Part shown: in pieces, positions 1 through 64,000 of the stretch
Layout of the letters: each line of letters starts with the position of its first letter
How positions within the stretch are numbered: position 1 is the first letter of the stretch
Source of the DNA: Armatimonadota bacterium
GTDB lineage: Bacteria > Armatimonadota > Chthonomonadetes > Chthonomonadales > Chthonomonadaceae
NCBI GenBank assembly: GCA_028871815.1
Contig: JAGWMJ010000003.1
Span: 248,001 to 312,000 of the forward strand
Reading direction: 5' to 3'
DNA: 64,000 bases
Made by a program: the position numbers and the translations under genes
Notes under the pieces: generated by a model
Seen by the model: the letters and a program-made list of their open reading frames with translations, nothing else
What the model was told of the DNA's origin: nothing
The model's database searches: none

Positions 1-545
<545 letters not shown>

Positions 546-864
546 TTATCGTGAAACACGATACGGCGCCGTGGCGCCACATCGCGAATCGCTATCGTAC
601 GTTTGGATCCCCGCTCGGTTTTTTGAAGTTACTTATATTTGCAGATTCTGTCGTTGAACAGAGTCCACACAAAGCGTCAAACGTGACTTTTCAAAGTTCG
701 ATCAAACCGCTGGAGGTACTGTGACCGCCCCACCGGCAAGAGAAGAGGATACCGGATGGAAACGGCTATGTCAATGCCTTGAGCCACTTTCTTTGAGAAA
801 ATCCGAAAATAGTTTGCCGCGAACCCTCCGGGAGCCGACATGGCGGGCCGCTAGCGGCGTTGCT
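546..864. other. Intergenic region upstream of 16S rRNA and downstream of pth
   Basis: No convincing gene is present. On the minus strand this is the leader of the rRNA operon, so rRNA promoters should lie here. TTGACG near 680 and an A/T-rich stretch with TATAAG near 635-645 are visible, but no clean -35/-10 pair with 16-18 nt spacing could be assigned. A short inverted repeat GGCGCC-ACGGCGCC lies close to the 16S start (about 565-580). Open frames here lack coding character. Confidence 0.5.
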
Positions 865-1494
865 TCACGCCCCCCGGCCGGGATTGAACCGGGTCATAGC
901 CAGCTCAAAGCCATGCTGAATCGCAAACTCCACGGCGTCGGCAGCCAGCTCACACGCTATGTCCATCTCTGCCTGCTCTTCTTTGCGGAACCGGGAGAGC
1001 ACGTGCTGAACCAGGTCCGCCGACCGGCTGCCCCCTACGCCGATGCGGATCCGCGGCACACTTTGCGTATCGAGTCGCTCCATCACATTCTGAAGCCCGT
1101 TGTGCCCGCCGGCAGAGCCCTGGCTTCGGAGCCGCAGCTTGCCGAGCGGCAAGTTCACGTCGTCCATCACCACAACAATATGGCTGAGCTCCACGTGGTG
1201 GTACCGCACGGCTGCAGCCACGCTGGTTCCGGAGAGGTTCATAAATGTAAGGGGCCGCAGTAGAACCACCCGGGCGTCACCGATCCGTCCAACGCCGACA
1301 GCGCCCTGAAACTGGCGGCGCGCCACCGCAATGCCGTGCCGCGCGGCAAGCTGCTCGATCACCTGAAAGCCGACGTTGTGACGCGTGCCGGCATATTCCC
1401 GCCCCGGATTGCCGAGACCGACCACCAGGAACAGTGGCGTCGCATCGGCGGAGGGGACCGGCGCCTTTTGGAATCGTTGAAAGATGGATGGCAT
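865..1494 (-). CDS. pth: Peptidyl-tRNA hydrolase
   Basis: A 209-residue protein that cleaves the ester bond of peptidyl-tRNAs released from stalled ribosomes, recycling tRNA in the cytoplasm. It shows the family landmarks in order: the N-terminal VVGLGNPGREYAGTRHNVGF motif (asparagine and catalytic histidine), then RPLTFMNLSG, the MDDVNLPLG segment with the conserved aspartate, and the GSAGGHNGL loop. The N-terminus is about 20 residues longer than usual, so translation might begin slightly downstream of the chosen ATG. It is transcribed in the same direction as the 16S rRNA but separated from it by about 320 bases, so it is probably an independent unit. Confidence 0.97.
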   Translation of the reverse strand: MPSIFQRFQKAPVPSADATPLFLVVGLGNPGREYAGTRHNVGFQVIEQLAARHGIAVARRQFQGAVGVGRIGDARVVLLRPLTFMNLSGTSVAAAVRYHHVELSHIVVVMDDVNLPLGKLRLRSQGSAGGHNGLQNVMERLDTQSVPRIRIGVGGSRSADLVQHVLSRFRKEEQAEMDIACELAADAVEFAIQHGFELAMTRFNPGRGA

Positions 1495-1814
1495 TGCGGG
1501 GTTGAAGCGATAGCGGCGCCACGCGAAACATGGTACCCGCCGGCCAGATGGCGGCCACCGGATGGAGATGCGCTAAGCGCGGAGCCCGGAATCATCGAGA
1601 GCAACAGCCGATATCGGCGAGCGGAATCCGTCGAGCCCGGCGCCGAACCGGACGGCGGGACTCAAGGCATGGCCGAGCGAGCAAAACCGCGGTAAAGACC
1701 GCACGCCGGACGCGAACCGGAGCCGCTTGCGAGATTGGACACGGCCTTTGATGAACGAAATCATGCCGAGGCAACTATGCCGATGGCACAACGGCGCGAT
1801 ATCTGGCACTAATC
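1495..1814. other. Intergenic region between divergent pth and histidine kinase genes
   Basis: The region holds the divergent promoters of pth (minus) and the histidine kinase (plus), but I cannot point to a clear -35/-10 pair. Several short open frames overlap on both strands; none has a ribosome binding site or recognisable protein character. No repeats or stable hairpins with a T-run were seen. Confidence 0.5.
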
Positions 1815-4064
1815 GTGAGTGACCGGTGGGAGATGCCCAATGAATTCAGTACTGGAAACGGAACACCGTTGCGTGCGATGATCCCCTACCGAGCGGGCCG
1901 CTCCGCCGCGCTGCAGCTGCTTCTTGCCAGCGCTGCGGCGGCCGTTTTCTCCCTGGCGACCTGGAGCAGCATCCGCCATGCCGATCGGCTGAGGGACGAG
2001 ATGCGCGCCACCAGCTCAGCGCGCGACGCGCTTCAGCAAGTCACTTCAGCGGTGGATGACGCCGAGAAGGGCGAACGCGGGTACCTGCTGACGGGCAGGC
2101 CGATATTCCTTAATGCCTACTACGACAGTGTAAGCCAGGTCGAGCGACAGCTTCAGAGGGTTCGGCTGCTCGTGCGCGGCGACCGGAGCTTCGCGCGCTT
2201 GACCGCGGCCATCAGCGGTCTCGCTGCGGATCGGCTGCGGGAGCTCCACCAGACCATACAGATCAGCCGATCCGGCGACCGCGCGGCCGCGGCGGCCGTG
2301 GTGAATGGCGGCGCGGACAACGGGACGATGGATGCGCTCCGGTCGCAAGTGACAGCTGCGCGCGACTATCTGCAGAATTCAATTTCGGACCAGTCCACAG
2401 CCGCCGGCCTGCAGATCCGTGTGGCCGGCGCCATAGCGCTCGCCGTAACCCTGCTGACGGTCCTGATGTTTACCGCCGCCTCGATTCGGTTGATGGGCAG
2501 TCGGCGACGTGAAGTGCGGGCGATCGCCAACCTGGCTGCCCTGGAACTGCGCGCCGAGGCGATGCTTCGGAGCATCGGTGATGCCGTTATAGCCGCAGAT
2601 GCTTCCGGCCGCGTCACGCTGATGAATGCCGCCGCCGAACGTCTGACCGGATGGAGCATGGAGGAAGCAGCCGGCCGCTCCATTACGGACGTTTTTGTAG
2701 CAACGGATGATCAGAACAACCTTCCGGCTGAGTCGGCATTTGACCGTATCCAGCGCGCAGGAACGGTGATCGGCGTCTGCAACCACACGGTTCTGCACAC
2801 AAGAACGGGAAACCGGATACCCATCGACAATAGCGGCGCGCCAATTCGCGATGAGGACGGAAAGCCCAGCGGCGTGATCCTGTGTTTCCGTGACTGCAGC
2901 GAACGTGGCCTCGCGGAGCTGGCTCTGCGCCGCTCCGAAGAGCGGTACCGGGCCATGTTCGAGAGGAACCCAACACCGATGTGGGCGTACGACCGCGAAA
3001 CGATGGCGTTTCTGGAGGTCAACGACGCAGCGATCCGCCAATACGGATACTCTCGCGACGAGTTCCTCGCGATGCACGTCAACAACCTGTGGCCCTCCGA
3101 AGTTGCCGAACAGTTCGCCAGGATGGCCCGCGAAGAGCCGGCCGGCTTTCGAGCCTCCGAGTTCTGCAGGCACCGACGCAAGAACGGTGAGGTCTTCCAC
3201 GTGGAGATCTGGTCGGATAAGATGGTACACGCAGGACGGCAGGCGGTTCTGGTGTTGGCAATTGACCGAAGCGAAACCGCCAGGGCACAGGCGGCGATGG
3301 AGGAGCTCAACCGAACGCTGGAGCAGCGCGTCGCATCACGCACCCGGGAACTTGAAGCCGCGAACGCCGAGCTCAGTGTGTTTATTGATGCGACAGCGCA
3401 CGATCTGCGCGCGCCGGTGCGTTGGGTTCGTGGCTATGCACATGCCCTTTGCGCCGATTTTGGTGACGTACTGCCCGACGAGGTGATCAGCATCGTCAAG
3501 CGCATTGATCGTGCAGGCGGGCTCCTGGGCGAACTGGTCGACGGATTGTACCGGCTCTCTTTTGCCGCACGGGCGCCTATTCAGCCGCGGGTTGTGGATG
3601 TGAGCGGCATCGCACGCTCGCTCCTGAGCCAACTGCAGCTCGCCGAGCCGGAACGCCGTGTGGAGTTTCACGTCCAGCCCAACATCGAGGCGTATGCCGA
3701 TGAGGAGATGCTCACCGTGGCATTGACCAACCTGATCGGAAACGCATGGAAGTTCAGTCGCGATTCCAACCCCGCAATCATCGAAGTGCAGTCGCTGCAG
3801 ACGCGCGACGATATGGACGTTATCGTTGTGCGCGACAATGGAATTGGCTTTGAAAGCGCCAAGGCGTCGGAGGCGTTCGAGCCGTTCAAGCTGGTTCATC
3901 ATGGCGGCTTTGACGGTAGCGGCCTGGGCCTGGCCACGGTAAAGCGCATTGTGGAGCGCCACAACGGCGCCGTGGATGTGGTGGCGTCTCCCGGCAGTGG
4001 AGCGGTTTTCCAGATCACGCTGCCGAAATCACCGGTGGTACCGGCGGAGCTTCAGGTAGCGTAG
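1815..4064 (+). CDS. CHASE3/PAS sensor histidine kinase
   Basis: A 749-residue membrane sensor kinase. The order is: first transmembrane helix (about residues 30-47), an extracytoplasmic CHASE3-type domain with the EKGERGYLLTGRP signature, a second transmembrane helix (about 203-223), two PAS domains (about 250-365 and 378-495), a coiled-coil linker, a HisKA domain with phospho-acceptor His529 in AHDLRAPVR, and a HATPase domain with NLIGNAWKF (N box), RDNGIGF and GSGLGLATV motifs. It autophosphorylates on histidine in response to an unknown signal; no response regulator gene is adjacent, so its partner is elsewhere. The start taken is GTG 1815. ATG codons at 1833 and 1878 are alternatives, and the former has GGGAG directly beside it, which is too close for a good ribosome site. 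Confidence 0.92.
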   Translation: MSDRWEMPNEFSTGNGTPLRAMIPYRAGRSAALQLLLASAAAAVFSLATWSSIRHADRLRDEMRATSSARDALQQVTSAVDDAEKGERGYLLTGRPIFLNAYYDSVSQVERQLQRVRLLVRGDRSFARLTAAISGLAADRLRELHQTIQISRSGDRAAAAAVVNGGADNGTMDALRSQVTAARDYLQNSISDQSTAAGLQIRVAGAIALAVTLLTVLMFTAASIRLMGSRRREVRAIANLAALELRAEAMLRSIGDAVIAADASGRVTLMNAAAERLTGWSMEEAAGRSITDVFVATDDQNNLPAESAFDRIQRAGTVIGVCNHTVLHTRTGNRIPIDNSGAPIRDEDGKPSGVILCFRDCSERGLAELALRRSEERYRAMFERNPTPMWAYDRETMAFLEVNDAAIRQYGYSRDEFLAMHVNNLWPSEVAEQFARMAREEPAGFRASEFCRHRRKNGEVFHVEIWSDKMVHAGRQAVLVLAIDRSETARAQAAMEELNRTLEQRVASRTRELEAANAELSVFIDATAHDLRAPVRWVRGYAHALCADFGDVLPDEVISIVKRIDRAGGLLGELVDGLYRLSFAARAPIQPRVVDVSGIARSLLSQLQLAEPERRVEFHVQPNIEAYADEEMLTVALTNLIGNAWKFSRDSNPAIIEVQSLQTRDDMDVIVVRDNGIGFESAKASEAFEPFKLVHHGGFDGSGLGLATVKRIVERHNGAVDVVASPGSGAVFQITLPKSPVVPAELQVA

Positions 4065-4073
4065 TCAAACCGT

Positions 4074-5378
4074 CTAGCTCTGCGTGGTCAGGTTTTTGAC
4101 TCGATAGCCTGCCACCAGCGCTGCAAGCATAACGGTGAATATGCCCTGCACCACCAGGTAGGTTCCCCACGACCCGGGGGCGGGAATGCCCATCTTCAGC
4201 CACGCCAGCGCGGTCGTCCATGCCGCCACGACCACAAAAAGCGCTGCCGGGCGCCGGCAGGTTGCGGCAACGTGGACCGCGGCGGCAATTGCTGCCGCCA
4301 ACAGCACCGCCGATCCCACGCCGGCGCTGAGCAGGTGGTGCTCCTTCACCCAGTAGCTCTTTACGTTCCAGATGGTAAGCACTATCGGCATCACGGCGCC
4401 AATTGCCAGGGTCAAAGCACGCCGCCGGTACGAGATCAGTAACAGAAATGGCGCGGTGAATATGAAGGGCGCGGCGCCGATAAACCCTGGCAGGTTATCC
4501 ATGCCGTCGGTCACCATATAGAACACCAGCAGATCGAGCATCAGCAGAACCATCAGCCAGGCGACCGGCGTGGTGTGATCCTGCTCCACTTCGGGAGCGG
4601 CGATCTCCTCCTGCGGGCAGCTCCACCAGGCCCAGCCCAGTACGATGCCGGCGATCAAGCCGAAGCCGCACTCCGCGACTTTCCACCAGTCCCACCATCC
4701 CGAGGTCAGCGTGCCCAGGTGCGCCTGACCAAAGTTGTAGGCCAGCACCCCAATCAAGAAGCCGGCGCCTCCGCCGATGGCGCCAAACACGCCAAGCCTT
4801 ACGGTAACTTGATCTCGGCAGCGAGCTGCCAGCGCCAGCAGTACTACAAACACGCAGCTGATACCCGCCCAGCCTTCGTCGCGCGGCCGGCTGCCCGCGT
4901 GGCCGCTGAAGTAGATCAGTTTCGGCTCATTGATGAAATGGTACAGAATCATCCCGAGAATCAGCGCCAGGTTGAAGCCCAGCAGGAGTTCTCGCATCTT
5001 GTACTTGCGGCTGCTCAACGACATCCCGATAAACAGCCCACCGAGCCCGCCCCACTCGGCGCCCTTGATGAGAATACCGAGGCAGCCCCACAGCATCGAC
5101 CCGGGATGCGTGGCGACTGCAACCGTCTGCATATAGGTCTCTTCGCCGCCGATACCAAATCCCAGCGCCCCGGCGGCGGCAATCGCCCAGAACTGCGTTG
5201 CCCCGTACCGGCGGCGCGAGGCAAGCGCCAGTGCCATGGCAACCAGCGCGCCGGGCACCATCGCGCCCCGCGGTCCGCCGTACTGGCCGCGAAGCCCCCA
5301 CCCCAGCGACATGGCGATGCCGGGCAGCAGCACCGCCAGCCAGCGATTCACCGATCCAGCAGGCTTATCCATGTTCAT
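4074..5378 (-). CDS. Multi-pass membrane protein of unknown function
   Basis: About 434 residues, rich in hydrophobic helices, with roughly 11-12 predicted transmembrane segments and glycine-rich turns, for example WGLRGQYGGPRGAM near the N-terminus and IGGEETYMQT in the first third. It is an inner membrane protein; transport or glycan handling is possible but the family was not recognised. The start is set at ATG 5378 (MNMDK) because GGAGG lies 5-9 bases upstream; earlier in-frame ATGs would run into the neighbouring gene. It ends 9 bases from the convergent histidine kinase gene and follows the outer-membrane-type gene by about 26 bases, so it probably belongs to the 4074-8337 minus-strand operon. 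Confidence 0.8.
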   Translation of the reverse strand: MNMDKPAGSVNRWLAVLLPGIAMSLGWGLRGQYGGPRGAMVPGALVAMALALASRRRYGATQFWAIAAAGALGFGIGGEETYMQTVAVATHPGSMLWGCLGILIKGAEWGGLGGLFIGMSLSSRKYKMRELLLGFNLALILGMILYHFINEPKLIYFSGHAGSRPRDEGWAGISCVFVVLLALAARCRDQVTVRLGVFGAIGGGAGFLIGVLAYNFGQAHLGTLTSGWWDWWKVAECGFGLIAGIVLGWAWWSCPQEEIAAPEVEQDHTTPVAWLMVLLMLDLLVFYMVTDGMDNLPGFIGAAPFIFTAPFLLLISYRRRALTLAIGAVMPIVLTIWNVKSYWVKEHHLLSAGVGSAVLLAAAIAAAVHVAATCRRPAALFVVVAAWTTALAWLKMGIPAPGSWGTYLVVQGIFTVMLAALVAGYRVKNLTTQS

Positions 5379-5404
5379 GGTGGCCTCCATGCTTCTGCGC
5401 GGTC

Positions 5405-6181
5405 CTACTGCCGACTGTGTGGACCGAATGTCCATTGGAAACCGACATAGGCCATCAGGTCGGCGCTGCCGCGGATGCTGCGCCCCGCAGAGAAGAGAAG
5501 GTGATGGCCGTCATCAAAGTTGTACTGGCCGCCAAGATTGAAATCGAATTGCGACTGCTGTCCGGTCCCGCTGGATGTTGAAGCAAACAGCTCACCGCCA
5601 AGCGTAAGGCGTCGATTCAGATCCTTCTGCAAGAGCCAGCCGCCAAACCACCAGTTGCGATTTCCCGCACCGGGATTGATCCAGTATCCGCCGCCGCCGT
5701 AACTGGTCCAGGCGCCCCAGCTTTTCTGGAACCAGATCGGCAGATATATCTGCAGGTGGCCGCTCCCTAATCCGCGGACCTGGTTCCCGGTGGGGACCTC
5801 CACCAATGGAAAGATGCCCGCCATTGGGCGCCGGCGGCCTTCCTGCATGAAGCGGTACTTCACGCCAACTTCGGTATCTCCGTAACCCCAGGCCATGGGC
5901 GCGGAGGGCGCCTGTGCGAACGCCATAGGCAGAATAATGTGTAGCTGGGTGTTCGGAGCCACACCGTTATTGATCTCGATGTGAGGCAGCGTTCCGAAAC
6001 TCCCAGGCGGTCCGTGCTGGTACATCATCGAAACATACGCCTCCCAATGGTGGAGGCTGACCGGCTCGGGGTCGTCCGTAACAAACGGCGGTCCGTCAGC
6101 GGCGGCGCGCAGGCCAAACGCGCATGCGAACAGCGCCACCAGCGCCGCGGCTGCCAACCCACGATGAAACCTGGACTTCAC
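5405..6181 (-). CDS. Secreted beta-rich, outer-membrane-type protein
   Basis: About 258 residues beginning with a Sec signal peptide (basic start, then LAAAALVALFACAFGL, then RAAADGPP). The mature part has alternating aromatic/glycine strands, such as YGGGGYWINPGAGNRNWWFGGW, and ends in an aromatic residue-rich strand (YVGFQWTFGPHSRQ), typical of small beta-barrels or the 'MetA-pathway of phenol degradation'-like putative transporters. GTG 6181 is chosen because GAGG precedes it and the signal peptide follows immediately; the frame is open further upstream, but that stretch is Arg/Pro-rich and not signal-like. A barrel or adhesin-like role in the outer membrane is an inference. Confidence 0.75.
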   Translation of the reverse strand: MKSRFHRGLAAAALVALFACAFGLRAAADGPPFVTDDPEPVSLHHWEAYVSMMYQHGPPGSFGTLPHIEINNGVAPNTQLHIILPMAFAQAPSAPMAWGYGDTEVGVKYRFMQEGRRRPMAGIFPLVEVPTGNQVRGLGSGHLQIYLPIWFQKSWGAWTSYGGGGYWINPGAGNRNWWFGGWLLQKDLNRRLTLGGELFASTSSGTGQQSQFDFNLGGQYNFDDGHHLLFSAGRSIRGSADLMAYVGFQWTFGPHSRQ

Positions 6182-6276
6182 GAAGATACCTCGGTCCGGC
6201 CAGCCGGGCGTTGTCTTGCCCGCTCGCCCGCAGATTCGCGGCAGCGGGCTGCGGTTCCTGCCGTGGGATCGAAGCG

Positions 6277-6648
6277 TTACTCGCCCGGTACCTGTGCCGC
6301 GAGCCGCTTCGGAGCCAACAAACGGTAGCTGCTTCTCATCAGGGCCGCCACCTCCTCCCAATCGGTTTCGCCAACATCCAGCCTTACGCCAACCCAGCCG
6401 TTGGGACCCACGTAGGGCGGAACAAAGAACACGGCAGGATCGGCGGCGACGAGCAATTGCTGTTCACCGGGCGCCGCTTTGAGCCATAGAGCGTACTTGC
6501 CGTCGTTATGGTGATTATCGCACAGCCACGCAAACGTTTTGCCGCGCACGCGGTAGGTGATATGCTGACCTGGGACAACGTCGGCCTCCGGCAGTAACTC
6601 ACACGTACGCGCTAGCCTGGCCCGCGTTTCATCCTTGTCAATCATCAC
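6277..6648 (-). CDS. MmcQ/YjbR family DNA-binding-like protein
   Basis: A 123-residue protein matching the MmcQ/YjbR (DUF419) fold: an N-terminal helix with a PEA/PG loop, the strand pair TYRVRGKTFAWL, the LWLKAAP strand, and a C-terminal DWEEVAALMRSSYRLLAPKR helix typical of the family. The fold resembles CyaY/YjbR-like proteins, and members have been proposed to bind DNA; no reaction is established. The start could be ATG 6648 or the next ATG one codon later. It begins 12 bases after the GH172 stop, so the two are probably co-transcribed. A second family member lies at 37368-37778. Confidence 0.88.
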   Translation of the reverse strand: MMIDKDETRARLARTCELLPEADVVPGQHITYRVRGKTFAWLCDNHHNDGKYALWLKAAPGEQQLLVAADPAVFFVPPYVGPNGWVGVRLDVGETDWEEVAALMRSSYRLLAPKRLAAQVPGE

Positions 6649-6660
6649 CGCCGGACGCCG

Positions 6661-8337
6661 TTACCGCCGGGCATCCAGACCACGCCAGCTGTGGGTCCAT
6701 CCGCCGGGCGCTGTGCTCTCCACCATGAAGCGGTCGTCCTCCAGGCGCGATGTCAGCGGCGCGCCATTTTCGTCCACCGTATACCGGTCACCCAGAATGC
6801 CGCTGGCGATCAGGGCGGGAAGGGAGCTCGGAAGGCTGTTATATGCAAGACGGTACGCGTACACCGCCCGTCCGATCGCAAGGCGTACAAAGTGCGCCTC
6901 GTTTTCACCGCGATGTTCGCGAACGGCCTCCGGCGGCAGCCTCAGCCACCGTATCTCCTCCACCTGCAGCGAACCGCTCGCGCTGCCCAATGCCGTAAAT
7001 GCGACCGTGTGGTCGCCGGGCGCCAGTTCCATCGTGCCCAGGAGTAGATCGACCTCGCCCTCCTCCTCGGAGTTAAGGTTAAGTTCCATCACCGGTGACG
7101 GATGTGCGCCGGTGATAACTGCCTCCCAGCGGCCTCCCGACGGCGCCGTGAAGGCTGTGAGGCGCACCGCGCAGCGGCCTCCCTGGGCAACATGAAACGG
7201 CAGTTCCAGCCTCTCACCAGGCTGTACCGGCTGCCAGCGTAACGACGGGCGTCCGCCAAAGAAGCCGGCCGTCTCCACGGTCGGCCCTTCTTCACCGCTA
7301 GCGACAGCCCCGCTCCACGATCGCACCAGGTGGTGGCTCTCCCAGGGGACCCTGCGTTCGGCCCAGGACGGCACTCCGCCAAAGCTGCGCGCCGGGCCGG
7401 TCTGGTACCAGAATGCCACGCTGGAGTAGAAATCGGGCCGCTCGATGTACCACGCTTCTTCGGGATCCTCCCGGTTCCCCTTGTGCTCGATCGTCACCTT
7501 CAGAGACTTTGTGAAGTGGACCGGATCCAGAACATGCCATCGGTAACAGACGCCGCTGTCGCCTGCAGACCAACCCTGCCAACGCGGTTGGCCAAACCAG
7601 GCGCCCGTGCGCGGCCGGAAGCCCCAGGCATCGTTGAAGTAGTCTTCCGTACCGGTGCCCTGGAGGCTCGGCACCTCCTCGCCATCAATATAGAAGAAGT
7701 CATCTCCCTCGCCAAACCAGCCATCCTGGGCCAGAGTCACCGAGAGCACCGTCCCCACGTATTGCCCGGCTCCCTCGATATCGGCCAGCAGGTAGTCGCG
7801 CCCCATAACGGCAGGATACTCCTGACGATAACGCGCATGGAAGCGCGGCGTGCCGGGCGGCAGCTCCGGTAGTTCCACCCAATCCACCTGCCAGTAAAGG
7901 CCCGACGACCGATCCGGATTATCGTTGGAGATCACGATTCTTGCCGATTTCTCGAACGGCATCCGCCAGTAGCAGGTGAGGCTGCCGCTTGGCGACACCT
8001 GGACCGGCACGCTCTCCACCGAAGCGGGCGTACCCTGCCCCACGGCGAAGAAGTCGGCAAGCGGCGCCTCCACACTCGGCTCCGCGGCTCCATCCCAATA
8101 GATGCGGAGCGTTATCGCATTCAGTTCGTTCATGCCGCCGGAGTGGCTCGTCATCCATATATGGGTGATCATGCCCGGCCCATTGAGAATGGGAAATTCG
8201 AAAACCTCGCCCGGCGCGAGGCGCGTCATGTCGAAATTGCCGTCGTTCCAATTCGGCTGTTCGTTGCTGGAGATACGCCGGTTGCGGCCCGATGAGGGCG
8301 CGGCAAGCTGGCCGAGAAGATCGTTAAAAAGGGTCAT
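6661..8337 (-). CDS. GH172/DUF2961-type glycoside hydrolase
   Basis: About 558 residues of a DUF2961 protein, now classed with glycoside hydrolase family 172 (difructose-anhydride and arabinofuran-acting enzymes). Landmarks include the N-terminal SSNEQPNWNDGNFDM region, GPGMITHIWMTS, the central GEGDDFFYIDGE strand, and the LQGTGTEDYFNDAWGF segment that carries the conserved acidic residue. The C-terminal 150 residues form a separate beta-sandwich followed by a short unrelated tail. No signal peptide is seen with ATG 8337, so it may be cytoplasmic; the longer frame to 8406 is less likely and has no obvious signal either. The exact sugar substrate cannot be read from sequence. Confidence 0.88.
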   Translation of the reverse strand: MTLFNDLLGQLAAPSSGRNRRISSNEQPNWNDGNFDMTRLAPGEVFEFPILNGPGMITHIWMTSHSGGMNELNAITLRIYWDGAAEPSVEAPLADFFAVGQGTPASVESVPVQVSPSGSLTCYWRMPFEKSARIVISNDNPDRSSGLYWQVDWVELPELPPGTPRFHARYRQEYPAVMGRDYLLADIEGAGQYVGTVLSVTLAQDGWFGEGDDFFYIDGEEVPSLQGTGTEDYFNDAWGFRPRTGAWFGQPRWQGWSAGDSGVCYRWHVLDPVHFTKSLKVTIEHKGNREDPEEAWYIERPDFYSSVAFWYQTGPARSFGGVPSWAERRVPWESHHLVRSWSGAVASGEEGPTVETAGFFGGRPSLRWQPVQPGERLELPFHVAQGGRCAVRLTAFTAPSGGRWEAVITGAHPSPVMELNLNSEEEGEVDLLLGTMELAPGDHTVAFTALGSASGSLQVEEIRWLRLPPEAVREHRGENEAHFVRLAIGRAVYAYRLAYNSLPSSLPALIASGILGDRYTVDENGAPLTSRLEDDRFMVESTAPGGWTHSWRGLDARR

Positions 8338-8525
8338 GGTGGGTCGCCGCGCCGAAAGTAAAACGCCGAGAGAAGTGCATGACAATTCGGCGCCGCCGGC
8401 GGCCATCCCTGCGCGCGGCGAGTGGGCGGTGGGTGAGGTCCACGCTCCGACGACGCCTCAATAATCTACAGCCTCGGAGGTTGCCCGCCCGACGCGCCGG
8501 CCTAGTCAGCTATTAACCGTGAATC

Positions 8526-8569
8526 AAAACATTCCCGGCGCACCAGACTTCTCGGATGCGCCGGGAATG
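8526..8569 (-). terminator. Rho-independent terminator
   Basis: A perfect 13-bp inverted repeat (CATTCCCGGCGCA / TGCGCCGGGAATG) with a 14-base loop. On the minus strand the stem is followed by TTTTGATT. It lies just after the stop of the secreted protein gene at 8606-9232 and so ends that transcript. Confidence 0.85.
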
Positions 8570-8605
8570 TAACTCCCAACTCAACGGCCTGGCCGGGCGG
8601 CGGGC

Positions 8606-9232
8606 CTAGCGCACAAAGCCTCGCATCGCCCGGACAACGGCGATCTGGACGGCACGCTCCTCGTGAGGGGTCTTCGGTCCGCCGCTTACGGCGGTAACCA
8701 GCGGTGTGAAGAGCAGATCGGCGCCAGCCTTGACGGCGTTGAACTTTTCGTCGCTCCGCCCGGTAACGCCCTTGCGCACGTACGCAAAGCGCCCGGTGGA
8801 AGCGTTGGCGATCACAATATTGATAATCGCCGTGGAGACCGTTCGCGGACCGAGATCGACCCACATACTGCGAGAGTGAAAGTTAAAGGCAGGCGCCACA
8901 ACATACCGGGCGCCAACCGCCCGGCCCAGCCTGGTAAGCTCCCTCAATGTCGCAGGATGCGCCGAGGTCGGCCGCGGCATCCCAAGGCGCCGCCACGCCT
9001 CGGCGGCCCGCGTGCGGGATACGAGCGTGAAGCCGCCACGCTGCATCATCTCATCCACCGAGCGTACCGCGACAACGCGAGAGCCGTGAGCGCCGCTGTT
9101 GCGACTGAAAACGATGGGATATACAACAGCCGTACCCCGATTTGGCTGCGCGCCGGCGACCGACAGGATAATGAAAGTCATCGCTGCCGCGAAGGCGCCG
9201 ACGTAGACCATGTGCCTGGTTGTTCTGTTCAT
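8606..9232 (-). CDS. Secreted protein of unknown function
   Basis: About 208 residues. ATG 9232 is chosen because GGGGAG lies 6 bases upstream and a signal peptide follows (hydrophobic stretch YVGAFAAAMTFIILSVAGA). The mature protein contains VVYPIVFS, a GARYVVAPAF strand and an IINIVIANASTGRFAYVRK strand, a pattern like periplasmic or lipoprotein-type domains that assemble from conserved 'DxxLxGxxxxR' strands (similar in style to TolB-N/CsgG-type domains). That comparison is an inference and no catalytic motif is visible. It is monocistronic with a strong terminator at 8526-8569. Confidence 0.75.
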   Translation of the reverse strand: MNRTTRHMVYVGAFAAAMTFIILSVAGAQPNRGTAVVYPIVFSRNSGAHGSRVVAVRSVDEMMQRGGFTLVSRTRAAEAWRRLGMPRPTSAHPATLRELTRLGRAVGARYVVAPAFNFHSRSMWVDLGPRTVSTAIINIVIANASTGRFAYVRKGVTGRSDEKFNAVKAGADLLFTPLVTAVSGGPKTPHEERAVQIAVVRAMRGFVR

Positions 9233-9539
9233 ATCGCTCCCCATTTCTGCCCGCGCTCGTAACCGAACCGCGCCGCCACGCTTTGTGCCGGCGCCTGTCA
9301 CAAGCGCCTCGGCATACTGTTTTCATCGGACAACACCCGTGTATTGACGCTCGGTGGTTTCCGTTGGTTCCTGCCCACGCACGGCAGGTCCGGTTGAGAC
9401 CTACCAGCGATGGCCGCGTTTAAACACGCATCATTGGGATTTGTTCGCACGGTACATTGGCACAGGAATCGATGGCGGCTATGGGTAATTGCACCGTGTT
9501 GTATCCGTGGGCTCGAGGTGCTATCGAACCAGGAGTTCT
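9233..9539. other. Intergenic region
   Basis: About 300 bases between the divergent secreted-protein gene and a small membrane protein gene. It should hold both promoters. No convincing coding frame, repeat or hairpin with a T-run was seen. An AGGAG ribosome binding site for the next gene lies at the right edge. Confidence 0.5.
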
Positions 9540-9695
9540 ATGATGTTTTTCGCGAGACTCGGACGCGTCCTTGTAATCCGGCTGATTATCTTCGCGGTGG
9601 TGGGTTTAGTAATCCTCGTCGTAAGAGAGTGCAGTCACCAGCCGGCGGGCTATTCAAATCAGTCTTATCAGACTACCGGCGCCGGCGGCCCGTAG
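9540..9695 (+). CDS. Small single-pass membrane protein
   Basis: A 51-residue protein with one strong transmembrane helix (VLVIRLIIFAVVGLVILVV) followed by a short polar Gly/Ser/Gln tail that ends GAGGP. The start ATG 9540 is supported by AGGAG 5-9 bases upstream; a second ATG follows immediately. Function is unknown; such proteins are often envelope stress or regulatory membrane peptides. A strong hairpin follows at 9711-9737. Confidence 0.6.
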   Translation: MMFFARLGRVLVIRLIIFAVVGLVILVVRECSHQPAGYSNQSYQTTGAGGP

Positions 9696-9710
9696 TCACG
9701 AAGAGGCAGC

Positions 9711-9737
9711 TAAGCCCTCCAGGGAACGGAGGGCTTA
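9711..9737. terminator. Hairpin after small membrane protein gene (possible terminator)
   Basis: A perfect 10-bp inverted repeat TAAGCCCTCC / GGAGGGCTTA with a 7-base loop, 15 bases after the small membrane protein stop codon. No T-run follows on either strand, so termination may depend on other factors. Confidence 0.45.
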
Positions 9738-9898
9738 AATGCGTCGGATTGGTGGACCACGCCCGGTGGTGATGAGCACGATGTCACCACCATCGCCCTT
9801 TAGCTCGCCCGTGGTTTGCTCGATTCCGGCCGATCTGGAGCGAGCGGCGTTGGCCGGACGATTTCCACCGGTGGCGCAGTAGGTAAGATGGTTGCGCC

Positions 9899-10465
9899 AT
9901 GAAGTTCTCCGCGCCCATCTTCTTGAAGGCCGTGGTGGCCGCGTTTCCTCGGGATAGGCGGCCATCGGCTACCGAAGCCGCGAACCTGCTTTTGCCGTTC
10001 GTGGATCAGAACTTTCGCCAACACTCCATTAAGATGGATGTCTGCAACAACACGATCCGTATCCCAAGGCGCGTCCACTTCATCGGACTTAGTGAGGCAG
10101 AACTGGGACAAGAGCTTGCGCTGCTGCCGACAGTGCAATGCCTCCGCACACGAAGTACTGACGGATACGAACGGCAGGCCGCCTTGCAGCATATCCTGAC
10201 CCTGAACGAACCCTGATCGATCCCTTTCGTGGTGCTTCTTGCGGGAGATTATGTCGTTGAGATCATCGACGACATCATGGCCTCGCTGCCGCTGTTAGAC
10301 GCTGAGGCATACGTAGAATTCGTCCGGGAGAATCGAGGCGTGATGCGCCTGCTGCGGAGAAAGGCGACCAGTTATTGGGATTGCTACTACCGCACCGCCC
10401 ATCCCAATCGACACACCTATCCGGGCCTCGCCTTCCTGGATCAACTCGCAGTCTGGGCGAGTTAG
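9899..10465 (+). pseudogene. Conserved hypothetical gene interrupted by an in-frame TGA
   Basis: Codons 1-105 (from ATG 9899) end at TGA 10214-10216. The same frame then reopens at once and continues to TAG 10463-10465, giving a 188-codon frame. The protein reads naturally across the stop (..ILTLNEP-stop-SIPFVVLLAGDYVVEI..), and a tryptophan at that position would be expected from the look of the sequence, so a TGG-to-TGA change is likely. A GTG at 10229 could restart the second part as a 78-residue protein. The family was not recognised; the second half has YWDCYYR and HTYPGLAFLDQL segments. Functionality is doubtful. Confidence 0.6.
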
Positions 10466-10668
10466 ACCCGAAACCGGGGCGGCCGGAGGACGGCGAGGGC
10501 ACAGCGCGGCCATCCGGGCCTCGCTGTGGATTGGAGTGATCGCGTTTTTTATCTGCTACCACAATCAACACTCTGGTTGCGATTCTCGAACTTCCCGTGA
10601 TCAAGGCCCCTGGATGCTCCGGCTGTACCTCGAAGGATGACCCCTCCTGCATCGTCTTACACAAACCG

Positions 10669-10694
10669 AAAATCCCGCTCGAAAGCGGGATTTT
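10669..10694 (-). terminator. Terminator of tRNA-Lys (bidirectional)
   Basis: A hairpin AAAATCCCGCT-CGAA-AGCGGGATTTT, a perfect inverted repeat with a tetraloop and T-run on either strand. On the minus strand it lies 13 bases after the tRNA-Lys gene and ends its transcript; it may also end the plus-strand transcript of the interrupted gene. Confidence 0.85.
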
Positions 10695-10706
10695 GAACCT
10701 AACACC

Positions 10707-10782
10707 TGGTGGGTCGTCAGGGACTCGAACCCTGGGCCCGCTGATTAAGAGTCAGCTGCTCTGCCAGCTGAGCTAACGACCC
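10707..10782 (-). tRNA. tRNA-Lys (anticodon CUU)
   Basis: Folds as a complete cloverleaf on the minus strand: acceptor GGGTCGT/ACGACCC, D-arm GCTC..GAGC, anticodon stem GCTGA/TCAGC with loop CTCTTAA (anticodon CTT), and T-arm CAGGG-TTCGAGT-CCCTG. Discriminator A is followed by an encoded CCA. Confidence 0.97.
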
Positions 10783-10855
10783 GGGCAAGCTCATAACACG
10801 TGGAGCGGCCCGACGGTGAGTATACCTCAGGCGCGAAGCGTGCAAACATCGAGCG

Positions 10856-12280
10856 TCAAGGCGCTGCGCCAGGCGCGGCTGGCGCGCGCTCACCGCCCGG
10901 CCAGGCATCGGCGCCTTCGGCGGCCAGCAGCTGCGCCAACGCGGTATCCCGATCGTAATGAGCCGTCACATCGTTGGTCTGTGCCTGCGTAAGCGCCGAT
11001 TGGGCATCACTGACTTCCAGAAGCGGTGACTGGTTGGGCGTGTTGGTGATGCCGCTCTGAAACCGGACCTGCGCAAGACGGTACTGATCCTGCGCCTCTA
11101 CGAGCGCCGCATGCGTCACGGCAAGCCGATCGGCGGCGTTTCGGAAGGTCAACCATGCCTCCTTCACCTGCAGCGCGATCGTGTCCATTACGGAGGCTTT
11201 GGCCGTTGTGGCGGCCTGAACATCGTCATGAGCCTCGCGGGCCTTGCTGCGCGCCTCCCAGCCATCAAAAACCGGAAGGCTGATCTGAGCCACAATCGCC
11301 TGCTCGGTATCCTGCGGCGCGAGGCCGGCCGATTCCGGCGTGTATTCAAACGTATAACCGAGGCTGACCTGCGGAGCCAGTGAGGCGCGGGCGAGCTGCA
11401 CTCCACGCTTTGCCAGCGCAATCTGCGTATCGGCCTGCGCCGGCTCCGGGCGCAGCCGGTACGCCGTGGATAGAGCCGTGTCAAAGCTCGCCGGCGCTTT
11501 CGGAAGCGCTGCCGCCTGGGCGAGCGTAAGGGGCGTGTTGGTATCCAGTCCCAACGCATTATCCAGCACCGATTCGGCCAGGTTGATGCCGTTTTGCGCG
11601 GCAAGATCGGCCTGTTGGGCGTTTGCGACATCGGTCTGCGCGCGCAGCACATCGAACTGCGTTCCAACACCGGCTCCGCGGAACTTCTGGGCGGTTGCCA
11701 GTCGCGTCTGGGCGTTCTGCCGCGCGGCGAGCGTGACCGCGCGCGACGCCTGTGCCCGCAGCATGGAAAGGTAGGCGCTGCGCACGGAGGCCGTCACCAC
11801 ATTCCTTACGCGGTTGATCTCGAGGCGCGCATCCAGCTGCTGCAGCTGGGAGGATTGCACCCGTGCCCGTACCAGACCCGCCACGTCGATCGGCCAGATC
11901 ACGGCCAGGCCGGCCTGCGTCTGGTCCTGCCGTGACAGGGTTATGGCCAGCGGCGCCGCGCCCGGCAGCGCGAAACGACCGATAACGGGAACACCGAGAT
12001 GCGTTTGCGACGCGTTGAGGCTCAGCTGCGGATAGAATCCCGCCTGTGCGGCTGCAATCCCCGCTCCGGATTTTGCGGCGGCGATCTCGGCCTGTTTCAA
12101 CTGCTTGCTGTTGCTCAGCGCCGTGCTTATCGCCGCGCTCAGCGAGAGTGAGGTCGGCGCGGGATGCGAGCCGGGTTGGGTGGTCGGCGTTTGGCTGACG
12201 GCCGGCGCCGAAAGGAGCACTGCCGCCTGGACTGCGGCTGCGATGCGTACTAGGTGAAGGCTTCGATGGGGTTCGATCAT
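10856..12280 (-). CDS. TolC-like outer membrane efflux protein
   Basis: About 474 residues with a signal peptide (IAAAVQAAVLLSAPAVSQT) and two repeated outer membrane efflux (OEP) units, each made of long helices. It shows the typical ALSNS..LKQAEIAAAKSGAGIAAAQAGFYPQ start, the GVGTQFDVLRAQTD and FDGWEARSKAREA segments, and the ITNTPNQSPLLEVSDAQSAL segment. It forms a trimeric exit duct across the outer membrane for type I secretion or RND pumps. No inner membrane partner gene is adjacent. ATG 12280 is preferred to the frame start at 12343 because the signal peptide begins soon after it. Confidence 0.9.
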   Translation of the reverse strand: MIEPHRSLHLVRIAAAVQAAVLLSAPAVSQTPTTQPGSHPAPTSLSLSAAISTALSNSKQLKQAEIAAAKSGAGIAAAQAGFYPQLSLNASQTHLGVPVIGRFALPGAAPLAITLSRQDQTQAGLAVIWPIDVAGLVRARVQSSQLQQLDARLEINRVRNVVTASVRSAYLSMLRAQASRAVTLAARQNAQTRLATAQKFRGAGVGTQFDVLRAQTDVANAQQADLAAQNGINLAESVLDNALGLDTNTPLTLAQAAALPKAPASFDTALSTAYRLRPEPAQADTQIALAKRGVQLARASLAPQVSLGYTFEYTPESAGLAPQDTEQAIVAQISLPVFDGWEARSKAREAHDDVQAATTAKASVMDTIALQVKEAWLTFRNAADRLAVTHAALVEAQDQYRLAQVRFQSGITNTPNQSPLLEVSDAQSALTQAQTNDVTAHYDRDTALAQLLAAEGADAWPGGERAPAAPGAAP

Positions 12281-12533
12281 GCTTGGAAAGAGTTCCTCAC
12301 GACGGTGTGGTTTCGGCGAAAGCTGTGAGCGTTTCTGCCACAATCAGGTACGAATGGCGGGCCGGTGGCTTCTTCAACACCGCCATGCCGATCGACGATC
12401 GCGGGCGCAATTCGTGGTTACGACGAGTGTACCGCCTTCGGGCGGCTCCGCGCGGTTTACCATCATTCGGTGGCGCGGCCGGCACGGCGGTGCGTGGCTG
12501 CTGGCGCGGCGGCAGCGGCAGAAATGGATTCTT

Positions 12534-12926
12534 ATGCCAAGGTTCACGGGCGGGCTCGTGACGGTGTACTCGGAGAACATCTCCCGAGCCATGGAGTTTT
12601 ACGGGAAGATACTCGGCCTCGATGAAACGTACCGTTTTCCCCGCGAGGGCGGACCCGAACATGTGGAGTACCGGTTAGGTGAGATGACGGTTGCAGTCAG
12701 CTCACCGGCCGGCCTGGCTTCTCACGGTATGCCGCCGCCGTCGCCGGGACATCCGTTTGAGATCGGCATGAAGACCGACAACGTGGACCAGCTGATCGAT
12801 GAGCTGCGCAGCCAGGGCGTGACCATCGTCAGGGAGCCATTTTCCAGCGCAGCCGGTAACCGTACCGCGTACTTTGCCGACCCCGACGGCACCTGGATAT
12901 CCGTTTACCACAAACTGCCGAAATAG
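12534..12926 (+). CDS. VOC (glyoxalase/bleomycin resistance) superfamily protein
   Basis: About 130 residues forming two beta-alpha-beta-beta-beta units. Recognisable parts are YSENISRAMEFYGKILGLDETYRF, EYRLGEMTVAVSS and the C-terminal ...YFADPDGTWISVYHKLPK, with the metal-binding-type glutamate/histidine positions partly changed. The start is ATG 12534 (MPRFTGG), where similarity to the fold begins; the open frame reaches 12279 but that extension is Arg/Gly-rich and unlike a protein. The substrate is unknown. Confidence 0.85.
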   Translation: MPRFTGGLVTVYSENISRAMEFYGKILGLDETYRFPREGGPEHVEYRLGEMTVAVSSPAGLASHGMPPPSPGHPFEIGMKTDNVDQLIDELRSQGVTIVREPFSSAAGNRTAYFADPDGTWISVYHKLPK

Positions 12927-13018
12927 ATCGGGCTGCGCGCGCCGCGGCGCCATGAATCGTGCCGCTGCCGAATTCGCCTTGACAAACACGGCAGCGAGCG
13001 GTAGACTGTTATTTGCGA

Positions 13019-13095
<77 letters not shown>

Positions 13096-13162
13096 TATGC
13101 GGTGTTACCGCAGGCAAAACTGAATAAGTCAATCGCTCCCTCAATCCGAAGGGAACGTGAAC

Positions 13163-13214
13163 CGGATGCCCCGGCAGTAGACATTTACGAAGATGTCTGG
13201 TGCCGGGGCTTCCG
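13163..13214. other. Large hairpin just downstream of tRNA-fMet
   Basis: An inverted repeat with an outer CGGA/TCCG arm, a T/T mismatch, a perfect 9-bp GCCCCGGCA/TGCCGGGGC stem, a 2-base internal mismatch, an inner AGACAT/ATGTCT stem and an 8-base loop. There is no T-run, so it is not a classic terminator; it could be an RNA structure, an end of a mobile element, or a recombination site next to the tRNA. Confidence 0.6.
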
Positions 13215-13268
13215 CGTTTCGGAATGCGGACGGGACGGCCGGCTTTTTCGCTCCAGGAGATAAAGGAA

Positions 13269-13541
13269 ATGTACTGGATATTCAACGAGACCATAAACAA
13301 GATTCGTGAGATTACCGGCCTTCCGGCGCCGGACGATAAGGGTTGGATCCATACCGCGTGTCCGGTGTGCGGCAAGGCCAACAAGGTTTCGCTCTGGGCT
13401 GATCCACCGCGAACGAACCTTACCGTCGCGTGCTGGTGCGAGCACGCTGACATAGTAAAGGGGCTTGGGCTAGAGCAAACCAGAAGGTTGGAGGTACTTG
13501 GATCGCTAAGGCAGGATCAGCCCGCCAAACGGCGTTCATAA
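13269..13541 (+). CDS. Zinc-ribbon protein resembling the N-terminus of CHC2-type primases
   Basis: 90 residues. It has the CPVCGKAN..CWCEH arrangement, four cysteine/histidine ligands plus an ADIVKGLGLEQ helix after the ribbon, a pattern used by primase/helicase zinc-binding domains of phages and integrative elements (C..CG......L......G.V..C..GC....V...LGL). A good ribosome site (GGAGATAAAGGAA) precedes ATG 13269. It is much shorter than a complete primase, so it is either a stand-alone DNA-binding protein or the N-terminal remnant of a larger one. It lies between the fMet tRNA and IS remnants, consistent with mobile-element cargo. Confidence 0.55.
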   Translation: MYWIFNETINKIREITGLPAPDDKGWIHTACPVCGKANKVSLWADPPRTNLTVACWCEHADIVKGLGLEQTRRLEVLGSLRQDQPAKRRS

Positions 13542-13662
13542 ACCGCGCCAGCGTCCCACCGGCGTTAGTCGACAGTCCGTCGAAACGCGTACAATCTTAC
13601 GCGCACGCCTGATCGGTATGCCCGCCGACATCAGCAATTGCGCCACCGCAGCTCGCTGGGGA
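13542..13662 (-). mobile_element. IS3-family fragment, inverted (start of transposase orfB)
   Basis: On the minus strand this reads LLMSAGIPIRRARKIVRVST, a diverged copy of the beginning of the transposase (compare FLMSEGVTARRACKIAGPST in the neighbouring copy). It is head-to-head with the copy at 13663, so the short GCAATT..CTGATGTC segments form an inverted repeat at the junction. It is not functional. Confidence 0.75.
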
Positions 13663-14534
13663 GCGCAATTCCTGATGTCTGAAGGTGTTACGGCCAGGCG
13701 AGCCTGTAAGATCGCGGGCCCCTCTACGGCGGCGCCGTATCGCAAGAGTGCGCCGGACAAGGACAGCGACCTACGCGAAAGGCTGTGCCAGGCCCGGCGG
13801 CCGAGCATGGGCTACCGCATGGTGGACGCGCTTGTTCGGTCGGAGTTTGCGCCGCTGAACATCAGGCGGGTTCACCGGATCTGGAGGGAGGAGAAGCTCG
13901 GGCGGATGAGGCGCTATCGCAAGAAGCGCACTGGCGAGAGCGCTCCAATCAAAGCCGACGCTCCGAATCAAGTCTGGTGCATCGACTTCCTGTTCGATAC
14001 CTGCATGAACGCCACGCGGCTCGAGATTCTGGGGGTCAAGGATGAGTACACGAAGGAATGCCTGGCACTGGAGATCCGCTCCCGGTTTCGGTTAAGGACG
14101 TTAAGCGCGTCGTTGAAAAGCGCTTCGAGGAGTACGGAACGCCACGGTTCCTTCGGTCCGATAACGGCGGCGAGTTTTTGGCCCGCACGCTCGTCGTGTT
14201 CTTGTCGGCTCGCGATACGAAGCCCTATTTCATCAAGCCAGGGTCGCCATGGCAGAACGGCTTTATCGAGAGCTTCAATTCTCGGCTGCGTGCTGAGTGC
14301 CTGGACGTAGAACTGTTTCACAACCTTGCGGACGCCGGGATCAAGCTGGCGGTATATCGCCGGTCGTACAACGAGGAGCGTCCGCATTCTTCGATCGGGT
14401 ATGTGGCCGCGGCCACTTACGGCGCGTGCTGCCGGAATGCCGGTCGGGCTACGCCCTCCCTCCATTCCGGAAGCGAAATGTCTCAACCCACTGCGGATTC
14501 TAGCTAAGGTGTCTTCACCAGTGGGGGCAGACCA
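13663..14534 (+). mobile_element. IS3-family element, 5'-truncated, with broken transposase
   Basis: Contains most of orfB of an IS3-family transposase but not orfA. DDE residues are visible: aspartate in VWCIDFLFD, aspartate in LRSDNGGEF and glutamate in FIESFNSRLRAECLD. The frame is interrupted near 14085-14100, where a single-base shift moves from the 13618-frame to the frame that continues to 14507, so the transposase is inactive. The right terminal repeat ends at 14534 with GGGGGCAGACCA, the complement of TGGTCTGCCCCC at the homologous ends at 21212 and 23878. Confidence 0.8.
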
Positions 14535-14539
14535 CCTCC

Positions 14540-14596
14540 ACCATAGGTGTCGAGAGGATTCTAGTTCACACGTCTTCAAATCCTGGGGGCAGACCA
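14540..14596 (-). mobile_element. IS3-family left-end fragment, inverted
   Basis: Matches the 5' terminal 55-60 bases of the copy at 21212-22439 (complement of TGGTCTGCCC..GGATTTGAAGACG..ACTAGAATCCTCTCGACACC). It lies tail-to-end against the right end of the preceding copy, showing repeated insertion and deletion of the same element. The 216 bases that follow, up to the kwaB stop at 14813, hold no recognisable gene. Confidence 0.75.
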
Positions 14597-14812
14597 CTTC
14601 GGCGCTCTTCAGAGGACTGACCAACGGTTTGCGGGATCACCGAAGGGATTCACAAATTGCCGCACTTGCGCCTGTCGTGGTAACAGGAACTGTCGAGCCC
14701 ACCATTGAGTCACCACCTTGATCTTGAACAAGTCGCAAGGCACGCTAATTGCACTCGCATGTTCGCTCGCCCGAAATCAGAGTAAGCTTAGTCATGTGAG
14801 TGTTCTATTGAG

Positions 14813-15718
14813 CTAAGGGGCGACCTTCTTTCGCGACGCCGCTCTGTATGTATCCGCTTGCTGATCGGCAAGCGGATCAGGATAGAGCCTACGATCGAGG
14901 AGTTCGAGGAACTTTATTTCGTGCTTCGGCCTTGGAGACAGTTTGCCACCGACTTCAATAAGCTCAACCTCAGTCGCCTCACACGCCTTGCGAAACCGAT
15001 CTGCCGAGAGACCGGATATATCGTTTCGCGCTCGGATCGCTGCGAAAAGGCGCCTACCGCGAGCGGACACCTTAACGAACTCGATAGCGAAGTCTAGGCT
15101 CAAAAAAGGGACTGCTGCTGCGACAGCATGCACATGACCGGGCGCTACCTTTATAAGCTCGGCTTCGAGATCCGCGATCCATTCGAACTGCGTGGGCCGA
15201 AGTATTGCCACCGTATCGGGAAAGATAATAAGGTCGAAGTCCGGGTCGAGCTTAAAGACGTTGTCCGTAATGAGATCAAGTTGCCCATTAAGGATATGCA
15301 TCAGCTTCTTTCCGATGGTTCGCTTGAAGTAGCTCGCCCTCCGGACACCGACGCACTCGTTCTTGTGCTTATCACGGAGTTTTGCGAAATAGAAGTCAAG
15401 CTTGGAAGGGTAACTCAAAGCATCAGCGGATACGGGAATATTTTCCGCAGTAATCAAGCTCTTCAGCTTCGCGGCCACTGGGTCATCTACTGAACACTTC
15501 ACGGGTGCGATAGATCCGTATTGTTCAGCACAGTCGAAAGTCTCCCACGTACTTGGTTCGCCAAGCTTGTCCAGGGTGTCCTTGAGCATCTGCGTAAGTT
15601 CGTTGGTCACGGCCGGTGTCACCGGTATGTGATAATGTCGGTCCTCGCCTGTCAACAACGCCACTGCGAACTCAGCATACTCGATTGAAGAGGTGTCTAT
15701 TAGCACAGGTCTACTCAC
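14813..15718 (-). CDS. kwaB: Kiwa anti-phage protein KwaB (DUF4868-like)
   Basis: A 301-residue protein with the layout of KwaB/DUF4868 proteins: an N-terminal alpha/beta part (LDFYFAKLRDKHKNECVGVRR), then an acidic strand-rich part with FKLDPDFDLIIFPDTVAILRPTQFEWI, followed by a helical C-terminus. In known Kiwa systems KwaB pairs with the membrane protein KwaA and acts against phage DNA after KwaA senses infection at the membrane. The gene starts with GTG 15718, overlapping the kwaA stop by 4 bases (GTGA), so the two are translationally coupled. Family assignment is by motif recognition only, and no nuclease motif was identified. The surrounding DNA is AT-richer than the chromosome. Confidence 0.72.
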   Translation of the reverse strand: MSRPVLIDTSSIEYAEFAVALLTGEDRHYHIPVTPAVTNELTQMLKDTLDKLGEPSTWETFDCAEQYGSIAPVKCSVDDPVAAKLKSLITAENIPVSADALSYPSKLDFYFAKLRDKHKNECVGVRRASYFKRTIGKKLMHILNGQLDLITDNVFKLDPDFDLIIFPDTVAILRPTQFEWIADLEAELIKVAPGHVHAVAAAVPFLSLDFAIEFVKVSARGRRLFAAIRARNDISGLSADRFRKACEATEVELIEVGGKLSPRPKHEIKFLELLDRRLYPDPLADQQADTYRAASRKKVAP

Positions 15719-16356
15719 TTTTCGTATTCAATGAAGACGGTGTCGCTTAGCCGTCTAGCGGTTATCCTCTGGCGGGTACGCAAGGAGCGGCGCTTAGTCA
15801 GAAGAACGAGTGTATTTCTACCGCTCGCTGCATTAGAGGTGCCTTCGGTTTCGATCGTATAAACTCTGTAATCCGCTAAGGCGAAGACCAGATTCATGTA
15901 GTGGAGATTCATATGGGTGAATAGGAAAATGACGAATACCAGCGCGGCTAGCTCCGCCATTACATCTCGGACACTCGCGTAATTGTTCTGATAGAGAGGC
16001 ATCACCATTGCGAAGAGGTAGGCTATCAAGTGGTCCCGATGGTCGGTTGCTGTTCCTACGACGAGCTCCTTGAAGTCCTGAGATTTTCCGGCGATATAGA
16101 CCCGAAGTGCTAGAACTCCAGCAGGGAGTACGACAAGGATTAAACACAACGAAACATAGAGGGGATCGGCAATTAGTGGCTTCCCATCTATAGCAGGAAC
16201 GCCTCTGATGGCAAGGAACACGAATAAGGGAGCCATGCTGCCGAGCACCATGAAGAAGCGGACAAACATTAATCCCTCTTTGGGCCGGATGGTTGTAGCA
16301 CCAGGGCTCATAATAGTCTGTCCGTTTCGGGCTATGCTTCGTGTCAAGTTATTCAC
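15715..16356 (-). CDS. kwaA: Kiwa membrane protein KwaA-like
   Basis: Up to 213 residues with four transmembrane segments: FMVLGSMAPLFVFLAI, YVSLCLILVVLPAGVLAL, the helix around LIAYLFAMVMPLY, and ELAALVFVIFLFTHMNL. A cytoplasmic, basic C-terminal tail follows with RRSLRTRQRITARRLSD and VFIEYEK. Size, topology and the coupled KwaB-like gene match the Kiwa pair, in which KwaA is the membrane sensor component. ATG codons at 16356, 16311 and 16269 are possible starts; none has a strong ribosome site. The gene lies 214 bases after the DndE-HerA-like gene, on the same strand, so the two systems may be co-transcribed or simply neighbours. Confidence 0.65.
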   Translation of the reverse strand: MNNLTRSIARNGQTIMSPGATTIRPKEGLMFVRFFMVLGSMAPLFVFLAIRGVPAIDGKPLIADPLYVSLCLILVVLPAGVLALRVYIAGKSQDFKELVVGTATDHRDHLIAYLFAMVMPLYQNNYASVRDVMAELAALVFVIFLFTHMNLHYMNLVFALADYRVYTIETEGTSNAASGRNTLVLLTKRRSLRTRQRITARRLSDTVFIEYEK

Positions 16357-16570
16357 GTATCAGCAGTCAGTTGGTCCAACAGCACGCCGCGCCCATTGAG
16401 CTTTGCTGCGTGGTCTCACCGGCCGGCGGCGCTTTCCGCATGGTTGCTCCGCGCCAAGACATCCGTCGCATGGCCAGCGTGGGCACTTACGGTCTCGAGC
16501 ACCAATGGTGCCAGCTATACGGGCTGCTTGTAGCCGTTGGGTGGCACTGGCCAAGCTGTACCGTTCGAAC

Positions 16571-18100
16571 TCACGCGAATGCGCTGTAGAACGCCTCGGC
16601 AGTGAACTTAGTGAACTCCTCTGTCTTCTCGGGGCTGCGCGTAATCACTTGCCATGGCTCCAATCGAGCAATCTCCGTCTGGAGGTCCCTCGCCGTTTTG
16701 GGGGTGCAACCGAGAATCTCCTGGACTGACGCGCTCGCTACCCCGTCACATTGAAAAATAAACGTGAATTCCAGGAGCTCCTGAAAGTTGAAGAACTTCT
16801 GCTGATAGTCGTTAGGTGACTGGCTGGCGAAGAAAACGACGACTCCCTTTGAACGCCCTTCTCTTATGATTCGTTGCAGGAATATGTTGTTTTGCGCTAG
16901 GTAGTTGTGCGCTTCATCAATTACCAGGACAGTTCGAATCATGCGTCGGCCGTCCGTGATCGGGCTGTCGGGCAGGGCCGCCATCTCCTTGTAGAGCCGC
17001 TCGATAACCAGGTAGGCGACGAGTTCTTTCAACACTGGCATGGCGTGGACATCGACAAGAAACGAGCGGTTTGACAGCCGATCCATCGGCGGTACATCGC
17101 TGCCGTGGCGCCAGAACAGGTCGAACTCGGAAAGATCGCGTAGCACTTCTATAAGGCTATCGTCTTTCTTTCCTTCTTCATCGTAAGATGCGGCCGCAGC
17201 TTCGAGAATGTCAGGAAAGTCTGGGTACGGGGCCGTTGAGTTTGTGCGCTTGGCGTATCCGGCTCTGATCGCTTCCGTAAGAGCACCTTTTTGGACTACT
17301 CCTAGCTTGCTGTTAATGGACGCGAAACTCTCGGCCTTTTCACGGGCTGACACGCTGATCGATTGTTCGTCATATGCAGGGAGCACGAACGGATTGATTG
17401 GTAGTCCTTGCCCACCCTGCAAGAGGCGAAACGGCTGAACTCGGGCAACCTCTAAGAACCGAGCGTTATCGACAACGTCGCCTTTGTAATCGAAGTAAAT
17501 CAAGTTGGTCTGGTAATTCGACTGAATTCGGATATCTGACAGAATCTTTAACAAGAACTGCGTCTTGCCGACTCCGGGTTTGCCCATAATCGCAAGGTGC
17601 GAATTAGCGTGTTTCGTTGTGTTATTGAGCTCGATTACTAGCTCACCTTGCTGGAGAAGCCGCCGGCCAACGAAGATATCGAGTCCACGGCCAGAGTACT
17701 CGCGGATGCCTGCGAACTCGACTTCGTCTACTAAGCGCCTCAGCAGGGCGTCGCCATTTCCCCCAAGCTCTTGGAACATCTGAGCGAGAATTGCGGCGCC
17801 GCTATCAATGTGGCTCTTGAGAAGCGACCGATTGGAGAAGAACTCCTCTTCGGTTAGGTCTGGCGTCTGATGTGTAAACGAAACCAGCGTGCGCAAGAAG
17901 ACCTCATCTTCCCCGATAAAGGTCGGCCGCTTCATTTCGCCGCCACCAAAGCTCGTACTACGGGAAACTCGAGCGCCATCTTTCAGCAGGGACAGTGCAA
18001 AGGCAATTCGGGCAAGCGTCACCTTCTCCAGCTTTGTTTCGAGTCGCAAAGCACTGAGTACCTCATCGGCGTCGCTCGACGTGTATAGCCGGTCAGCCAT
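16571..18100 (-). CDS. DndE-domain / HerA-type ATPase fusion
   Basis: 509 residues. Residues 1-115 match the DndE domain of DNA phosphorothioation systems (LARIAFALSLL, FIGEDEVFLRTL, then LLKSHIDSGAAIL), where DndE binds nicked DNA. From about 150 to 509 there is a HerA/DUF87-type ATPase with Walker A GKPGVGKT (173-180), Walker B LVIDEAH (392-398) and the RSKGVVVFFASQSPND sensor region. HerA-type ATPases form ring hexamers on DNA. Fusion of the two suggests one protein that recognises DNA state and moves along or unwinds it. It overlaps the upstream dndD gene by 8 bases, so the two are coupled. No dndA, dndB or dndC is present in the window. Confidence 0.75.
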   Translation of the reverse strand: MADRLYTSSDADEVLSALRLETKLEKVTLARIAFALSLLKDGARVSRSTSFGGGEMKRPTFIGEDEVFLRTLVSFTHQTPDLTEEEFFSNRSLLKSHIDSGAAILAQMFQELGGNGDALLRRLVDEVEFAGIREYSGRGLDIFVGRRLLQQGELVIELNNTTKHANSHLAIMGKPGVGKTQFLLKILSDIRIQSNYQTNLIYFDYKGDVVDNARFLEVARVQPFRLLQGGQGLPINPFVLPAYDEQSISVSAREKAESFASINSKLGVVQKGALTEAIRAGYAKRTNSTAPYPDFPDILEAAAASYDEEGKKDDSLIEVLRDLSEFDLFWRHGSDVPPMDRLSNRSFLVDVHAMPVLKELVAYLVIERLYKEMAALPDSPITDGRRMIRTVLVIDEAHNYLAQNNIFLQRIIREGRSKGVVVFFASQSPNDYQQKFFNFQELLEFTFIFQCDGVASASVQEILGCTPKTARDLQTEIARLEPWQVITRSPEKTEEFTKFTAEAFYSAFA

Positions 18101-20093
18101 GATTCTCTTCCCAGAAATACCCTTGCTTGATCGTGGACAATTCTTGGCGTTGATCGAATTCCAACCGTGCCGCGCCGGTCAGTCTCGGCCTTAGCGCCTT
18201 GTAATAGGCTTGGTCTACTTCCGTGTCCGTGGAGAGGATAATCACTTGCTCACCAGCATTGGGAAAGTAGCTATTGACAATATTGTCGCGGTGTGAGCTG
18301 TCCAGGCGCGATAACGGGGTGTCGATGATAATCGGTAGTTTCAGCTCGCTTGTCTGCGCAAGGCCCCATAGCAGCGCGATTGCGAATACTTCCTTTTCGC
18401 CTGCCGACAACGCTGACTTTCGTATCTCGTGCCCATTGCGGTCCGTAATGTGAACCTCATATGTCTCATCATCGATCGTGATGTCCTTTATCAGGCCACT
18501 GCGGCTGGACAGCCTCCGATACATCTCTAAGGTCTTCTCCTGGAGAACATTCACCTTGTTCTTGCGAAGGCGAACCACAAATTGGTTAAGGACGCTAGCA
18601 ATGGCGTCGCACTCGGCTAAGAAGTCTGCTTTCTCCTTTGACACGTTGTGCCTCTCGTACAGCTTGGCGATCTCAACATCGAGCTCGCTAATTCGCTTAT
18701 CGAGCGTAAAGATGTCTTCCTCTTGGAGACGTAGTTGCTCAGTCTTGCGTCCGATTTGCGTCGAGCAGCTTTCCATGGAGGACTGAAGGTCGTCGTACAA
18801 GTTCTCTTCAGTTCGAGACAGGGAGCCGCCTTCGACAACGCCCGCAAGTTGCCGCACCTCGGCTTGGAGACTTGCCACCTCCTCCAGCAGCGGCTTCAGC
18901 AGGAATACGTCGCTGCGTTCTAAAGTATCGATCTTATTAAGAACCCTGGCCGCATCACGCTCCGACAGACCAAGCACTTTCGGTGCGTCCGCCCGAGGGT
19001 CTCCCTCCTGAAGAAGGCACAAGATTCTGCGCTCCAGTTCCGCCATACGTGCTGGGGAAAGCGTTTCCGTATAGATGGGTTCTGGTTCCTCAACAACGCG
19101 AACGATTCTCTTGGCCAGCGAGGCGGCATTCTCTTTGATAGCTTCGCCGCTGGCGGATTCGCGCTCCGCTTCTATTTGCCGACGCAGTCCGTCGAAAGCC
19201 TTGCCGGCGATGCTAAACGGCAGTGCCTTTTCGCATAAGTCGCGAACCTCGGTCTCGACTTGCGCAAGCCGATTAGCGGCGATTGCCCGTCTCTTCTCCT
19301 GTTCACGAATAGTCTCTCGGGATTCCGGCGCGATGTTGAATGTAGCTTCGAACCTCCTCTTGTCCTCTCTGAGTTGGCTCTTGAATGCGTCCAACTCACT
19401 ACGAATATCGTCCACTTCTTGGTGCTTCCGCGCCAACTTGCTCTGCTCTCGTTTGGCTTCCGTCTGCTTGAATTCTAAATCCTCGTCGGAAATCTCGACG
19501 AAGCCCTTCCGTTCTTCCTGCTTTATGTAGCCAATATCGCTTGCCAGACGGTTGATGTACTGAATTCCTAATGCGGCCTCAAGTGACGATTTCAAGCGAA
19601 CTTCAGAGTGATCGTCAGCTGCTATTTCCTGGATCTTCTCGCCGTCGAAGAAGAAGAACTGGGTAATGCCTGGTGGGATTGCGGCGCGGATGAAGTCCTG
19701 CCAAATCTGTTGGTTTTGGCTGGAAACCCGTTTGCCATCGCGTACTACTACTAGGCGCTCCACGAGGTCGCGCGGCTTCGGATCGGTCACCGTACCTGCG
19801 GTCCATGACCGCTTTACAATCAACTCCGAGTGGTCGTCCATCTCCATAGAAAGCTCGAAAGCGATATCGGCATTGCCCTTCGCCTTTTCCCTGCGGTTGA
19901 TGTTCCGGAAGATGTCGTCAACCTTGCCGCCATACAGGCAGTAGCTTACAGCTTCCATGATGGAAGTCTTACCGGCTCCGTTCATGCCACCAATGAGGAA
20001 GATACTATGGCCATCATCACCTGATGGAAATTCTATATCCGTCTGGAGCTGAAACGACTTGTAGTTTTCGATGGTTAGCTTACGGAACTTCAT
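18093..20093 (-). CDS. DndD-like SMC/RecF-type ATPase
   Basis: 666 residues. It starts MKFRKLTIENYKSF and has Walker A GMNGAGKT (36-43), the FFFDGEKIQEIA segment typical of DndD, a central coiled coil of about 350 residues, the ABC signature LSAGEKEVFA (near 560) and Walker B IIIDTPLSRLD (near 590), followed by the LSTDTEV switch. DndD is the ATPase of the DNA sulfur-modification (Dnd) complex and is thought to open or inspect DNA. Here it sits in an operon of coupled genes (overlaps of 4 and 8 bases with its neighbours) with a DndE-HerA fusion. The start of a second, truncated dndD is at 22440-22521. Confidence 0.8.
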   Translation of the reverse strand: MKFRKLTIENYKSFQLQTDIEFPSGDDGHSIFLIGGMNGAGKTSIMEAVSYCLYGGKVDDIFRNINRREKAKGNADIAFELSMEMDDHSELIVKRSWTAGTVTDPKPRDLVERLVVVRDGKRVSSQNQQIWQDFIRAAIPPGITQFFFFDGEKIQEIAADDHSEVRLKSSLEAALGIQYINRLASDIGYIKQEERKGFVEISDEDLEFKQTEAKREQSKLARKHQEVDDIRSELDAFKSQLREDKRRFEATFNIAPESRETIREQEKRRAIAANRLAQVETEVRDLCEKALPFSIAGKAFDGLRRQIEAERESASGEAIKENAASLAKRIVRVVEEPEPIYTETLSPARMAELERRILCLLQEGDPRADAPKVLGLSERDAARVLNKIDTLERSDVFLLKPLLEEVASLQAEVRQLAGVVEGGSLSRTEENLYDDLQSSMESCSTQIGRKTEQLRLQEEDIFTLDKRISELDVEIAKLYERHNVSKEKADFLAECDAIASVLNQFVVRLRKNKVNVLQEKTLEMYRRLSSRSGLIKDITIDDETYEVHITDRNGHEIRKSALSAGEKEVFAIALLWGLAQTSELKLPIIIDTPLSRLDSSHRDNIVNSYFPNAGEQVIILSTDTEVDQAYYKALRPRLTGAARLEFDQRQELSTIKQGYFWEENHG

Positions 20094-20779
20094 GTCTGTT
20101 CGCTAAGCTCCCAGACGCCCTTTGGTGAGCCCTTCTTTAGGATCCCGTCTTGTACCATCCGCCATCTTTCCCAATGGGTATTGTGTCGCCAAACGATGCC
20201 CGCGGTATCTCGTAACTCTAGGTCGCGCGGCAAGAGATGGCCTTCGAGCTGCTTGGCCATTTCGTCGATCACGACTTGGCTGCGCGCACTTCCTCCGTGC
20301 GCACGCAGAGCAATGATAATCTGTTGCCGCAAGATGGCAAAGTCCGTCGTTGGCTCTTTCGATCGATGACGGGTCGGTGTACTTGCGGATTCTGGCTCCC
20401 GGGACCGTGATCGTTTGTCGGGAAGGCCGGATGTTGGGCGGCCAGGCATCGACTCGGTGCCCTCATTCGTTCTATAACGTAAGTCGTTTAGGGTCGCCTG
20501 CAAACCCGTCGCTAGCTCCGCCAACGCTCTAACCCTGTCTTCGTGGAGTTCGATTGAGGCAATTAGCCGAGTCTTTTCTGAGCGTAACGCATCGGGCACC
20601 GATACCTCAGACTTCTGCAACCGCTCGATCGTCTTCGCAATCTCTCTTAACTGCGCTTCTTGTTCCTTAGGAGTTGCCTCGTTGCGACCGATGACGAGTT
20701 GATCAATTACCTGACGGATTAAGTCAATCAAGCGCCCAGGGTCTTGTGCAAAGTCCTTGATAGTTGCGTCTGACGTCAA
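20090..20779 (-). CDS. Coiled-coil protein with C-terminal winged-helix domain
   Basis: 229 residues. The first ~95 residues are helical and charged, with ..QLREIAKTIERLQKSEVSVPDALRSEKTRL.. (predicted coiled coil). A low-complexity Arg/Ser/Pro linker (about 110-140) is followed by a winged-helix domain (about 145-229) resembling the N-terminal domain of Mrr-type restriction proteins (LRAHGGSARSQVVIDEMAKQL .. WRHNTHWERWRMVQDGILKKG .. GVWELSE). It may be a DNA-binding adaptor for the DndD/DndE-HerA complex. The stop overlaps the dndD start by 4 bases and its start overlaps the small upstream gene by 4 bases. A paralogue with the same N-terminus but a different C-terminal domain is at 22570-23382. 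Confidence 0.75.
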   Translation of the reverse strand: MTSDATIKDFAQDPGRLIDLIRQVIDQLVIGRNEATPKEQEAQLREIAKTIERLQKSEVSVPDALRSEKTRLIASIELHEDRVRALAELATGLQATLNDLRYRTNEGTESMPGRPTSGLPDKRSRSREPESASTPTRHRSKEPTTDFAILRQQIIIALRAHGGSARSQVVIDEMAKQLEGHLLPRDLELRDTAGIVWRHNTHWERWRMVQDGILKKGSPKGVWELSEQT

Positions 20780-20970
20780 TGGGATGGCTCTACTTCGCGA
20801 GACGGATCGCTACGAAGAATGTCTCGCAATGCATCGTAGACACCGGTCCGCCGATCTTTGAATTCGTATTCGCGAACGGTGTCGAGCAGCTTCAACACTT
20901 TCTCCTGGCTCACGCCGTGCTGCTCGCAAAGTTCTTTCAAGAGCTGCCTATCATCATAGGAGAGATTCAT
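20776..20970 (-). CDS. Small conserved protein of the Dnd-like operon
   Basis: 64 residues, mostly helical: MNLSYDD, KELCEQHGVSQEKVLKLLDTV, then REYEFKDRRTGVYDALRDIL. It is nearly identical to the protein at 23379-23573. I associate this kind of short protein with DNA-modification (Dnd-type) gene clusters, but no activity is known. It is coupled to the following gene by a 4-base overlap. The ATG start is preceded by a tail of a gene remnant that ends in an ATGA overlap. Confidence 0.7.
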   Translation of the reverse strand: MNLSYDDRQLLKELCEQHGVSQEKVLKLLDTVREYEFKDRRTGVYDALRDILRSDPSREVEPSH

Positions 20971-21211
20971 TCTGCTGTTGGCGCCTCCACGGTGAGTTCC
21001 TCGACGCGAAGTTTGGCTTCCGCTGGGCGTCTCGGGGACTCTTACTGCTTCGTCAGACTTTCCCCGACCAAGGCTCCAATCCCTTCTTGGCTTATGGCCG
21101 GAAGTATTGGAACGACAAACCTATCTATGTCTGTCGCGTAGGTTTCCGCTTGAGCGCGCACACTTGCGTACATCTGTGTTTGGAATTGGCCGATGACGGC
21201 TGGAACACGAG
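20971..21211. repeat. Cassette leader repeat A with 3' end of a lost upstream gene
   Basis: This 241-base block is almost identical to 23574-23815 (a handful of substitutions). On the minus strand it holds an open frame ending in ..VVPILPAISQEGIGALVGESLTKQ and stop, about 75 bases before the small-gene start. A second frame with C-terminus ..EELTVEAPTAE ends in an ATGA overlap with the small gene. It appears to be the 3' end of a gene removed by the IS element at 21212. Which frame is coding could not be decided: substitutions between the copies do not favour one clearly. Confidence 0.55.
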
Positions 21212-21242
21212 TAATCTGTCCCCACTGGTGAAGACACCTTAG

Positions 21243-22090
21243 CTAGAATCCGCAGCGAGTTGAGAGACTTCGCTTCCGAAATGGAGGGACGCTGTAGCCC
21301 GATCGGCGCTTCCAAACCGCGCGGGCCGTAGCAGGAGCTACGTGCCCGATCGAAGAGTGCGGTCGCTCCTCGTTGTACCATCGGCGATATACTGCCAGCT
21401 CGATCTCGGCGTCCTCAAGGTTGTGAAACAGTTCGACGTCCAGGCACTCAGCACGCAGCTGGGAATTGAAGCTCTCGATAAAGCCGTTCTGCCACGGCGA
21501 CCCCGGCTTGATGAAATAGGGCTTAGTATTGCGTTCCGACAGGAACACGGCGCGCGTGCGCGCCAGGAACTCACCGCGGTTATCGGACCGAAGGAACCGG
21601 GGCATTCCGTACTCCTTGAAGCACTTTTCAAGGACGCACTAAACGTCGTTTGACCGAACCTGGGAGCGGATCTCCAGTGCCAGGCAATCCTTCGTGTACT
21701 CATCCTTGACCCCTAGGATCATGAGCTGCGTGCCGTTCATGCAGGTATCGAACAGGAAGTGGATGCACCAGACATGATTGGGAGCTTCGGCTTTGATTGG
21801 AACGCTCTCGCCGGTGTGCTTCTTACGATAGCGCGTCATCCGCCCGAGCTTCTCCTCCTTCCAGATCTGGTGAACCCGCTTGATGTTCAGCGGTGCAAAC
21901 TCCGACCGCACAAGCGCGTGCGCCATGCGGCAGCCTATGTTCGGCCGCTAGGTCTTGCGCAGCCTTTCACGTAGGTCGATGTCCTGGTCCGGAGCACTCT
22001 TGCGATACGGCGCCGCCGTAGAGGCGCCTGCGATCTTACAGGCTCGCCTCGCCGTAACACCTTCAGACATCAGGAATTGCGCGCCCGCAG
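21243..22090 (-). pseudogene. IS3-family transposase OrfB, degenerate
   Basis: The catalytic integrase-like part is split over two frames. The first frame includes KIAG..STAAPYRKSAPD, then a stop, then MAHALVRSEFAPLNIKRVHQIWKEEKLGRM up to ..EIRSQVRSNDV and stop; the second frame continues PRFLRSDNRGEFLA, FIESFNSQLRAECLD and YNEERPHSSIGHV. The aspartate and glutamate of the DDE triad are present, but the first aspartate position reads VWCIHFLFD instead of VWCIDFLFD, a further sign of decay. Confidence 0.8.
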
Positions 22091-22372
22091 CTCGCTGGGG
22101 ATCGTCCACCCGTTTTCTCGAAAGAGCTTCCTTACCGCGGAGATCTCAAACTCAGGCTCGGCAACCAGGAGCCCGAGCGCTTCGTTCTCCCTCTCGAGCT
22201 CCCGCAGCCGCTTCACATCATCGTTCTCCATGCCGGCGTATTTACGCCGCCAGCTGTGGACCGTCGCATCGCTCACGCCGTGCGTTGCAAGGATCGTCTT
22301 CATCGGCGCGCCGGCCTTCAGCTCGCCGAGGACCTTTACAATCCGGTCCTCGGTGAATATCGATTTCTTCAA
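22070..22372 (-). CDS. IS3-family transposase OrfA
   Basis: 100 residues. It has the helix-turn-helix of IS3 OrfA proteins (EDRIVKVLGELKAGAPMKTI, then HGVSDATVHSWRRKYAG) followed by a leucine-zipper region (LRELERENEALGLLVAEPEF), which mediates oligomerisation. The start is TTG 22372, preceded by GGGAGG. In intact elements a programmed frameshift joins OrfA to OrfB. Its partner orfB is broken here. Confidence 0.85.
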   Translation of the reverse strand: MKKSIFTEDRIVKVLGELKAGAPMKTILATHGVSDATVHSWRRKYAGMENDDVKRLRELERENEALGLLVAEPEFEISAVRKLFRENGWTIPSELRARNS

Positions 22373-22439
22373 AATGATCCTCCCTCATAGGTGTCGAGAG
22401 GATTCTAGTTTGCGCGTCTTCAAATCCTTGGGCAGACCA

Positions 22440-22521
22440 CATCTTCCCCTATTGGAAAGGCGATCTCAGTTGGAAACTGGAAGGATTTGTAGTTTTCAAT
22501 TGTCAGCTTTCGCAGTTTCAT
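22440..22521 (-). pseudogene. Truncated second dndD (5' end only)
   Basis: From ATG 22521 the minus strand reads MKLRKLTIENYKSFQFPTEI and is cut off at 22440 by the IS end. It matches the start of the intact dndD at 20093 (MKFRKLTIENYKSFQLQTDI). It shows that a complete second Dnd-like operon once existed here. It lies 48 bases after the upstream gene, whereas in the intact operon the genes overlap by 4 bases. Confidence 0.85.
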
Positions 22522-22569
22522 TCAAAGCCCTCGCCAACCGTCGTTAGACAGACTGCGAAATAGTTTGCG

Positions 22570-23382
22570 TTACGACAGGAGATATTGGGAAACGTCGACT
22601 GCGTTACCTCTTCCCGGCTGCCCCAATAAGAGCCGTGGATTGTCCTCGTAAATGCGGACGTGCCAATAGTCTTTCTTACCGCCGACCGTCTTATCCATGG
22701 ATTGGACCAGGGTCCTTAGAACGGCAAGCGGAATAACTACAATCCTGTTCGCGGAGCCACAACCAAATGCTGCATATCCTGCTGCAGCCTTCTGAAGAAA
22801 GTCGAAGTGTTTTTTCTGAAATCCATACCAGTACTGCAGGTTTGGATAGGTTTTGGAAACACCGCATGTAAAGCGCTTTTCATCGCCGGCGCTTCGGTAT
22901 TGAGCTAAGGTAATCTTGGTAAGCGATACGTCGAAGTGTTCCGCAACTGCCTCCATGACCTGGGGATGAAAATTGGCCACATCCGTAGTTTTGGAAACAA
23001 TGGGCCAACCACTCTGCGTCTCCCCGGTGGCACCGGACGTCCTCTTAGGAGTCTAAATCGTTGGACCGATGCGCCGACCGCCGATGTCTTCAAGTATGCT
23101 CTTTAGGCCACCCGACAAAGACGCCAAGGACTTACTTGCTTCTTCATTGACTGCAAGAGCCGCAGCCAAGCGAGTCTTTTCCGCTCTCAACGCCTCAGGC
23201 ACCGTCACGCCTGCCTTCTCCAGTCGCTCAACAGCCTTTGCGATTTCCCGGAGCTGTGCTTGGCACTGTACCACTTCGCCGGTTGGTGAATTGGTACGTA
23301 ACTCATCGCACACTTGGCGGCAAAGCTCGACGAGGAGATCTGGGTCTTTGACGTACTGTTCGATGTCGATTGCATCGGTCAT
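22570..23382 (-). pseudogene. Coiled-coil protein with a different C-terminal domain, split by an in-frame TAG
   Basis: The frame from 23382 encodes 109 residues (N-terminus like that of the 20090-20779 protein: ..QLREIAKAVERLEKAGVTVPEALRAEKTRL..) up to TAG 23053-23055, then continues in the same frame to 22570. The second part contains KTYPNLQYWYGFQKKHFDFL, GYAAFGCGSANRIVVIPL and DYWHVRIYEDNPRLLLGQ, a compact domain I recall from restriction-related proteins but cannot name. The shared N-terminus with the paralogue and a different C-terminal domain suggest interchangeable specificity modules. The second part could restart at GTG 22980. Confidence 0.65.
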
Positions 23383-23573
23383 ACCGGCTGCTCCGCTTGT
23401 TCGGTCGGCTTACTCCTCAAGATTTCCCGTAACTCATCATATACACCGGTCCGCCGATCTTTGAATTCGTATTCCCGAACGGTGTCGAGCAGCTTCAACA
23501 CTTTCTCCTGGCTCACGCTGTGTTGCTCGCAAAGTTCTTTGAAGAGCTGGCTATCATCATAGGAGAGATTCAA
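23379..23573 (-). CDS. Small conserved protein of the second Dnd-like cassette
   Basis: 64 residues, nearly identical to the 20776-20970 protein (MNLSYDDSQLFKELCEQHSVSQEKVLKLLDTV, then the EYEFKDRRTG block), with a TTG start at 23573 (ATG in the other copy). It overlaps the following gene by 4 bases. Conservation between the copies is highest here and in the N-terminus of the next protein. Confidence 0.65.
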   Translation of the reverse strand: MNLSYDDSQLFKELCEQHSVSQEKVLKLLDTVREYEFKDRRTGVYDELREILRSKPTEQAEQPV

Positions 23574-23877
23574 TCTGCTGTTGCCGCCTCCACGATGAGT
23601 TCCTCGACGCGACGTTTGGCTTCCGCTGGGCGTCTCGGGGACTCTTACTGCTTCGTCAGACTTTCCCCGACCAAGGCTCCAATCCCTTCTTGGCTTATGG
23701 CCGGAAGTATTGGAACGACAAACCTATCTATGTCTGTCGGGTAGGTTTCCGCTTGAGCGCGCACACTTGCGTACATCTGTGTTTGGAATTGGCCGATGAC
23801 GGCTGGAATACGAGTGCCTTGCACGCAGCGTCACTTCCAGGTCGCATTCTGAGAATGTTGACTCGGTTGCTAGGGAT
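23574..23877. repeat. Cassette leader repeat B with remnant of a lost upstream gene
   Basis: Positions 23574-23815 repeat 20971-21211 nearly base for base; the next 62 bases, up to the IS end at 23878, are unique. On the minus strand a short open frame of about 59 codons ends ..ISQEGIGALVGESLTKQ. This copy shows that the homologous upstream gene was also truncated, here by another IS3 remnant. Confidence 0.55.
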
Positions 23878-24062
23878 GGTCTGCCCCCAACGCTAATGGC
23901 CTTCTAGCTACAATCCGCGGTTGGTTGGGCCATGCCGATTTGGAAGCTGAGGGGCGCCGTAGCCCGACCGGCTCCCCAAACCGCGCACGGGCGGCAGCAG
24001 GAGCTACGTGCCCGGTCGAAGAGTGCGGACCCAGCTCGTTATACCAGCGCCGAAACGGTTCG
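23878..24062 (-). mobile_element. IS3-family remnant (orfB 3' end)
   Basis: Starts with TGGTCTGCCCCC on the plus strand, the same end sequence as the other copies. On the minus strand it contains the C-terminus of an IS3 orfB (YNELGPHSS..GHVAPAAARA, GLRRPSASK). It is related to, but not a direct copy of, the element at 21212. Homology fades near 24062, marking the approximate right edge of the island. Confidence 0.75.
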
Positions 24063-24318
24063 TTACTAGAGGACCCTACTTTACGCGCCTCCAGGTCCTG
24101 CGGGCAAACCAGCCGCGCGCGTGCTTCCAGCCGCCGCCGGTATAATCTGCCAAGCGGCGCTCACCGTGGCCGGCTCGTAACGCCATGGTTTGCGATCCGG
24201 CATTAGTCGGGCATTCACAGGCTCCGCGACCGGCACTTCTCGCGGGTCACGTTCCAACCGACGAGGCGTCACAGTAGTCCGCCCGCCCCACCCGACCGGC
24301 GAGTTGCGAGGAGGCAGA

Positions 24319-24759
24319 ATGAGCGAAGAGTTTCCAGGCGCGGTGCCCGAGATACGTGTTGATAATCTGGCCAAAGCCGCGGTCTACTACGAGAAGTGCT
24401 TCGGTTTCCAATGGGACTGGGGCGTGGAGGGAATCGGCCAGGTCTCCAGAGGAAGCTGCCGGATATTCCTGACCGACAACGCGTTTCGTGGCACGAATAC
24501 CACCGGAGAGCCGGCCGTAATCTGGCTCAACCTGAGCAGCAAGGCGGAGGTCGATGCGCTGCACCAGTCGTGGCGAGATAGCGATGCACAGATCGTTCAC
24601 GAACCCGAATCAAAGCCCTGGAACCTGTACGAGTTCACCGCCAGGGATCTTGATGGCAATCAGTTCAGGGTCTTTTACGATTTTGCGTGGGAGCTTCCCA
24701 ACCGTGGAGGCCGCAAGGATGATGACGTGGAGCGCGACGAAGCGCGGGCAAGGTTTTGA
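24319..24759 (+). CDS. VOC superfamily protein
   Basis: About 146 residues. The start is ATG 24319, preceded by GAGGAGG. It shows the pattern of VOC proteins: ..VPEIRVDNLAKAAVYYEKCFGFQWDWG, SCRIFLTDNAFRG, then the second unit ending FTARDLDGNQFRVFYDFAWELP. The glutamate in VPEIRVDNL and the aspartate in DPDG-like RDLDGN are typical. The reaction is not predictable; many relatives confer antibiotic or stress resistance. The next gene is another VOC protein. Confidence 0.85.
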   Translation: MSEEFPGAVPEIRVDNLAKAAVYYEKCFGFQWDWGVEGIGQVSRGSCRIFLTDNAFRGTNTTGEPAVIWLNLSSKAEVDALHQSWRDSDAQIVHEPESKPWNLYEFTARDLDGNQFRVFYDFAWELPNRGGRKDDDVERDEARARF

Positions 24760-24882
24760 GAGAGCAGCCATAATCGCGCTGACCCGGCGCAGCAGCGGCA
24801 GGAGCCTTTCCGGGTCTCGTCCAATTGGATGGCGAACGCTTTGAGGTTACAGGGACTATAGCCAGGCAGAGCAGGTAATCCA

Positions 24883-25257
24883 ATGCCATCAGAACCGGAA
24901 GTCACGTCGACCCCTCATCAATGGTATATGCGGCCCGTGCTCTTTGTTGCCGATGTGAACCGGGCACTCGGTTTCTACGTCGGCAAGCTCGGTTTCGAGA
25001 AACCGTGGCATGAAGGTGATGGGACCGGCGGAGTCTGCCAGGTTGACCGTGGCGGATGCGAGATCATCCTTTGCCAGCATGCAACCCGGAAGGACAAGGC
25101 GCGCTTGTTCTTGTCGCTGACGCCCGAGGCAATCGAGGAACTGCGAAGCGAGTTGGCCGAACGCGGTGTGCCCAGCAAGAAATCCTGGTGGGGCTATCCG
25201 GTGCTTCAGATTGACGATCCCGACGGAAACGAACTGCTTTTCCCGGTTTCAGAGTGA
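24883..25257 (+). CDS. VOC superfamily protein (bleomycin-resistance-like)
   Basis: 124 residues. One glyoxalase/bleomycin-resistance unit: WYMRPVLFVADVNRALGFYVGKLGFEKPW, GGVCQVDRGGCEIILCQ, and the C-terminal YPVLQIDDPDGNELLFPV strand. It lies 123 bases after a second VOC gene; both might come from the same duplication. No ribosome site of note. The substrate is unknown. Confidence 0.85.
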   Translation: MPSEPEVTSTPHQWYMRPVLFVADVNRALGFYVGKLGFEKPWHEGDGTGGVCQVDRGGCEIILCQHATRKDKARLFLSLTPEAIEELRSELAERGVPSKKSWWGYPVLQIDDPDGNELLFPVSE

Positions 25258-25616
25258 GCGACGGTAAAGAGCGGTCGGCCTCCGTGAGTCTGAGCCGACA
25301 CGTTTCAGGTCCCGTTTTGCGCCTTCCCTGCGCACGACGGCGTTACAGCCGGACGGTCGGGCGTTCTGCCGGACTCGACGCCGCCGGGCGCGAGGAATCC
25401 ACGACCAACCGGGACCGTCCATCGCCGGAGCACCGAGCGACCAAGTTGCGACACCGGCCGGCAGCTTGCCGGCGGCACTGACGGTAAGTCGTCGACACCA
25501 GGCTGGGCCGCGCGCTCAATCCGGCGACCACAGGATACTTCCACGCGGTGTGGGCGCCGAACAGCCTGTCGGACCGAGCTCTCCGATGCGGCGAGACCCC
25601 CCCCCGGCGCACCCGT
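25258..25616. other. Intergenic region
   Basis: 359 bases between the VOC gene and the convergent BNR-repeat protein gene. It is GC-rich, with a run of eight C at 25598-25605. Short open frames exist on both strands but have Arg/Pro/Gly-rich content without any protein-like pattern. I see no terminator with a T-run. Confidence 0.5.
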
Positions 25617-27110
25617 TTAGAAGTGGTGAAACAGCAGCTCTGGGCTGCTTGTACCGCCCCCCACCCCTGTCACGCCACCGCCCTGCACCGCGACGCTGCC
25701 GCTGTGATCCGCTTCGTGAACCAGCAGTACATGACCCGTGTTGTCGATGGTTACTGCGCCTGTGGCGCCTGCGTTCCAGTGCCCAACCGTGGTGACCGAT
25801 GATCGCAGCCCCAGCGCCGTGTAGGTTCCGGAATCCATGGTCTTGTAGTGCGTCAACTGTACGGCTGGTCGCCACGCCTTGCCGTCATAGATTGCGATCC
25901 ACGTCTCGCCATCATCCAACCCATTCGCATTCAGCTCCATCACGACGGCCATGGTTCCGGCCGGGCCCTGGCCGGCCTGGAATCCTCTGATCGGAAAGTG
26001 TACCGGTGTCTCCGTCTTCAGAACGGTGTACTGGCCGGTTCCGGCAACATAATCCCGCACGCTGTGCTCCTCACCGCCTCCGAAATCGACGATGATGTGG
26101 TTTCGGCCCTGCGCATCGACCAGCAACCAGGGTGGGTATGTCTCAACCGTCGAGGTGGGCAATGTTACCGCGGTAGTTTGCTTGCCGCCTTCCACGATCG
26201 CGATCCGGGTCTGGCCGAATGGCTCGTTATTGGCAGTAGCTTCCGCCACAAAGTGCGGAGCGCCCGACGCATCAAAATAGCCATCGAGCAGAGATAGACC
26301 ATCACAGGCTTTGAATGCGCCGGCCGGAGTAACCGTTGTGAGAAACACCTCCCTGGGGGCGGAGTGCTGATTGCCATCGAGATCGACCTCTGCGACGCTG
26401 CCGGTGCCCATTGCGGCCTGGTGCTGCGCATACTTCGTGCCCGCCTGGAACATCAGCTCCGGATGAAATACATCGGTATTGACCGAGTACGCTACGTGGA
26501 CCTTACCCGTGGGATCGGCTGCCGCAAAGAAGGAGCCGATGCCAATCCGCTGGTTTTGCGGATCTGCGAGCGGTGCGTTAATCGGCGTGATCGGCCCCCA
26601 TTGTCCGTTGCTCAGAGACCGATAGAACAGGTTGCATGCAACATAGTCTGGTCCACGGCTGGATGGCAGCCCTGTGTTGGGAGTTGCAATCGCGCGCCAC
26701 ACCACGTAGACCCGGTTTTGCCCGTCGACAGCCAATCGGCACGGACCAACCATATGTCCAGGCATATCCTGAGAGAGGTTCACCGGCGCCGACCAGCTCT
26801 TACCGCCGTCGGTGCTGGAGCGATAGAATACGAAGTCTTCCAGTCCCGGATTGGTGGCTTCAACGAACGCTACGTGGATACTTCCGTCGCGGCCCGCCTG
26901 CACCTGCGGGGAGCCGACTTCCTTGTTGTACGTGGTGAGCCTGGCGTCGGCCGGCTGCGGCGCTTGACCCGACTTCTGCTGAAGCGCCGCGCTGCCCGAC
27001 ACGTGACCTCGGCAAGCTGCGCCAAGGCTGCATACCGCGATCGCCGCGATACAGGTCAATTGGAGTTTCGTCTGGGCTAGTCCCCAGCGGCGGAGCTTGC
27101 CGGCAGCCAT
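25617..27110 (-). CDS. BNR-repeat/sialidase-like secreted protein
   Basis: About 497 residues from ATG 27110. A hydrophobic N-terminal segment ends in LGAAC, a likely lipobox, so it is probably an outer-membrane or periplasmic lipoprotein. The rest has repeated strands with Asp-box-like motifs (RSSTDGGKSWSAPVNLSQ at the start) and tracks such as ADPTGKVHVAYSVN and VDAQGRNHIIVDFGGG, characteristic of a six-bladed beta-propeller of the sialidase type. No catalytic Arg triad could be confirmed, so the activity (glycosidase, or simply a carbohydrate-binding propeller) is open. It ends in a Gly-rich tail. Confidence 0.75.
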   Translation of the reverse strand: MAAGKLRRWGLAQTKLQLTCIAAIAVCSLGAACRGHVSGSAALQQKSGQAPQPADARLTTYNKEVGSPQVQAGRDGSIHVAFVEATNPGLEDFVFYRSSTDGGKSWSAPVNLSQDMPGHMVGPCRLAVDGQNRVYVVWRAIATPNTGLPSSRGPDYVACNLFYRSLSNGQWGPITPINAPLADPQNQRIGIGSFFAAADPTGKVHVAYSVNTDVFHPELMFQAGTKYAQHQAAMGTGSVAEVDLDGNQHSAPREVFLTTVTPAGAFKACDGLSLLDGYFDASGAPHFVAEATANNEPFGQTRIAIVEGGKQTTAVTLPTSTVETYPPWLLVDAQGRNHIIVDFGGGEEHSVRDYVAGTGQYTVLKTETPVHFPIRGFQAGQGPAGTMAVVMELNANGLDDGETWIAIYDGKAWRPAVQLTHYKTMDSGTYTALGLRSSVTTVGHWNAGATGAVTIDNTGHVLLVHEADHSGSVAVQGGGVTGVGGGTSSPELLFHHF

Positions 27111-27452
27111 CGGGCCGAAATCTGCCTGGGTGACCGGCTGCTGGTCCGCAGGGCAACGGAAAGCGGGCTGACCGGTCCCCGCGGGTCCAACGTTCGAACG
27201 GGTGAGTCTCCGCTGTGCCAAATGCGCGTCCTCCTGGGTGAAGATGGACGATAATACCTGATCGCACAATGCGAATCGGCATCCGGCGCATCGCTGCCAT
27301 AACCATCCCGGTGCGCCATGGCGGAGCGGTATGGTCCGGCAAACAGCCTACGTGCACCGGGTTTCCGCGCCGAACCGCCCTACCGGGTGTTAACGGCTAC
27401 CACGGCATGAGCTCAGGCGGCACTGCGGGTCGTTCAAGCCTGCAGTTGAGCC
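27111..27452. other. Intergenic region
   Basis: About 340 bases between the BNR-protein start and the DinB stop, both on the minus strand. It should contain the BNR promoter. The upstream extension of the BNR frame (to 27269) lacks signal-like character, so I leave it as non-coding. No repeats or terminator seen. Confidence 0.45.
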
Positions 27453-27989
27453 TCAGTTATCCGGCGTCTCATCTCCCAGAAGATGGCGCACGGAGTACAT
27501 CTGGCCGGTGTGGTAGCCAACGTGGAACACCAGATACTCCAGGAAGCCGCCATACGTCCAACCATCCGGCCAGCCGGGAGCCGACGCGCTGAGATCCGGA
27601 TTGAGTGCCCGGAAATGTGCAACGGACTCTTCGTGAATGCGCATCAGCTCGCTGCACACCTGCTCCGCGGTCATCTGGAGCTGCTGTTCAGAGGGATGCT
27701 TGTCCATCGTCGTCGAGTAGTAGCCAAACCGCTCGTCGATCAACGGGCTGCTCACCGCGCATCGCGCCAGGTCGGGCTTCATCGCCACACCGTTGGCTTC
27801 CGGATCCGATTCGCCACCACTTCCCGCCAGTCGGATCGCCTCCCAGTAGGCGACGTGGCCGGCCAGCTCACCTACCGAGAGCAGTCCGGCCGCGGGCCGC
27901 TTCCATACATTCTCGTCGGCAAGGCCCTCGAACGCGAACTTCATCTCGTAAAAACCCTGATCCAGCAGCTTCAAGTAGGCCTCAACCAT
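27453..27989 (-). CDS. DinB family protein
   Basis: About 178 residues from ATG 27989, preceded by GAGGAGG, a strong ribosome site. A four-helix bundle of the DinB/YfiT type with the typical metal-ligand histidines: one in LSVGELAGHVAYWEAIRL and two in YLVFHVGYHTGQMYSVRHLL. Members are metal-binding enzymes or thiol-S-transferases (for bacillithiol or mycothiol); the role here is unknown. Confidence 0.88.
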   Translation of the reverse strand: MVEAYLKLLDQGFYEMKFAFEGLADENVWKRPAAGLLSVGELAGHVAYWEAIRLAGSGGESDPEANGVAMKPDLARCAVSSPLIDERFGYYSTTMDKHPSEQQLQMTAEQVCSELMRIHEESVAHFRALNPDLSASAPGWPDGWTYGGFLEYLVFHVGYHTGQMYSVRHLLGDETPDN

Positions 27990-28375
27990 CTTCTTCCTCC
28001 TCAGACGAACTCGTCCGCTGATCGCTCGCACACGCGGCTCCGCCAATAGCGTCTCTGCGCTCCAAACCGGTTGGAAGCGGTCCTAAGCTTACCGCGCGAA
28101 CGCGCCATGTCACTCTGCAAAGCCCTCTGGCATCGCGCCACTCGCAGCAATTCGACCGCGCCGCATCTCGAGCATTTCCCTTCGGAACCGGCATCGATCC
28201 CGGTCTGGCCGGCGTAGAATCAGTTCAGGCAGACAACTGACCGGCGACACAAGTGTCCCATCCATGGAAGTACGACCGGACAGGGCTTTCATGCGGTACT
28301 TTTCATAGCGCTAACACGGCCGTGCGGGTAAATTGCCGGAACAGACTCCCGGTCACGACACAGAGGAGAGATTTC
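27990..28375. other. Intergenic region between divergent DinB and peroxiredoxin genes
   Basis: About 385 bases. It must hold divergent promoters. Tentative A/T-rich segments occur near 28300, but no -35/-10 pair was assigned with confidence. GAGGAG at 28364-28369 is the ribosome site of the peroxiredoxin gene. Confidence 0.5.
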
Positions 28376-29011
28376 ATGTCCATTCAACTGGGCGACACCG
28401 CCCCCGACTTTACGCAGGACTCCACCGCGGGCCCGATCCACTTCCACGACTGGGCCGGCGACAGCTGGGTGGTGCTGTTTTCGCATCCGAAGGATTTCAC
28501 GCCTGTCTGTACTACGGAACTTGGCGCGCTCGCCCGGCTCAAGCCGGAATTTGACAAGCGTAACGTCAAGGTCATCGGCCTCAGCGTGGACGGCGTGCCC
28601 GATCACGTGACGTGGTCGCGTGACATCGAGGAGACGCAGGGCGCAGCCCTCAACTTCCCGCTTCTCGCCGATCAGGACCGAAAGGTCTCCACACTCTACG
28701 GCATGATCCATCCCAACGCGGATAACACTATGACGGTGCGTTCCGTTTTCGTCATCGGACCGGACAAGAAGGTCAAGCTGACGCTCACATACCCGGCCAG
28801 TACGGGTCGCAACTTTGCCGAGCTGCTCCGCGTGATCGACTCCCTGCAGCTCACGGCCAACTACAAGGTGGCTACACCGGTAGACTGGAAGCAGGGCGAA
28901 GATGTGATCATCGTCCCAGCCGTGTCCAACGACGAGGCGGAACGGCTGTTCGCCAAGGGCTTAACACAGATCAAGCCTTACCTGCGGACCACTCCACAGC
29001 CGGACCTTTAA
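28376..29011 (+). CDS. 1-Cys peroxiredoxin (Prx6 type)
   Basis: 211 residues. Reduces hydrogen peroxide and organic hydroperoxides in the cytoplasm. It has the peroxidatic-site motif HPKDFTPVCTTELG, the GLSVDGVPDHVTWSRDIEE strand, RSVFVIGPDKKVKLTLTYPASTGRN (arginine and threonine of the active site) and the long C-terminal extension (..VATPVDWKQGEDVIIVPAVS..) that marks the Prx6 subgroup. Only one catalytic cysteine is seen, so an external thiol would complete the cycle. ATG 28376 is well supported by GAGGAGAGATTTC. Confidence 0.95.
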   Translation: MSIQLGDTAPDFTQDSTAGPIHFHDWAGDSWVVLFSHPKDFTPVCTTELGALARLKPEFDKRNVKVIGLSVDGVPDHVTWSRDIEETQGAALNFPLLADQDRKVSTLYGMIHPNADNTMTVRSVFVIGPDKKVKLTLTYPASTGRNFAELLRVIDSLQLTANYKVATPVDWKQGEDVIIVPAVSNDEAERLFAKGLTQIKPYLRTTPQPDL

Positions 29012-29084
29012 GCGGGCGGTTCTCTGGGGCCAACCGGAACGTCCGGCGCAGCGCGGCAGTGCTGCTGCGCCGGCGTTCTGCCGG

Positions 29085-30044
29085 TCATGCCATCCCGTTG
29101 TGGGCTTCGTCGATAGCGGCCCGTAAATTCTCCCACCGGGCGCCGGGAACGGTGCAGTCCGCTCCCAGCATGAAGCGGCCGGAGGCGTCGCGCAGCGCCT
29201 GCCGCGCTTCAGCACGCACCTGCGCCTCGGTCCCAGTCGCCAACGCCCCGTTGCGGTCCATGCCGCCGAGGAACGGCCGACCGAAAATGCTTGAAATCTC
29301 CGCGCTGTGCAGCGTCCTGCCACCGACTACGGGATTGCAGTTGACTACGTGGCCGGGATATTCCAGAAACGGCGTCAGATCGTCGTAGCCACCCACCGTG
29401 TCACGGTGGTAGTCACAGATGTGGAGGATGTTGAAGGGACACTGTCGCTCGATCTCTCTCATCACGGCAAGGTCGAATGGTTTCACAACTTCGCTGAAAA
29501 GGGAGCGGTCCGCAAAACGCCGGCTCTCGCCACCCTGCGTGGAGTGATAGAAACCATCAACTCTCAACCGGATGCACTCACGCACGAAAACCATCAGGCT
29601 CTCGGTAACAACCTCCAGTCCACGCCGTACCGCGTCGCGATCCTCCGCCAGGTGCGCCACCAGCTTCGCGCTGCCGCCAACTTGCCCGGCGCACATGAAT
29701 GGCGAATAGAGCGTGACCACAACGGGCGCCTCCGCCTTAAGCGCCTCTAACAGGCCGCGTACAACCTGAGTCTGCGGCTCGAAGAATGCCCTGTCCAGCG
29801 GTCGAATAGCCGCCCAATCGGACGGACGTTCGATCCGCTGGGGCGGGAACGGCCGCTCGTACTGTATCTTCACAAAATCCATGCCGGTAAACCGGAAAAA
29901 CTCGATGTGCTTCTCGATCGCCGGCGTGCCCTGGTGGCACGAAGAATCGAAGTGGCAGAAAAACGCAGATGGAACGTATCCCTGCCGTGGATCGCCAGCC
30001 GGTCCTCCATCCAGCAGACCAAAAACAGCCTCTCGTCGGTTCAC
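29085..30044 (-). CDS. Uroporphyrinogen decarboxylase-like (URO-D/MtaA-type) protein
   Basis: 319 residues with the URO-D barrel: MNRREAVFGLLDGG, the central VVTLYSPFMCAGQVGGSAKLVAHLAEDRDAV pattern, GFYHSTQGGESRRF, PFNILHICDYHRDTVGGY, VVNCNPVVGGRTLH and FLGGMDRNGALATG, with the cobalamin/zinc-type ligands (His/Cys) of methyltransferase relatives in ILHICDYH. In Armatimonadota such proteins are usually not heme enzymes but may act on methylated or aromatic substrates. It follows the GH106-like gene on the same strand, so a shared transcript is possible. Confidence 0.8.
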   Translation of the reverse strand: MNRREAVFGLLDGGPAGDPRQGYVPSAFFCHFDSSCHQGTPAIEKHIEFFRFTGMDFVKIQYERPFPPQRIERPSDWAAIRPLDRAFFEPQTQVVRGLLEALKAEAPVVVTLYSPFMCAGQVGGSAKLVAHLAEDRDAVRRGLEVVTESLMVFVRECIRLRVDGFYHSTQGGESRRFADRSLFSEVVKPFDLAVMREIERQCPFNILHICDYHRDTVGGYDDLTPFLEYPGHVVNCNPVVGGRTLHSAEISSIFGRPFLGGMDRNGALATGTEAQVRAEARQALRDASGRFMLGADCTVPGARWENLRAAIDEAHNGMA

Positions 30045-30090
30045 GTCGTTCTCCTTACCGGCGGTTGTACCATTGAAATTGCCGTTCCAG

Positions 30091-33000
30091 TTACTTCCAC
30101 ACCAGCCTTCTCAATGGCGTAAATCGGAGCCTTACCGGCCCCAGCAAGCCGGCCTCGGGCAGCGTCGAGTTCTTCGCCCACAACCTCCACGTGGTAAAGG
30201 TGAACCTGCCCGAGGGTGACGGCTTATCATCGAGCAGCCACTGCGGCCACGCGGCCAGCGTTCCGTTTGATTGGCGCGGACTGTCCTCCGGAAGCTGTTC
30301 GTCGCCAATCATGCGGTTCGGCCATAAGTCGGCAACCCGGATCTCGAGCCGGTTTGCCCCCGCGCGCACCGCGGCGGTTATATCCCTGGAGTACGGTGCG
30401 TGCCACAGGATGCCCAGATCCTTGCCGTTCACGGTCACCCGTGCCATGACGGCCACATTCCCCAGGTCAAGCGTGATTCTTCTATTCGCTCTTACCACGC
30501 GGGCCGGGATCTCGAAGGTCGTGCGATACGTGGCAATTCCCGAGAAGTAGCGCACGCCCGGCGCCGGATAGTCGCTTAGCGAAATGAGCCTGTTGAGACG
30601 GATGTGACCCGGAGCGCCTGAGTTCGGTGGAAACCAGACATCCCACGGCCCACGCGGATACAGCGTAACCGGCCGATGGTGGATCGTAAAGACAACACGC
30701 TTACCTCGTTCGGTCGTCAGGGTGTAACGGCCCGGTTCTGCAGCTGCAGCCGACAGCGCGCCGTTGGCTGCGAGGTCCAGGTCCAGAGCGGGAGCGGCAT
30801 CCGCGGGCTGCTCGAACGCAACCGTCTCAGGATCGGTAGCCGTCGCGACCAGCCGCTTTCCATGAATCGCGTACTCCACCGTCAGCGTCTTCAGCACATT
30901 GACGGCCGGATCACCGCCGGAAGCCAGATTTGCAACGACGAAAGACCTGTGACCAGACGCCACAAGCCGGGCTACCTGCACTGTGACGTCTTTCGTTCGC
31001 GCCGGATCACCGGCTGGTCCCCAGACAGCGCGGATGACGTGAACCGGCGTGGCGTAGACCTCCTTCTCCGGTGTTATCGTCACTCCGTTGCGCTTAATAC
31101 TCACAATGTGAGAACTGAGTTTGCGTGTAGCAGGACGGAACACGACGAAGATAGACTGAGCGGCCTCCATACGCAGGCAAAGCCGTGTTGACGTTCTGGA
31201 GGTCTGATACACGGCTGCAAGCCGTCGCACCCCGGTCTCCGGATCCCATAGCTCCGGACGCTTACCACCGATCCGGAATTCGCAGTCGGCATTAACCGCG
31301 CGATGGCTGCGGTTAGCGATAAAGTAGACATCGAGGTTGCCGATAGTTCGGTGCGTAAAGTCCAGGTTGCGGTTCGAGCCGAAGTCAGGTCGTATCCCAT
31401 GTCGCATCAGGTCGGCTTCGATGGAGCCTGCGTCCGTTATCTTTCCGCTGCCCCACAGCCTGTCGGCGGTCCGCCTGATCTCGGCATCGCAGTTCGGATA
31501 GCCGTCGAGGCCCGGAGACGCGTCAGGTCTCGGACCGAAGACAACCGCTCCGTGGTCAACCAGCGTGGCTACGCGCTGCAGGAGCGCGGGTGTCATCGTG
31601 GTGACGTCAGGCAAAACGAGCAGCCTATACGTCATCCCGTCCGGCAGCACAAGCCTGCCGTTGCGGATCGTTACTCGATGCAGAAGTGCATCGGCGGTGC
31701 AGATATCGCTTCGATAGCCGTGTTGATCCGGTCCGGTTGGTGGTGAGAAGCTGTCAGGTGCGCCTTCCGGTTCCAGATAGAGGATATCGGCTACCGGAAG
31801 TCCCTTTTGAAGCAGATACTGGCACCGCGCCAGGTATTCGTGCCACGGTTTGGAGAGGTTCCACCACGTCTGCGTGCGCTCGTAATGCAAGCCCCAAGGG
31901 CCCATCGACATGCCCGGGGCTCTATCCGTCCACGGCTGCATCGCAAACCGGTGAATCACAAACTGGTTTACGCCTCTGCAGAAAGCCCAGTCTCCCAGCG
32001 GCTTGATCGCTCCCGGCCAGAGGAGCCATTTCTCGGCGTCTCCCGCGGTAAAAGCCTCCGCGCCCACAATCCGTCTGCCATACAGATGCGCCGCGGATAC
32101 CATTTCGGGCGTGACGGCCGCCATAAAGTTATTGGGCGACGACCAGAACTCAGTCATCGGCTCATCGGCCATACCGCCATACCGTACGTCGTCGAAAACC
32201 GCGTTGCCGTAAGCCTCAACGGAGAGGCGGATGCCGGCGCTGTGGGCCAACTTCCGCATGGCGCCGGCGTAGTTCTCCGCAAGCAGGCCGGCGATGGTCT
32301 GTCGAAAGTCCCACAGGAACCGCTCGGACTGTTCCAGGCTCCCCACAACACGACCGGTCAGCACCGGCAGGTATGGCGTCAGATCGTAGCCTCGCCGCCG
32401 GAGGAACTCCTGCGGGAATCTGGCCGTCCAGTTCTGTGAGCCCATCTCCCAGCTGTCGATGTGCATCGACACCAGAGATTTTCCGACCAGATCGGGCGAG
32501 TCATGGATCAGCCTGCCGATGAGTCCGTTGAATGCAGCGGTCGCCCCTTCCTTGCTGAGCTTGTCGCACTCCAGTCCGCGACCCGTGGCGGGCGCCGGCG
32601 CGTTGACTGCGCCGGTTGGCGTGTAACCCATACGCAGCAGCGTCCACCGACCGGCTGGCACGCTCCAACGGATGCGGCCATTGGTCTGCATGAGCGGTGT
32701 GATCATCCGAATGGCGTTCCGCGGAACGATATCCGATTGCGGTAAGCGCGCATAACCGGATGCCGGCGGAATGTCCTCCCGTACCAGGCCGGTCTTTCGA
32801 GCCAGGTGCGGAATTCTGTAATTCGCTGGTGTGGGATAAGCGGTTACGGCGATGTCTCTGTAGTATCCGTCGACCGTAGGCGGCTGCTTCAGCACGCCAT
32901 CAAATGTGGTCGGTCCGGTAACGGGCGTCTCCGTCCACACCACTCGCTGCATGGCGAGGTCCGGCGTGATCCATGGCCCGCCACTCCCGCACCAGCCCGC

Positions 33001-33387
33001 ATCGTCATTCATGTCCACCTTGAGACCCAGGCGTTTGGCCTCTGAGAGAACGAACCTGAAGAGCGCACGCCACTCGGGGCCGGCGAATGCCACCGGCCCG
33101 ACCGGCACGCCCTGATCCACCTCCATGATCAACACACCGCCGACTCCGACGCGCTTCATCGCCTCCAGGTCGGTCGTGATTCCGGCCTTCGTAATGTTTC
33201 CATTTAGCCAGAACCAGTAGACCCACGGTCGCGCCGAAGCCGGAGGTGACTTAAAGTTGGCCGCTAGTTGGCCCGCTGCCGTTCCGCGCACCGTTAAGAG
33301 AATGATCAGCGCGATGGCAGCTATTCCAGCGCTGTGCCAGCCCCTGGCAAGTTGGCCACTCGATCGTTGCATAATTGTTAACTGCAT
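30091..33387 (-). CDS. Large secreted GH106-like glycosyl hydrolase
   Basis: 1098 residues with a signal peptide (IAAIALIILLTVRGTAAGQL). The N-terminal half matches alpha-L-rhamnosidase-like (GH106) proteins: RPWVYWFWLNGNITKAGITTDLEAMKRVGVGGVLIMEVDQG, MNDDAGWCGSGGPWI, LVSMHIDSWEMGSQNWT and ..IVGAEAFTAGD. The C-terminal part has several beta-sandwich domains, including a lectin-like MARVTVNGKDLGILWHAPYSRDITA segment. It hydrolyses glycans outside or in the periplasm; alpha-L-rhamnose is the best guess. Tryptophan-rich stretches support carbohydrate binding. The start (33387 or 33372) is uncertain. Confidence 0.82.
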   Translation of the reverse strand: MQLTIMQRSSGQLARGWHSAGIAAIALIILLTVRGTAAGQLAANFKSPPASARPWVYWFWLNGNITKAGITTDLEAMKRVGVGGVLIMEVDQGVPVGPVAFAGPEWRALFRFVLSEAKRLGLKVDMNDDAGWCGSGGPWITPDLAMQRVVWTETPVTGPTTFDGVLKQPPTVDGYYRDIAVTAYPTPANYRIPHLARKTGLVREDIPPASGYARLPQSDIVPRNAIRMITPLMQTNGRIRWSVPAGRWTLLRMGYTPTGAVNAPAPATGRGLECDKLSKEGATAAFNGLIGRLIHDSPDLVGKSLVSMHIDSWEMGSQNWTARFPQEFLRRRGYDLTPYLPVLTGRVVGSLEQSERFLWDFRQTIAGLLAENYAGAMRKLAHSAGIRLSVEAYGNAVFDDVRYGGMADEPMTEFWSSPNNFMAAVTPEMVSAAHLYGRRIVGAEAFTAGDAEKWLLWPGAIKPLGDWAFCRGVNQFVIHRFAMQPWTDRAPGMSMGPWGLHYERTQTWWNLSKPWHEYLARCQYLLQKGLPVADILYLEPEGAPDSFSPPTGPDQHGYRSDICTADALLHRVTIRNGRLVLPDGMTYRLLVLPDVTTMTPALLQRVATLVDHGAVVFGPRPDASPGLDGYPNCDAEIRRTADRLWGSGKITDAGSIEADLMRHGIRPDFGSNRNLDFTHRTIGNLDVYFIANRSHRAVNADCEFRIGGKRPELWDPETGVRRLAAVYQTSRTSTRLCLRMEAAQSIFVVFRPATRKLSSHIVSIKRNGVTITPEKEVYATPVHVIRAVWGPAGDPARTKDVTVQVARLVASGHRSFVVANLASGGDPAVNVLKTLTVEYAIHGKRLVATATDPETVAFEQPADAAPALDLDLAANGALSAAAAEPGRYTLTTERGKRVVFTIHHRPVTLYPRGPWDVWFPPNSGAPGHIRLNRLISLSDYPAPGVRYFSGIATYRTTFEIPARVVRANRRITLDLGNVAVMARVTVNGKDLGILWHAPYSRDITAAVRAGANRLEIRVADLWPNRMIGDEQLPEDSPRQSNGTLAAWPQWLLDDKPSPSGRFTFTTWRLWAKNSTLPEAGLLGPVRLRFTPLRRLVWK

Positions 33388-33580
33388 ATGGCGGCCGCAA
33401 ACCGGCCCGTGGTGGAGACTGGTACGCAGTATGGCCCGTTGCGGGAAGGAAGCCGTCCGCCATTTGACGGATTGTCGAGAAAGCGTGGCGGGATCGAAGC
33501 TTTCCCATCCTTACCCGCGCATCGCGGTCGGTACCGGAGGCGCGGGTGCGTCACGTGGCGACCGGGAAAGGTAGTGGAAT

Positions 33581-35275
33581 ATGCACCAACCCAGCGTGCC
33601 GCGGCAAGCGCCGGCATGGCGCGATTTCTACCGCGCTGCTTGGGGAGTTCAAAGGCTGGTACTGATGGCGGGCCTGCTTGGCCTCATGCTGGGGACGACC
33701 AGCGCGTGCGAGGCGCAGGAACCGTACCTGGCCGGCTACCTCATCATCCCCGTGGCGCAGAATGTGGATCGATCGTACAACGCCGGCTACTCCATCTATA
33801 TAGCCGCATGGCCGCTGCTTCGCAATTATCCCGGCCATCGGTTTCAAACGGGCCTGCCTGGCACCTGGATGTTCGCGCAATACGACGGGGCGGCGCCAAA
33901 GAACATGTACTCCGACGTTGAGGGAGGGCTTGGGTGGTGGACCGATACGCGCTTTCCCACGGCGACGCCGAAGTTCATCATGGGCGGCGTGGGACCAAAC
34001 TTCTCCGAAATTGCCAACGGACCATCGCACGGCGCCGGAACATGGGAGAAACCGCGGGGACTGTACGGTGTCGCGCAGTTAAGCCCCTGGCTGCTCTTTC
34101 CAATCGACGGCTTGAACCTCAAGCAGGGAACCTGTGGGCAGCTGTTTGGCTACGGTTACCTGAAGCTTCCCCTGGCGGACGCGAAGTCGACCACCGACGG
34201 CGCCCAAACACCGACCGGCGGTCAGTGCTGGACCCTGTTCCTGAATACCAGCAACTTCAAGGGGCCGGCAGCATTCTTCCTGCCCTATTTCTGGTCGCAC
34301 GCCACGGTGAAGGACCGGCGTCTTGCCGGCCTGCTGCTCGACAGCCGGCCATCCGACCCGAACCGTCAGATCCAGATGGAGACGCAATACATACCCTGCC
34401 AGGTCGCAAGAGCGCCGAATGGTGACGACTACGCGCGGATCGATCCAACCTCATTCCCTCGCAGCCGCGACGGCCGTTCCGTGCTGGTGCATCAGGATAC
34501 CGACTACAGCTCTGCCGCCCTCTGGAATTCGGTTCAGGCGTGGTTCGCCGGCGGAAAGCCCAGTACCGGGGCAGTCAACGCGAATGGCGCGCAGATTCGC
34601 ACATTCCCGGGCCGCGGACGGGCAACCTGGGAAATCCGGATCCCGCGGGCAGATGGCACGGAAAGCCGCGCGCCCATCGACTGGAGAGGCTTCGCCACGC
34701 CTGCTTCCATAAATGCCGACACATTCGGCTACAGCTGGAACTATCGCTGGGTCAACAAAACGGCGACGAGCGCTGGCGCCCTTGCCACGCTGCCCGAGTA
34801 CTTCCACCTTGTGAACGCCGCCGATGCGAAGAAAGCGCGGTGGGAGCCTGTTGCTGCCGCGAACGTGCCGGCCGGCACCGGGCTGAAGCGGCTGACGTGG
34901 AAACGTGCGGTAGAGAGCCCGCCGAAACCGTACACGACACCGAATGCCGCCAACAGCGCATGGAAAAGGCCGGGACCCGCGGCGGGGCCCTTTGAGGCGC
35001 ACCTCGGAGATGGCACCACTGTAACCTATTACTGGTATCGATTTGCCGACCAGCCTGCCATGCTGAACGCAGGTTTGACCGCGGCGGAGCGCGAACGGAT
35101 GCAGAAGCGCATAGAGATGATCGAGCGTGCGTGGCCGAAGAGTCGCAACTATCTCGCGCCGCCCGCAGCCGGCAAGCTCGCGGCAATTGATCCAGCGCTG
35201 ATTGTGCGCCCACCAAAGGGCATGGAAATTGGATACGTACCGATCGCCACCAGGCAGGCTTACGCCAGGCCGTGA
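33581..35275 (+). CDS. Secreted protein of unknown family
   Basis: 564 residues with a signal-like hydrophobic stretch after a charged N-terminus (LVLMAGLLGLMLGTTSACEA), so likely exported. Aromatic and Gly/Pro-rich mature sequence with features like GGLGWWTDTRFPTATPKFIMGG and VTYYWYRFADQ; no enzymatic motif recognised. It lies 77 bases from the gene with GNDxY repeats, in the same direction, so the two may work together. ATG 33581 is preceded by a moderate ribosome site (AAAGGTAGTGG); the nearby GH106-like gene is divergent. Confidence 0.65.
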   Translation: MHQPSVPRQAPAWRDFYRAAWGVQRLVLMAGLLGLMLGTTSACEAQEPYLAGYLIIPVAQNVDRSYNAGYSIYIAAWPLLRNYPGHRFQTGLPGTWMFAQYDGAAPKNMYSDVEGGLGWWTDTRFPTATPKFIMGGVGPNFSEIANGPSHGAGTWEKPRGLYGVAQLSPWLLFPIDGLNLKQGTCGQLFGYGYLKLPLADAKSTTDGAQTPTGGQCWTLFLNTSNFKGPAAFFLPYFWSHATVKDRRLAGLLLDSRPSDPNRQIQMETQYIPCQVARAPNGDDYARIDPTSFPRSRDGRSVLVHQDTDYSSAALWNSVQAWFAGGKPSTGAVNANGAQIRTFPGRGRATWEIRIPRADGTESRAPIDWRGFATPASINADTFGYSWNYRWVNKTATSAGALATLPEYFHLVNAADAKKARWEPVAAANVPAGTGLKRLTWKRAVESPPKPYTTPNAANSAWKRPGPAAGPFEAHLGDGTTVTYYWYRFADQPAMLNAGLTAAERERMQKRIEMIERAWPKSRNYLAPPAAGKLAAIDPALIVRPPKGMEIGYVPIATRQAYARP

Positions 35276-35351
35276 GTGATCTGGTCACAGGGTATTGCGG
35301 ACGCTCCCTCGAAACCTGGTACAGCCGACGGGCCCGCCAAGGAAAACCGAA

Positions 35352-37250
35352 ATGCGCCACGATGCTACGCTATTGGTCGCTCTGACGTTTGTGCTGTGGC
35401 CGGCCCGGACCGTCGCGCCGGCAAAGACGGCGTTTGATCCGCTGCTGCAGCGCCTTCACCTTACGGCTGGGCAGGCTCAACTGGATCCGGCACGGTGGCG
35501 CGGTGGCGGACGATATGCGCTCCCAGCCTTCAATCAGGTATGGGACAACTGGCGGCTGCTTGATCCATACGCCGTCAAATCGGGCCGCGAGGCCCTCAAG
35601 GCAGCCGGCAGCTTCCGCCGTCTGCTGCATTGCGGTGCCCAGCAATCCGGCATCGAACCCGCACCACCCGCGCCGATCGTAGATACCGATAATAACCTGG
35701 TAGGCGCCATCACTGAGATGCAAGCCTATCTTGGCGCACCACTGAACCCGGCCCAGGTGAGCGCGCTCCGTATCAGCGCACGCAGCGTGCCGCCCGACGT
35801 GCGAGCCGCTGCCGTACGGCTTCTGAAAGCGGTGCCACCCGCGCTGCAGGCGCGCTGGAGGGCATTCGCAAAGTTCGGCGGTGAACAAGCCATTGCAGCC
35901 GTGTACGACCGAGCCATCAGCTTTGGAATCGACTTCGATCCGGTGGACACCGACATCCTCAAGTTGGTGGACAGCGTGGATCTGAAAGCGCTGGTGGAGG
36001 GCGCCGGCGGCCTGGCCACGGCAATGGACGCGGCGGGCTCGCTCAAGCCGTCAACGCGGAAGTTCCACTTTGAGTGGACCACACCGATTGGAAAGATAGC
36101 ACTCAATGGCGCAGCCGACGACCTGTATGACGCGGCGCCGTACCTCATTATCATCGACACGGGAGGCAACGACACCTACCGGTTTGGGCCCGGCGCGCGG
36201 CGCCTGCAGAATCCGATTTCGATGATTGTGGACCTCGCCGGAAACGACACCTACACCAGCAGTACGCCAGGAGCATTCGGCGCCGGCATACTGGGTTACG
36301 GTTTCCTGCTCGATTGCGGCGGGGACGACACCTTCACGGCGGGCGACGTGGGTCTCGGCGCCGGCATATTTGGCGTTGGCATGCTGATCGATCGCGCCGG
36401 AAACGACAAGTACAACCTCCATCGAATGGGTGAAGGCGCCGGAACGTGCGGCATCGGCGTGCTGAGCGATCTGGCGGGTAACGATACATACACCTGCATG
36501 CAGTTGGCTCAGGGATTCGGCGGCGTGCGCGGCTGCGGAGTGCTGGTCGACCGAACGGGAAACGACACCTATACGGCCGACGACACCCATATCGAGTATC
36601 CATCACCGCAGACAGCCGACCACAACGTAAGCATGGCGCAGGGCGCCGGTTTCGGACGGCGCGCCGATCCCGGGGATGGTCACTCGATGGCTGGAGGTGT
36701 GGGACTGCTGGTTGATGGCGCCGGCAACGACAAATATAGTTGCGGCGTCTTCGGTCAGGGCGTAGCCTACTGGTACTCGCTGGGTATGCTGGTTGACTTC
36801 GGAGGTAACGACAGCTACAAAGGCGTCTGGTATGTGCAGGGAAGCTCGGCGCACTACTCGGTTGCGGCCCTTTGCGACCTCGGTGGCAATGACACGTACA
36901 CCGCAACAATCGCGCAAAGCCAGGGACAGGGCCATGATTACAGCATCGGCCTTTTGCACGACTATTCCGGTGACGACGTATATACATGCCCTGGCGGATG
37001 TTGCGGATCCGGCCGCTGGAACGGCATCGGACTGTTTGAGGACGCCACGGGCCATGACGTGTACCATACTGGGGCAGGAGCGCTGGGGCAGGCAGACGAC
37101 TCGCGCCCGGGCAGCAGCTGTCTGGGACTGTTTGTCGGCTCCAGAAACGCACTGTTCCCGGCCGGCAGTATAGCAAAGCCGGGCACGCTGTGGATGGCGC
37201 CGCCGGACAAGGCCCACCCCCTCGCGCACGCCGCGGGCATGGCGCGATAG
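35352..37250 (+). CDS. Secreted protein with GNDxY repeats (beta-solenoid-like)
   Basis: About 632 residues with a short signal peptide (TLLVALTFVLWPARTVAP). The first ~230 residues are helical. From about residue 250 there are about nine repeats of the form GxGxLxDxxGNDxYxxx (TGGNDTYRFG, AGNDTYTSS, GDDTFTAG, AGNDKYNL, AGNDTYTCM, TGNDTYTAD, AGNDKYSCG, GGNDSYKGV, GGNDTYTAT), each roughly 30-40 residues long. This resembles calcium-binding RTX-type beta-rolls but with a different consensus. It is likely a rigid secreted or cell-surface filament or carbohydrate-binding structure. The start is taken at ATG 35352, where the signal peptide begins. Confidence 0.75.
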   Translation: MRHDATLLVALTFVLWPARTVAPAKTAFDPLLQRLHLTAGQAQLDPARWRGGGRYALPAFNQVWDNWRLLDPYAVKSGREALKAAGSFRRLLHCGAQQSGIEPAPPAPIVDTDNNLVGAITEMQAYLGAPLNPAQVSALRISARSVPPDVRAAAVRLLKAVPPALQARWRAFAKFGGEQAIAAVYDRAISFGIDFDPVDTDILKLVDSVDLKALVEGAGGLATAMDAAGSLKPSTRKFHFEWTTPIGKIALNGAADDLYDAAPYLIIIDTGGNDTYRFGPGARRLQNPISMIVDLAGNDTYTSSTPGAFGAGILGYGFLLDCGGDDTFTAGDVGLGAGIFGVGMLIDRAGNDKYNLHRMGEGAGTCGIGVLSDLAGNDTYTCMQLAQGFGGVRGCGVLVDRTGNDTYTADDTHIEYPSPQTADHNVSMAQGAGFGRRADPGDGHSMAGGVGLLVDGAGNDKYSCGVFGQGVAYWYSLGMLVDFGGNDSYKGVWYVQGSSAHYSVAALCDLGGNDTYTATIAQSQGQGHDYSIGLLHDYSGDDVYTCPGGCCGSGRWNGIGLFEDATGHDVYHTGAGALGQADDSRPGSSCLGLFVGSRNALFPAGSIAKPGTLWMAPPDKAHPLAHAAGMAR

Positions 37251-37367
37251 ATGGCCGGCAATGCCCCGCTAGACCATTACCGCCTCGCCGCAAACCTGGC
37301 ATGAGGCCGCAACGGGAAACGGAGATAACGCGGATACGGGCGAAAACCCCACGTCCGCTGTAGATGG

Positions 37368-37778
37368 ATGGCGAACTCCGATATGGCTGATTTTAATGAC
37401 GTTCGGCGCATCGCACTCTCGCTGCCTGAAGTCAGCGGCGACATGGCGTTCAGCGTAATGCGGTCCGGGCGCAGCCGCGGATTCGCGTGGGTTTGGCTGG
37501 AGCGCATCGATCCCAGGAAACCGCGCGTGCCCAATCCTGAGGTAATCGCGATCCGAACGCCCGACCTTGCGGAAAAGGAGGCGCTGCTCGCCGCGGACCC
37601 CGATATCTTCTTCACAGAGCCTCACTATAACAACTATCCCGCCATCCTGGTCCGGCTCGCGAACATTCCGATCGAAGAGCTGGAGGAGCTGCTTGTTGAG
37701 GGTTGGCGGTGCCGCGCCGATAAGGCGCTGGTGCTGGCTTTTGACGCCGCACGCGCCGACGGGAATGTCCGGCAGTAG
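37368..37778 (+). CDS. MmcQ/YjbR family protein (second copy in window)
   Basis: About 136 residues, with the MmcQ/YjbR layout: VRRIALSLPEVSGDMAFSV, FAWVWLERI, VIAIRTPDLAEKEALLAADPDIFFTEPHYNNYPAILVRL, and the C-terminal EELEELLVEGWRCRADKALV helix. A second ATG is five codons in and could also be the start. It is paralogous to 6277-6648 but clearly diverged. The function is unknown. Confidence 0.87.
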   Translation: MANSDMADFNDVRRIALSLPEVSGDMAFSVMRSGRSRGFAWVWLERIDPRKPRVPNPEVIAIRTPDLAEKEALLAADPDIFFTEPHYNNYPAILVRLANIPIEELEELLVEGWRCRADKALVLAFDAARADGNVRQ

Positions 37779-37814
37779 ACCGGGAGCGCCAGGCGTCGAC
37801 CGGCCAAAGCCACA

Positions 37815-38540
37815 TCAGGTGGACTTGACCTTGCCGGTCAGCAGCCGCCCGCACGGCCACATGCCCGCCTTTTGCAGCGTTCGTCGCGACGCCAGGTTAT
37901 CGGCGTTGCAGCGTGCAGAGGGCGTTTTGCCGCGCTGCCACGTCTCGCGCTTCACCTCCTGAACGAGGTAGGAGCCATAACCGCGGCGGCGGTGCGCCTC
38001 AGCCGTCGCCATAAAGATGTCGCCGTAAGGCTCGTTGTAGTGGTACAGCGCGCCACCCCACGCGGCGCTCTCGCCGTTCACTTCGATCAGCCATTCGCCA
38101 TGCTCTTTTTCCCCATCCGTGGCAGCGCGGCGGAATGTGCCGCCCGGCGACGGCAGGCTGGTGGTGAGCGCATCGTAAAACAGTACGTTCTCAACCGATA
38201 TCGCCGGCACGCAATCCAGAAACATGAGCAGCATCAGCGGCAGATTCGTTTGTGCCTCCATCTCGGTGGCGCCACTGGTCTGCAGCAGCTGCCGGAATAT
38301 GGGCGCAGCCTCTGCCCGCAGATGCGGCAGCAGATAGAACTCCATCAACCTGCCCGGATCATACTTGTTCCAGATTCCGGCATAACCGGCTGGCCTGCCA
38401 TCTACGGCAATCTGCCAGGGGTCCGCCAGTTTACGCGGCAGGGCGGAATAGTGGATGATCTGGCATCCAGCCTCGTGCCGGTACAGCTCCCGCATAGGTT
38501 GGACCGCTTCAAACTCCACACGTTCTACGGTGACGTCCAA
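37815..38540 (-). CDS. GNAT-family N-acetyltransferase
   Basis: 241 residues. The C-terminal half is a GNAT domain: GDIFMATAEAHRRRGYGSYLVQEVKRETW carries the acetyl-CoA-binding R/Q-x-x-G-x-G/A motif (here RRRGYGS), followed by CNADNLASRRTLQKAGMWPCG, the typical asparagine/alanine pair. It transfers an acetyl group to an unknown acceptor. The start is TTG 38540, decided by a strong ribosome site (AAGGAGGTAGATC) directly before it. The N-terminal half may be a second, degenerate GNAT unit. Confidence 0.88.
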   Translation of the reverse strand: MDVTVERVEFEAVQPMRELYRHEAGCQIIHYSALPRKLADPWQIAVDGRPAGYAGIWNKYDPGRLMEFYLLPHLRAEAAPIFRQLLQTSGATEMEAQTNLPLMLLMFLDCVPAISVENVLFYDALTTSLPSPGGTFRRAATDGEKEHGEWLIEVNGESAAWGGALYHYNEPYGDIFMATAEAHRRRGYGSYLVQEVKRETWQRGKTPSARCNADNLASRRTLQKAGMWPCGRLLTGKVKST

Positions 38541-38890
38541 GATCTACCTCCTTATCCGTCCGGACCGCTACCCGAACATTGCTCCACCAAGCGTACGGCT
38601 GATCCGGACCAACTGACCCTACCCCTGGCCGCGCTGTGCGTGGTTTAATCCTCGCAGCGCTCATTCGGATGCCGCGTCATTGTTCTGGCAGGTCCGATGT
38701 CGCGGCCGGCTGCCCGCAGCGGCCGACGTTCCGGTCAGCGCGAAGCTGCCGCCAGGTCGGCCCAATGGAATGGGGCCAACGGGCCGCCTGGCGCTCAACC
38801 TGCCATAAGGTACAAAAGGCCCGCGCTATAAGGCCCAAAAGGCAACTTTAGCGCCTTGGACACTTCGCGCAGCCGCGCTACACTCGCGGC
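38541..38890. other. Intergenic region
   Basis: 350 bases between the divergent GNAT gene and the small gene at 38891. It should hold a GNAT promoter on the minus strand. Plus-strand open frames here are short and Arg/Pro-rich. No repeats or hairpins of note. Confidence 0.45.
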
Positions 38891-39142
38891 ATGGCTTGGA
38901 GCGATATCGAGTCTCATACCGTGGAAGCCGGCGATGTGCTGGAATTGAGCGCCCTTGGCACATGTTGCGCGCCGGGGCTCTATGTGGTGCTGAGCGCAGG
39001 GCCGGTCTGCTGTCTGGCGCCGATGCGTGCCGACGAGACCGGCATGCTTCGCCCGACAAACGACCTGCAATACCTGCCCAAAGAATCGATTCCGCAGTTC
39101 CTCTCGACATCCCTGCTCGCGATGCATTGCATGACCTTGTAG
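38891..39142 (+). CDS. Small hypothetical protein
   Basis: 83 residues with two cysteine pairs (TCCAPGLYVVL and PVCCLAPM) and a short hydrophobic central stretch. No family was recognised. ATG 38891 lacks a strong ribosome site. It converges with the amidohydrolase gene at 39151. Coding status is uncertain, but the frame reads protein-like and the stretch would otherwise be empty. Confidence 0.4.
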   Translation: MAWSDIESHTVEAGDVLELSALGTCCAPGLYVVLSAGPVCCLAPMRADETGMLRPTNDLQYLPKESIPQFLSTSLLAMHCMTL

Positions 39143-39150
39143 TTCCAGCC

Positions 39151-40506
39151 CTACGGCGTGAGCCGGAACAAGTCGATTGCATTCTGGAATAGCCACCGGT
39201 CGGCGATGGTTGTTGCCTGCTTTTCGGTGATGAAACCGGTCTCCTGCTCCAGGCTGAGCACCCCTTCGAGTTCCCTTCTCGCCTGCCTTGCGTAGGCTGC
39301 CGAGGCTTGCGGCCACCACGCGTCACCGCCAAACCCCAGCACCTTGTTGAGCGGCACAGAGTGCAGCAGGCTGCGCGCTACATCCCTGGTTCGGTAGGGA
39401 TTGATACTCCAGGCCCAGCAGAAATCTGCCCAGGCATTCGGCATGTGCTTCACCAATGCGACCAATTCCTCCGTATAGGGCCAGCCGGTGTGCATCAATA
39501 CGAAGTCCGTCTCCGGGTGCTCGGCCACCAACTGCCACAGGCCCTGCGGTTCGATCCACTCCATCGGCATCGGTCCATTGCCCGCGTAGTAGCCCGTGTG
39601 AATCTTCAACGGAAGCTTGTACTGTGCCGCCAGTTCAGCGCCACGCGCCAACATGGCGTCGCCGAGAACCAGTTGGTCACCCGCGACAGCGACGCCGGTC
39701 AGGATCCGCCCCAACGCGGCATCTGCCTCGGCCCGTTCGCGAGGCTGCCAAAGCAGTGTCCGCCGATAGGCATGCTGCGTCTTTACGGCCACCGCTGCTG
39801 AGGCGTAACGCGAAAAGAGGCCCTCCGCGGCCGCTTCCAGCGACGCCAGATCGTTCACAGGGATGCCGGTCTCATGCTCCAGGGCTACCACATCGACTTG
39901 CCCGCAGGCGAGGTCGCACCACGACAGGTCGTACAGAAAGAAGCCGGGCCCTGAAGCATCCTCCTCGCACTTCCAGCAGAAGTCGTCGATCTGAACCGAA
40001 TGCAGTCGCGCCGTGTCACGCAGCACGCGCAAGCGCGTTCCAGGCCGCGCTTCGGTCGACAGCCGGCTCTGCGCTTGTGCCAACGCGGCGCCGGTTAACT
40101 GCCGAACGCCATACGCTTGCCAGGCAATACTTGCCGCCGCCTCGCCGTATCCGGTTAACCTGCAACGTTCCCAGAACGCAGCCACGCCTTCGAACCGCGC
40201 CGCAATGTCTGTGTCGCTCTTGTCGAGGAGGCGATCCACGGCCGCGCGGGGCGCGCCTGCCGACACCAGGTCATGCACCACGTAGTTGTCGAAAATGCTC
40301 TGCAGAATATCCGGCGGATTTGCCAGATACCGCTGCTCGGAATGCAGGTGCTCGTGCGTATCGACGACGCGCATGTTTTCGATATGGAGTTGGAGGTCGG
40401 TTGGCAAGGGCGATACTCCCCGATTGGTTAGTTCCTCGCGATACTGTTCGATCCTGCTCGGCGCCGGCAGGGATACCAACTTAACGCCGAGAACAACCGA
40501 ACGCAC
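39151..40506 (-). CDS. Amidohydrolase-fold protein
   Basis: Up to 451 residues. The barrel starts with VVDTHEHLHSEQ (HxH metal ligands), continues with KLPLKIHTGYYAGNGPMP (lysine and histidine), then PETDFVLMHTGWPYTEELVAL (histidine) and KVLGFGGDAWWP (aspartate), the ligand order of amidohydrolase/metal-dependent hydrolases; it resembles the glucuronate-isomerase and amidohydrolase-2 groups. Substrate unknown. The open frame begins just 3 bases from the divergent peptidase gene, so the real start is probably internal, for example TTG near 40404 or ATG 40374. Confidence 0.82.
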   Translation of the reverse strand: MRSVVLGVKLVSLPAPSRIEQYREELTNRGVSPLPTDLQLHIENMRVVDTHEHLHSEQRYLANPPDILQSIFDNYVVHDLVSAGAPRAAVDRLLDKSDTDIAARFEGVAAFWERCRLTGYGEAAASIAWQAYGVRQLTGAALAQAQSRLSTEARPGTRLRVLRDTARLHSVQIDDFCWKCEEDASGPGFFLYDLSWCDLACGQVDVVALEHETGIPVNDLASLEAAAEGLFSRYASAAVAVKTQHAYRRTLLWQPRERAEADAALGRILTGVAVAGDQLVLGDAMLARGAELAAQYKLPLKIHTGYYAGNGPMPMEWIEPQGLWQLVAEHPETDFVLMHTGWPYTEELVALVKHMPNAWADFCWAWSINPYRTRDVARSLLHSVPLNKVLGFGGDAWWPQASAAYARQARRELEGVLSLEQETGFITEKQATTIADRWLFQNAIDLFRLTP

Positions 40507-40509
40507 GGG

Positions 40510-43017
40510 GTGCAGTACACAATGAAGCGTTCAAGCTCGCAGTCGGCAAACAGTGCGGAGGCCGCGCGTCAGGCATGGGACCGTTATCAGTCCCTACCGA
40601 CCCGTGTGACCGGTATCATTGCCGGCGACGCAGTAACGGCGCGCTGGATCGGCGACACCGGAGACTTTTGGTATGTGCGCAACCTCGGTGCCGGCCGGCA
40701 TCAGTTTATTCATGTGGATGCCACAGGACGGAAGCAGGCGCCGGCTTTTGATCACGCAGCCGTTGCCGGGCTGCTCACCAGAGAACTGGGCCGAACGGTG
40801 GAGGCCGACCTGCTGCCCATAGAGTTCCTGCACTATTCGGATGCCGGTGAGTTGAGCGTTCAGGCCGAGGGCCGGGTCTTCTCACTAAAAGGCGCCGCCG
40901 GGCCACTGGTCGAAGAACCCGGTGAACTCAACTCTCTGAAAGCGCTTGACCCGGCACATGGTCCCACCCGCTCCGGCACGGCCGGCGGCGATACCAGCGT
41001 TACGTTCGTCAATCGCACGGATGAGCCGTGCTCCGTCTGGTGGCTGGATGGAGCGGGAAACCGCCGCAGTTACGGCCAGGTTGAGCCCGGTCGATCCAAA
41101 ACGCAGCACACGTTTGCCGGCCATGTCTGGCTGATAACATCGGCCGAGAATGTGCCGCTGGCTGTATTCCGGGCAGAGCCCCTGGCGGCTGCAGCCGTGG
41201 TGACCGGTCCTGTGCGCGATAACCCGGAGCCGCGGGCCGCAGCCGGCTACGCGTCGCCGGATGGTAAGTGGCGCGCACTCGTGAAAGACCACAACCTGTG
41301 GCTGACCGACGCGGGTTCCGGCGCGCAGTCGCAGCTATCGGCTGATGGCTCTGCCGCGAACGCCTATACGGAACCGGTCGTATGGTCGCCCGACTCGCGC
41401 TCCATTGCCCTCTACCAGACCGAGCCCGAACAGGAGCATCTGGTTTCGTTTGTTCAGTCTTCTCCGACCGACCAGCTTCAGCCGAAGCTGCATCAAAACC
41501 AGTACCTAAAGCCCGGCGACCGCGTTGCTCATCGCCACCCCAGGCTGTACCGTCTCGATCGGAAGGCGTGGCTACCGATCGAAGAGAGTGAATTCCCCAA
41601 CCCGTACGAATTGGGCGACCTGCACTGGGAGCCGGAGAGCCGATTCTTTACATTCCTCTACAACCAGCGCGGTCACCAGGCGCTGCGCATCATTGCAGTA
41701 GACGCCCGCACTGGCGCGGTCCGCGTGGTTGTGGACGAATCGAGTCCGACCTTCATCGACTACGCGGGAAAGTACGCGGCGGAGTATCTGTACGAGAGCG
41801 GCGAGCTTATCTGGATGAGTGAGCGGAGCGGGTGGAACCATCTCTACCTGTACGATCTTCATACCGGAAGAGTGAAGAATCCAATCACACAGGGCAACTG
41901 GGTCGTGCGATCGGTAACGCACGTGGACCCAATCGCACGGACCGTCGATTTCGTCTCAAATGGTAACTTCCCGGGCCAGGATCCCTACTTTCTTCAACAC
42001 TGGCGCGTAAAGCTGGACGGAACACAGTTGACATGGCTGACGCACGGCGCCGGCACGCACAAGGTGCAGTTTTCGCCCAACCGCCAACTCTTTGTGGATA
42101 CCTGGTCCCGAGTCGACAGCCCACCGGTGAGCGAATTGCGGAGCGGCGTCGACGGCACGCTGGTGATGCCGCTTGATCGGGCGGTGATCACGTCACGCAG
42201 CAGAACCGGTTGGCAGCCACCCGAGCCGTTCGTGGCGAAGGGACGGGACGGAGAAACCGACATTTACGGTGTTATCTACCGTCCGACGAGCTTCGATGCG
42301 CGCCGGAAGTATCCGGTTTTGGAGGCAATCTACGCCGGACCGCAGGATGCATACGTTCCCAAAGCTTTCTCGCCATTTCATCAGCCCCAGCAGTTCGCCG
42401 AACTGGGGTTTATCGTGGTGCAGATCGACGGCATGGGCACCAACTGGCGGAGCAAGGCGTTTCACAATGTCTGCTGGAAGAACCTGGCCGACGCAGGGTT
42501 TCCCGATCGCATTCTCTGGATCCGGGCGGCAGCCGCAAAATACAGGCAGATGGACCTTCAGCGCGTAGGAATATACGGCGGATCGGCCGGTGGCCAGAAT
42601 GCCGCCCGAGCCCTGATGGCACATGGAGACTTCTACCATGTAGCGGTTGCCGACTGCGGCTGTCACGACAACCGCATGGACAAGATATGGTGGAACGAGC
42701 TCTGGATGGGCTGGCCGGTTGGCCCACAATATGCAGCCAGTTCCAATGTTGTGGACGCACACAACCTTCGCGGCAGGCTGCTGCTAATGGTCGGCGAGAT
42801 GGATACCAATGTCGACCCGGCATCGACAATGCAAGTGGTCAACGCACTCATCCGGGCAAACAAACCATTCGAGATGCTCGTGGTTCCCGGATCGGATCAC
42901 GGTTCGGCGGAAACGCCTTACGGTACGCGCGTACGCGCGGCGTTCCTTGCACGCCAACTGCTTGGCCTGGAGATTCCAGCGTTCGATCAGCCCTTCACTC
43001 CCCCGGCTGCACCCTGA
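40510..43017 (+). CDS. Dipeptidyl-peptidase IV-type (S9) peptidase with VHL-like domain
   Basis: 835 residues. The C-terminal alpha/beta hydrolase has the triad Ser692 (YGGSAGGQ), Asp765 (GEMDTNVD) and His797 (GSDHGS), and a beta-propeller precedes it (~230-590). Residues 160-223 contain SVTFVNRTDEPCSVWWLDGAG..Y..VEPG..TFAGHVWLI, a match to the beta domain of the von Hippel-Lindau protein (VHL-box-less), inserted before the propeller. No signal peptide is visible, so it may be cytoplasmic. It cleaves dipeptides from the N-terminus of peptides, probably after proline or alanine. Start GTG 40510 or ATG 40522. The neighbours are amidohydrolases but no operon is formed. Confidence 0.88.
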   Translation: MQYTMKRSSSQSANSAEAARQAWDRYQSLPTRVTGIIAGDAVTARWIGDTGDFWYVRNLGAGRHQFIHVDATGRKQAPAFDHAAVAGLLTRELGRTVEADLLPIEFLHYSDAGELSVQAEGRVFSLKGAAGPLVEEPGELNSLKALDPAHGPTRSGTAGGDTSVTFVNRTDEPCSVWWLDGAGNRRSYGQVEPGRSKTQHTFAGHVWLITSAENVPLAVFRAEPLAAAAVVTGPVRDNPEPRAAAGYASPDGKWRALVKDHNLWLTDAGSGAQSQLSADGSAANAYTEPVVWSPDSRSIALYQTEPEQEHLVSFVQSSPTDQLQPKLHQNQYLKPGDRVAHRHPRLYRLDRKAWLPIEESEFPNPYELGDLHWEPESRFFTFLYNQRGHQALRIIAVDARTGAVRVVVDESSPTFIDYAGKYAAEYLYESGELIWMSERSGWNHLYLYDLHTGRVKNPITQGNWVVRSVTHVDPIARTVDFVSNGNFPGQDPYFLQHWRVKLDGTQLTWLTHGAGTHKVQFSPNRQLFVDTWSRVDSPPVSELRSGVDGTLVMPLDRAVITSRSRTGWQPPEPFVAKGRDGETDIYGVIYRPTSFDARRKYPVLEAIYAGPQDAYVPKAFSPFHQPQQFAELGFIVVQIDGMGTNWRSKAFHNVCWKNLADAGFPDRILWIRAAAAKYRQMDLQRVGIYGGSAGGQNAARALMAHGDFYHVAVADCGCHDNRMDKIWWNELWMGWPVGPQYAASSNVVDAHNLRGRLLLMVGEMDTNVDPASTMQVVNALIRANKPFEMLVVPGSDHGSAETPYGTRVRAAFLARQLLGLEIPAFDQPFTPPAAP

Positions 43018-43023
43018 ACGCAG

Positions 43024-43926
43024 CTATTGTGCGAACGGAAAGCTGAACTTTCGCCCCAGCATCGTATGCCAGGTCTGCAACTGCTCCGGCGAGAGCGCCT
43101 GCAGCACCGCGGCCTCCTCCTTCGCCTGAACCACTGCGGCGTTCTTCTGAGCCGCGGTCACGGCCTTCTGGGCGGCGGCCTGGTCAAACGTTCCTCCGGA
43201 ATTGAGCGGATTGGTTGCGGCCAGAGCCTGCGTTGCCCCACCAGCGTCCGGCTTGCCGCCATTGGTTTTGGCGTTGTTTGCATCCATCAGCGCCTGCATG
43301 GGCGACATCGTATAGCGGATTGCGGTCTGCTCGGCCGTGTTGAACGTGTTGTACGCTGCATCGATCGCGACTCGCTGCGGCCCACTGAGCTTTAGCTGTT
43401 CACCAATGCTTTTAGCCGCTATAGCGAGCGGCCCGCGCCACTGCAGGTCTATCTGATCGAGCCGCTCCATCTGTTGCGGCGTGAGTATCTGAGCCAGTTG
43501 GCCGTCAACGTTGTCGATATAGTTGCCGACCACGTTTTCGATCTTCACGCGGCGGTCAGCCATCACCTGGCGCCGTTCCTCGATCGGGATGCCGCGATAT
43601 CCGCCCATCTTACGCACCTGTAATCGGATCTGCGCCTGAACGCCTTCCACAGAGGCCAGTTCAAGTGCATCCAACTTCTCACGCTCGGGCGAAGTAATCG
43701 ACAGCTCGGCGTAGACGTCTGCCCGGTGCAGCAAGGCAAACTTGTGCGACCGCACAGGGTCCTTTTGTCCGTACGGACCGCCAATCTGCAGATAACTCAG
43801 GGTTCCAGGCTGGCCGGTGCCCACGCCGTTTGCGATCCGCTGCGGCGCCTGCGCCCGCGATGCCGGCGCCAGTACTGCCACACCAGCCACAACAACCAAT
43901 CGGCCAATCCGTCTGGCTATTTGCAT
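43024..43926 (-). CDS. Secreted helical protein with LTxxQ-type motifs
   Basis: 300 residues with a signal peptide (LVVVAGVAVLAPASRAQA). The mature part is rich in helices with Q/E-rich heptads and two Spy/CpxP-like LTPQQMERLDQ / LSPEQLQTWH motifs. Such proteins are periplasmic chaperones or metal/stress sensors; the similarity is local and the length (300) exceeds the usual ~150, so the assignment is tentative. It converges with the peptidase gene at 43017. Confidence 0.65.
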   Translation of the reverse strand: MQIARRIGRLVVVAGVAVLAPASRAQAPQRIANGVGTGQPGTLSYLQIGGPYGQKDPVRSHKFALLHRADVYAELSITSPEREKLDALELASVEGVQAQIRLQVRKMGGYRGIPIEERRQVMADRRVKIENVVGNYIDNVDGQLAQILTPQQMERLDQIDLQWRGPLAIAAKSIGEQLKLSGPQRVAIDAAYNTFNTAEQTAIRYTMSPMQALMDANNAKTNGGKPDAGGATQALAATNPLNSGGTFDQAAAQKAVTAAQKNAAVVQAKEEAAVLQALSPEQLQTWHTMLGRKFSFPFAQ

Positions 43927-44036
43927 ATCAACCTCCTACAACCCGCGAACTGCTCAACAAGTGCCAACAGCCCATTAGACGCCTGCCGTCGCCGTTTTGT
44001 ATCGCCAAAATCCTGCGTAGATTGGTCTACAACGCG

Positions 44037-44045
44037 TGTTATACT
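44037..44045 (+). promoter_or_regulatory. Extended -10 promoter for mscL (candidate)
   Basis: TGTTATACT: TG-n followed by TATACT (44040-44045), 45 bases before the mscL start. A GTAGA-TTGG-TCTAC inverted repeat lies just upstream (44017-44030) and could be an operator; the -35 is poor, as often with extended -10 promoters. Read from sequence only. Confidence 0.4.
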
Positions 44046-44089
44046 ATGCGTAATTCGTGGGCCTATTTCCTTCTTGAAGGAGTGCAAGC

Positions 44090-44497
44090 ATGATTCAGGA
44101 GTTCAAGGCGTTCCTTACGAAAACGAATGCCCTGGCGCTGGCCATCGCGTTCATTATCGGAGCCGCGACCGGAAAGGTAGTTACGGCGATCGTCAACGAT
44201 GTCCTGATGCCGATTGTTGGTCTTATACTGCCCAAAGGCGACTGGCAGTCTGCTCAGTTAGTCCTCTCCAAGGCGGTGGATGCCACCGGTAAGACGACGG
44301 TGAATGCGCTGAAGTACGGCGACCTCGTTGGCGCCCTGGTCGATTTTGTGGCCGTGTCGCTTATCGCGTTCTTGATTGCCAAGATGCTCATCCGACCTGC
44401 CCCTGCCGGTCCACCCACGAAGGAGTGCGGATTCTGCAAGGAGACCGTACCTCAGGCCGCAACCCGCTGCAAGTTTTGTACTTCCACACTGGAGTAG
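44090..44497 (+). CDS. mscL: Large-conductance mechanosensitive channel with zinc-ribbon tail
   Basis: 135 residues. A homopentameric inner membrane channel that opens on osmotic downshock. The first helix (residues 15-40: ALALAIAFIIGAATGKVVTAIVNDVLMP) and the second (80-100: LVGALVDFVAVSLIAFLIAKML) match MscL. After a Pro-rich linker, residues 111-130 hold CGFCKETVPQAATRCKFC, a four-cysteine zinc ribbon with CxxC spacing (113/116, 127/130) in place of the usual charged helix. It is cytoplasmic and could gate the channel or bind a partner. ATG 44090 is preceded by AAGGAGTGCAAGC. Confidence 0.9.
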   Translation: MIQEFKAFLTKTNALALAIAFIIGAATGKVVTAIVNDVLMPIVGLILPKGDWQSAQLVLSKAVDATGKTTVNALKYGDLVGALVDFVAVSLIAFLIAKMLIRPAPAGPPTKECGFCKETVPQAATRCKFCTSTLE

Positions 44498-44524
44498 GCA
44501 GGCGATCCGGGAACGGCCGCCACG

Positions 44525-44995
44525 CTAAATGTGGCACGCAGCGCGGCCATGCTTTACCAGATACTGCTGGTGATACTCTTCAGCCGGATAGAATTCGCCC
44601 GCATCCTCCACGCTGGTGACAATCGGTCGACGTAGCGTACCGGAGTTGGCAAGGGCCTCCAGGCTGGTCAGCGCTTCGCGCCTCTGCTCGGCATCCTGAA
44701 CGAAGATCGCGGACCGGTATTGACTCCCGTGGTCCGGTCCCTGCCGATTAAGTTGCGTGGGGTCATGCGCCTGCCAGAATATCGCAAGCAGGCGACTGTA
44801 GGTTATCTCCGCTTCCACGTACTCAACCCGTACCGCTTCCGCATGGCCGGTGTTGCCCGAACAGACGTCGGGATATGTTGGATTAACGGTGTGACCACCC
44901 GTGTAACCGACGGTTGTGCGGATAACTCCAGGCACGGTCCGAAACGCCTCTTCCACACCCCAGAAGCAACCTGCCGCAAACGTGGCTATGGCCAT
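44525..44995 (-). CDS. msrA: Peptide methionine sulfoxide reductase A
   Basis: 156 residues. Repairs oxidised methionine (S-sulfoxide) using thioredoxin. It has the catalytic GCFWG motif near the N-terminus (Cys10 region of the chain) and the [54 protein letters not shown] and AEEYHQQYL blocks. The C-terminal cysteine for resolving is in RAACHI. Monocistronic; it converges with mscL and is divergent from the amidohydrolase pair. Confidence 0.95.
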
Positions 44996-45296
44996 GGGAA
45001 GCTCCTCTCTTCCGGTCCGCTCTCAACGCTGCAGTTTACCACGCCGGGTGAGCGAGTGACAGTGTGCTAGTTGCACTCGTTATAATATAGATTCGGATTG
45101 TGTGGTACACTATTCACTACATCGGCTCCGGGCTGCCCATCGAGTGCTGCAACGACAGGGCAGCCCGGAGAAAACTTCCTGAAGCGGACCGTTGAATTTC
45201 CGGCAGGAAACCGTTGCATTCGCGGCCAATACCCCGGCTGTTCGCCTACCCACTCGGGCTTTGCCTGTTCACCCTGGTAGTCGCGGAGGTTCTGCA
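44996..45296. other. Intergenic region between divergent msrA and amidohydrolase-type genes
   Basis: 301 bases holding both promoters. A candidate plus-strand promoter (GTGACA, 19 bases, TATAAT) is at 45056-45086; see separate entry. A ribosome site GGAGG lies 7 bases before ATG 45297. Nothing else was identified. Confidence 0.5.
45056..45086 (+). promoter_or_regulatory. Candidate sigma-70-like promoter
   Basis: -35 GTGACA (45056-45061, 5 of 6 consensus bases), spacer of 19 bases, -10 TATAAT (45081-45086, perfect consensus). It is placed to transcribe the downstream amidohydrolase pair. Not verified. Confidence 0.45.
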
Positions 45297-46844
45297 ATGC
45301 GCCGACCCTGCATCTCTCTTCCGGTGTTGTTGACGCTGCTCTTCCCCGCCCTGGCGCACGCGCAGCTACCCGGCTTACCCAAGGTGTTTGCGATCGTTGG
45401 CGCACGGGTTGTGGTAGGTAACGGCCAGGTCTTGCCAGGCGCCACCGTGGTGATCCGCGATGGCGTTATAACCGCCGTCGGCGCCAACGTCCAGCCGCCG
45501 GCAGACGCGCGCATTACGCAAGGCGCGGGGCTGGTGGTCTATCCCGGATTCATCGACGCGCTCGACAACCCCACTCTGGACCTGCCCGCTGTAGCGGCTG
45601 ATCAGGGCGTGCCGGTGGATACCAGCGACACGCCGCCGGTTATGATGCGCGAGGCCGACCGTAAAGGCGTCCGAGCGGATGTACTGGCTACCCGGTTTCT
45701 AACGTACACTTCGCAGGAGCTGGCGGCGCTTCACAAGGATGGCTTTTGTACGGCGCTGGTAATGCCAACCGGCGGCATGATAAACGGCATCGGCGGCGTT
45801 GTAACGTTGAGCGGCGCCCCAACGCGTGATATTGTGGTGAATGGCGCGGCCGCGATGGGTTTTGGATTCGCCACAGGCGGCGGTCCGCGGTTTGGCGGGG
45901 GCGGCCCAGGACCGGCGGCTGGCGCACCGGCCGTACCGCCCTACCCCGGGACGCTGCTTGGCATATTTGCAACCATCCGCCAGACGCTGCTGGACAGCCA
46001 GTGGCTCAACAAGTGGGATGCCGTCTACCGGAAGTATGGCGGCCAGCGCCCACCGGATGATCCTGTGCTCGGGTTTCTTCACCTTGTGTTCAATGGCATG
46101 CCCGTAGTCTTCGAAGCGAATACTCGCAATGAGATCTACCGTGCCATCCACCTGGATGACGAGTTTAAGCTCAACACCGTTATCGGCGGGGGGCTGTACG
46201 CGTACCGATGGGCTGCAATGCTGGCTTCGAGGAAAATCCCCGTTGTGGTAGCGCTCAATTTCGGCGCCGAGCCTTATGCTCCGCCTATAGCGCGTACCGC
46301 TGGTCTGCCCCGCTTTGGCGGCCGCCGTTTTGGCGGGCCGCCAGGCACAAGCCGCCGGCCGGATGGCGTCGGCGGTCCCGGCATGACAGCAGCCACGGAT
46401 GCCAATCAGGATGTGCCGCTTGCAGCGCAGCGCGATGCCCAACGTCAGTGGCGTGCCCGGCGCGACAATGCGGCCGCGCTCGCCCGCGCCGGCGCCACAT
46501 TCGCCTTTACTGCGCGCGGCTTGCCGCCACAGACCGATTTCCTCACCCAACTGCGCAGTGCGGTTCAGAATGGGCTGCCGGCCGATGCAGCGCTTCGGGC
46601 GCTGACCATCGACGCGGCGCGCATTCTGCACATCCAGAAGCAGTTTGGTACCGTGGAGGTTGGCAAGCAGGCCTCGCTGACGGTGATGACAGGCGACTTT
46701 ACAAAGAGCGACTCCACGGTCAAGTACCTGTTCATCGATAACAAGCGGATCGAACCGGCGAAAGAGACCGCCGGTTCCGGCGCCCCTGCGGGGATAGGCG
46801 GCCGGGTTCGCCGTCCCACAAGTGAAGACGGTGACCAACGATGA
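45297..46844 (+). CDS. Secreted amidohydrolase-fold protein lacking metal-site histidines
   Basis: 515 residues with a signal peptide (SLPVLLTLLFPALAHAQLPG). It belongs to the imidazolonepropionase-like/amidohydrolase family: composite domain ..GARVVVGNGQVLPGATVVIRDGVITAVG, then VYPGFIDALDNP and a C-terminal DAARILHIQKQFGTVEVGKQASLTVMTGD. At the position where the family has DxHxH the chain reads DALDNP, so the first metal-ligand pair is absent, and no other HxH is obvious. It may be a non-catalytic partner of the next protein, whose start overlaps this stop by 4 bases. ATG 45297 has GGAGG 7 bases upstream. Confidence 0.82.
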   Translation: MRRPCISLPVLLTLLFPALAHAQLPGLPKVFAIVGARVVVGNGQVLPGATVVIRDGVITAVGANVQPPADARITQGAGLVVYPGFIDALDNPTLDLPAVAADQGVPVDTSDTPPVMMREADRKGVRADVLATRFLTYTSQELAALHKDGFCTALVMPTGGMINGIGGVVTLSGAPTRDIVVNGAAAMGFGFATGGGPRFGGGGPGPAAGAPAVPPYPGTLLGIFATIRQTLLDSQWLNKWDAVYRKYGGQRPPDDPVLGFLHLVFNGMPVVFEANTRNEIYRAIHLDDEFKLNTVIGGGLYAYRWAAMLASRKIPVVVALNFGAEPYAPPIARTAGLPRFGGRRFGGPPGTSRRPDGVGGPGMTAATDANQDVPLAAQRDAQRQWRARRDNAAALARAGATFAFTARGLPPQTDFLTQLRSAVQNGLPADAALRALTIDAARILHIQKQFGTVEVGKQASLTVMTGDFTKSDSTVKYLFIDNKRIEPAKETAGSGAPAGIGGRVRRPTSEDGDQR

Positions 46845-49567
46845 AATGGATCGCAAGCCCACTCTGCCTCCTCACCCTGGCGCCTGCTCTCACAGCGGCC
46901 GTGCTTGCTGCCGACGCGGTTGCTCAAAGGCCGGCACGGCCCGCGCAGAGCATGCCCGTTGAGCTGCCGGCCCAGCGGAAGCCAACCATCATCACCAACG
47001 GCAGCTGCTTCATTCGCGGCGGAACCGTGATGACCGTGTCGCACGGCGATATCAAAAACGGCGACATCCTGATCGAAGGCGGAAAGATCACGGAAGTTGG
47101 TCCAAACCTCACGCCGCCCGCTGGAATAACCGTGATTGATGCCGTTGGCAAGTTCATCACGCCAGGCATCGTTGATGCACACGAACATATCGCACTGGAT
47201 ACGATCAATGAGGGAACGGATGTAGTTACGCCGGAAGTGTCCGTGCGTGACGTCATCGATCCGTACAGTCTTTCTATCTACCGCGGTCTCAGCAGCGGCG
47301 TCACATCAACACTGCTGCTGCACGGGAGCGCCAATGCTATTGGCGGGCAGAGCGTGGTGGTAAAGATGAAGTTCGGCAAGCCTGCCGACGAACTGCCGGT
47401 GCCCGACGCCCCACGGATGGTGAAGTTTGCGCTCGGTGAAAACCCAACGCAGATGAACTTCGGCGGATTCCGCCAGGGGCCGCAACGCTATCCGCGCACA
47501 CGGATGGGAGTGGAATCGGTCTATCGCCGCGCATTCGCGGCAGCGAAGCAATACCAAAATGAGTGGGCTGCCTATAACGCCGCAGTGGCGGCACATCCCG
47601 AGCTCGTTCCACCACGGCGCGACCTGCGCCTGCAGGCGCTGTCCGATATTCTTGAGCGCAAGCTCTGGGTTCAGTGTCACTGCTACCGCGCCGACGAAAT
47701 ACTGATGCTGCTGCGACTCAGCAAGGAGTACGGGTTCAAGCTGGCAACGCTACACCACGCTCTGGAAGCATACAAAATCCTGCCCGAGATCAAGGCCTCC
47801 GGCGTTGGCGTCTCGACCTTCTCGCAAGACTGGGCCTACAAGGCTGAGGCGTACGATGCCATTCCGTACAATGCCGCAATGTGTATGGACGCGGGCATCG
47901 TAACCTCCGTAAACTCCGACAATACGCAGGGAAGCTACCACCTGAACGTTGAGGCGGCGCGCTGCATTCCGTATGGCCGCCTTAGCGAGCAGCAGGCGCT
48001 TAAGCTGATCACAATCAATGCCGCGATCCAGCTTGGCATCGACCATCGGACCGGCACGCTGGACGTTGGCAAAGACGGCGATGTCGTGATCTGGAGCGGC
48101 GACCCACTCTCGAACTTCTCGCGGTGCGAACTGACGATGATCGAGGGAGATGTCTACTTCCAGCGCCATGACGCATTTGGCTGCGATGCGACGGCAACCA
48201 TCAAGAACCACGCACGCATGGATCCGGTCGACCCACTAGCCCTGGCGCCACTGCGCAGCGGAGCCACATACGCAATTACTGGAGGAACGGTTCATACCAT
48301 GGCGGGGCCCGTAATCCCCAATGGAACCGTAGTGCTCCATGACGGGCGCATTCAAGCGGTTGGCGCTCACGTTTTGATTCCGCATGGCGCCATTCGTGTG
48401 GATGCGCGCGGCGAGCAGGTCTATCCCGGCCTGATAGACGCCGGCTCTCACATTGGCCTGACTGAGGTGGAATCGATCGCCTCAACGCAGGATGACTCCG
48501 AGATTGGCGCCTTTCAACCCGATATCACTGCCGCGACGGCCGTAAACGCTTCCAGCGCCATAATTCCGGTAACACGCGTCTCAGGAATCACGACGACGCA
48601 AACCGAGCCGGCCTCCGGCGGCGGATTCCGCGGCGGTGGCGCCGTGATAGGCGGCCAGGGTTCTCTCATCACCCTCGCCGGCTGGACGACGCAGCAGATG
48701 GACCTGAAGCAGCATCTGGCGCTTCACGTCAACTATCCGGCACCGATTTCCGCCGACCGTCTGGAGCAGTTGCGCCAGTTTCTGCCGCCAGCCCAGGTGG
48801 CACAGATGGAAAAGGCAGCCGGCGCTAATCAGGCGAAACTGAACGCGTTCTTTGAGAAGGCTCAGCAGTACGATGCAATGCGCAGCGCTGCCGGAAATCA
48901 GGTTCCGCTGGATGTGCGGCTGGAAGCGATGCGCCCGTACCTGCACGGCGCGCTGCCCGTGATCTTCCACGCGAACTCCGCGGCTGCGATCCGCGATGCG
49001 GTTACCTTCGCCGGCAAGTTCCACCTGAAACCGATTATCGCTGACGCAGCAGAGGCGTGGCGTGTGGCGCCGCTGCTTGCATCGAAGCACATACCGGTTC
49101 TCTATCAGGTTCCCATCAGCGATAGCCTGGGTAACGTGACATGGGAATCGTACGATCCGTACGATACGCCATACGCCTGCGTCGAAGTGCTGCACCGCGC
49201 CGGCGTGCAGGTAGCTTTTGAGAGCGAGGATGCCTCATCGGCGCGCAATCTGCCTGCGCAGGTTGGCATGCTTTGTGCCTTCGGCCTGCCACACAACGTC
49301 GCGATCGAGGGTCTTACAACCACAGCGGCCGAGATACTCGGTGTCGGCAACGAGATCGGCGCACTCAAGCCCGGAATGCGCGGCGACGTTATCGTCACAT
49401 CGGGCGACCCGATGAGCATAACCTCCGACGTCGATCGGCTGTTTATCGGAGGCAAGCCGGTGACGCTGCAAACCAGGCAGACGCGACTGTACGAGAAATA
49501 CTCCCGTCGGCTCGCCGAGATCCCGGGCGCCAGGCTGCCGGGTACGATAAGCGCGGCACGGCGCTAG
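46841..49567 (+). CDS. Secreted tandem amidohydrolase-fold protein
   Basis: 908 residues with a signal peptide. Domain 1 (about 45-480): NGSCFIRGGTVMTVSHG, GIVDAHEHIALDTINEG (HxH), ..LWVQCHCYRADEI, ALEAYKI and SVNSDNTQGSYHL; domain 2 (about 480-908): YAITGGTVHTMAGPVIPNGTVVLHDG, then GLIDAGSHIGLTEV, where the first metal histidine of HxH is replaced. The C-terminal parts of both domains carry the ..TLDVGKDGDVVIWSGDP and GALKPGMRGDVIVTSGDP strands. Periplasmic or extracellular hydrolysis of cyclic amides or dipeptide-like compounds is likely. It is translationally coupled to the upstream gene. Confidence 0.85.
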   Translation: MKWIASPLCLLTLAPALTAAVLAADAVAQRPARPAQSMPVELPAQRKPTIITNGSCFIRGGTVMTVSHGDIKNGDILIEGGKITEVGPNLTPPAGITVIDAVGKFITPGIVDAHEHIALDTINEGTDVVTPEVSVRDVIDPYSLSIYRGLSSGVTSTLLLHGSANAIGGQSVVVKMKFGKPADELPVPDAPRMVKFALGENPTQMNFGGFRQGPQRYPRTRMGVESVYRRAFAAAKQYQNEWAAYNAAVAAHPELVPPRRDLRLQALSDILERKLWVQCHCYRADEILMLLRLSKEYGFKLATLHHALEAYKILPEIKASGVGVSTFSQDWAYKAEAYDAIPYNAAMCMDAGIVTSVNSDNTQGSYHLNVEAARCIPYGRLSEQQALKLITINAAIQLGIDHRTGTLDVGKDGDVVIWSGDPLSNFSRCELTMIEGDVYFQRHDAFGCDATATIKNHARMDPVDPLALAPLRSGATYAITGGTVHTMAGPVIPNGTVVLHDGRIQAVGAHVLIPHGAIRVDARGEQVYPGLIDAGSHIGLTEVESIASTQDDSEIGAFQPDITAATAVNASSAIIPVTRVSGITTTQTEPASGGGFRGGGAVIGGQGSLITLAGWTTQQMDLKQHLALHVNYPAPISADRLEQLRQFLPPAQVAQMEKAAGANQAKLNAFFEKAQQYDAMRSAAGNQVPLDVRLEAMRPYLHGALPVIFHANSAAAIRDAVTFAGKFHLKPIIADAAEAWRVAPLLASKHIPVLYQVPISDSLGNVTWESYDPYDTPYACVEVLHRAGVQVAFESEDASSARNLPAQVGMLCAFGLPHNVAIEGLTTTAAEILGVGNEIGALKPGMRGDVIVTSGDPMSITSDVDRLFIGGKPVTLQTRQTRLYEKYSRRLAEIPGARLPGTISAARR

Positions 49568-49645
49568 AACCGCTCAACCCATCATCGTCTGAATCGCGCG
49601 AGCCGTAGCCGCAAACCGCCATGGGTATGGTAGTTTCGCAGCTGA

Positions 49646-51145
49646 ATGACCCTCGACAACGATAACCCTACTCCGGAAGCTTCGGAGGCAGCGGCAAACA
49701 GCGCCGACCGCATCCGGCCCAAACTCTCCGGCGTGGAACAGGATGCGGCTCATCCGGAGATCGAGCGGCTGGGCTGGTACGTGGAGCATACCGCTCTCCT
49801 AATCGCCACGGCCAAATGGGCCTTACTTGGTGGTCTGTCCGGCGTGCTCGTTGGCCTCTGTTCCCGGCTGTTTCTGGCGGTTATGTATGCGGGCATTCAC
49901 TATGGATCGGCGATCCACGCCGGTCCGATTCGCTCGTTCTGGCTGCTGCCCGCTGCCCTGCCTGTGTGCGTGGGAATCGGCCTCTGGTTTGCTCCCGGCG
50001 CCGGCGGCGACGGCACTGATCAGGTAATAACGGCCATTCACACACAGAGCGGCCGGATTCAGCCGCGGGTAACAGCTGCCAAGCTCCTCTCTACACTGAT
50101 CACCCTCGCTGCCGGCGGCTCCGTTGGTAAGGAGGGTCCGTGCGCGCAGATAGGCGCAACGGTTAACAGCCTTATCTCGGATGTTGTCCGGCTTACTGAC
50201 GATGACCGGCGCAGGCTCGTCATCTGCGGTATCGGAGCCGGCTTCGCCGCGGTGTTTGGGACACCCGTGTCCGGTGCTATCTTTGGCATCGAGGTTCTCT
50301 ATCTCGGCCGAATCGAGTATCCGGTTATCTTTCCGTGCCTGGTCGCATCTATCGTCGCTCAGCTGGTGTGCGGCACACCAGCGCCAACGGTCAATGCTGC
50401 CACGTTCGGAGCTATTAGTGCACCAAAGGCGTTCCTGCTCGTGCTGGTGTTCGGCGCGATTGTGGGACTGCTTGCGGTTTTCCTGATCGAATTCACAAAG
50501 TGGCTGCAGCGGCGCCTCCACCTTATCCGGGGTCGGCGACCGTTCATCACGGCGGCGTGCGGTGGGGCGCTGCTCGCAGTCTTTTTCCAGCTTGTCGGAC
50601 CGGCGTATTCGGGCCTGGGCGTGCCGGTAATCAACCAGGCGCTGGAAGGCATATTCCATCTCGCGCTGCTGGCTTGCATTATCAAGTGCGTCGCAACCGC
50701 GCTCACCTTTGAAAGCGGTGGCAGTGGCGGAATAGTCACTCCGTTGTTCTTTATCGGAAGCACCGCAGGAGCGGCATTCGCAATTCGACTTGGACTACCG
50801 GTGCGCGCATTCGCCGCCTGCGGCTTTGTCGCCATGGTGGCTGCGGCGGCTAACACGCCAGTTGCAGCAGCGATCATGGCGATAGAGCTCGTTCACGGTC
50901 GTGTCGGTGTCTATGCCGCCCTCTGCGCATGCACCGCCTACCTTATTGTGGGTCACCGGAGCATCCATGCCAGCCAGATGCTGGGCGTGTCGAAAGCCGG
51001 CGGACTCGATATGCGCCAGGATGTCCCATTCGGCGACGTTTCACCGCGTTCGGCCAGCCTTCGGGCCGGGTCCCTGGCGTCCAGGATACTGCGCCAGCGG
51101 AAGCCGGCCAAACCTGCGCCACGAGACGACGACCAAACTGTTTGA
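49646..51145 (+). CDS. ClC-type chloride channel/transporter
   Basis: 499 residues with about 10-12 membrane helices. The ClC signature segments appear in order: GGSVGKEGPCAQIGA, GFAAVFGTPVSGAIFGIEVL and SGGSGGIVTPLFFIGSTAGAAF. It exchanges chloride for protons or conducts chloride across the inner membrane. A charged C-terminal tail follows. It begins 79 bases after the amidohydrolase gene, possibly in its own unit. Confidence 0.93.
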   Translation: MTLDNDNPTPEASEAAANSADRIRPKLSGVEQDAAHPEIERLGWYVEHTALLIATAKWALLGGLSGVLVGLCSRLFLAVMYAGIHYGSAIHAGPIRSFWLLPAALPVCVGIGLWFAPGAGGDGTDQVITAIHTQSGRIQPRVTAAKLLSTLITLAAGGSVGKEGPCAQIGATVNSLISDVVRLTDDDRRRLVICGIGAGFAAVFGTPVSGAIFGIEVLYLGRIEYPVIFPCLVASIVAQLVCGTPAPTVNAATFGAISAPKAFLLVLVFGAIVGLLAVFLIEFTKWLQRRLHLIRGRRPFITAACGGALLAVFFQLVGPAYSGLGVPVINQALEGIFHLALLACIIKCVATALTFESGGSGGIVTPLFFIGSTAGAAFAIRLGLPVRAFAACGFVAMVAAAANTPVAAAIMAIELVHGRVGVYAALCACTAYLIVGHRSIHASQMLGVSKAGGLDMRQDVPFGDVSPRSASLRAGSLASRILRQRKPAKPAPRDDDQTV

Positions 51146-51210
51146 TGGCTGCTCACCGAGGCGATTTACAGGTTCCCGCGCGTCCCGACAGGTTTCACTT
51201 GATACGCTTG

Positions 51211-51960
51211 TTACTCTGAACAGCGGGCGGCAACGAACAACGTCACGTCATCGCTCGTGCGCGCTGCCACACGTTCCGACCGCAGCCATTGTGCCAGCTG
51301 CGGTGAAAAGTCAGACGGGTTCCGAGTTACCGCATCCAGAATGGGACGGAAGAACCCCGCATGCGGAGTGTGCTGCCTTCGGTCTACCGCCATATCGTAC
51401 AGGCCGTCGGTGAGAAGCGCCCAGCCGTTGATGACTGCGGTCACAGCACCGACGGCCACGTGGTCCATCGCGTCGCTGTCGGTAATGAAAGCCGTTACGT
51501 TAATGTACTCCCCGTTTACAGGCTCGGAGAGTGTCTCAAGCACGCCGCTTTCGTGCTCCACCACGCAACAACCGTCTCCTACGTGATTTACGAACAAGCC
51601 TTCCGGACCAGCCGCAGCCACCAGCAGCGTGCAAGCGTACGCAGATTCGGGCTCACCAGACGATAGAGCCTCAGCCAGCAGCCGGTCGCGTGCGGTATGC
51701 ATCGCGCTGCTAACGGCCTCGGCAGGGTTCGGGGAGCTTCCCGCAAGCTGGATGCTCACCGTTTCAAGTGCAGTTTCACAGGCCAGTTCGGCGCCTAACG
51801 CGGAGCGTGTGGCGGAGCCTGCGCCGTCGGCCACCGCGGCCACAAGGTACGGCTCAACAAACGCCCAGTCGCACCAGTCCTGGCACATTGTGGCTGCTTC
51901 AACGTGCACCGATCCGGCGACAGAGCAGCCGGCCACCCTCCAACAGTTTCGCCGCGTCAA
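51211..51960 (-). CDS. PP2C-like protein phosphatase
   Basis: 249 residues. A metal-dependent Ser/Thr phosphatase of the PP2C_2 type (no regulatory domain): AAVADGAGSATRSALGAELACETA (metal-binding aspartate in ADGAG), LFVNHVGDGCCVVE (second aspartate), ALLTDGLYDMA (third), and SDDVTLFVAARC (fourth). It probably dephosphorylates a protein partner of a Ser/Thr kinase not found here. The start could be internal: MCQDWCDWAF at 51888. Confidence 0.88.
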   Translation of the reverse strand: MTRRNCWRVAGCSVAGSVHVEAATMCQDWCDWAFVEPYLVAAVADGAGSATRSALGAELACETALETVSIQLAGSSPNPAEAVSSAMHTARDRLLAEALSSGEPESAYACTLLVAAAGPEGLFVNHVGDGCCVVEHESGVLETLSEPVNGEYINVTAFITDSDAMDHVAVGAVTAVINGWALLTDGLYDMAVDRRQHTPHAGFFRPILDAVTRNPSDFSPQLAQWLRSERVAARTSDDVTLFVAARCSE

Positions 51961-52027
51961 AGTACGCTACACGCCGTCGAGATACGAGGGCCAATCCATG
52001 GCGCTCGGTGCGGTGAACTGCGCGGGA

Positions 52028-52333
52028 TTACGGGTTGATAGAGGTCTCGGGCCGCTTTTTGTCGGCGTTCGGTTCCACACCCGGGAAGTTGCCACTCTTG
52101 CCCGCGCCCGTCCCATCGCCGGTCAGCACCGAATCGGTACCCGTTCCTTTTCCTTTGTTCGGTGTTTCGGGCCGTTCACCTACGTCATAGCCGCCGCCCC
52201 CGGTGTTACTGCCCTTGATATATGCAGGTCCTGGCTCCGGCCCCGGCGCCGAGTAACCATCGCAGCCTACGATGGCCGAAACCATTACGGGAAGAGCAAA
52301 TGCAAACACGATCAGGCGGAATCGATGGCGCAT
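52028..52333 (-). CDS. Small lipoprotein, Gly/Pro-rich
   Basis: 101 residues from ATG 52333, with GGGAG 7 bases upstream. The N-terminus (LIVFAFALPVMVSAIVGC) is a lipoprotein signal peptide with a lipobox VSAIVGC. The mature part is disordered: EPGPAYIKGSNTGGGGYDVGERPETPNKGKGTGTD and a final DKKRPETSINP. It is divergent from the cyclase-type regulator, whose start lies at 52491. Unknown function. Confidence 0.7.
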   Translation of the reverse strand: MRHRFRLIVFAFALPVMVSAIVGCDGYSAPGPEPGPAYIKGSNTGGGGYDVGERPETPNKGKGTGTDSVLTGDGTGAGKSGNFPGVEPNADKKRPETSINP

Positions 52334-52490
52334 CCAGGGCTCCCTGCGACCGGTACGGATACCAACAATTATACCTCCACACCGGTTGTTTGCGGCCACA
52401 TTCACGCCTGCCCAGGTGGAGGCGTTCTGCTTACCACCGGCGTCCGCGTCGGGTACGATAACGCGAATTGATCTGCCCTCGCGTCCCACT

Positions 52491-55400
52491 ATGAACGGCC
52501 TGCCCACCGGAAGGATCACCTTCCTGTTAACCGACATCGTGAACAGCACGCCACTGTGGGATACCCACAGCGAAGCGATGCGTATCGCGCTCCAGCGCCA
52601 CGATGCCATCGGTCAGTTTCAGATCACGCGGCATGGTGGACATTTGGTCAAGGCCCGCGGCGAAGGCGATAGCCTGTTCTGTGTGTTTGAGCGGGCAGAC
52701 GATGCTGTTGCCGCATCGCTGGCGCTGCAGCGGCGCATGGTCCACGAGGACTGGAATATCGAAACGGCGCCGAATGTATGTGACCGTTTGAATATCCGCG
52801 TTCGCGTAGCGCTGAACACCGGCGAAGCGGACCACCGTGACGGTGACTATTTCGGTGGAGCTGTAAACCGGTGCGCGCGAATTCGGGCGCTGGCGCATGG
52901 CGGGCAGATACTGCTCTCTGCCGAAACCGTGGAGGCCTTGACGGAGCCGCTGCCGGAGGGAGCCCGGCTCCGTGATGTCGGCAGGCTAAGGCTGCGCGGC
53001 TTGAGCCGACCCGAGCGAATCTATCTGCTGACACATCCCGAACTGCCGGCCGATATGCTTCCGATTCGGCTCGACTCCGACTATCCGAATAACCTGCCGC
53101 GCCAGCTTACCACGTTCGTCGGGCGCGAAGATGACATCAGCGCGGTGAAGGACCGGCTGCTCTCGAGCCCCATGGTCACGCTGGTTGGTCCCGGTGGCAG
53201 CGGCAAGTCACGCCTCGCCCTCGAAGTCGCGGAGGACCTGCTGGCGGAATACACCGACGGCGTATGGCTGGCTGAACTCGCCACCACCACCGATGCGATG
53301 ATGGTGGCTCATCATGTGGCAGGCGTGCTGAACGTACGCGAGGAACCGGGGCGAACGGTCGAGCGTTCTATAGCGGACCACCTGCGAGATCGCCGGGTGC
53401 TGCTGCTGCTCGACAATTGCGAGCATCTCATCGCGGCGACGGCTCAGCTTGCTCACAACCTGCTGCAGGCGTGCCCGAGGCTGCATATTCTGGCGACCAG
53501 TCGCGAGGCGCTCGGTATACCCGGTGAAAACGTCTACACAGTCCGGTCGCTCTCGTTTCCGGCATCCGGTCAGCCAACCCACTCGTTGATCCACGCACCA
53601 ATAACGGCGAGCCCTCCAACAACGGCGCGACATATCGAGAAGTTTGAGTCGGTGAGGCTGTTTGTGGACCGCGCTGCCGTTGCGTTCCCCGGCTTTCGTC
53701 TCGCCGACGATAACGCACCGTCAATCGCACAGATTTGCCGCACGTTGGATGGGATTCCGCTAGCGATTGAGCTGGCTGCGGCGCGCGTAAAGTCGATATC
53801 CACCGAGGATATCGCCACGCGTCTGAACGACCGGTTCCGACTGTTGACCGGCGGTGCGCGCACCGCCCTGCCGCGACAGCAGACGCTCAGGGCGCTGATC
53901 GACTGGAGCTACGACCTGCTCACGCCGGAAGAACGCGAGATGTTCCACCGGTTGTCGGTTTTTTTGGGTGGATTCAGCCTGAAGGCGGCCGAGGAAGTAA
54001 CGGCAGATCGGGACGAATCGGGCCGCGTCCGCGATGGGCGCCGCGCAAGCGCTGGTGGCGAACGCTATAGTACCCGGATGATGCTGCAGGCGCTGGACGT
54101 TGTGGACTTGCTGGGTCGACTGGTAGATCGCTCGCTGCTGGTGTGCGAAGACGATCACGACCAGGTGCGGTATCGCATGATGGAAACGCTACGACACTAT
54201 GCCCGCGAAAAGGCGGTTGCGTGCGGCATTCTGCCGATACTGCAGCGGCGCCACCTGGATTACTACGTCGGCCTGTCTGAGGAGGCTGAGAAGCGGCTGC
54301 GTGGCACGGAACAGGCTGCGTGGCTGGAGCGGTTGGAGACCGAGCACGACAATATCCGCGCTGCTCTGAACTGGGCATTGAGTGCCGGGGCCGATCCTCA
54401 AGCCGGCCTACGAATCGCGGCGAACGTCTGGTGGTTCTGGCACGTTCGCGGCCACTTTACCGAGGGGCGGGAATGGCTGCATGCGGCACTCGAGGAGGCG
54501 CCGGAGCGGACGGCTCTCCGCGGACGCGCTCTGAACAGTGCATCGGTCCTTGCTCGTAATCAGGGTGACTACGATTCTGCTCAGCGGCTGGCGAGCCAGA
54601 GCCTCGAGATCAAGCGGGCAATGGGCGACCGTCAGGGCATAGCATCATCACTGAACAGTTTGGCCACTCTGGCGCTCTCGCGCAGTGACTACGATGCCGC
54701 GCGCCCATGGTATGAGGAGAGCCTGGACATCGAGCGCAGCCTGGGCAATCGTCAGGGAGTAACTGCTTGTCTTATCGGCCTTGCAAACATTGCCGTTGAG
54801 CAGGGCGACACGGCACAAGCAAGGCGACTTTATCAGGAGAGCCTGAACATCAAGCAGGAGTTCGGTGATCGCAGGGGCATCGCGGCGTCGCTCGTCGGCC
54901 TTGCCAAGGTGGCCACACTGGAAGGAGACTGGGATGAGGCGCATCGCCTCTGCAACGAGAGTCTGGATCTTAGACGCGTTCTCGGCGACCAGCGCGGAAT
55001 CGCGCACTCTCTCCAACATCTTGGCGAGATCGCCATGGCGACCGGACGATGGGCGGCCGCAGCAGACCTCCTCGACGAAAGCCTCGCGCTGCGTGTGGTG
55101 CTCGGCGACAAGCAAGGTGTTGCCACTGCCCGCCGCTTGCAGGGGCACGTAGCCCTTGAAACTCGCGACCTGCCGCTGGCGCTTGACGCCGCGAGCGAAG
55201 CGCTTGTTATTTCACGCAAGCTGGAGGCGCGGCGCCCGATCGCAGCCGCGTTATGTCTCTATGCCTGCATCGCGAGCTACGTCGGCGCATTCGAGTCGGC
55301 GGTGCGCCTTCTGGCTGCCGGGAATCGCCTGCGAGCGGAGGTTGGGTCACCGGCGAACAGGACAGAGGCGGAACTCTACAGCGTGGTTACCACGCGTGCC

Positions 55401-55547
55401 TCCAAGGCGCTTGGCGCACAGGTAGTAGCTCTCCTGCAACATGAAAAGGTCCCGTTGGCAGACGCTGAACTGGACCAACTGATCGCGGCACTCCCACAAA
55501 CGGCGCCTGGTTTCACCACCGCGGGCGCCTCCGCCGCCGCAATATGA
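52491..55547 (+). CDS. Cyclase / NTPase / TPR regulator
   Basis: 1018 residues. Residues ~8-185: class III nucleotide cyclase domain (RITFLLTDIVNSTPLWDT with first metal aspartate; GGHLVKARGEGDSLFCVF with second; VALNTGEADHRDGDYFGGAVNRCARI). Residues ~200-600: NB-ARC-like NTPase with P-loop GPGGSGKSRLAL and LLLDNCEHLI. The C-terminal ~300 residues consist of TPR-like repeats (..GDYDSAQRLASQSLEIKRAMGDRQGIASSLNSLATLALSRSDYDAARPWY..; about 8). Such proteins are signalling hubs that may make cAMP and then activate transcription or other effectors. No helix-turn-helix is visible. ATG 52491 is the first codon of the cyclase domain; the open frame reaches 52272. Confidence 0.85.
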   Translation: MNGLPTGRITFLLTDIVNSTPLWDTHSEAMRIALQRHDAIGQFQITRHGGHLVKARGEGDSLFCVFERADDAVAASLALQRRMVHEDWNIETAPNVCDRLNIRVRVALNTGEADHRDGDYFGGAVNRCARIRALAHGGQILLSAETVEALTEPLPEGARLRDVGRLRLRGLSRPERIYLLTHPELPADMLPIRLDSDYPNNLPRQLTTFVGREDDISAVKDRLLSSPMVTLVGPGGSGKSRLALEVAEDLLAEYTDGVWLAELATTTDAMMVAHHVAGVLNVREEPGRTVERSIADHLRDRRVLLLLDNCEHLIAATAQLAHNLLQACPRLHILATSREALGIPGENVYTVRSLSFPASGQPTHSLIHAPITASPPTTARHIEKFESVRLFVDRAAVAFPGFRLADDNAPSIAQICRTLDGIPLAIELAAARVKSISTEDIATRLNDRFRLLTGGARTALPRQQTLRALIDWSYDLLTPEEREMFHRLSVFLGGFSLKAAEEVTADRDESGRVRDGRRASAGGERYSTRMMLQALDVVDLLGRLVDRSLLVCEDDHDQVRYRMMETLRHYAREKAVACGILPILQRRHLDYYVGLSEEAEKRLRGTEQAAWLERLETEHDNIRAALNWALSAGADPQAGLRIAANVWWFWHVRGHFTEGREWLHAALEEAPERTALRGRALNSASVLARNQGDYDSAQRLASQSLEIKRAMGDRQGIASSLNSLATLALSRSDYDAARPWYEESLDIERSLGNRQGVTACLIGLANIAVEQGDTAQARRLYQESLNIKQEFGDRRGIAASLVGLAKVATLEGDWDEAHRLCNESLDLRRVLGDQRGIAHSLQHLGEIAMATGRWAAAADLLDESLALRVVLGDKQGVATARRLQGHVALETRDLPLALDAASEALVISRKLEARRPIAAALCLYACIASYVGAFESAVRLLAAGNRLRAEVGSPANRTEAELYSVVTTRASKALGAQVVALLQHEKVPLADAELDQLIAALPQTAPGFTTAGASAAAI

Positions 55548-55559
55548 GGCCGCCTAACC

Positions 55560-56318
55560 GTGAATGACGACATGCGTGCGCGGTACGCAAACGATGGGTA
55601 TCTGGTTATGGACGCGCTTGTTTCGGCTGAAATGTGCGCCGAACTGCGCGAGCGTGTCGATGAGCTGATTCATGCCGAAGCCGTCCCGAACGGTATTGTA
55701 ATGCAGGTTGAGCCGCGCGTTGAGCGCGGCGAACGACGAGCAGCCAGCAGAGCGCACGCCATCCGTAAGATCGATGGCCTGGCCGTTAACGATCCGCTCT
55801 TCCGGGCGCTGACCGCTCACGGTGCGATCCTCGATGTGGTCAAAGCGCTGCTAGGTCCAAATCTGAAGCTCTTTCGGAACTCGCTGCTCCTCAAGCCGCC
55901 CTCCGTTGGGAGCGCAAAGGGCTGGCACCAGGACTCACCATACTGGCCAATTCAGCCGATGGCGCTCTGTTCGCTCTGGCTTGCGCTGGATGACGCTACA
56001 ACGGAGAATGGCTGCATGGTGGTTCTACCGGGCCAACACATGCGTGGGCCGCTGGCGCACCAGGCGGTCTGCGATGATTACGTGATTGAAGATGGTCTCA
56101 TCGACCCGGCGATGGGCGTCGCGGTACCGATGCCGGCGGGCAGCGGACTGTTTTTCCACTCGCTGCTGCCCCACTACACGGCCCCAAACACTTCGTCCCA
56201 CTGGCGCCGCGCCATGGTTCTGTCGTTTATGTCTGCCGACTCGCGATATACGGGCGATGGCCCAGGGCCGGTCTATGCTCACGTGGCAGGCGAGACTCTG
56301 GAAGGATGCGTCCGGTAA
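55560..56318 (+). CDS. Phytanoyl-CoA dioxygenase-like (PhyH) protein
   Basis: 252 residues. A Fe(II)/2-oxoglutarate-dependent dioxygenase: the HxD pair is in GWHQDSPYWP, the distal histidine in FFHSLLPHYTAPN, and the RRAMVLSFM strand supplies arginine for 2-oxoglutarate. GTG 55560 or ATG 55572 is the start. The stop codon lies inside the 5' end of the next gene, so the two are probably co-translated. The substrate is unknown; relatives in this phylum often sit beside sugar-degradation genes. Confidence 0.9.
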   Translation: MNDDMRARYANDGYLVMDALVSAEMCAELRERVDELIHAEAVPNGIVMQVEPRVERGERRAASRAHAIRKIDGLAVNDPLFRALTAHGAILDVVKALLGPNLKLFRNSLLLKPPSVGSAKGWHQDSPYWPIQPMALCSLWLALDDATTENGCMVVLPGQHMRGPLAHQAVCDDYVIEDGLIDPAMGVAVPMPAGSGLFFHSLLPHYTAPNTSSHWRRAMVLSFMSADSRYTGDGPGPVYAHVAGETLEGCVR

Positions 56319-58282
56319 ACATGGCAGACCTCGAACAACTCTCCCGGCGATCACCCGGTGACTGGTTCTACGATGTGCGCGATCAGTTAAAGCAGCACAT
56401 CTACAACCGTTCGCGCGCAGCCTTCGACGCCGGTGACGCCGAGCGCGACGCGCTCGATTCAGCCGATGCCGTAGAGGCGCGCAGTCGAGCAATTCGCGAG
56501 GCGCTCGTCGCGGGATTTGGAGGTCTCCCGGAGACAGGCGGACGGTTGAACGCGCGTACGGTGGGTGAACTGGACGAAGGCTGGCTGAAGATTGAAAAAG
56601 TGATCTTTGAGTCGCGACCCGGTCACCACGTTACGGCAAACCTCTATCTTCCGGAAGACCGTCCGCATCCGGCGCCGGCCATCCAGTTCCTGTGTGGCCA
56701 CTGCAGCCGCGCAAAGCACGAGCCGGAATACCAGCGCGTCTGCCGCTACCTGGCGTGTGCCGGATTCATCGTGCTGGCGCAGGATCCAATCGGCCAGGGC
56801 GAGCGCTTCAGCTATTACGACGCGCAGCTCAGGCGGGAAGTTGTAAGCAGCTGCTGTCCGGACCATGATCACGCAGGCGCACAGTTGATACCGCTTGGCC
56901 AGGGTCTGGCACGCTATTTCCTGCATGACTCCATGCGGGGCATCGACTACCTGCTCTCGCGACCCGAGGTAGACGGCGCAAGGATCGGTGTGACCGGCAA
57001 CTCCGGCGGAGGTACTCAGACATCGCTCATGATGATGGGTGACCCGCGCATTGCCGCGGCAGCGCCAGGCACGTTCCTGAACAGTCGGCGCAGCTATCAG
57101 CTGGTGGGCGGCGCTCAGGATGCCGAGCAGATTTGGCAAGGGTTTACGGCGCGCGGATTCGATCACGAAGATGTGATTCTGGCCATGGCGCCCAAGCCGG
57201 TCTGCGTGCTGGCAGTTACTCAAGATTTCTTCCCCATTGAGGGCACGCGCTCATCGGTAGAGCGATGCCGGAGAATCTGGAAGCTATTTGACCGCGAGTC
57301 ATGCGTGCAGCTCGTTGAAGACACCTGTGGACACTGCTACTCGCCGGTACTTGCCCAGGCGGCGGCGGACTTCTTCTCGCGCCACCTTCTGCATCGGTCG
57401 GCGGAGCCGGCGCCACCAGCCAAAACCGCCACACTACCGCCCGAACAGTTGTGGTGCACCGAAACCGGGCAGGTGCAGGCTGCTTTTCCTGGATGCCGGT
57501 TCGTATGGGAAGAGACGTCGGATGTGTTGGCGACCGCGCTCCGACAGCGGGCGGGCGACGACGAAGCTCGCGGGATCGCGACATCCTGGCTCAGGCAGCG
57601 AGTTGAACGCTTCCGGTCATTGGCGCCGCTGAATCCGAGATTCTATGACCATGTAGAATCGCAGCAGCTTGCCGCCCAGTATGCGATGTGGTGGAGTCAG
57701 CCGGAACTGTGCGGGCACGGCTGTATGCTGAAAAGCGAAACTGCCGCGAGCCATACAGACGAAATCGTGCTGGCGCTATGGGATGGCGGCGTGAAGGGCA
57801 TTTCCTCACACGGCGACTGGATCCGAAGTCGCTGCGAGGCGGGCGATGGCGTATTTGTGCTTGACACCTCCGGCGTTGGAGGACTGGAGCCACGGCCAAT
57901 CAATGCCGCGCCAATCCATGGCTTTTATGGCACTATACATAAACTGGCTGACGACCTGTTGTGGTTGGACGACGATCTCGTCTCGCTGCGAGTTTGGGAT
58001 GTGCTGCGCGCGCTGGATTTGCTGGAACAGTGGCCCGGCTTGACTAACCCCAGGATATCGGTTTACGCACATGGCGGACACGGTAGTTACGGCCGGTTGG
58101 CCGCCCTTCTAGATCAACGGATAACGGCAGTAACCGTAGCCGGACCGCGAGCATCCTGGTCGGAGTGGGTGGGCAGCCGCTTCTACGATGAGTTCGACAT
58201 CTACAGCTTGATACTGCCCGGCGCGCTTCAGCACTTTGATCTTCCCGACGTCGACGCGTGGAACCGACTTCAGCGCGACTAG
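56306..58282 (+). CDS. Alpha/beta hydrolase (acetyl-xylan-esterase-like)
   Basis: 658 residues. The N-terminal hydrolase (about 100-375) has ..IVLAQDPIGQGERFSYYD, RIGVTGNSGGGTQTSLM (Ser nucleophile in GNSGG) and ..VEDTCGHCYSPVLA (catalytic His region). It resembles acetyl-xylan esterases and dienelactone-hydrolase-like proteins. The C-terminal 280 residues look like a degenerate second hydrolase: VYAHGGHGSYGRLAALL, and the Ser site is absent. It overlaps the PhyH gene (56306 or ATG 56321) and converges with GH20. It probably deacetylates sugars or processes their esters. Confidence 0.85.
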   Translation: MRPVNMADLEQLSRRSPGDWFYDVRDQLKQHIYNRSRAAFDAGDAERDALDSADAVEARSRAIREALVAGFGGLPETGGRLNARTVGELDEGWLKIEKVIFESRPGHHVTANLYLPEDRPHPAPAIQFLCGHCSRAKHEPEYQRVCRYLACAGFIVLAQDPIGQGERFSYYDAQLRREVVSSCCPDHDHAGAQLIPLGQGLARYFLHDSMRGIDYLLSRPEVDGARIGVTGNSGGGTQTSLMMMGDPRIAAAAPGTFLNSRRSYQLVGGAQDAEQIWQGFTARGFDHEDVILAMAPKPVCVLAVTQDFFPIEGTRSSVERCRRIWKLFDRESCVQLVEDTCGHCYSPVLAQAAADFFSRHLLHRSAEPAPPAKTATLPPEQLWCTETGQVQAAFPGCRFVWEETSDVLATALRQRAGDDEARGIATSWLRQRVERFRSLAPLNPRFYDHVESQQLAAQYAMWWSQPELCGHGCMLKSETAASHTDEIVLALWDGGVKGISSHGDWIRSRCEAGDGVFVLDTSGVGGLEPRPINAAPIHGFYGTIHKLADDLLWLDDDLVSLRVWDVLRALDLLEQWPGLTNPRISVYAHGGHGSYGRLAALLDQRITAVTVAGPRASWSEWVGSRFYDEFDIYSLILPGALQHFDLPDVDAWNRLQRD

Positions 58283-60036
58283 CCCGGTGAGCCGGAGGCG
58301 ACCGCGTGGTACCAGGCACCGGAGACCGGCCCTATCCTGCGACCGGCGGACGTAAACGCTGCGGCCCGCACCCACACGGAGTGGGTAATCGTCAATGGCT
58401 GCGTGTAGACCTTCGAGGCAGCCGTCGGCAGCCGGTTGTTGAGGTTGTACCGAGTCACCGAACCCGGGATGCGATTGGTCATGCGGATAACGAGCCTGCC
58501 CTGAAAGCGGTTCTCATCGCCGCGGAACGTGCCGGAGCCGCGGATCGTGACGTTGTGGATCAGGCGCTCCAGCAGCCGGTCGGTGTGCGCCAGACGCGAA
58601 CGGAACGCGTGGTACGTTCGCGCCGGCTGGTTACTGGCCCACAGCCTTTCCGCCATTGCGGCCAGCCGGGTCCGTAACGCCTGTATTTCGGCGCAGTCGG
58701 GGTTCTCCCACGAGAGCATCTCGGCGCCCAGTAACCGTGGACCGGTTTGCGCGGTGATCCACTTGCCCTGAAAATATGGCGGCTGGTAACCGAACTGATT
58801 GACGCTCCAGTGGTAGATGAAACGCGCCGACCGTTTGTTTTCCCGGACGATGTAGAGCGGCGTCCATGATCCGTTTACAACCTGCGCGCCGCTCCGAAGC
58901 ATGTTTTCCGGATTGCTGTCCAGGGTCCACTCCACACAAATGGCGTCGAGTGGGAGAGCGTAACTGAGGCCCGGGCGCCAGGCTTCCTCATAGACCAGCA
59001 TCTGCTTTTTGTGCGCATTTGCCGCCAGGTTGAGGTCCACGATAAACTTCCGGTAGAGACCTTCGGGCGATCGTACATGGGCGCGCCGTATGGCCGATGC
59101 GAATCCGGGCGCTTTCTCCAGGCCACCAAGCCATGCCTCATCACCGCCGACGCTGATATAGGGTGATGACCGGAATATCGCCATCTCCTCGTTCATCAGC
59201 GTTATCACAGCCGCTTCCGTCTTACGGCTGGCGATATCAACCGTTGAACTGCCACCGCCCGGAACGCCAAAGATATCCGGAGCATCTGAAACCATTCGTC
59301 CCGCGTGTCCCGGCACGTCAATCTCCGGCACAATCGCGACACCACGATCACGGCTGTACCGTTCCAGACCTTCCAGTTGCTGGGCTGTATACGGAGGAAT
59401 CGGTCCGTCTCGCGATGGCGGATCGAAGCGTACGAACTCGGCATTGGAGCGCCCAAGCTGCGGGAATGCGGCCGAAGGAAACATAAAGAGGTGGTCGTCG
59501 CTGAGGTGCAGCCGCAGAAAGCGCACCTTGTAGAATCGACAGAGCTCCACACACTGTTTAATGCAGTCTATGGTGTGGTACTTGCGGGCCACATCCAGCA
59601 TCAGGCCTCGATAGCGTGTGCCGGGAAAGTCGGTTACCTGCATGCGTGGCGCCAGCAGGCCGTGACCAACACGCATCAGAGCCTGTAGAACCGTGACCGT
59701 ACCTTCCGCAACATCATCGTACGTGCCGGCGGATACAACTACGCGATCGGTCGTACGTATCGAGTAACTGTCTCGCGCCATGCCGGATACCAGACGCAGG
59801 CAGATAACGCCGGAACCGGAGATCCGCGGCGAAACGCGGCTCGGCATGCCGAAGCCACGTTCAAGTTCGCCTGACAGCACTCGAGCGAGCGGTATCAGCC
59901 GGCGATCGGTGGTCTGCACGGAAACCGGCAAACGCAACGCAAGCGGCGCTCCTTGAATCACGACATGCGTCGGCCAAGGAACCAGCTTCGGTATGCGCGC
60001 AGAAGCCAGGACGGCAAAAAGCAGAAAAGTCAACAT
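58279..60036 (-). CDS. GH20 beta-N-acetylhexosaminidase
   Basis: 585 residues with a short signal peptide (LTFLLFAVLASARIP). GH20b domain (residues ~20-140), then the GH20 barrel with FPGTRYRGLMLDVARKYHTID, RFLRLHLSDDHLFM, GVAIVPEIDVPGHAGRM and the catalytic Asp-Glu pair in YISVGGDEAWLGG, then ..WASNQPARTYHAFRSRL. The C-terminal ~90 residues form a separate beta domain. It releases GlcNAc or GalNAc from glycans at the cell surface or periplasm. Its stop overlaps the convergent esterase gene by 4 bases. Confidence 0.93.
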   Translation of the reverse strand: MLTFLLFAVLASARIPKLVPWPTHVVIQGAPLALRLPVSVQTTDRRLIPLARVLSGELERGFGMPSRVSPRISGSGVICLRLVSGMARDSYSIRTTDRVVVSAGTYDDVAEGTVTVLQALMRVGHGLLAPRMQVTDFPGTRYRGLMLDVARKYHTIDCIKQCVELCRFYKVRFLRLHLSDDHLFMFPSAAFPQLGRSNAEFVRFDPPSRDGPIPPYTAQQLEGLERYSRDRGVAIVPEIDVPGHAGRMVSDAPDIFGVPGGGSSTVDIASRKTEAAVITLMNEEMAIFRSSPYISVGGDEAWLGGLEKAPGFASAIRRAHVRSPEGLYRKFIVDLNLAANAHKKQMLVYEEAWRPGLSYALPLDAICVEWTLDSNPENMLRSGAQVVNGSWTPLYIVRENKRSARFIYHWSVNQFGYQPPYFQGKWITAQTGPRLLGAEMLSWENPDCAEIQALRTRLAAMAERLWASNQPARTYHAFRSRLAHTDRLLERLIHNVTIRGSGTFRGDENRFQGRLVIRMTNRIPGSVTRYNLNNRLPTAASKVYTQPLTITHSVWVRAAAFTSAGRRIGPVSGAWYHAVASGSPG

Positions 60037-60077
60037 GGCTCGTGCGATAGAATGGCCGGGCAGCCAACCCGGCTCCG

Positions 60078-60485
60078 CTACTGCTTCGAGAGTGTGATCT
60101 GCGATACCCCCGAAGCCTGTGAGCCGCCGGTGTCGGTGAATGTGCCCTTTAGCTGCATAAGGGCGTTTATATTCACGCCGCCCTTACACGTGAACTTATC
60201 GTTTGGCAGAGCCATCGTAATCGTCGCGGCGCCGCTACCCACGATCTGGCCGGTAACGGGTCCTGTGACATTGGCGTTTGTCGTAAGTATGCCCGCCACG
60301 AGCCCGGCTTTTGTCACCGTCATTGAAAGCGTACCCGTTCGGCTCGCACTGGACTCGGTGAAGGCGCCCGACCAGGTACCCACAAACGGCGATGGCGAGC
60401 TGAACAGGCTGGCAGCAGCCCCGCATCCTGCCAGAAGCGCGCATGCCAGCGCCAGAGTTAACAAGCCGAGTGATCGCTTCAGCAT
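60078..60485 (-). CDS. Small lipoprotein
   Basis: About 135 residues. The signal peptide ends in LLAGC (lipobox). The mature part is Ser/Thr/Gly-rich, with FVGTWSGAFTESSASRTGTLSMTV and ATITMALPNDKFTCKGG, resembling a small eight-stranded beta structure. The function is unknown. It is upstream (minus strand) of GH20, separated by 41 bases, so may be co-transcribed. Confidence 0.72.
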   Translation of the reverse strand: MLKRSLGLLTLALACALLAGCGAAASLFSSPSPFVGTWSGAFTESSASRTGTLSMTVTKAGLVAGILTTNANVTGPVTGQIVGSGAATITMALPNDKFTCKGGVNINALMQLKGTFTDTGGSQASGVSQITLSKQ

Positions 60486-60616
60486 CCGTACACCTCTCGC
60501 CGAGACCCACTACCTTACATCATTGTAGCGCAACTTCCACCACGGTGCGGTGAGGCGCGGCTCCAGTACGGCGGGTAGAATAAGCCGGAACATGCGCGGG
60601 AGGATGAAGAGAGCCG

Positions 60617-61645
60617 TTGACAAAGAGATGGCGCGTTGCAATTGCAGGAGCTACTGGAGCCGTCGGCACCGAGTTGATGCGCCTGCTGGAGGAGCGTGCA
60701 TTTCCTCTTGAGTCCCTGACGCTCCTCGCATCCGAGCGCTCCGCCGGCCGGTCGCTGGCATTCGGCAGCCGGATATTGCCCGTATCGCTGCTGGATGCGA
60801 ACGCATTTGCCGACGTCGATATCGCCTTTTTTTCTGCGGGCGCAACGAGGAGCCGAACCTTTGCTCCCGCCGCAGTGCGTGCCGGCGCAATCGTGATCGA
60901 TAACTCCTCGGCATTTCGCATGGACGAAGACGTGCCGTTGGTTGTGCCGGAGATCAATGCCGCCGACATCGCGGCAAGCCGCGGCATCGTGGCTAATCCG
61001 AACTGCTCCACCATTCTCCTGCTGATGGCGATAGCGCCGCTGATTCGGCTGGCCCCGATACGGCGCGTTGTTGTTAGCACCTACCAGGCGGCAAGTGGCG
61101 CGGGCGCCCAAGCCATGCAGGAGCTGCTGGATCAAACCCACGAAACGATCCACGACCGCCCCATCGTGCCGCGCGTCTTCCCATGGCCGATCGCCTTTAA
61201 CCTCTTCTCGCACAACACGCCCGTTGACGAGACAGGCTACAACGACGAGGAGCGCAAAATGATTCGGGAGACGAGAAAGATTCTCCACGATGACTCGGTT
61301 CGCATCTCGGCCACGTGCGTTCGAGTACCGGTATTGCGTGCTCACTCCGAAAGCATCAATCTCGAATTCGCCGATGGAATGCGCCCGAACTTGCCGGCGA
61401 TTCGACAGGCAATAACGAATAGCCCCGGCCTGGCCCTCATCGATGACCGCGCTGCGAACCACTTTCCGATGCCGGTTGAAGCCACCGGCCGCGGCGACGT
61501 TCTGGTTGGACGGTTGCGAGACGACCTCTCCAACCACAACGCGATCGAGATGTTTGTCTCCGGAGACCAGATACTCAAAGGCGCCGCACTCAACGCCGTC
61601 CAGATCGCTGAGCACTGGATGGCGCAAGCACCCGTGCTGAGCTGA
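60617..61645 (+). CDS. asd: Aspartate-semialdehyde dehydrogenase
   Basis: 342 residues. Reduces aspartyl phosphate to aspartate semialdehyde (NADPH), first shared step to lysine, methionine and threonine. It shows GATGAVGTELMRLLEER (nucleotide-binding), SAGATRSRTFAP, VIDNSSAFRM, VANPNCSTILLLMAIAPL with the catalytic cysteine in NPNCST, and ETRKILHDDSVRISATCVRVPVLRAHSE with the active-site arginine/histidine. The start is TTG 60617, preceded by GGATGAAGAGAG. It is followed after 16 bases by dapA: an operon. Confidence 0.95.
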   Translation: MTKRWRVAIAGATGAVGTELMRLLEERAFPLESLTLLASERSAGRSLAFGSRILPVSLLDANAFADVDIAFFSAGATRSRTFAPAAVRAGAIVIDNSSAFRMDEDVPLVVPEINAADIAASRGIVANPNCSTILLLMAIAPLIRLAPIRRVVVSTYQAASGAGAQAMQELLDQTHETIHDRPIVPRVFPWPIAFNLFSHNTPVDETGYNDEERKMIRETRKILHDDSVRISATCVRVPVLRAHSESINLEFADGMRPNLPAIRQAITNSPGLALIDDRAANHFPMPVEATGRGDVLVGRLRDDLSNHNAIEMFVSGDQILKGAALNAVQIAEHWMAQAPVLS

Positions 61646-61661
61646 CCTCGGGGAGACCACC

Positions 61662-62582
61662 GTGACAGAACCACCGTTCGGCCAAGTGATTACAGCCATG
61701 GTCACACCATTCGCATCGGATGGCGCCATCGACTGGCCCGGTGTTGATACACTGGTTACTCACCTTCTGACCAGTGGTTCGCACGGGCTGGTGGTTTGCG
61801 GTACTACCGGCGAGTCGCCGGCGCTTTCGCACAGCGAGAAGGTAGCCATGTTTCGGCGTGTGGCCGGCTGCGCAAAGGGCAAACCGGTAATAGCGGGCAC
61901 CGGAACCAATAATACGGCCGAGAGTATTGAGCTCTCGCGCGAGGCAGTGGACGCCGGCGTGGACGGACTTCTGTTAGTGGTGCCGCCATACAACAAGCCA
62001 TCGCAAGCCGGGATGTATTCCCATTTTGCGGCCATCGCGCAATCGGTGCCTCATACGCCGTGCATTCTGTATAACGTCCCGTCTCGAACGGCGCAGAATC
62101 TTACTGCGGACACAACACTGCGTCTGGCACGCGACGTTCCAAATATCGTGGCGATCAAGGAGGCATCGGGCAATCTCATGCAGATTTCCGAGATCGCTGC
62201 CGGCGCGCCAACAGCGTTCGCCATCTACAGCGGTGACGACGGAATGACGCTGCCAATCCTGTCGATCGGTGGTGTCGGTGTGGTCAGTGTCACGGCCCAC
62301 CTGGCAGGCGTTGAAACGGCCGAGATGGTGCAAGCATGGTTCGAACGAGACGCAGCGCGCGCAACACGCATTCACCATAGCCTGCTGCCGCTGGTACAGG
62401 CATGTTTTCAACCCAGCACGCCGAGCCCTGTACCTTTGAAAGCGGGCCTGCGAATGATGGGTCTGCCTGGCGGCGGTGTGCGCCCGCCGCTGGTACAGGC
62501 AACGCCTGATGAGGCGGCTGTAATGGCTGCCGCCCTCACTGCCCGTGGATCCGCCATGGCGCGTGAGAGCGCCGTACTTTGA
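61662..62582 (+). CDS. dapA: 4-hydroxy-tetrahydrodipicolinate synthase
   Basis: 306 residues. Condenses pyruvate with aspartate semialdehyde; first committed step of lysine/diaminopimelate synthesis. Start GTG 61662 with GGGGAG upstream. It has ..VCGTTGESPALSHSEK, YNVPSRTAQN (Tyr), and NIVAIKEASGNL, with the Schiff-base lysine. A short C-terminal extension follows. Its stop overlaps the start of the RNase J gene (TTGA), indicating coupling. Confidence 0.95.
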   Translation: MTEPPFGQVITAMVTPFASDGAIDWPGVDTLVTHLLTSGSHGLVVCGTTGESPALSHSEKVAMFRRVAGCAKGKPVIAGTGTNNTAESIELSREAVDAGVDGLLLVVPPYNKPSQAGMYSHFAAIAQSVPHTPCILYNVPSRTAQNLTADTTLRLARDVPNIVAIKEASGNLMQISEIAAGAPTAFAIYSGDDGMTLPILSIGGVGVVSVTAHLAGVETAEMVQAWFERDAARATRIHHSLLPLVQACFQPSTPSPVPLKAGLRMMGLPGGGVRPPLVQATPDEAAVMAAALTARGSAMARESAVL

Positions 62583-64000
62583 GTATCACCGGATTACCGA
62601 ACGACGGCGCGTTGCGGGTTCTCTCGCTGGGCGGCAGCGGCGAAGTTGGCAAAAACATGCTCGCCTTTGTGTACGGCGAGACTATCGTGTTGGTAGATGC
62701 CGGCGTGATGTTTGGCAACGATGAGTTCCCGGGCGTAGACCTCATCATTCCGGATATATCATGGCTGGCTGAAAATCGCGAGCATGTGCGCGGAATCTGT
62801 CTAACCCACGGCCATGAGGATCACATCGGCGCACTCCCTTACGTGTTAAGGCAGATCCAGGCGCCGATCTATGGAACGGCGCTCACCCTGGGAATGGCAC
62901 GGGGAAAGCTTTCGGAGCACGGCCTTGCCTCGGCGTCCACCCTCATCGAGTTCGGCGCCGATCCGGTGATCCTGGGCGAACTTCAGGTTACGGCCATACA
63001 CGTGACCCATTCGCTTCCTGATGCCGTCAGCCTCGCTATAGGCTCCCCAGCGGGCATCGTGGTGCACACCAGTGACTTCAAGCTGGACGCATCGCCGATC
63101 GACGGTCGGCTTACCGATTTGTCGGCGTTCGCGCGTTTCGGCGATCAAGGCGTCCGGCTGCTGATCAGCGACAGCGTGAACGTGGAGCGGAAGGGCTGGA
63201 GCCCCTCGGAGCAGAGCCTGGTGCCTGTGTTCGACCGGTATATCCGCGACTCGCGTGGACGTATCATCGTGGCGACCTTCGGCTCGAACCTTCATCGCCT
63301 GCAAACGGTTTTCAACGTGGCGCACCGATATGGCCGCAAAGTGGCTGTATATGGCCGGAGCATGGTCCAGAATGTGGACATCGCGCGCCAGCTCGGTTTC
63401 ATCCGCTTCGAGGACTCCGATCGCATCAAGCCGGAGGACATCAACCAGCACCATCCGGGCGAAATCGTAATCTGCACAACGGGCAGCCAGGGCGAGCCGC
63501 TTGCCGGACTCACGCGAATGAGTCGCGACGACAATACGCGCATTCATATCGATCCAACCGACACGATCATCCTCTCATCCACACCGATTCCCGGCAATGA
63601 GGATATGGTATGGCGGGTTGTCAACCGCCTGTTCCGTCGCGGCGCCAATGTCATCTATGATCAGGTGCAGAACGTGCACGTCTCCGGGCACGGGTACCAG
63701 GAAGAGTTGAAGATGATGATCAATCTGGTACGCGCGCACTATGTAGCGCCGTACCATGGAGAGCCGCGCCACTATCACGCCTTCCGGGATATGGCGATTG
63801 AGATGGGTTATGAGGAAGACCAGATTGTGACTTTTGAAACCGGTCAAATGCTCGTTGTGAACGACGACGGAGTGCATATGGAACCATCACCCGCACAGAC
63901 CGGAAGCGTGTTGGTTGACAGCACCAGCGCGGCCGAAATCAGCGATGTTGTCCTGCGAGACCGGCGGCACCTCTCGCAAGACGGCACCGTGGTGGTTACG
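62579..64000 (+). CDS. rnj: Ribonuclease J (5' part; continues beyond window)
   Basis: About 474 codons are inside the window; the frame has no stop before 64000. The metallo-beta-lactamase core shows LSLGGSGEVGKNMLAF, DAGVMFGNDEFPGVD, CLTHGHEDHIGALPYVL (HxHxDH), IHVTHSLPDAVSLAI, VVHTSDFKLD, then the RNase J beta-CASP domain (ARFGDQGVRLLISDSVNVERKGWSPSEQ, IIVATFGSNLHRL, TTGSQGEPLAGLTRM) and HVSGHGYQEEL. It degrades and matures RNA (exo/endonuclease). The likely start is TTG 62579, giving a TTGA overlap with dapA; TTG 62612 is another. This gene order (asd-dapA-rnj) occurs in other Gram-positive-like phyla. Confidence 0.93.
   Translation, partial: MSITGLPNDGALRVLSLGGSGEVGKNMLAFVYGETIVLVDAGVMFGNDEFPGVDLIIPDISWLAENREHVRGICLTHGHEDHIGALPYVLRQIQAPIYGTALTLGMARGKLSEHGLASASTLIEFGADPVILGELQVTAIHVTHSLPDAVSLAIGSPAGIVVHTSDFKLDASPIDGRLTDLSAFARFGDQGVRLLISDSVNVERKGWSPSEQSLVPVFDRYIRDSRGRIIVATFGSNLHRLQTVFNVAHRYGRKVAVYGRSMVQNVDIARQLGFIRFEDSDRIKPEDINQHHPGEIVICTTGSQGEPLAGLTRMSRDDNTRIHIDPTDTIILSSTPIPGNEDMVWRVVNRLFRRGANVIYDQVQNVHVSGHGYQEELKMMINLVRAHYVAPYHGEPRHYHAFRDMAIEMGYEEDQIVTFETGQMLVVNDDGVHMEPSPAQTGSVLVDSTSAAEISDVVLRDRRHLSQDGTVVVT

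Follow-up and report, generated by a model that had tools for sequence, protein, structure and literature searches.

A DndD and DndE-HerA cassette in an Armatimonadota genome is probably the remaining module of a hybrid restriction-modification operon

The window, i.e. the whole stretch of 64,000 nucleotides analysed here, within which all positions below are counted, contains a cassette of four genes on the minus strand in the order SP (small protein), WH (a 229-aa protein), DndD and DndE-HerA. Successive ORF coordinates overlap by 4, 4 and 8 bases, which bears out the coupled four-gene operon described in an earlier sequence-only reading of this DNA. The genes of the cassette are:

20776..20970, minus strand: SP, 64 aa, a stand-alone homolog of the C-terminal tail of DndC (PbeB-like), from profile matches
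20090..20779, minus strand: WH, 229 aa, a helical N-terminal adaptor followed by a C-terminal winged helix, from homolog alignment and AlphaFold
18093..20093, minus strand: DndD-type coiled-coil ABC ATPase, 666 aa, from TIGR03185 and motifs
16571..18100, minus strand: DndE fused to a HerA/DndH-type ATPase, 509 aa, from PF08870, PADLOC DndH and 7es4

The DndD and DndE assignments made in that reading are both supported by model searches. DndD scores 378 bits against TIGR03185 (cut-off 246) and possesses a Walker A motif, an LSAGE signature and a Walker B motif; a motif scan of this protein detected neither a CxxC hook nor C-x(1-3)-C. The DndE domain occupies residues 4–109 of the fusion protein, where it matches PF08870 with 40 bits (cut-off 25) and shows profile matches to the solved DndE structures 7x4e and 5wtu; against TIGR03184 (DndE) the fusion scores 39.7 bits, under the full-protein cut-off of 71.85. 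The proposed HerA fusion is likewise substantiated, firstly by a match of residues 138–505 to the DndH C-terminal model (118 bits), secondly by a profile comparison that hits the solved HerA domain of DptH/DndH (7es4, E=5e-49), and thirdly by an AlphaFold model (mean pLDDT 87) whose best Foldseek match is the same DndH C-domain (7es4, E=5e-25). The fusion carries the Walker A motif GKPGVGKT and the Walker B motif DEAH.

SP aligns to positions 391–446 of the DndC model TIGR03183 and 405–459 of NF005316, and to PADLOC DndC tails with 29–30 bits; because its match covers the final 55 positions of DndC models, it is a stand-alone DndC-tail domain. In L014, another genome of the same phylum, the SP homolog matches PbeB too, along its whole length. 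The N-terminal half of WH is conserved across 16 homologs and WH orthologs match Mrr_N weakly. The AlphaFold model of WH (pLDDT 84) has winged helices as its best PDB matches, and the fold search returned no significant match. Profile searches detected no nuclease domain in SP, WH, DndD or DndE-HerA.

Three additional features of the window are an HsdS remnant upstream of the cassette, a second copy of the operon start, itself cut short (22441–23803), and the KwaAB genes downstream. The upstream features are:

20988..21197, minus strand: HsdS C-terminal remnant before the intact cassette, one internal TAA, from a match to L022 HsdS 381–451
21215..22440, minus strand: IS3-type element with decayed ORFs, between the HsdS remnant and the cut second dndD, from inverted-copy identity and transposase-like ORFs
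22441..22521, minus strand: second dndD start, MKLRKLTIENYKSFQF..., cut after ~27 codons at the IS, from sequence and the IS boundary
22570..23382, minus strand: second WH gene, in-frame TAG at codon 110, from read-through translation
23379..23573, minus strand: second SP gene, TTG start, open, from a TIGR03183 tail match
23585..23803, minus strand: HsdS C-terminal remnant before the second copy, same TAA, from an intact-HsdS search and tail alignment
23949..24053, minus strand: partial copy of this IS3-type element, 5' of the second HsdS remnant, 83% identical over 106 bases to 21284–21387

Both HsdS remnants represent the last ~74 residues of HsdS, and their tails align with intact HsdS C-termini. 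The two copies (HsdS remnant plus SP) share 96.6% DNA identity over 381 bases, and their common TAA suggests either that the decay is older than the duplication or that it spread by gene conversion. A 136-aa ORF at 22570–22980 was rejected as a separate gene, read-through translation identifying it as the back part of the WH pseudogene. IS3-type sequence adjoins every break: the element at 21215–22440, which has an inverted copy (88% identical) at 13646–14597, directly adjoins the HsdS remnant of the intact cassette, and it may have caused the front-end losses.

Profile searches of the host genome (3.68 Mb, 22 contigs, ~98% complete) revealed neither full-length dndC, DndC models matching just the two SP copies, nor dndB (PF14072), extending to the whole genome the earlier observation that both are missing; with the models used, dndA is indistinguishable from general cysteine desulfurases. 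A DndFGH-like set is present elsewhere (contig C1, L016), with DndF- and DndG-like proteins that score best with the MAD6 and MAD7 models of NCBIfam. The window operon itself lacks DndF, DndG and a long DndH.

A scan of 84,980 species genomes placed the cassette in a wider family. It yielded 138 loci, and the counts below rest on the 80 that were listed, most of which encode a DndE-HerA protein 60–84% identical. SP, DndD and DndE-HerA keep a constant order throughout these listed relatives, and clustering of neighbour genes identified two further proteins directly upstream of the cassette, M (~920 aa) and S (~456 aa). M is a fusion of a nuclease and an N6-methyltransferase (HSDR_N_2, 81 bits; N6_Mtase, 127 bits), with RM.BsaXI as the closest solved structure (E=1e-31); its nuclease motif is present in 30 of 31 sequences and NPP[FYW] in all 31. 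S is an HsdS-like specificity subunit with a Methylase_S match. Among the 45 listed loci that are informative, i.e. those that reach at least 4.8 kb beyond dndD on its upstream side or that show M itself, both M and S precede the cassette in 36. In many loci RhuM or DarT-DarG lies as cargo between S and SP; in many cargo-less loci the S match ends 0–20 bases 5' of SP, and in L026 S, SP, WH, DndD and DndE-HerA overlap or abut. WH homologs of L036, L040 and L052 contain a RAMA domain. The complete form of the operon is thus M, S, optional cargo (RhuM or DarT-DarG), SP, zero to three WH genes, DndD and DndE-HerA. Intact versions of it were seen in roughly a dozen phyla of bacteria.

The nine informative loci without complete M and S are heterogeneous. 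Only the S tail is left in L036 and L080, and fragments of the front end remain in L021 and L044. A different restriction-modification pair, consisting of an N6/N4 methyltransferase and a TdeIII-type endonuclease, precedes the cassette in L049, as if the cassette were a plug-in module. Neither M nor S was seen in the upstream sequence of L061, L074, L076 and L082. Conversely, Trichormus plasmids carry an S and an M with 74% identity and have no annotated cassette, indicating that M and S are not strictly dependent on it.

Distances between M proteins follow those between DndE-HerA proteins (Spearman rho 0.80, n=30, 0 of 500 permutations as high), a value that still includes shared ancestry; for DndD and DndE-HerA the coefficient is 0.96. 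A tree of 55 full-length DndE-HerA proteins covers, not counting the window protein, 12 phylum-level groups among the listed loci and splits up each of the Pseudomonadota, Thermodesulfobacteriota, Bacteroidota and Bacillota. This branching pattern suggests that the genes moved horizontally; since many of the records are metagenome bins, it is to be read with caution. On the tree, five switches between having and lacking M and S are needed among labelled rows, consistent with repeated loss of both genes. DndE-HerA is not visibly phage-borne, as plasmid and phage searches returned distant HerA domains only and a viral-contig scan returned two distant loci and nothing nearer. Some loci adjoin further defence genes such as HamB, and these neighbours, together with the cargo, back a defence role for the family by context only.

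A real match to dndC occurs anywhere in just 5 of 45 cassette-carrying genomes and within the cassette in none (among the listed loci). Four of these five matches exceed the curated cut-off and the fifth scores 276 bits with an internal stop; clearly placed dndC genes sit at a distance from the cassette, and in most of the remaining genomes the SP tail alone matches. With the full dndC query, matches at listed loci were confined to distant relatives (L012, L092, L098, L101), whose DndE-HerA fusions sit with dndC and, in L098, also with dndB. The sequence-only reading had held that an orphan operon would be refuted if dndC or dndB stood beside every homologous fusion; given the five genomes and the empty cassettes, this is not the pattern found, and only the distant fusions have these genes. 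Its proposal of an independent complex using Dnd parts without sulfur chemistry is accordingly right in part, as it stands for the family.

Returning to the window, intact M and S were not found upstream and the S tails alone are left. Genome-wide there is no other gene of the M family (best match 22 bits). Having lost M and nearly all of S, the window copy is without a cognate methyltransferase, specificity subunit and nuclease of its own. The earlier alternative of a front end lost to an IS therefore holds in part: a front end is missing and the IS3-type element adjoins the break, but what was lost is M and an HsdS-like S rather than dndABC. We consider it probable (roughly 0.72) that a hybrid restriction-modification operon once stood here, of which the SP-WH-DndD-DndE/HerA module remains and the front end has gone.

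From the observed gene content, order, overlaps, motifs, co-divergence and dndC absence we infer an antiphage role and the following biochemical steps for the complete form. M and S would mark host sites by methylation, and WH proteins, through a C-terminal domain that is either a winged helix or RAMA, may report the modification state. DndD with the DndE domain would scan DNA, and the HerA ring would drive foreign DNA that carries no mark to the nuclease domain of M.

Most likely the window copy itself has become a remnant that has ceased to restrict DNA. All four of its genes are still open, the catalytic motifs of DndD and DndE-HerA are intact and each of these two proteins deviates at only 5 of ~200 conserved columns, a state as compatible with retained function as with slow decay. 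The end branch of the window DndE-HerA is 0.26, versus 0.03–0.13 for other members of its group, and both DndE-HerA and DndD are somewhat more distant from outgroups than sister sequences are. These distances fit relaxed constraint after partner loss, and might also stem from poor sampling of the lineage. dN/dS is unusable here, with synonymous sites saturated (pS 0.74–0.93) and dN at 0.10–0.16. Another HsdM-type methyltransferase, encoded on contig C17, could in principle serve the window cassette. A counterpoint to the remnant reading is that L061, L076, L082 and L014 have the cassette without M and S, so that the cassette may also act alone.

Taken further, that counterpoint would make the four genes a complete, independent system for defence or DNA surveillance, needing no modification partner. 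The divergent L014, in which just SP, DndD and DndE-HerA stand between unrelated genes, speaks for such a system, as do the absence of M and S from L076, L082 and L061 despite available upstream sequence and the open genes and intact motifs of the window. We nevertheless regard it as unlikely, firstly because M and S lie directly upstream in 36 of 45 informative loci and co-diverge with the cassette, secondly because profile searches found no nuclease domain in SP, WH, DndD or DndE-HerA, and thirdly because HsdS remnants precede both window copies.

Downstream of the cassette the window encodes the two components of Kiwa, outside the cassette at 14813–16356:

15715–16356, minus strand: KwaA (Kiwa), PADLOC 206 bits
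14813–15718, minus strand: KwaB (Kiwa), PADLOC 193 bits

Their strand, their distance of 215 bases from the cassette and their PADLOC matches would permit a single six-gene system, yet this is very improbable: KwaA and KwaB lie beside none of the other listed loci, the 215-base gap differs from the overlaps within the cassette, and IS elements flank both sides, suggesting a defence island. KwaAB was accordingly rejected as a conserved part of the cassette and is treated as a system of its own within this island. Least credible of all is a truncated ordinary phosphorothioation operon minus dndA, dndB and dndC. The homology of SP to the DndC tail and the distant fusions beside dndC (and dndB in L098) speak for it; against it, dozens of unrelated loci of the cassette family encode SP on its own, 40 of 45 carrier genomes lack dndC, and the upstream remnant is HsdS rather than DndC.

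The preferred reading, that of a hybrid restriction-modification operon, can be compared with several known systems. The window shares DndD and the DndE domain with canonical Dnd and lacks DndC and DndB. SP resembles PbeB of the PbeABCD/CxC-DndE systems in part of the family and the ABC ATPase scores with PbeC models too, whereas the window DndE carries HerA and DndD of the window and most relatives has no CxC motif. Type IIB RM.S enzymes (RM.BsaXI) likewise combine nuclease and N6 methyltransferase in one polypeptide with a separate S subunit; the M and S of this family differ in being operonically coupled to SP, WH, DndD and DndE-HerA. Of the MADS models, MAD2 matches M with 271 bits, MAD5 matches S with 122 bits and MAD8 matches the HerA part weakly, all of these matches falling under the MADS equivalog cut-offs. 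DndD, DndE and SP are not known to be MADS components.

The DndE-HerA fusion as such is known. According to the available excerpts of Rakesh, Aravind and Krishnan (2024; PMC10853773), it occurs beside a DndD-related ABC ATPase within HerA/FtsK clade-3, the same fusion with the same neighbour as in the window, and is classed among phosphorothioation systems, as one subset of them; the authors also count DndDE pairs that lack further modification genes and describe cytosine methylases with CxC systems. Those excerpts contain no mention that we found of an adenine-type or BsaXI-like M, of HsdM/HsdS, or of an operon joining M, S and cassette with the fusion. A 2025 restriction review does not mention the hybrid operon, and no description of it was found in open literature linking DndD or DndE with HsdM, HsdS or HerA. 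The coupling of the DndE-HerA cassette to M and S is therefore new only provisionally, as subscription papers and preprints were outside the scope of this search.

What looks like an orphan Dnd operon can thus be the tail end left by truncation of a system based on methylation. In the cassette family, the companions of DndD and DndE, in place of sulfur chemistry, are an adenine-type methyltransferase and a specificity subunit. We give even odds to the broader proposition that the family forms a widespread, horizontally moving class of restriction-modification systems, in which a BsaXI-like M and an HsdS-like S are wired through SP and adaptors with interchangeable readers (winged helix or RAMA) to DndD/DndE-HerA, Dnd machinery being re-used with base methylation instead of phosphorothioation. 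Intact operons in culturable bacteria such as Paracoccus sulfuroxidans, Halalkalibacter oceani and Methylotuvimicrobium buryatense make this idea testable. If it is true, DndD and DndE would together form a general-purpose core for scanning or translocation, one that can be coupled to different DNA marks.

Two Kiwa genes lie 215 bases from the cassette in the window (SP, a small DndC-tail-like protein; WH, an adaptor; DndD; and the DndE-HerA fusion), on its downstream side:

14,813-16,356, minus strand: KwaA and KwaB, apparently intact

The same genome encodes, elsewhere, a DndFGH-like operon (L016), whose DndF- and DndG-like proteins are also matched by MAD6 and MAD7, models of components of the methylation-associated defence system MADS:

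G000:C1:345000-364999: L016
C1:347234-347680: N6_Mtase pseudogene with one TAA, immediately upstream of the operon

Relatives of M, a BsaXI-like nuclease-N6 methyltransferase fusion, and S, an HsdS-like specificity subunit, occur without the cassette on plasmids of Trichormus variabilis (L106; alone; M identity 74%) and Klebsiella (L108; followed by two DUF262 genes; M identity 41%). At L049:4556-7038 (+), the place of the BsaXI-like M-S pair ahead of SP-WH-DndD-DndE/HerA is taken by an N6/N4 methyltransferase together with a TdeIII-type endonuclease. DarT-DarG stands between S and SP in L036, L037, L040 and L073, a slot that at other loci is filled by RhuM; the junction between S and SP appears to be a site for cargo genes.

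WH paralogs occur in tandem, up to three per locus (L040:5962-8009 and L076:3824-5750, both +), sharing the N-terminal half and differing in the C-terminal reader, which is a winged helix or a RAMA domain (RAMA in L036, L040 and L052).

A single operon at L098:4768-11476 (+) encodes DndC, a DndB-like protein, DndD and DndE-HerA, and is likely a true phosphorothioation system containing the fusion.

Follow-up and report, generated by a model that had tools for sequence, protein, structure and literature searches.

The window, by which we mean the whole analysed stretch of 64,000 nucleotides from an Armatimonadota bacterium, holds two Dnd-like cassettes that are probably left over from a defence system combining methylation with Dnd-type components. 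Taken as a whole, the evidence is best explained by a system that, as we consider rather likely, combined methylation by an HsdM-HsdS pair with defence by Sp, DndD and DndE::HerA, and that employed reader proteins with exchangeable heads.

The minus strand carries all genes of both cassettes, as it does every other feature for which coordinates are given here, and the cassette that appears second by position (cassette 2) is hence the upstream one. In the 5′ to 3′ direction it begins with a broken remnant of an HsdS C-terminus (23600..23824) that contains an in-frame TAA, matches the S-profile and aligns in tblastn to residues 383–456 of the HsdS of the related locus L023 (E 2.7e-6). This remnant is followed by the small adaptor protein Sp2 (Sp-DndD, PF20306; 23379..23573; 64 aa; 41.9 bits against a cut-off of 27.2), by the N-terminal helical dock of a reader (23053..23382), which terminates at a TAG at 23053–23055, and by the X domain (22570..22980), located behind the TAG in the frame of the dock. 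The cassette had been taken to end at 22570 but extends into the 5′ end of a dndD gene at 22521–22440 (MKLRKLTIENYKSFQFPTEIAFPIGED), of which about 27 codons are left, 72% identical at the DNA level to the beginning of dndD, and the remainder is lost. The gene is interrupted by a degenerate IS3-type element (21208..22439), which contains ORFs and shares repeats with another copy near 14.0–14.6 kb.

The downstream cassette 1 starts 3′ of this element with a second HsdS C-terminal remnant (20971..21206), 98% identical to the upstream copy and bearing the same TAA, and continues with Sp1 (Sp-DndD, PF20306; 20776..20970; 64 aa; 50.5 bits against 27.2), a reader protein of 229 aa composed of the helical dock and an Mrr_N-like winged helix (20090..20779), an intact DndD ATPase (18093..20093; TIGR03185 378 bits, cut-off 245.85) and an intact DndE::HerA fusion (16571..18100). 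In PADLOC the window ATPase scores 451 bits as DndD versus 421 as PbeC, the ATPase of the CxC system PbeABCD. The fusion (PADLOC DndH, E 5e-35) comprises a DndE domain at residues 4–109 (PF08870 40.4 bits versus 25), which stays below the TIGR03184 equivalog cut-off (39.7 versus 71.85), and a HerA/DptH-like ATPase at residues 138–505. Its neighbours are Kiwa-like genes, one KwaA-like (15715..16356; PADLOC E 7e-62; NCBIfam 55.6 bits, below the cut-off of 100) and one KwaB-like (14813..15718; PADLOC E 2e-57; Pfam 23.0 bits, below the cut-off of 26.3). The sp, reader, dndD and dndE::herA genes of cassette 1 are all open and of full length, and Walker and ABC-signature motifs are present in the translations. 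Cassette 2, on the other hand, is dead, as the TAG splits the dock from X and the IS3-type element cuts dndD after about 27 codons.

The original prediction had called the small proteins of the two cassettes nearly identical. At the DNA level this holds only for the beginning of sp and the stretch upstream of it, with identities of 98% in the HsdS tail and 95% in the initial 120 bases of sp, but the identity decreases to 68–72% in the 3′ end of sp, the dock and dndD. Since the drop occurs within sp, a recombination junction can be placed inside this gene, and since both HsdS tails share the same stop, the decay of HsdS preceded the duplication or conversion of the stretch formed by HsdS tail and sp start. 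The small proteins are indeed alike, forming an Sp-DndD pair with 78% identity (50 of 64 residues), both above the PF20306 cut-off; a genome-wide search found just these two Sp-DndD copies. HsdS is represented in the window by the two broken tails alone, HsdM is absent from it, which leaves the window with neither the modification nor the nuclease gene, and a close HsdM was not found anywhere in the genome. Having lost HsdM and most of HsdS, cassette 1 is thus either decaying, or works without a methylase of its own, or relies on other proteins.

An alignment of three DndE::HerA fusions served as scan query for related operons and returned 80 loci, 55 of which (L016–L070) are near relatives, most of them 60–81% identical. 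Sp, DndD and DndE::HerA occur together in 43 of these 55 loci, distributed over eleven named phyla, and 28 of the 43 encode both HsdM and HsdS as well. Isolates with the complete operon include Methylotuvimicrobium buryatense 5G (L033) and Paracoccus sulfuroxidans (L036). The intact operon runs HsdM (with a nuclease domain), HsdS, Sp, none to three readers, DndD and DndE::HerA; a RhuM or macro-domain (DarG-like) gene often stands between HsdS and Sp, and genes for HTH-type readers sit 3′ of DndE::HerA. HsdM of the relatives carries an HSDR_N nuclease-type domain ahead of an N6-adenine-type methyltransferase domain, and the motifs of both (DPxCGSxGF/NPPF for the methyltransferase, AD...E.K...Q for the HSDR_N nuclease) are conserved in 22 long sequences. 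Judged by gene size, no HsdR-sized gene was seen downstream of HsdM in the operons of the relatives. The divergence of HsdS is independent of the other operon parts (r 0.05–0.33), as would be expected of a freely changing specificity subunit. DndC was detected in none of the 55 near relatives and not in the window, while most of the distant DndE::HerA loci do contain it, mainly as a short DndC accompanied by a separate sp gene.

The Sp family profile aligns to residues 436–484 in the C-terminal part of E. coli DndC. AlphaFold3 models together with pull-downs of point mutants have identified residues 433–482 of DndC as one of two DndD-binding surfaces, and the same study shows that free DndE binds coiled coil 2 of DndD (PMC12193691). 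We show that, at the level of sequence, Sp is homologous to the C-terminal DndC segment that lies at this published DndC-DndD interface (PMC12193691). Sp is part of DndC in canonical Dnd loci and a separate gene in most of the distant DndE::HerA loci, and the near relatives possess HsdM-HsdS but no DndC. The simplest reading would be a replacement of the modification enzyme that left the docking tail in place. Because of the match to the DndC tail and these patterns of DndC and methyltransferase genes, Sp looks like an adaptor through which DndD can be connected to different modification enzymes, and in the operon of the near relatives it probably links the DndD motor to the enzyme pair that methylates DNA.

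The genes next to sp had been proposed to share a coiled-coil N-terminus. Their relationship was confirmed by 42% identity over the first 105 aa and, in hhalign, by 99.9% for the N-terminus of cassette 2 versus the class of cassette 1, but AlphaFold models of two classes depict the dock as a helical hairpin and not as a long coiled coil. A reader profile grown from the two N-termini of the window found 43 proteins, including these two. Among the 42 readers with an intact C-terminus, the head is an Mrr_N-like winged helix in 25 (cassette 1 counted), an HTH domain in nine and a RAMA domain in eight; the one left over is that of cassette 2, accompanied by X, a head seen in this window only. Between classes, the dock is common (hhalign 96–99.9%, shuffled-column controls at most 0.2%) and the heads are mutually unrelated (at most 1.7%). 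The mapping of C-terminal domains over the homologues, by which the original prediction was to be checked, reveals at least three, and probably four, unrelated C-terminal domains on a single type of N-terminal domain, so that homologues do not always bear the same one.

The winged helix predicted for cassette 1 is also substantiated. Its match to Mrr_N (PF14338) amounts to 21.7 bits (Pfam E 2e-4 on its own), below the cut-off of 29.5, yet 16 of the 23 class members scanned match the family (best 1e-8; 35.6 bits for L057), the AlphaFold model is confident over the domain (pLDDT >90), and the head takes a winged-helix fold in VIA-align (Z 9.3, 71 residues, rmsd 2.3). All seven RAMA-class members scanned match PF18755 (best E 1.7e-17; L025 43.5 bits versus a cut-off of 35.2). 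For the HTH-class model, Foldseek and VIA matched helical hairpins alone and yielded nothing informative. Unusually long readers in L021 and L027 had raised the suspicion of an Sp-dock fusion, but are explained by upstream start codons in an open frame. Two of the head classes belong to families regarded as readers of modified DNA: several enzymes sense 6mA through a winged-helix domain, and RAMA has been proposed as a 6mA reader of disputed preference (PMC11037411).

Other roles of the readers are conceivable. DndD is an SMC/Rad50-like ATPase and Foldseek ranks MukE first among the matches of the winged-helix reader, albeit as a weak one (E 0.03), which would suit structural subunits of DndD that resemble kleisin or MukE-type SMC partners and do not read DNA. 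We regard this as improbable, as the heads are unrelated to one another and include RAMA, which is not an ATPase partner, and as 16 of the 43 loci with Sp, DndD and DndE::HerA have no reader at all; readers are dispensable. Slightly less probable still are DNA-binding repressors that regulate the operon from outside the defence complex. While HTH and winged-helix folds, the small size of the proteins and their variable position within the operon fit such regulators, RAMA heads do not, nor do the up to three readers per operon (L029, L057) or a shared N-terminal domain that is nearly confined to the operon: in 40 operon-bearing genomes almost all reader matches fall at operon loci. Against the favoured role of the readers, two genomes of the same phylum possess a reader-like gene next to which a dnd gene was not found. 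Used as lone queries, the reader protein and X found no relative in genome contigs, plasmids, phages or viral contigs. Distances between readers correlate with those between DndD proteins for the N-terminus (r=0.86) as for the C-terminal head (r=0.83), with no clear rise of dock over head; such mirror-tree correlations mostly reflect the joint inheritance of the operon genes and are no demonstration of contact.

In cassette 2, a second protein with a quite different domain had been predicted, and the difference between the cassettes had been ascribed to module exchange. X is in fact unrelated to the winged helix (0.8% in profile comparison), but dock and X do not form one ORF, as the TAG lies between them, and X in reader position is known from this one broken gene. 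X belongs to no Pfam family and matched no PDB sequence. Elsewhere in the phylum it is the C-terminal domain of putative PD-(D/E)XK-type (REase-like) or Swt1-type HEPN proteins, of which the PD-(D/E)XK part was read from the sequence with no Pfam hit and the HEPN part was assigned by Pfam; this company fits a sensor head without proving one. On the dock tree the four head classes require three changes, the minimum possible, and form almost separate lineages, which indicates that head exchange is rare. Module exchange thus stands insofar as one N-terminus bears several unrelated heads, but not as frequent shuffling, since most head classes are old separate lineages and X alone is nested in another class. 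The dock of cassette 2 branches inside the winged-helix (Mrr_N) class, and a tree with this dock outside the class is rejected (AU p=0.010). If X and the dock were one gene, X would have replaced a winged helix and a real exchange would have taken place.

It is also conceivable, though in our view unlikely, that X and the dock never formed a fusion and that the reader of cassette 2 lost its winged helix while the 3′ end of another gene came to lie alongside, in which case the arrangement would reflect decay instead of module exchange. The TAG that parts the dock ORF from the X ORF would agree with this, as would the otherwise dead cassette and the outcome of a search in 291 genomes of the phylum and 40 operon genomes, in which an intact dock-X fusion was not found. 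However, dock and X share their frame and the 24 codons that separate them contain no other stop, for which we estimate a chance of roughly 0.1, X occupies the place that the winged helix has in relatives, between dock and dndD, and an N-terminal REase or HEPN part is absent from cassette 2.

In the hybrid methylation and defence system that we favour, Sp would clip onto the DndD head, and the scanning motor of DndD and DndE would work with HsdM-HsdS and not with a sulfur-transfer enzyme. The DndE domain of the fusion would sit on the DndD coiled coil, as published for free DndE (PMC12193691), and HerA would pump DNA. Readers may dock on Sp, DndD or both via their helical N-terminus, so that the exchangeable head, be it winged helix, RAMA, HTH or X, would signal how the scanned DNA is modified or which sequence it has, and the HSDR_N domain of HsdM would cut DNA that lacks self methylation. 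More tentatively, and with somewhat less than an even chance in our estimation, this may represent a plug-in architecture in which Sp is the universal adaptor for a DndD-DndE(HerA) machine driven by either phosphorothioation (PT) or type I-like adenine methylation, and the docking family supplies interchangeable heads for modified DNA, X among them.

We compared this system to those already described. It shares with the Dnd phosphorothioation system (DndABCDE) a DndD above the TIGR03185 cut-off, DndE as a domain and, in Sp, the DndD-binding tail of DndC, but the catalytic part of DndC is missing from the window and the 55 near relatives, DndE is fused to HerA, and the relatives carry methyltransferase genes. 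A DndE-HerA/FtsK ATPase fusion beside a DndD-related ATPase is already known from the clade-3 HerA proteins described by Rakesh, Aravind and Krishnan in 2024 (PMC10853773) as part of PT systems; there it was placed in a subset of PT-modification systems, whereas the near relatives analyzed here possess HsdM-HsdS and readers and no DndC. HsdM, HsdS and HerA of the relatives resemble MAD2, MAD5 and mad8 of MADS, yet L020 scores 271.8 of 720 bits for MAD2 and 160.3 of 400 bits for MAD5, far below the NCBIfam cut-offs, and the operon has DndD, Sp and readers. As in type I restriction-modification, HsdM and HsdS are present in the relatives and HsdS diverges independently, but a DndD/DndE::HerA motor and the nuclease domain of HsdM are found where HsdR would be expected. 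Finally, type IV enzymes with winged-helix or RAMA domains (DpnI, Mrr and wH or RAMA fusions, PMC11037411) employ the same kinds of modified-DNA reader heads, which in the readers are borne by a small protein of their own, joined to a docking domain instead of a nuclease. In the literature examined, neither the HsdM-HsdS branch nor the reader family was found to be described, although an earlier mention of the HsdM-HsdS operon is possible.

It has been suggested that DndD-DndE systems lacking DndC may use other modifications, with the question of which one left open (PMC10853773). For one branch in eleven named phyla, the genes point to HsdM-HsdS adenine-type methylation as this modification, which is a testable answer, and Sp as a DndC-derived tail offers a physical reason why the modification enzyme could be swapped. 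The reader family, in which a single dock naturally comes with different heads, should be useful for finding readers of modified DNA, RAMA and X among them. If the plug-in architecture holds true, X would be a head with no previous description as a DNA reader.

The defence genes of the window are framed by three copies or remnants of an IS3-type element (13600-14620, 21208-22439 and 23868-24103), which are probably the reason why HsdM is missing and why the greater part of both HsdS and the second dndD, that of cassette 2, has disappeared. Such decay is not peculiar to the window, since a Lamprocystis genome has this operon twice and its second copy has decayed (L149:1-5262). A short system consisting only of Sp (the small Sp-DndD protein), DndD and DndE::HerA is found in the same phylum as the window (L013:7673-11443), and neither a methylase nor DndC lies near it.

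Immediately 3′ of the DndE::HerA gene, the window harbors a Kiwa-like KwaA/KwaB pair (14813-16356). As no Kiwa homologue was detected at the loci of the relatives, this pair appears to be a neighbour within a defence island. In three relatives, the operon includes a DarG-like macro-domain gene that separates HsdS from Sp (L025:4964-6031, L026:5126-6163 and L029:3693-4760), and in others RhuM stands there instead; these genes possibly constitute an ADP-ribosylation link or a toxin-antitoxin add-on.

Reader-like genes combining the helical dock with a winged helix also occur in two related genomes (L147:9442-10206 and L148:90-1472), and no dnd gene was found adjoining the former. The X domain, which lies behind the TAG following the dock in cassette 2, is a C-terminal domain without earlier description. 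It recurs in proteins elsewhere in the phylum (loci L098, L099, L100, L101, L102 and L103) with REase-like or Swt1-HEPN N-termini, where it perhaps acts as the modified-DNA reader of type IV-like enzymes.
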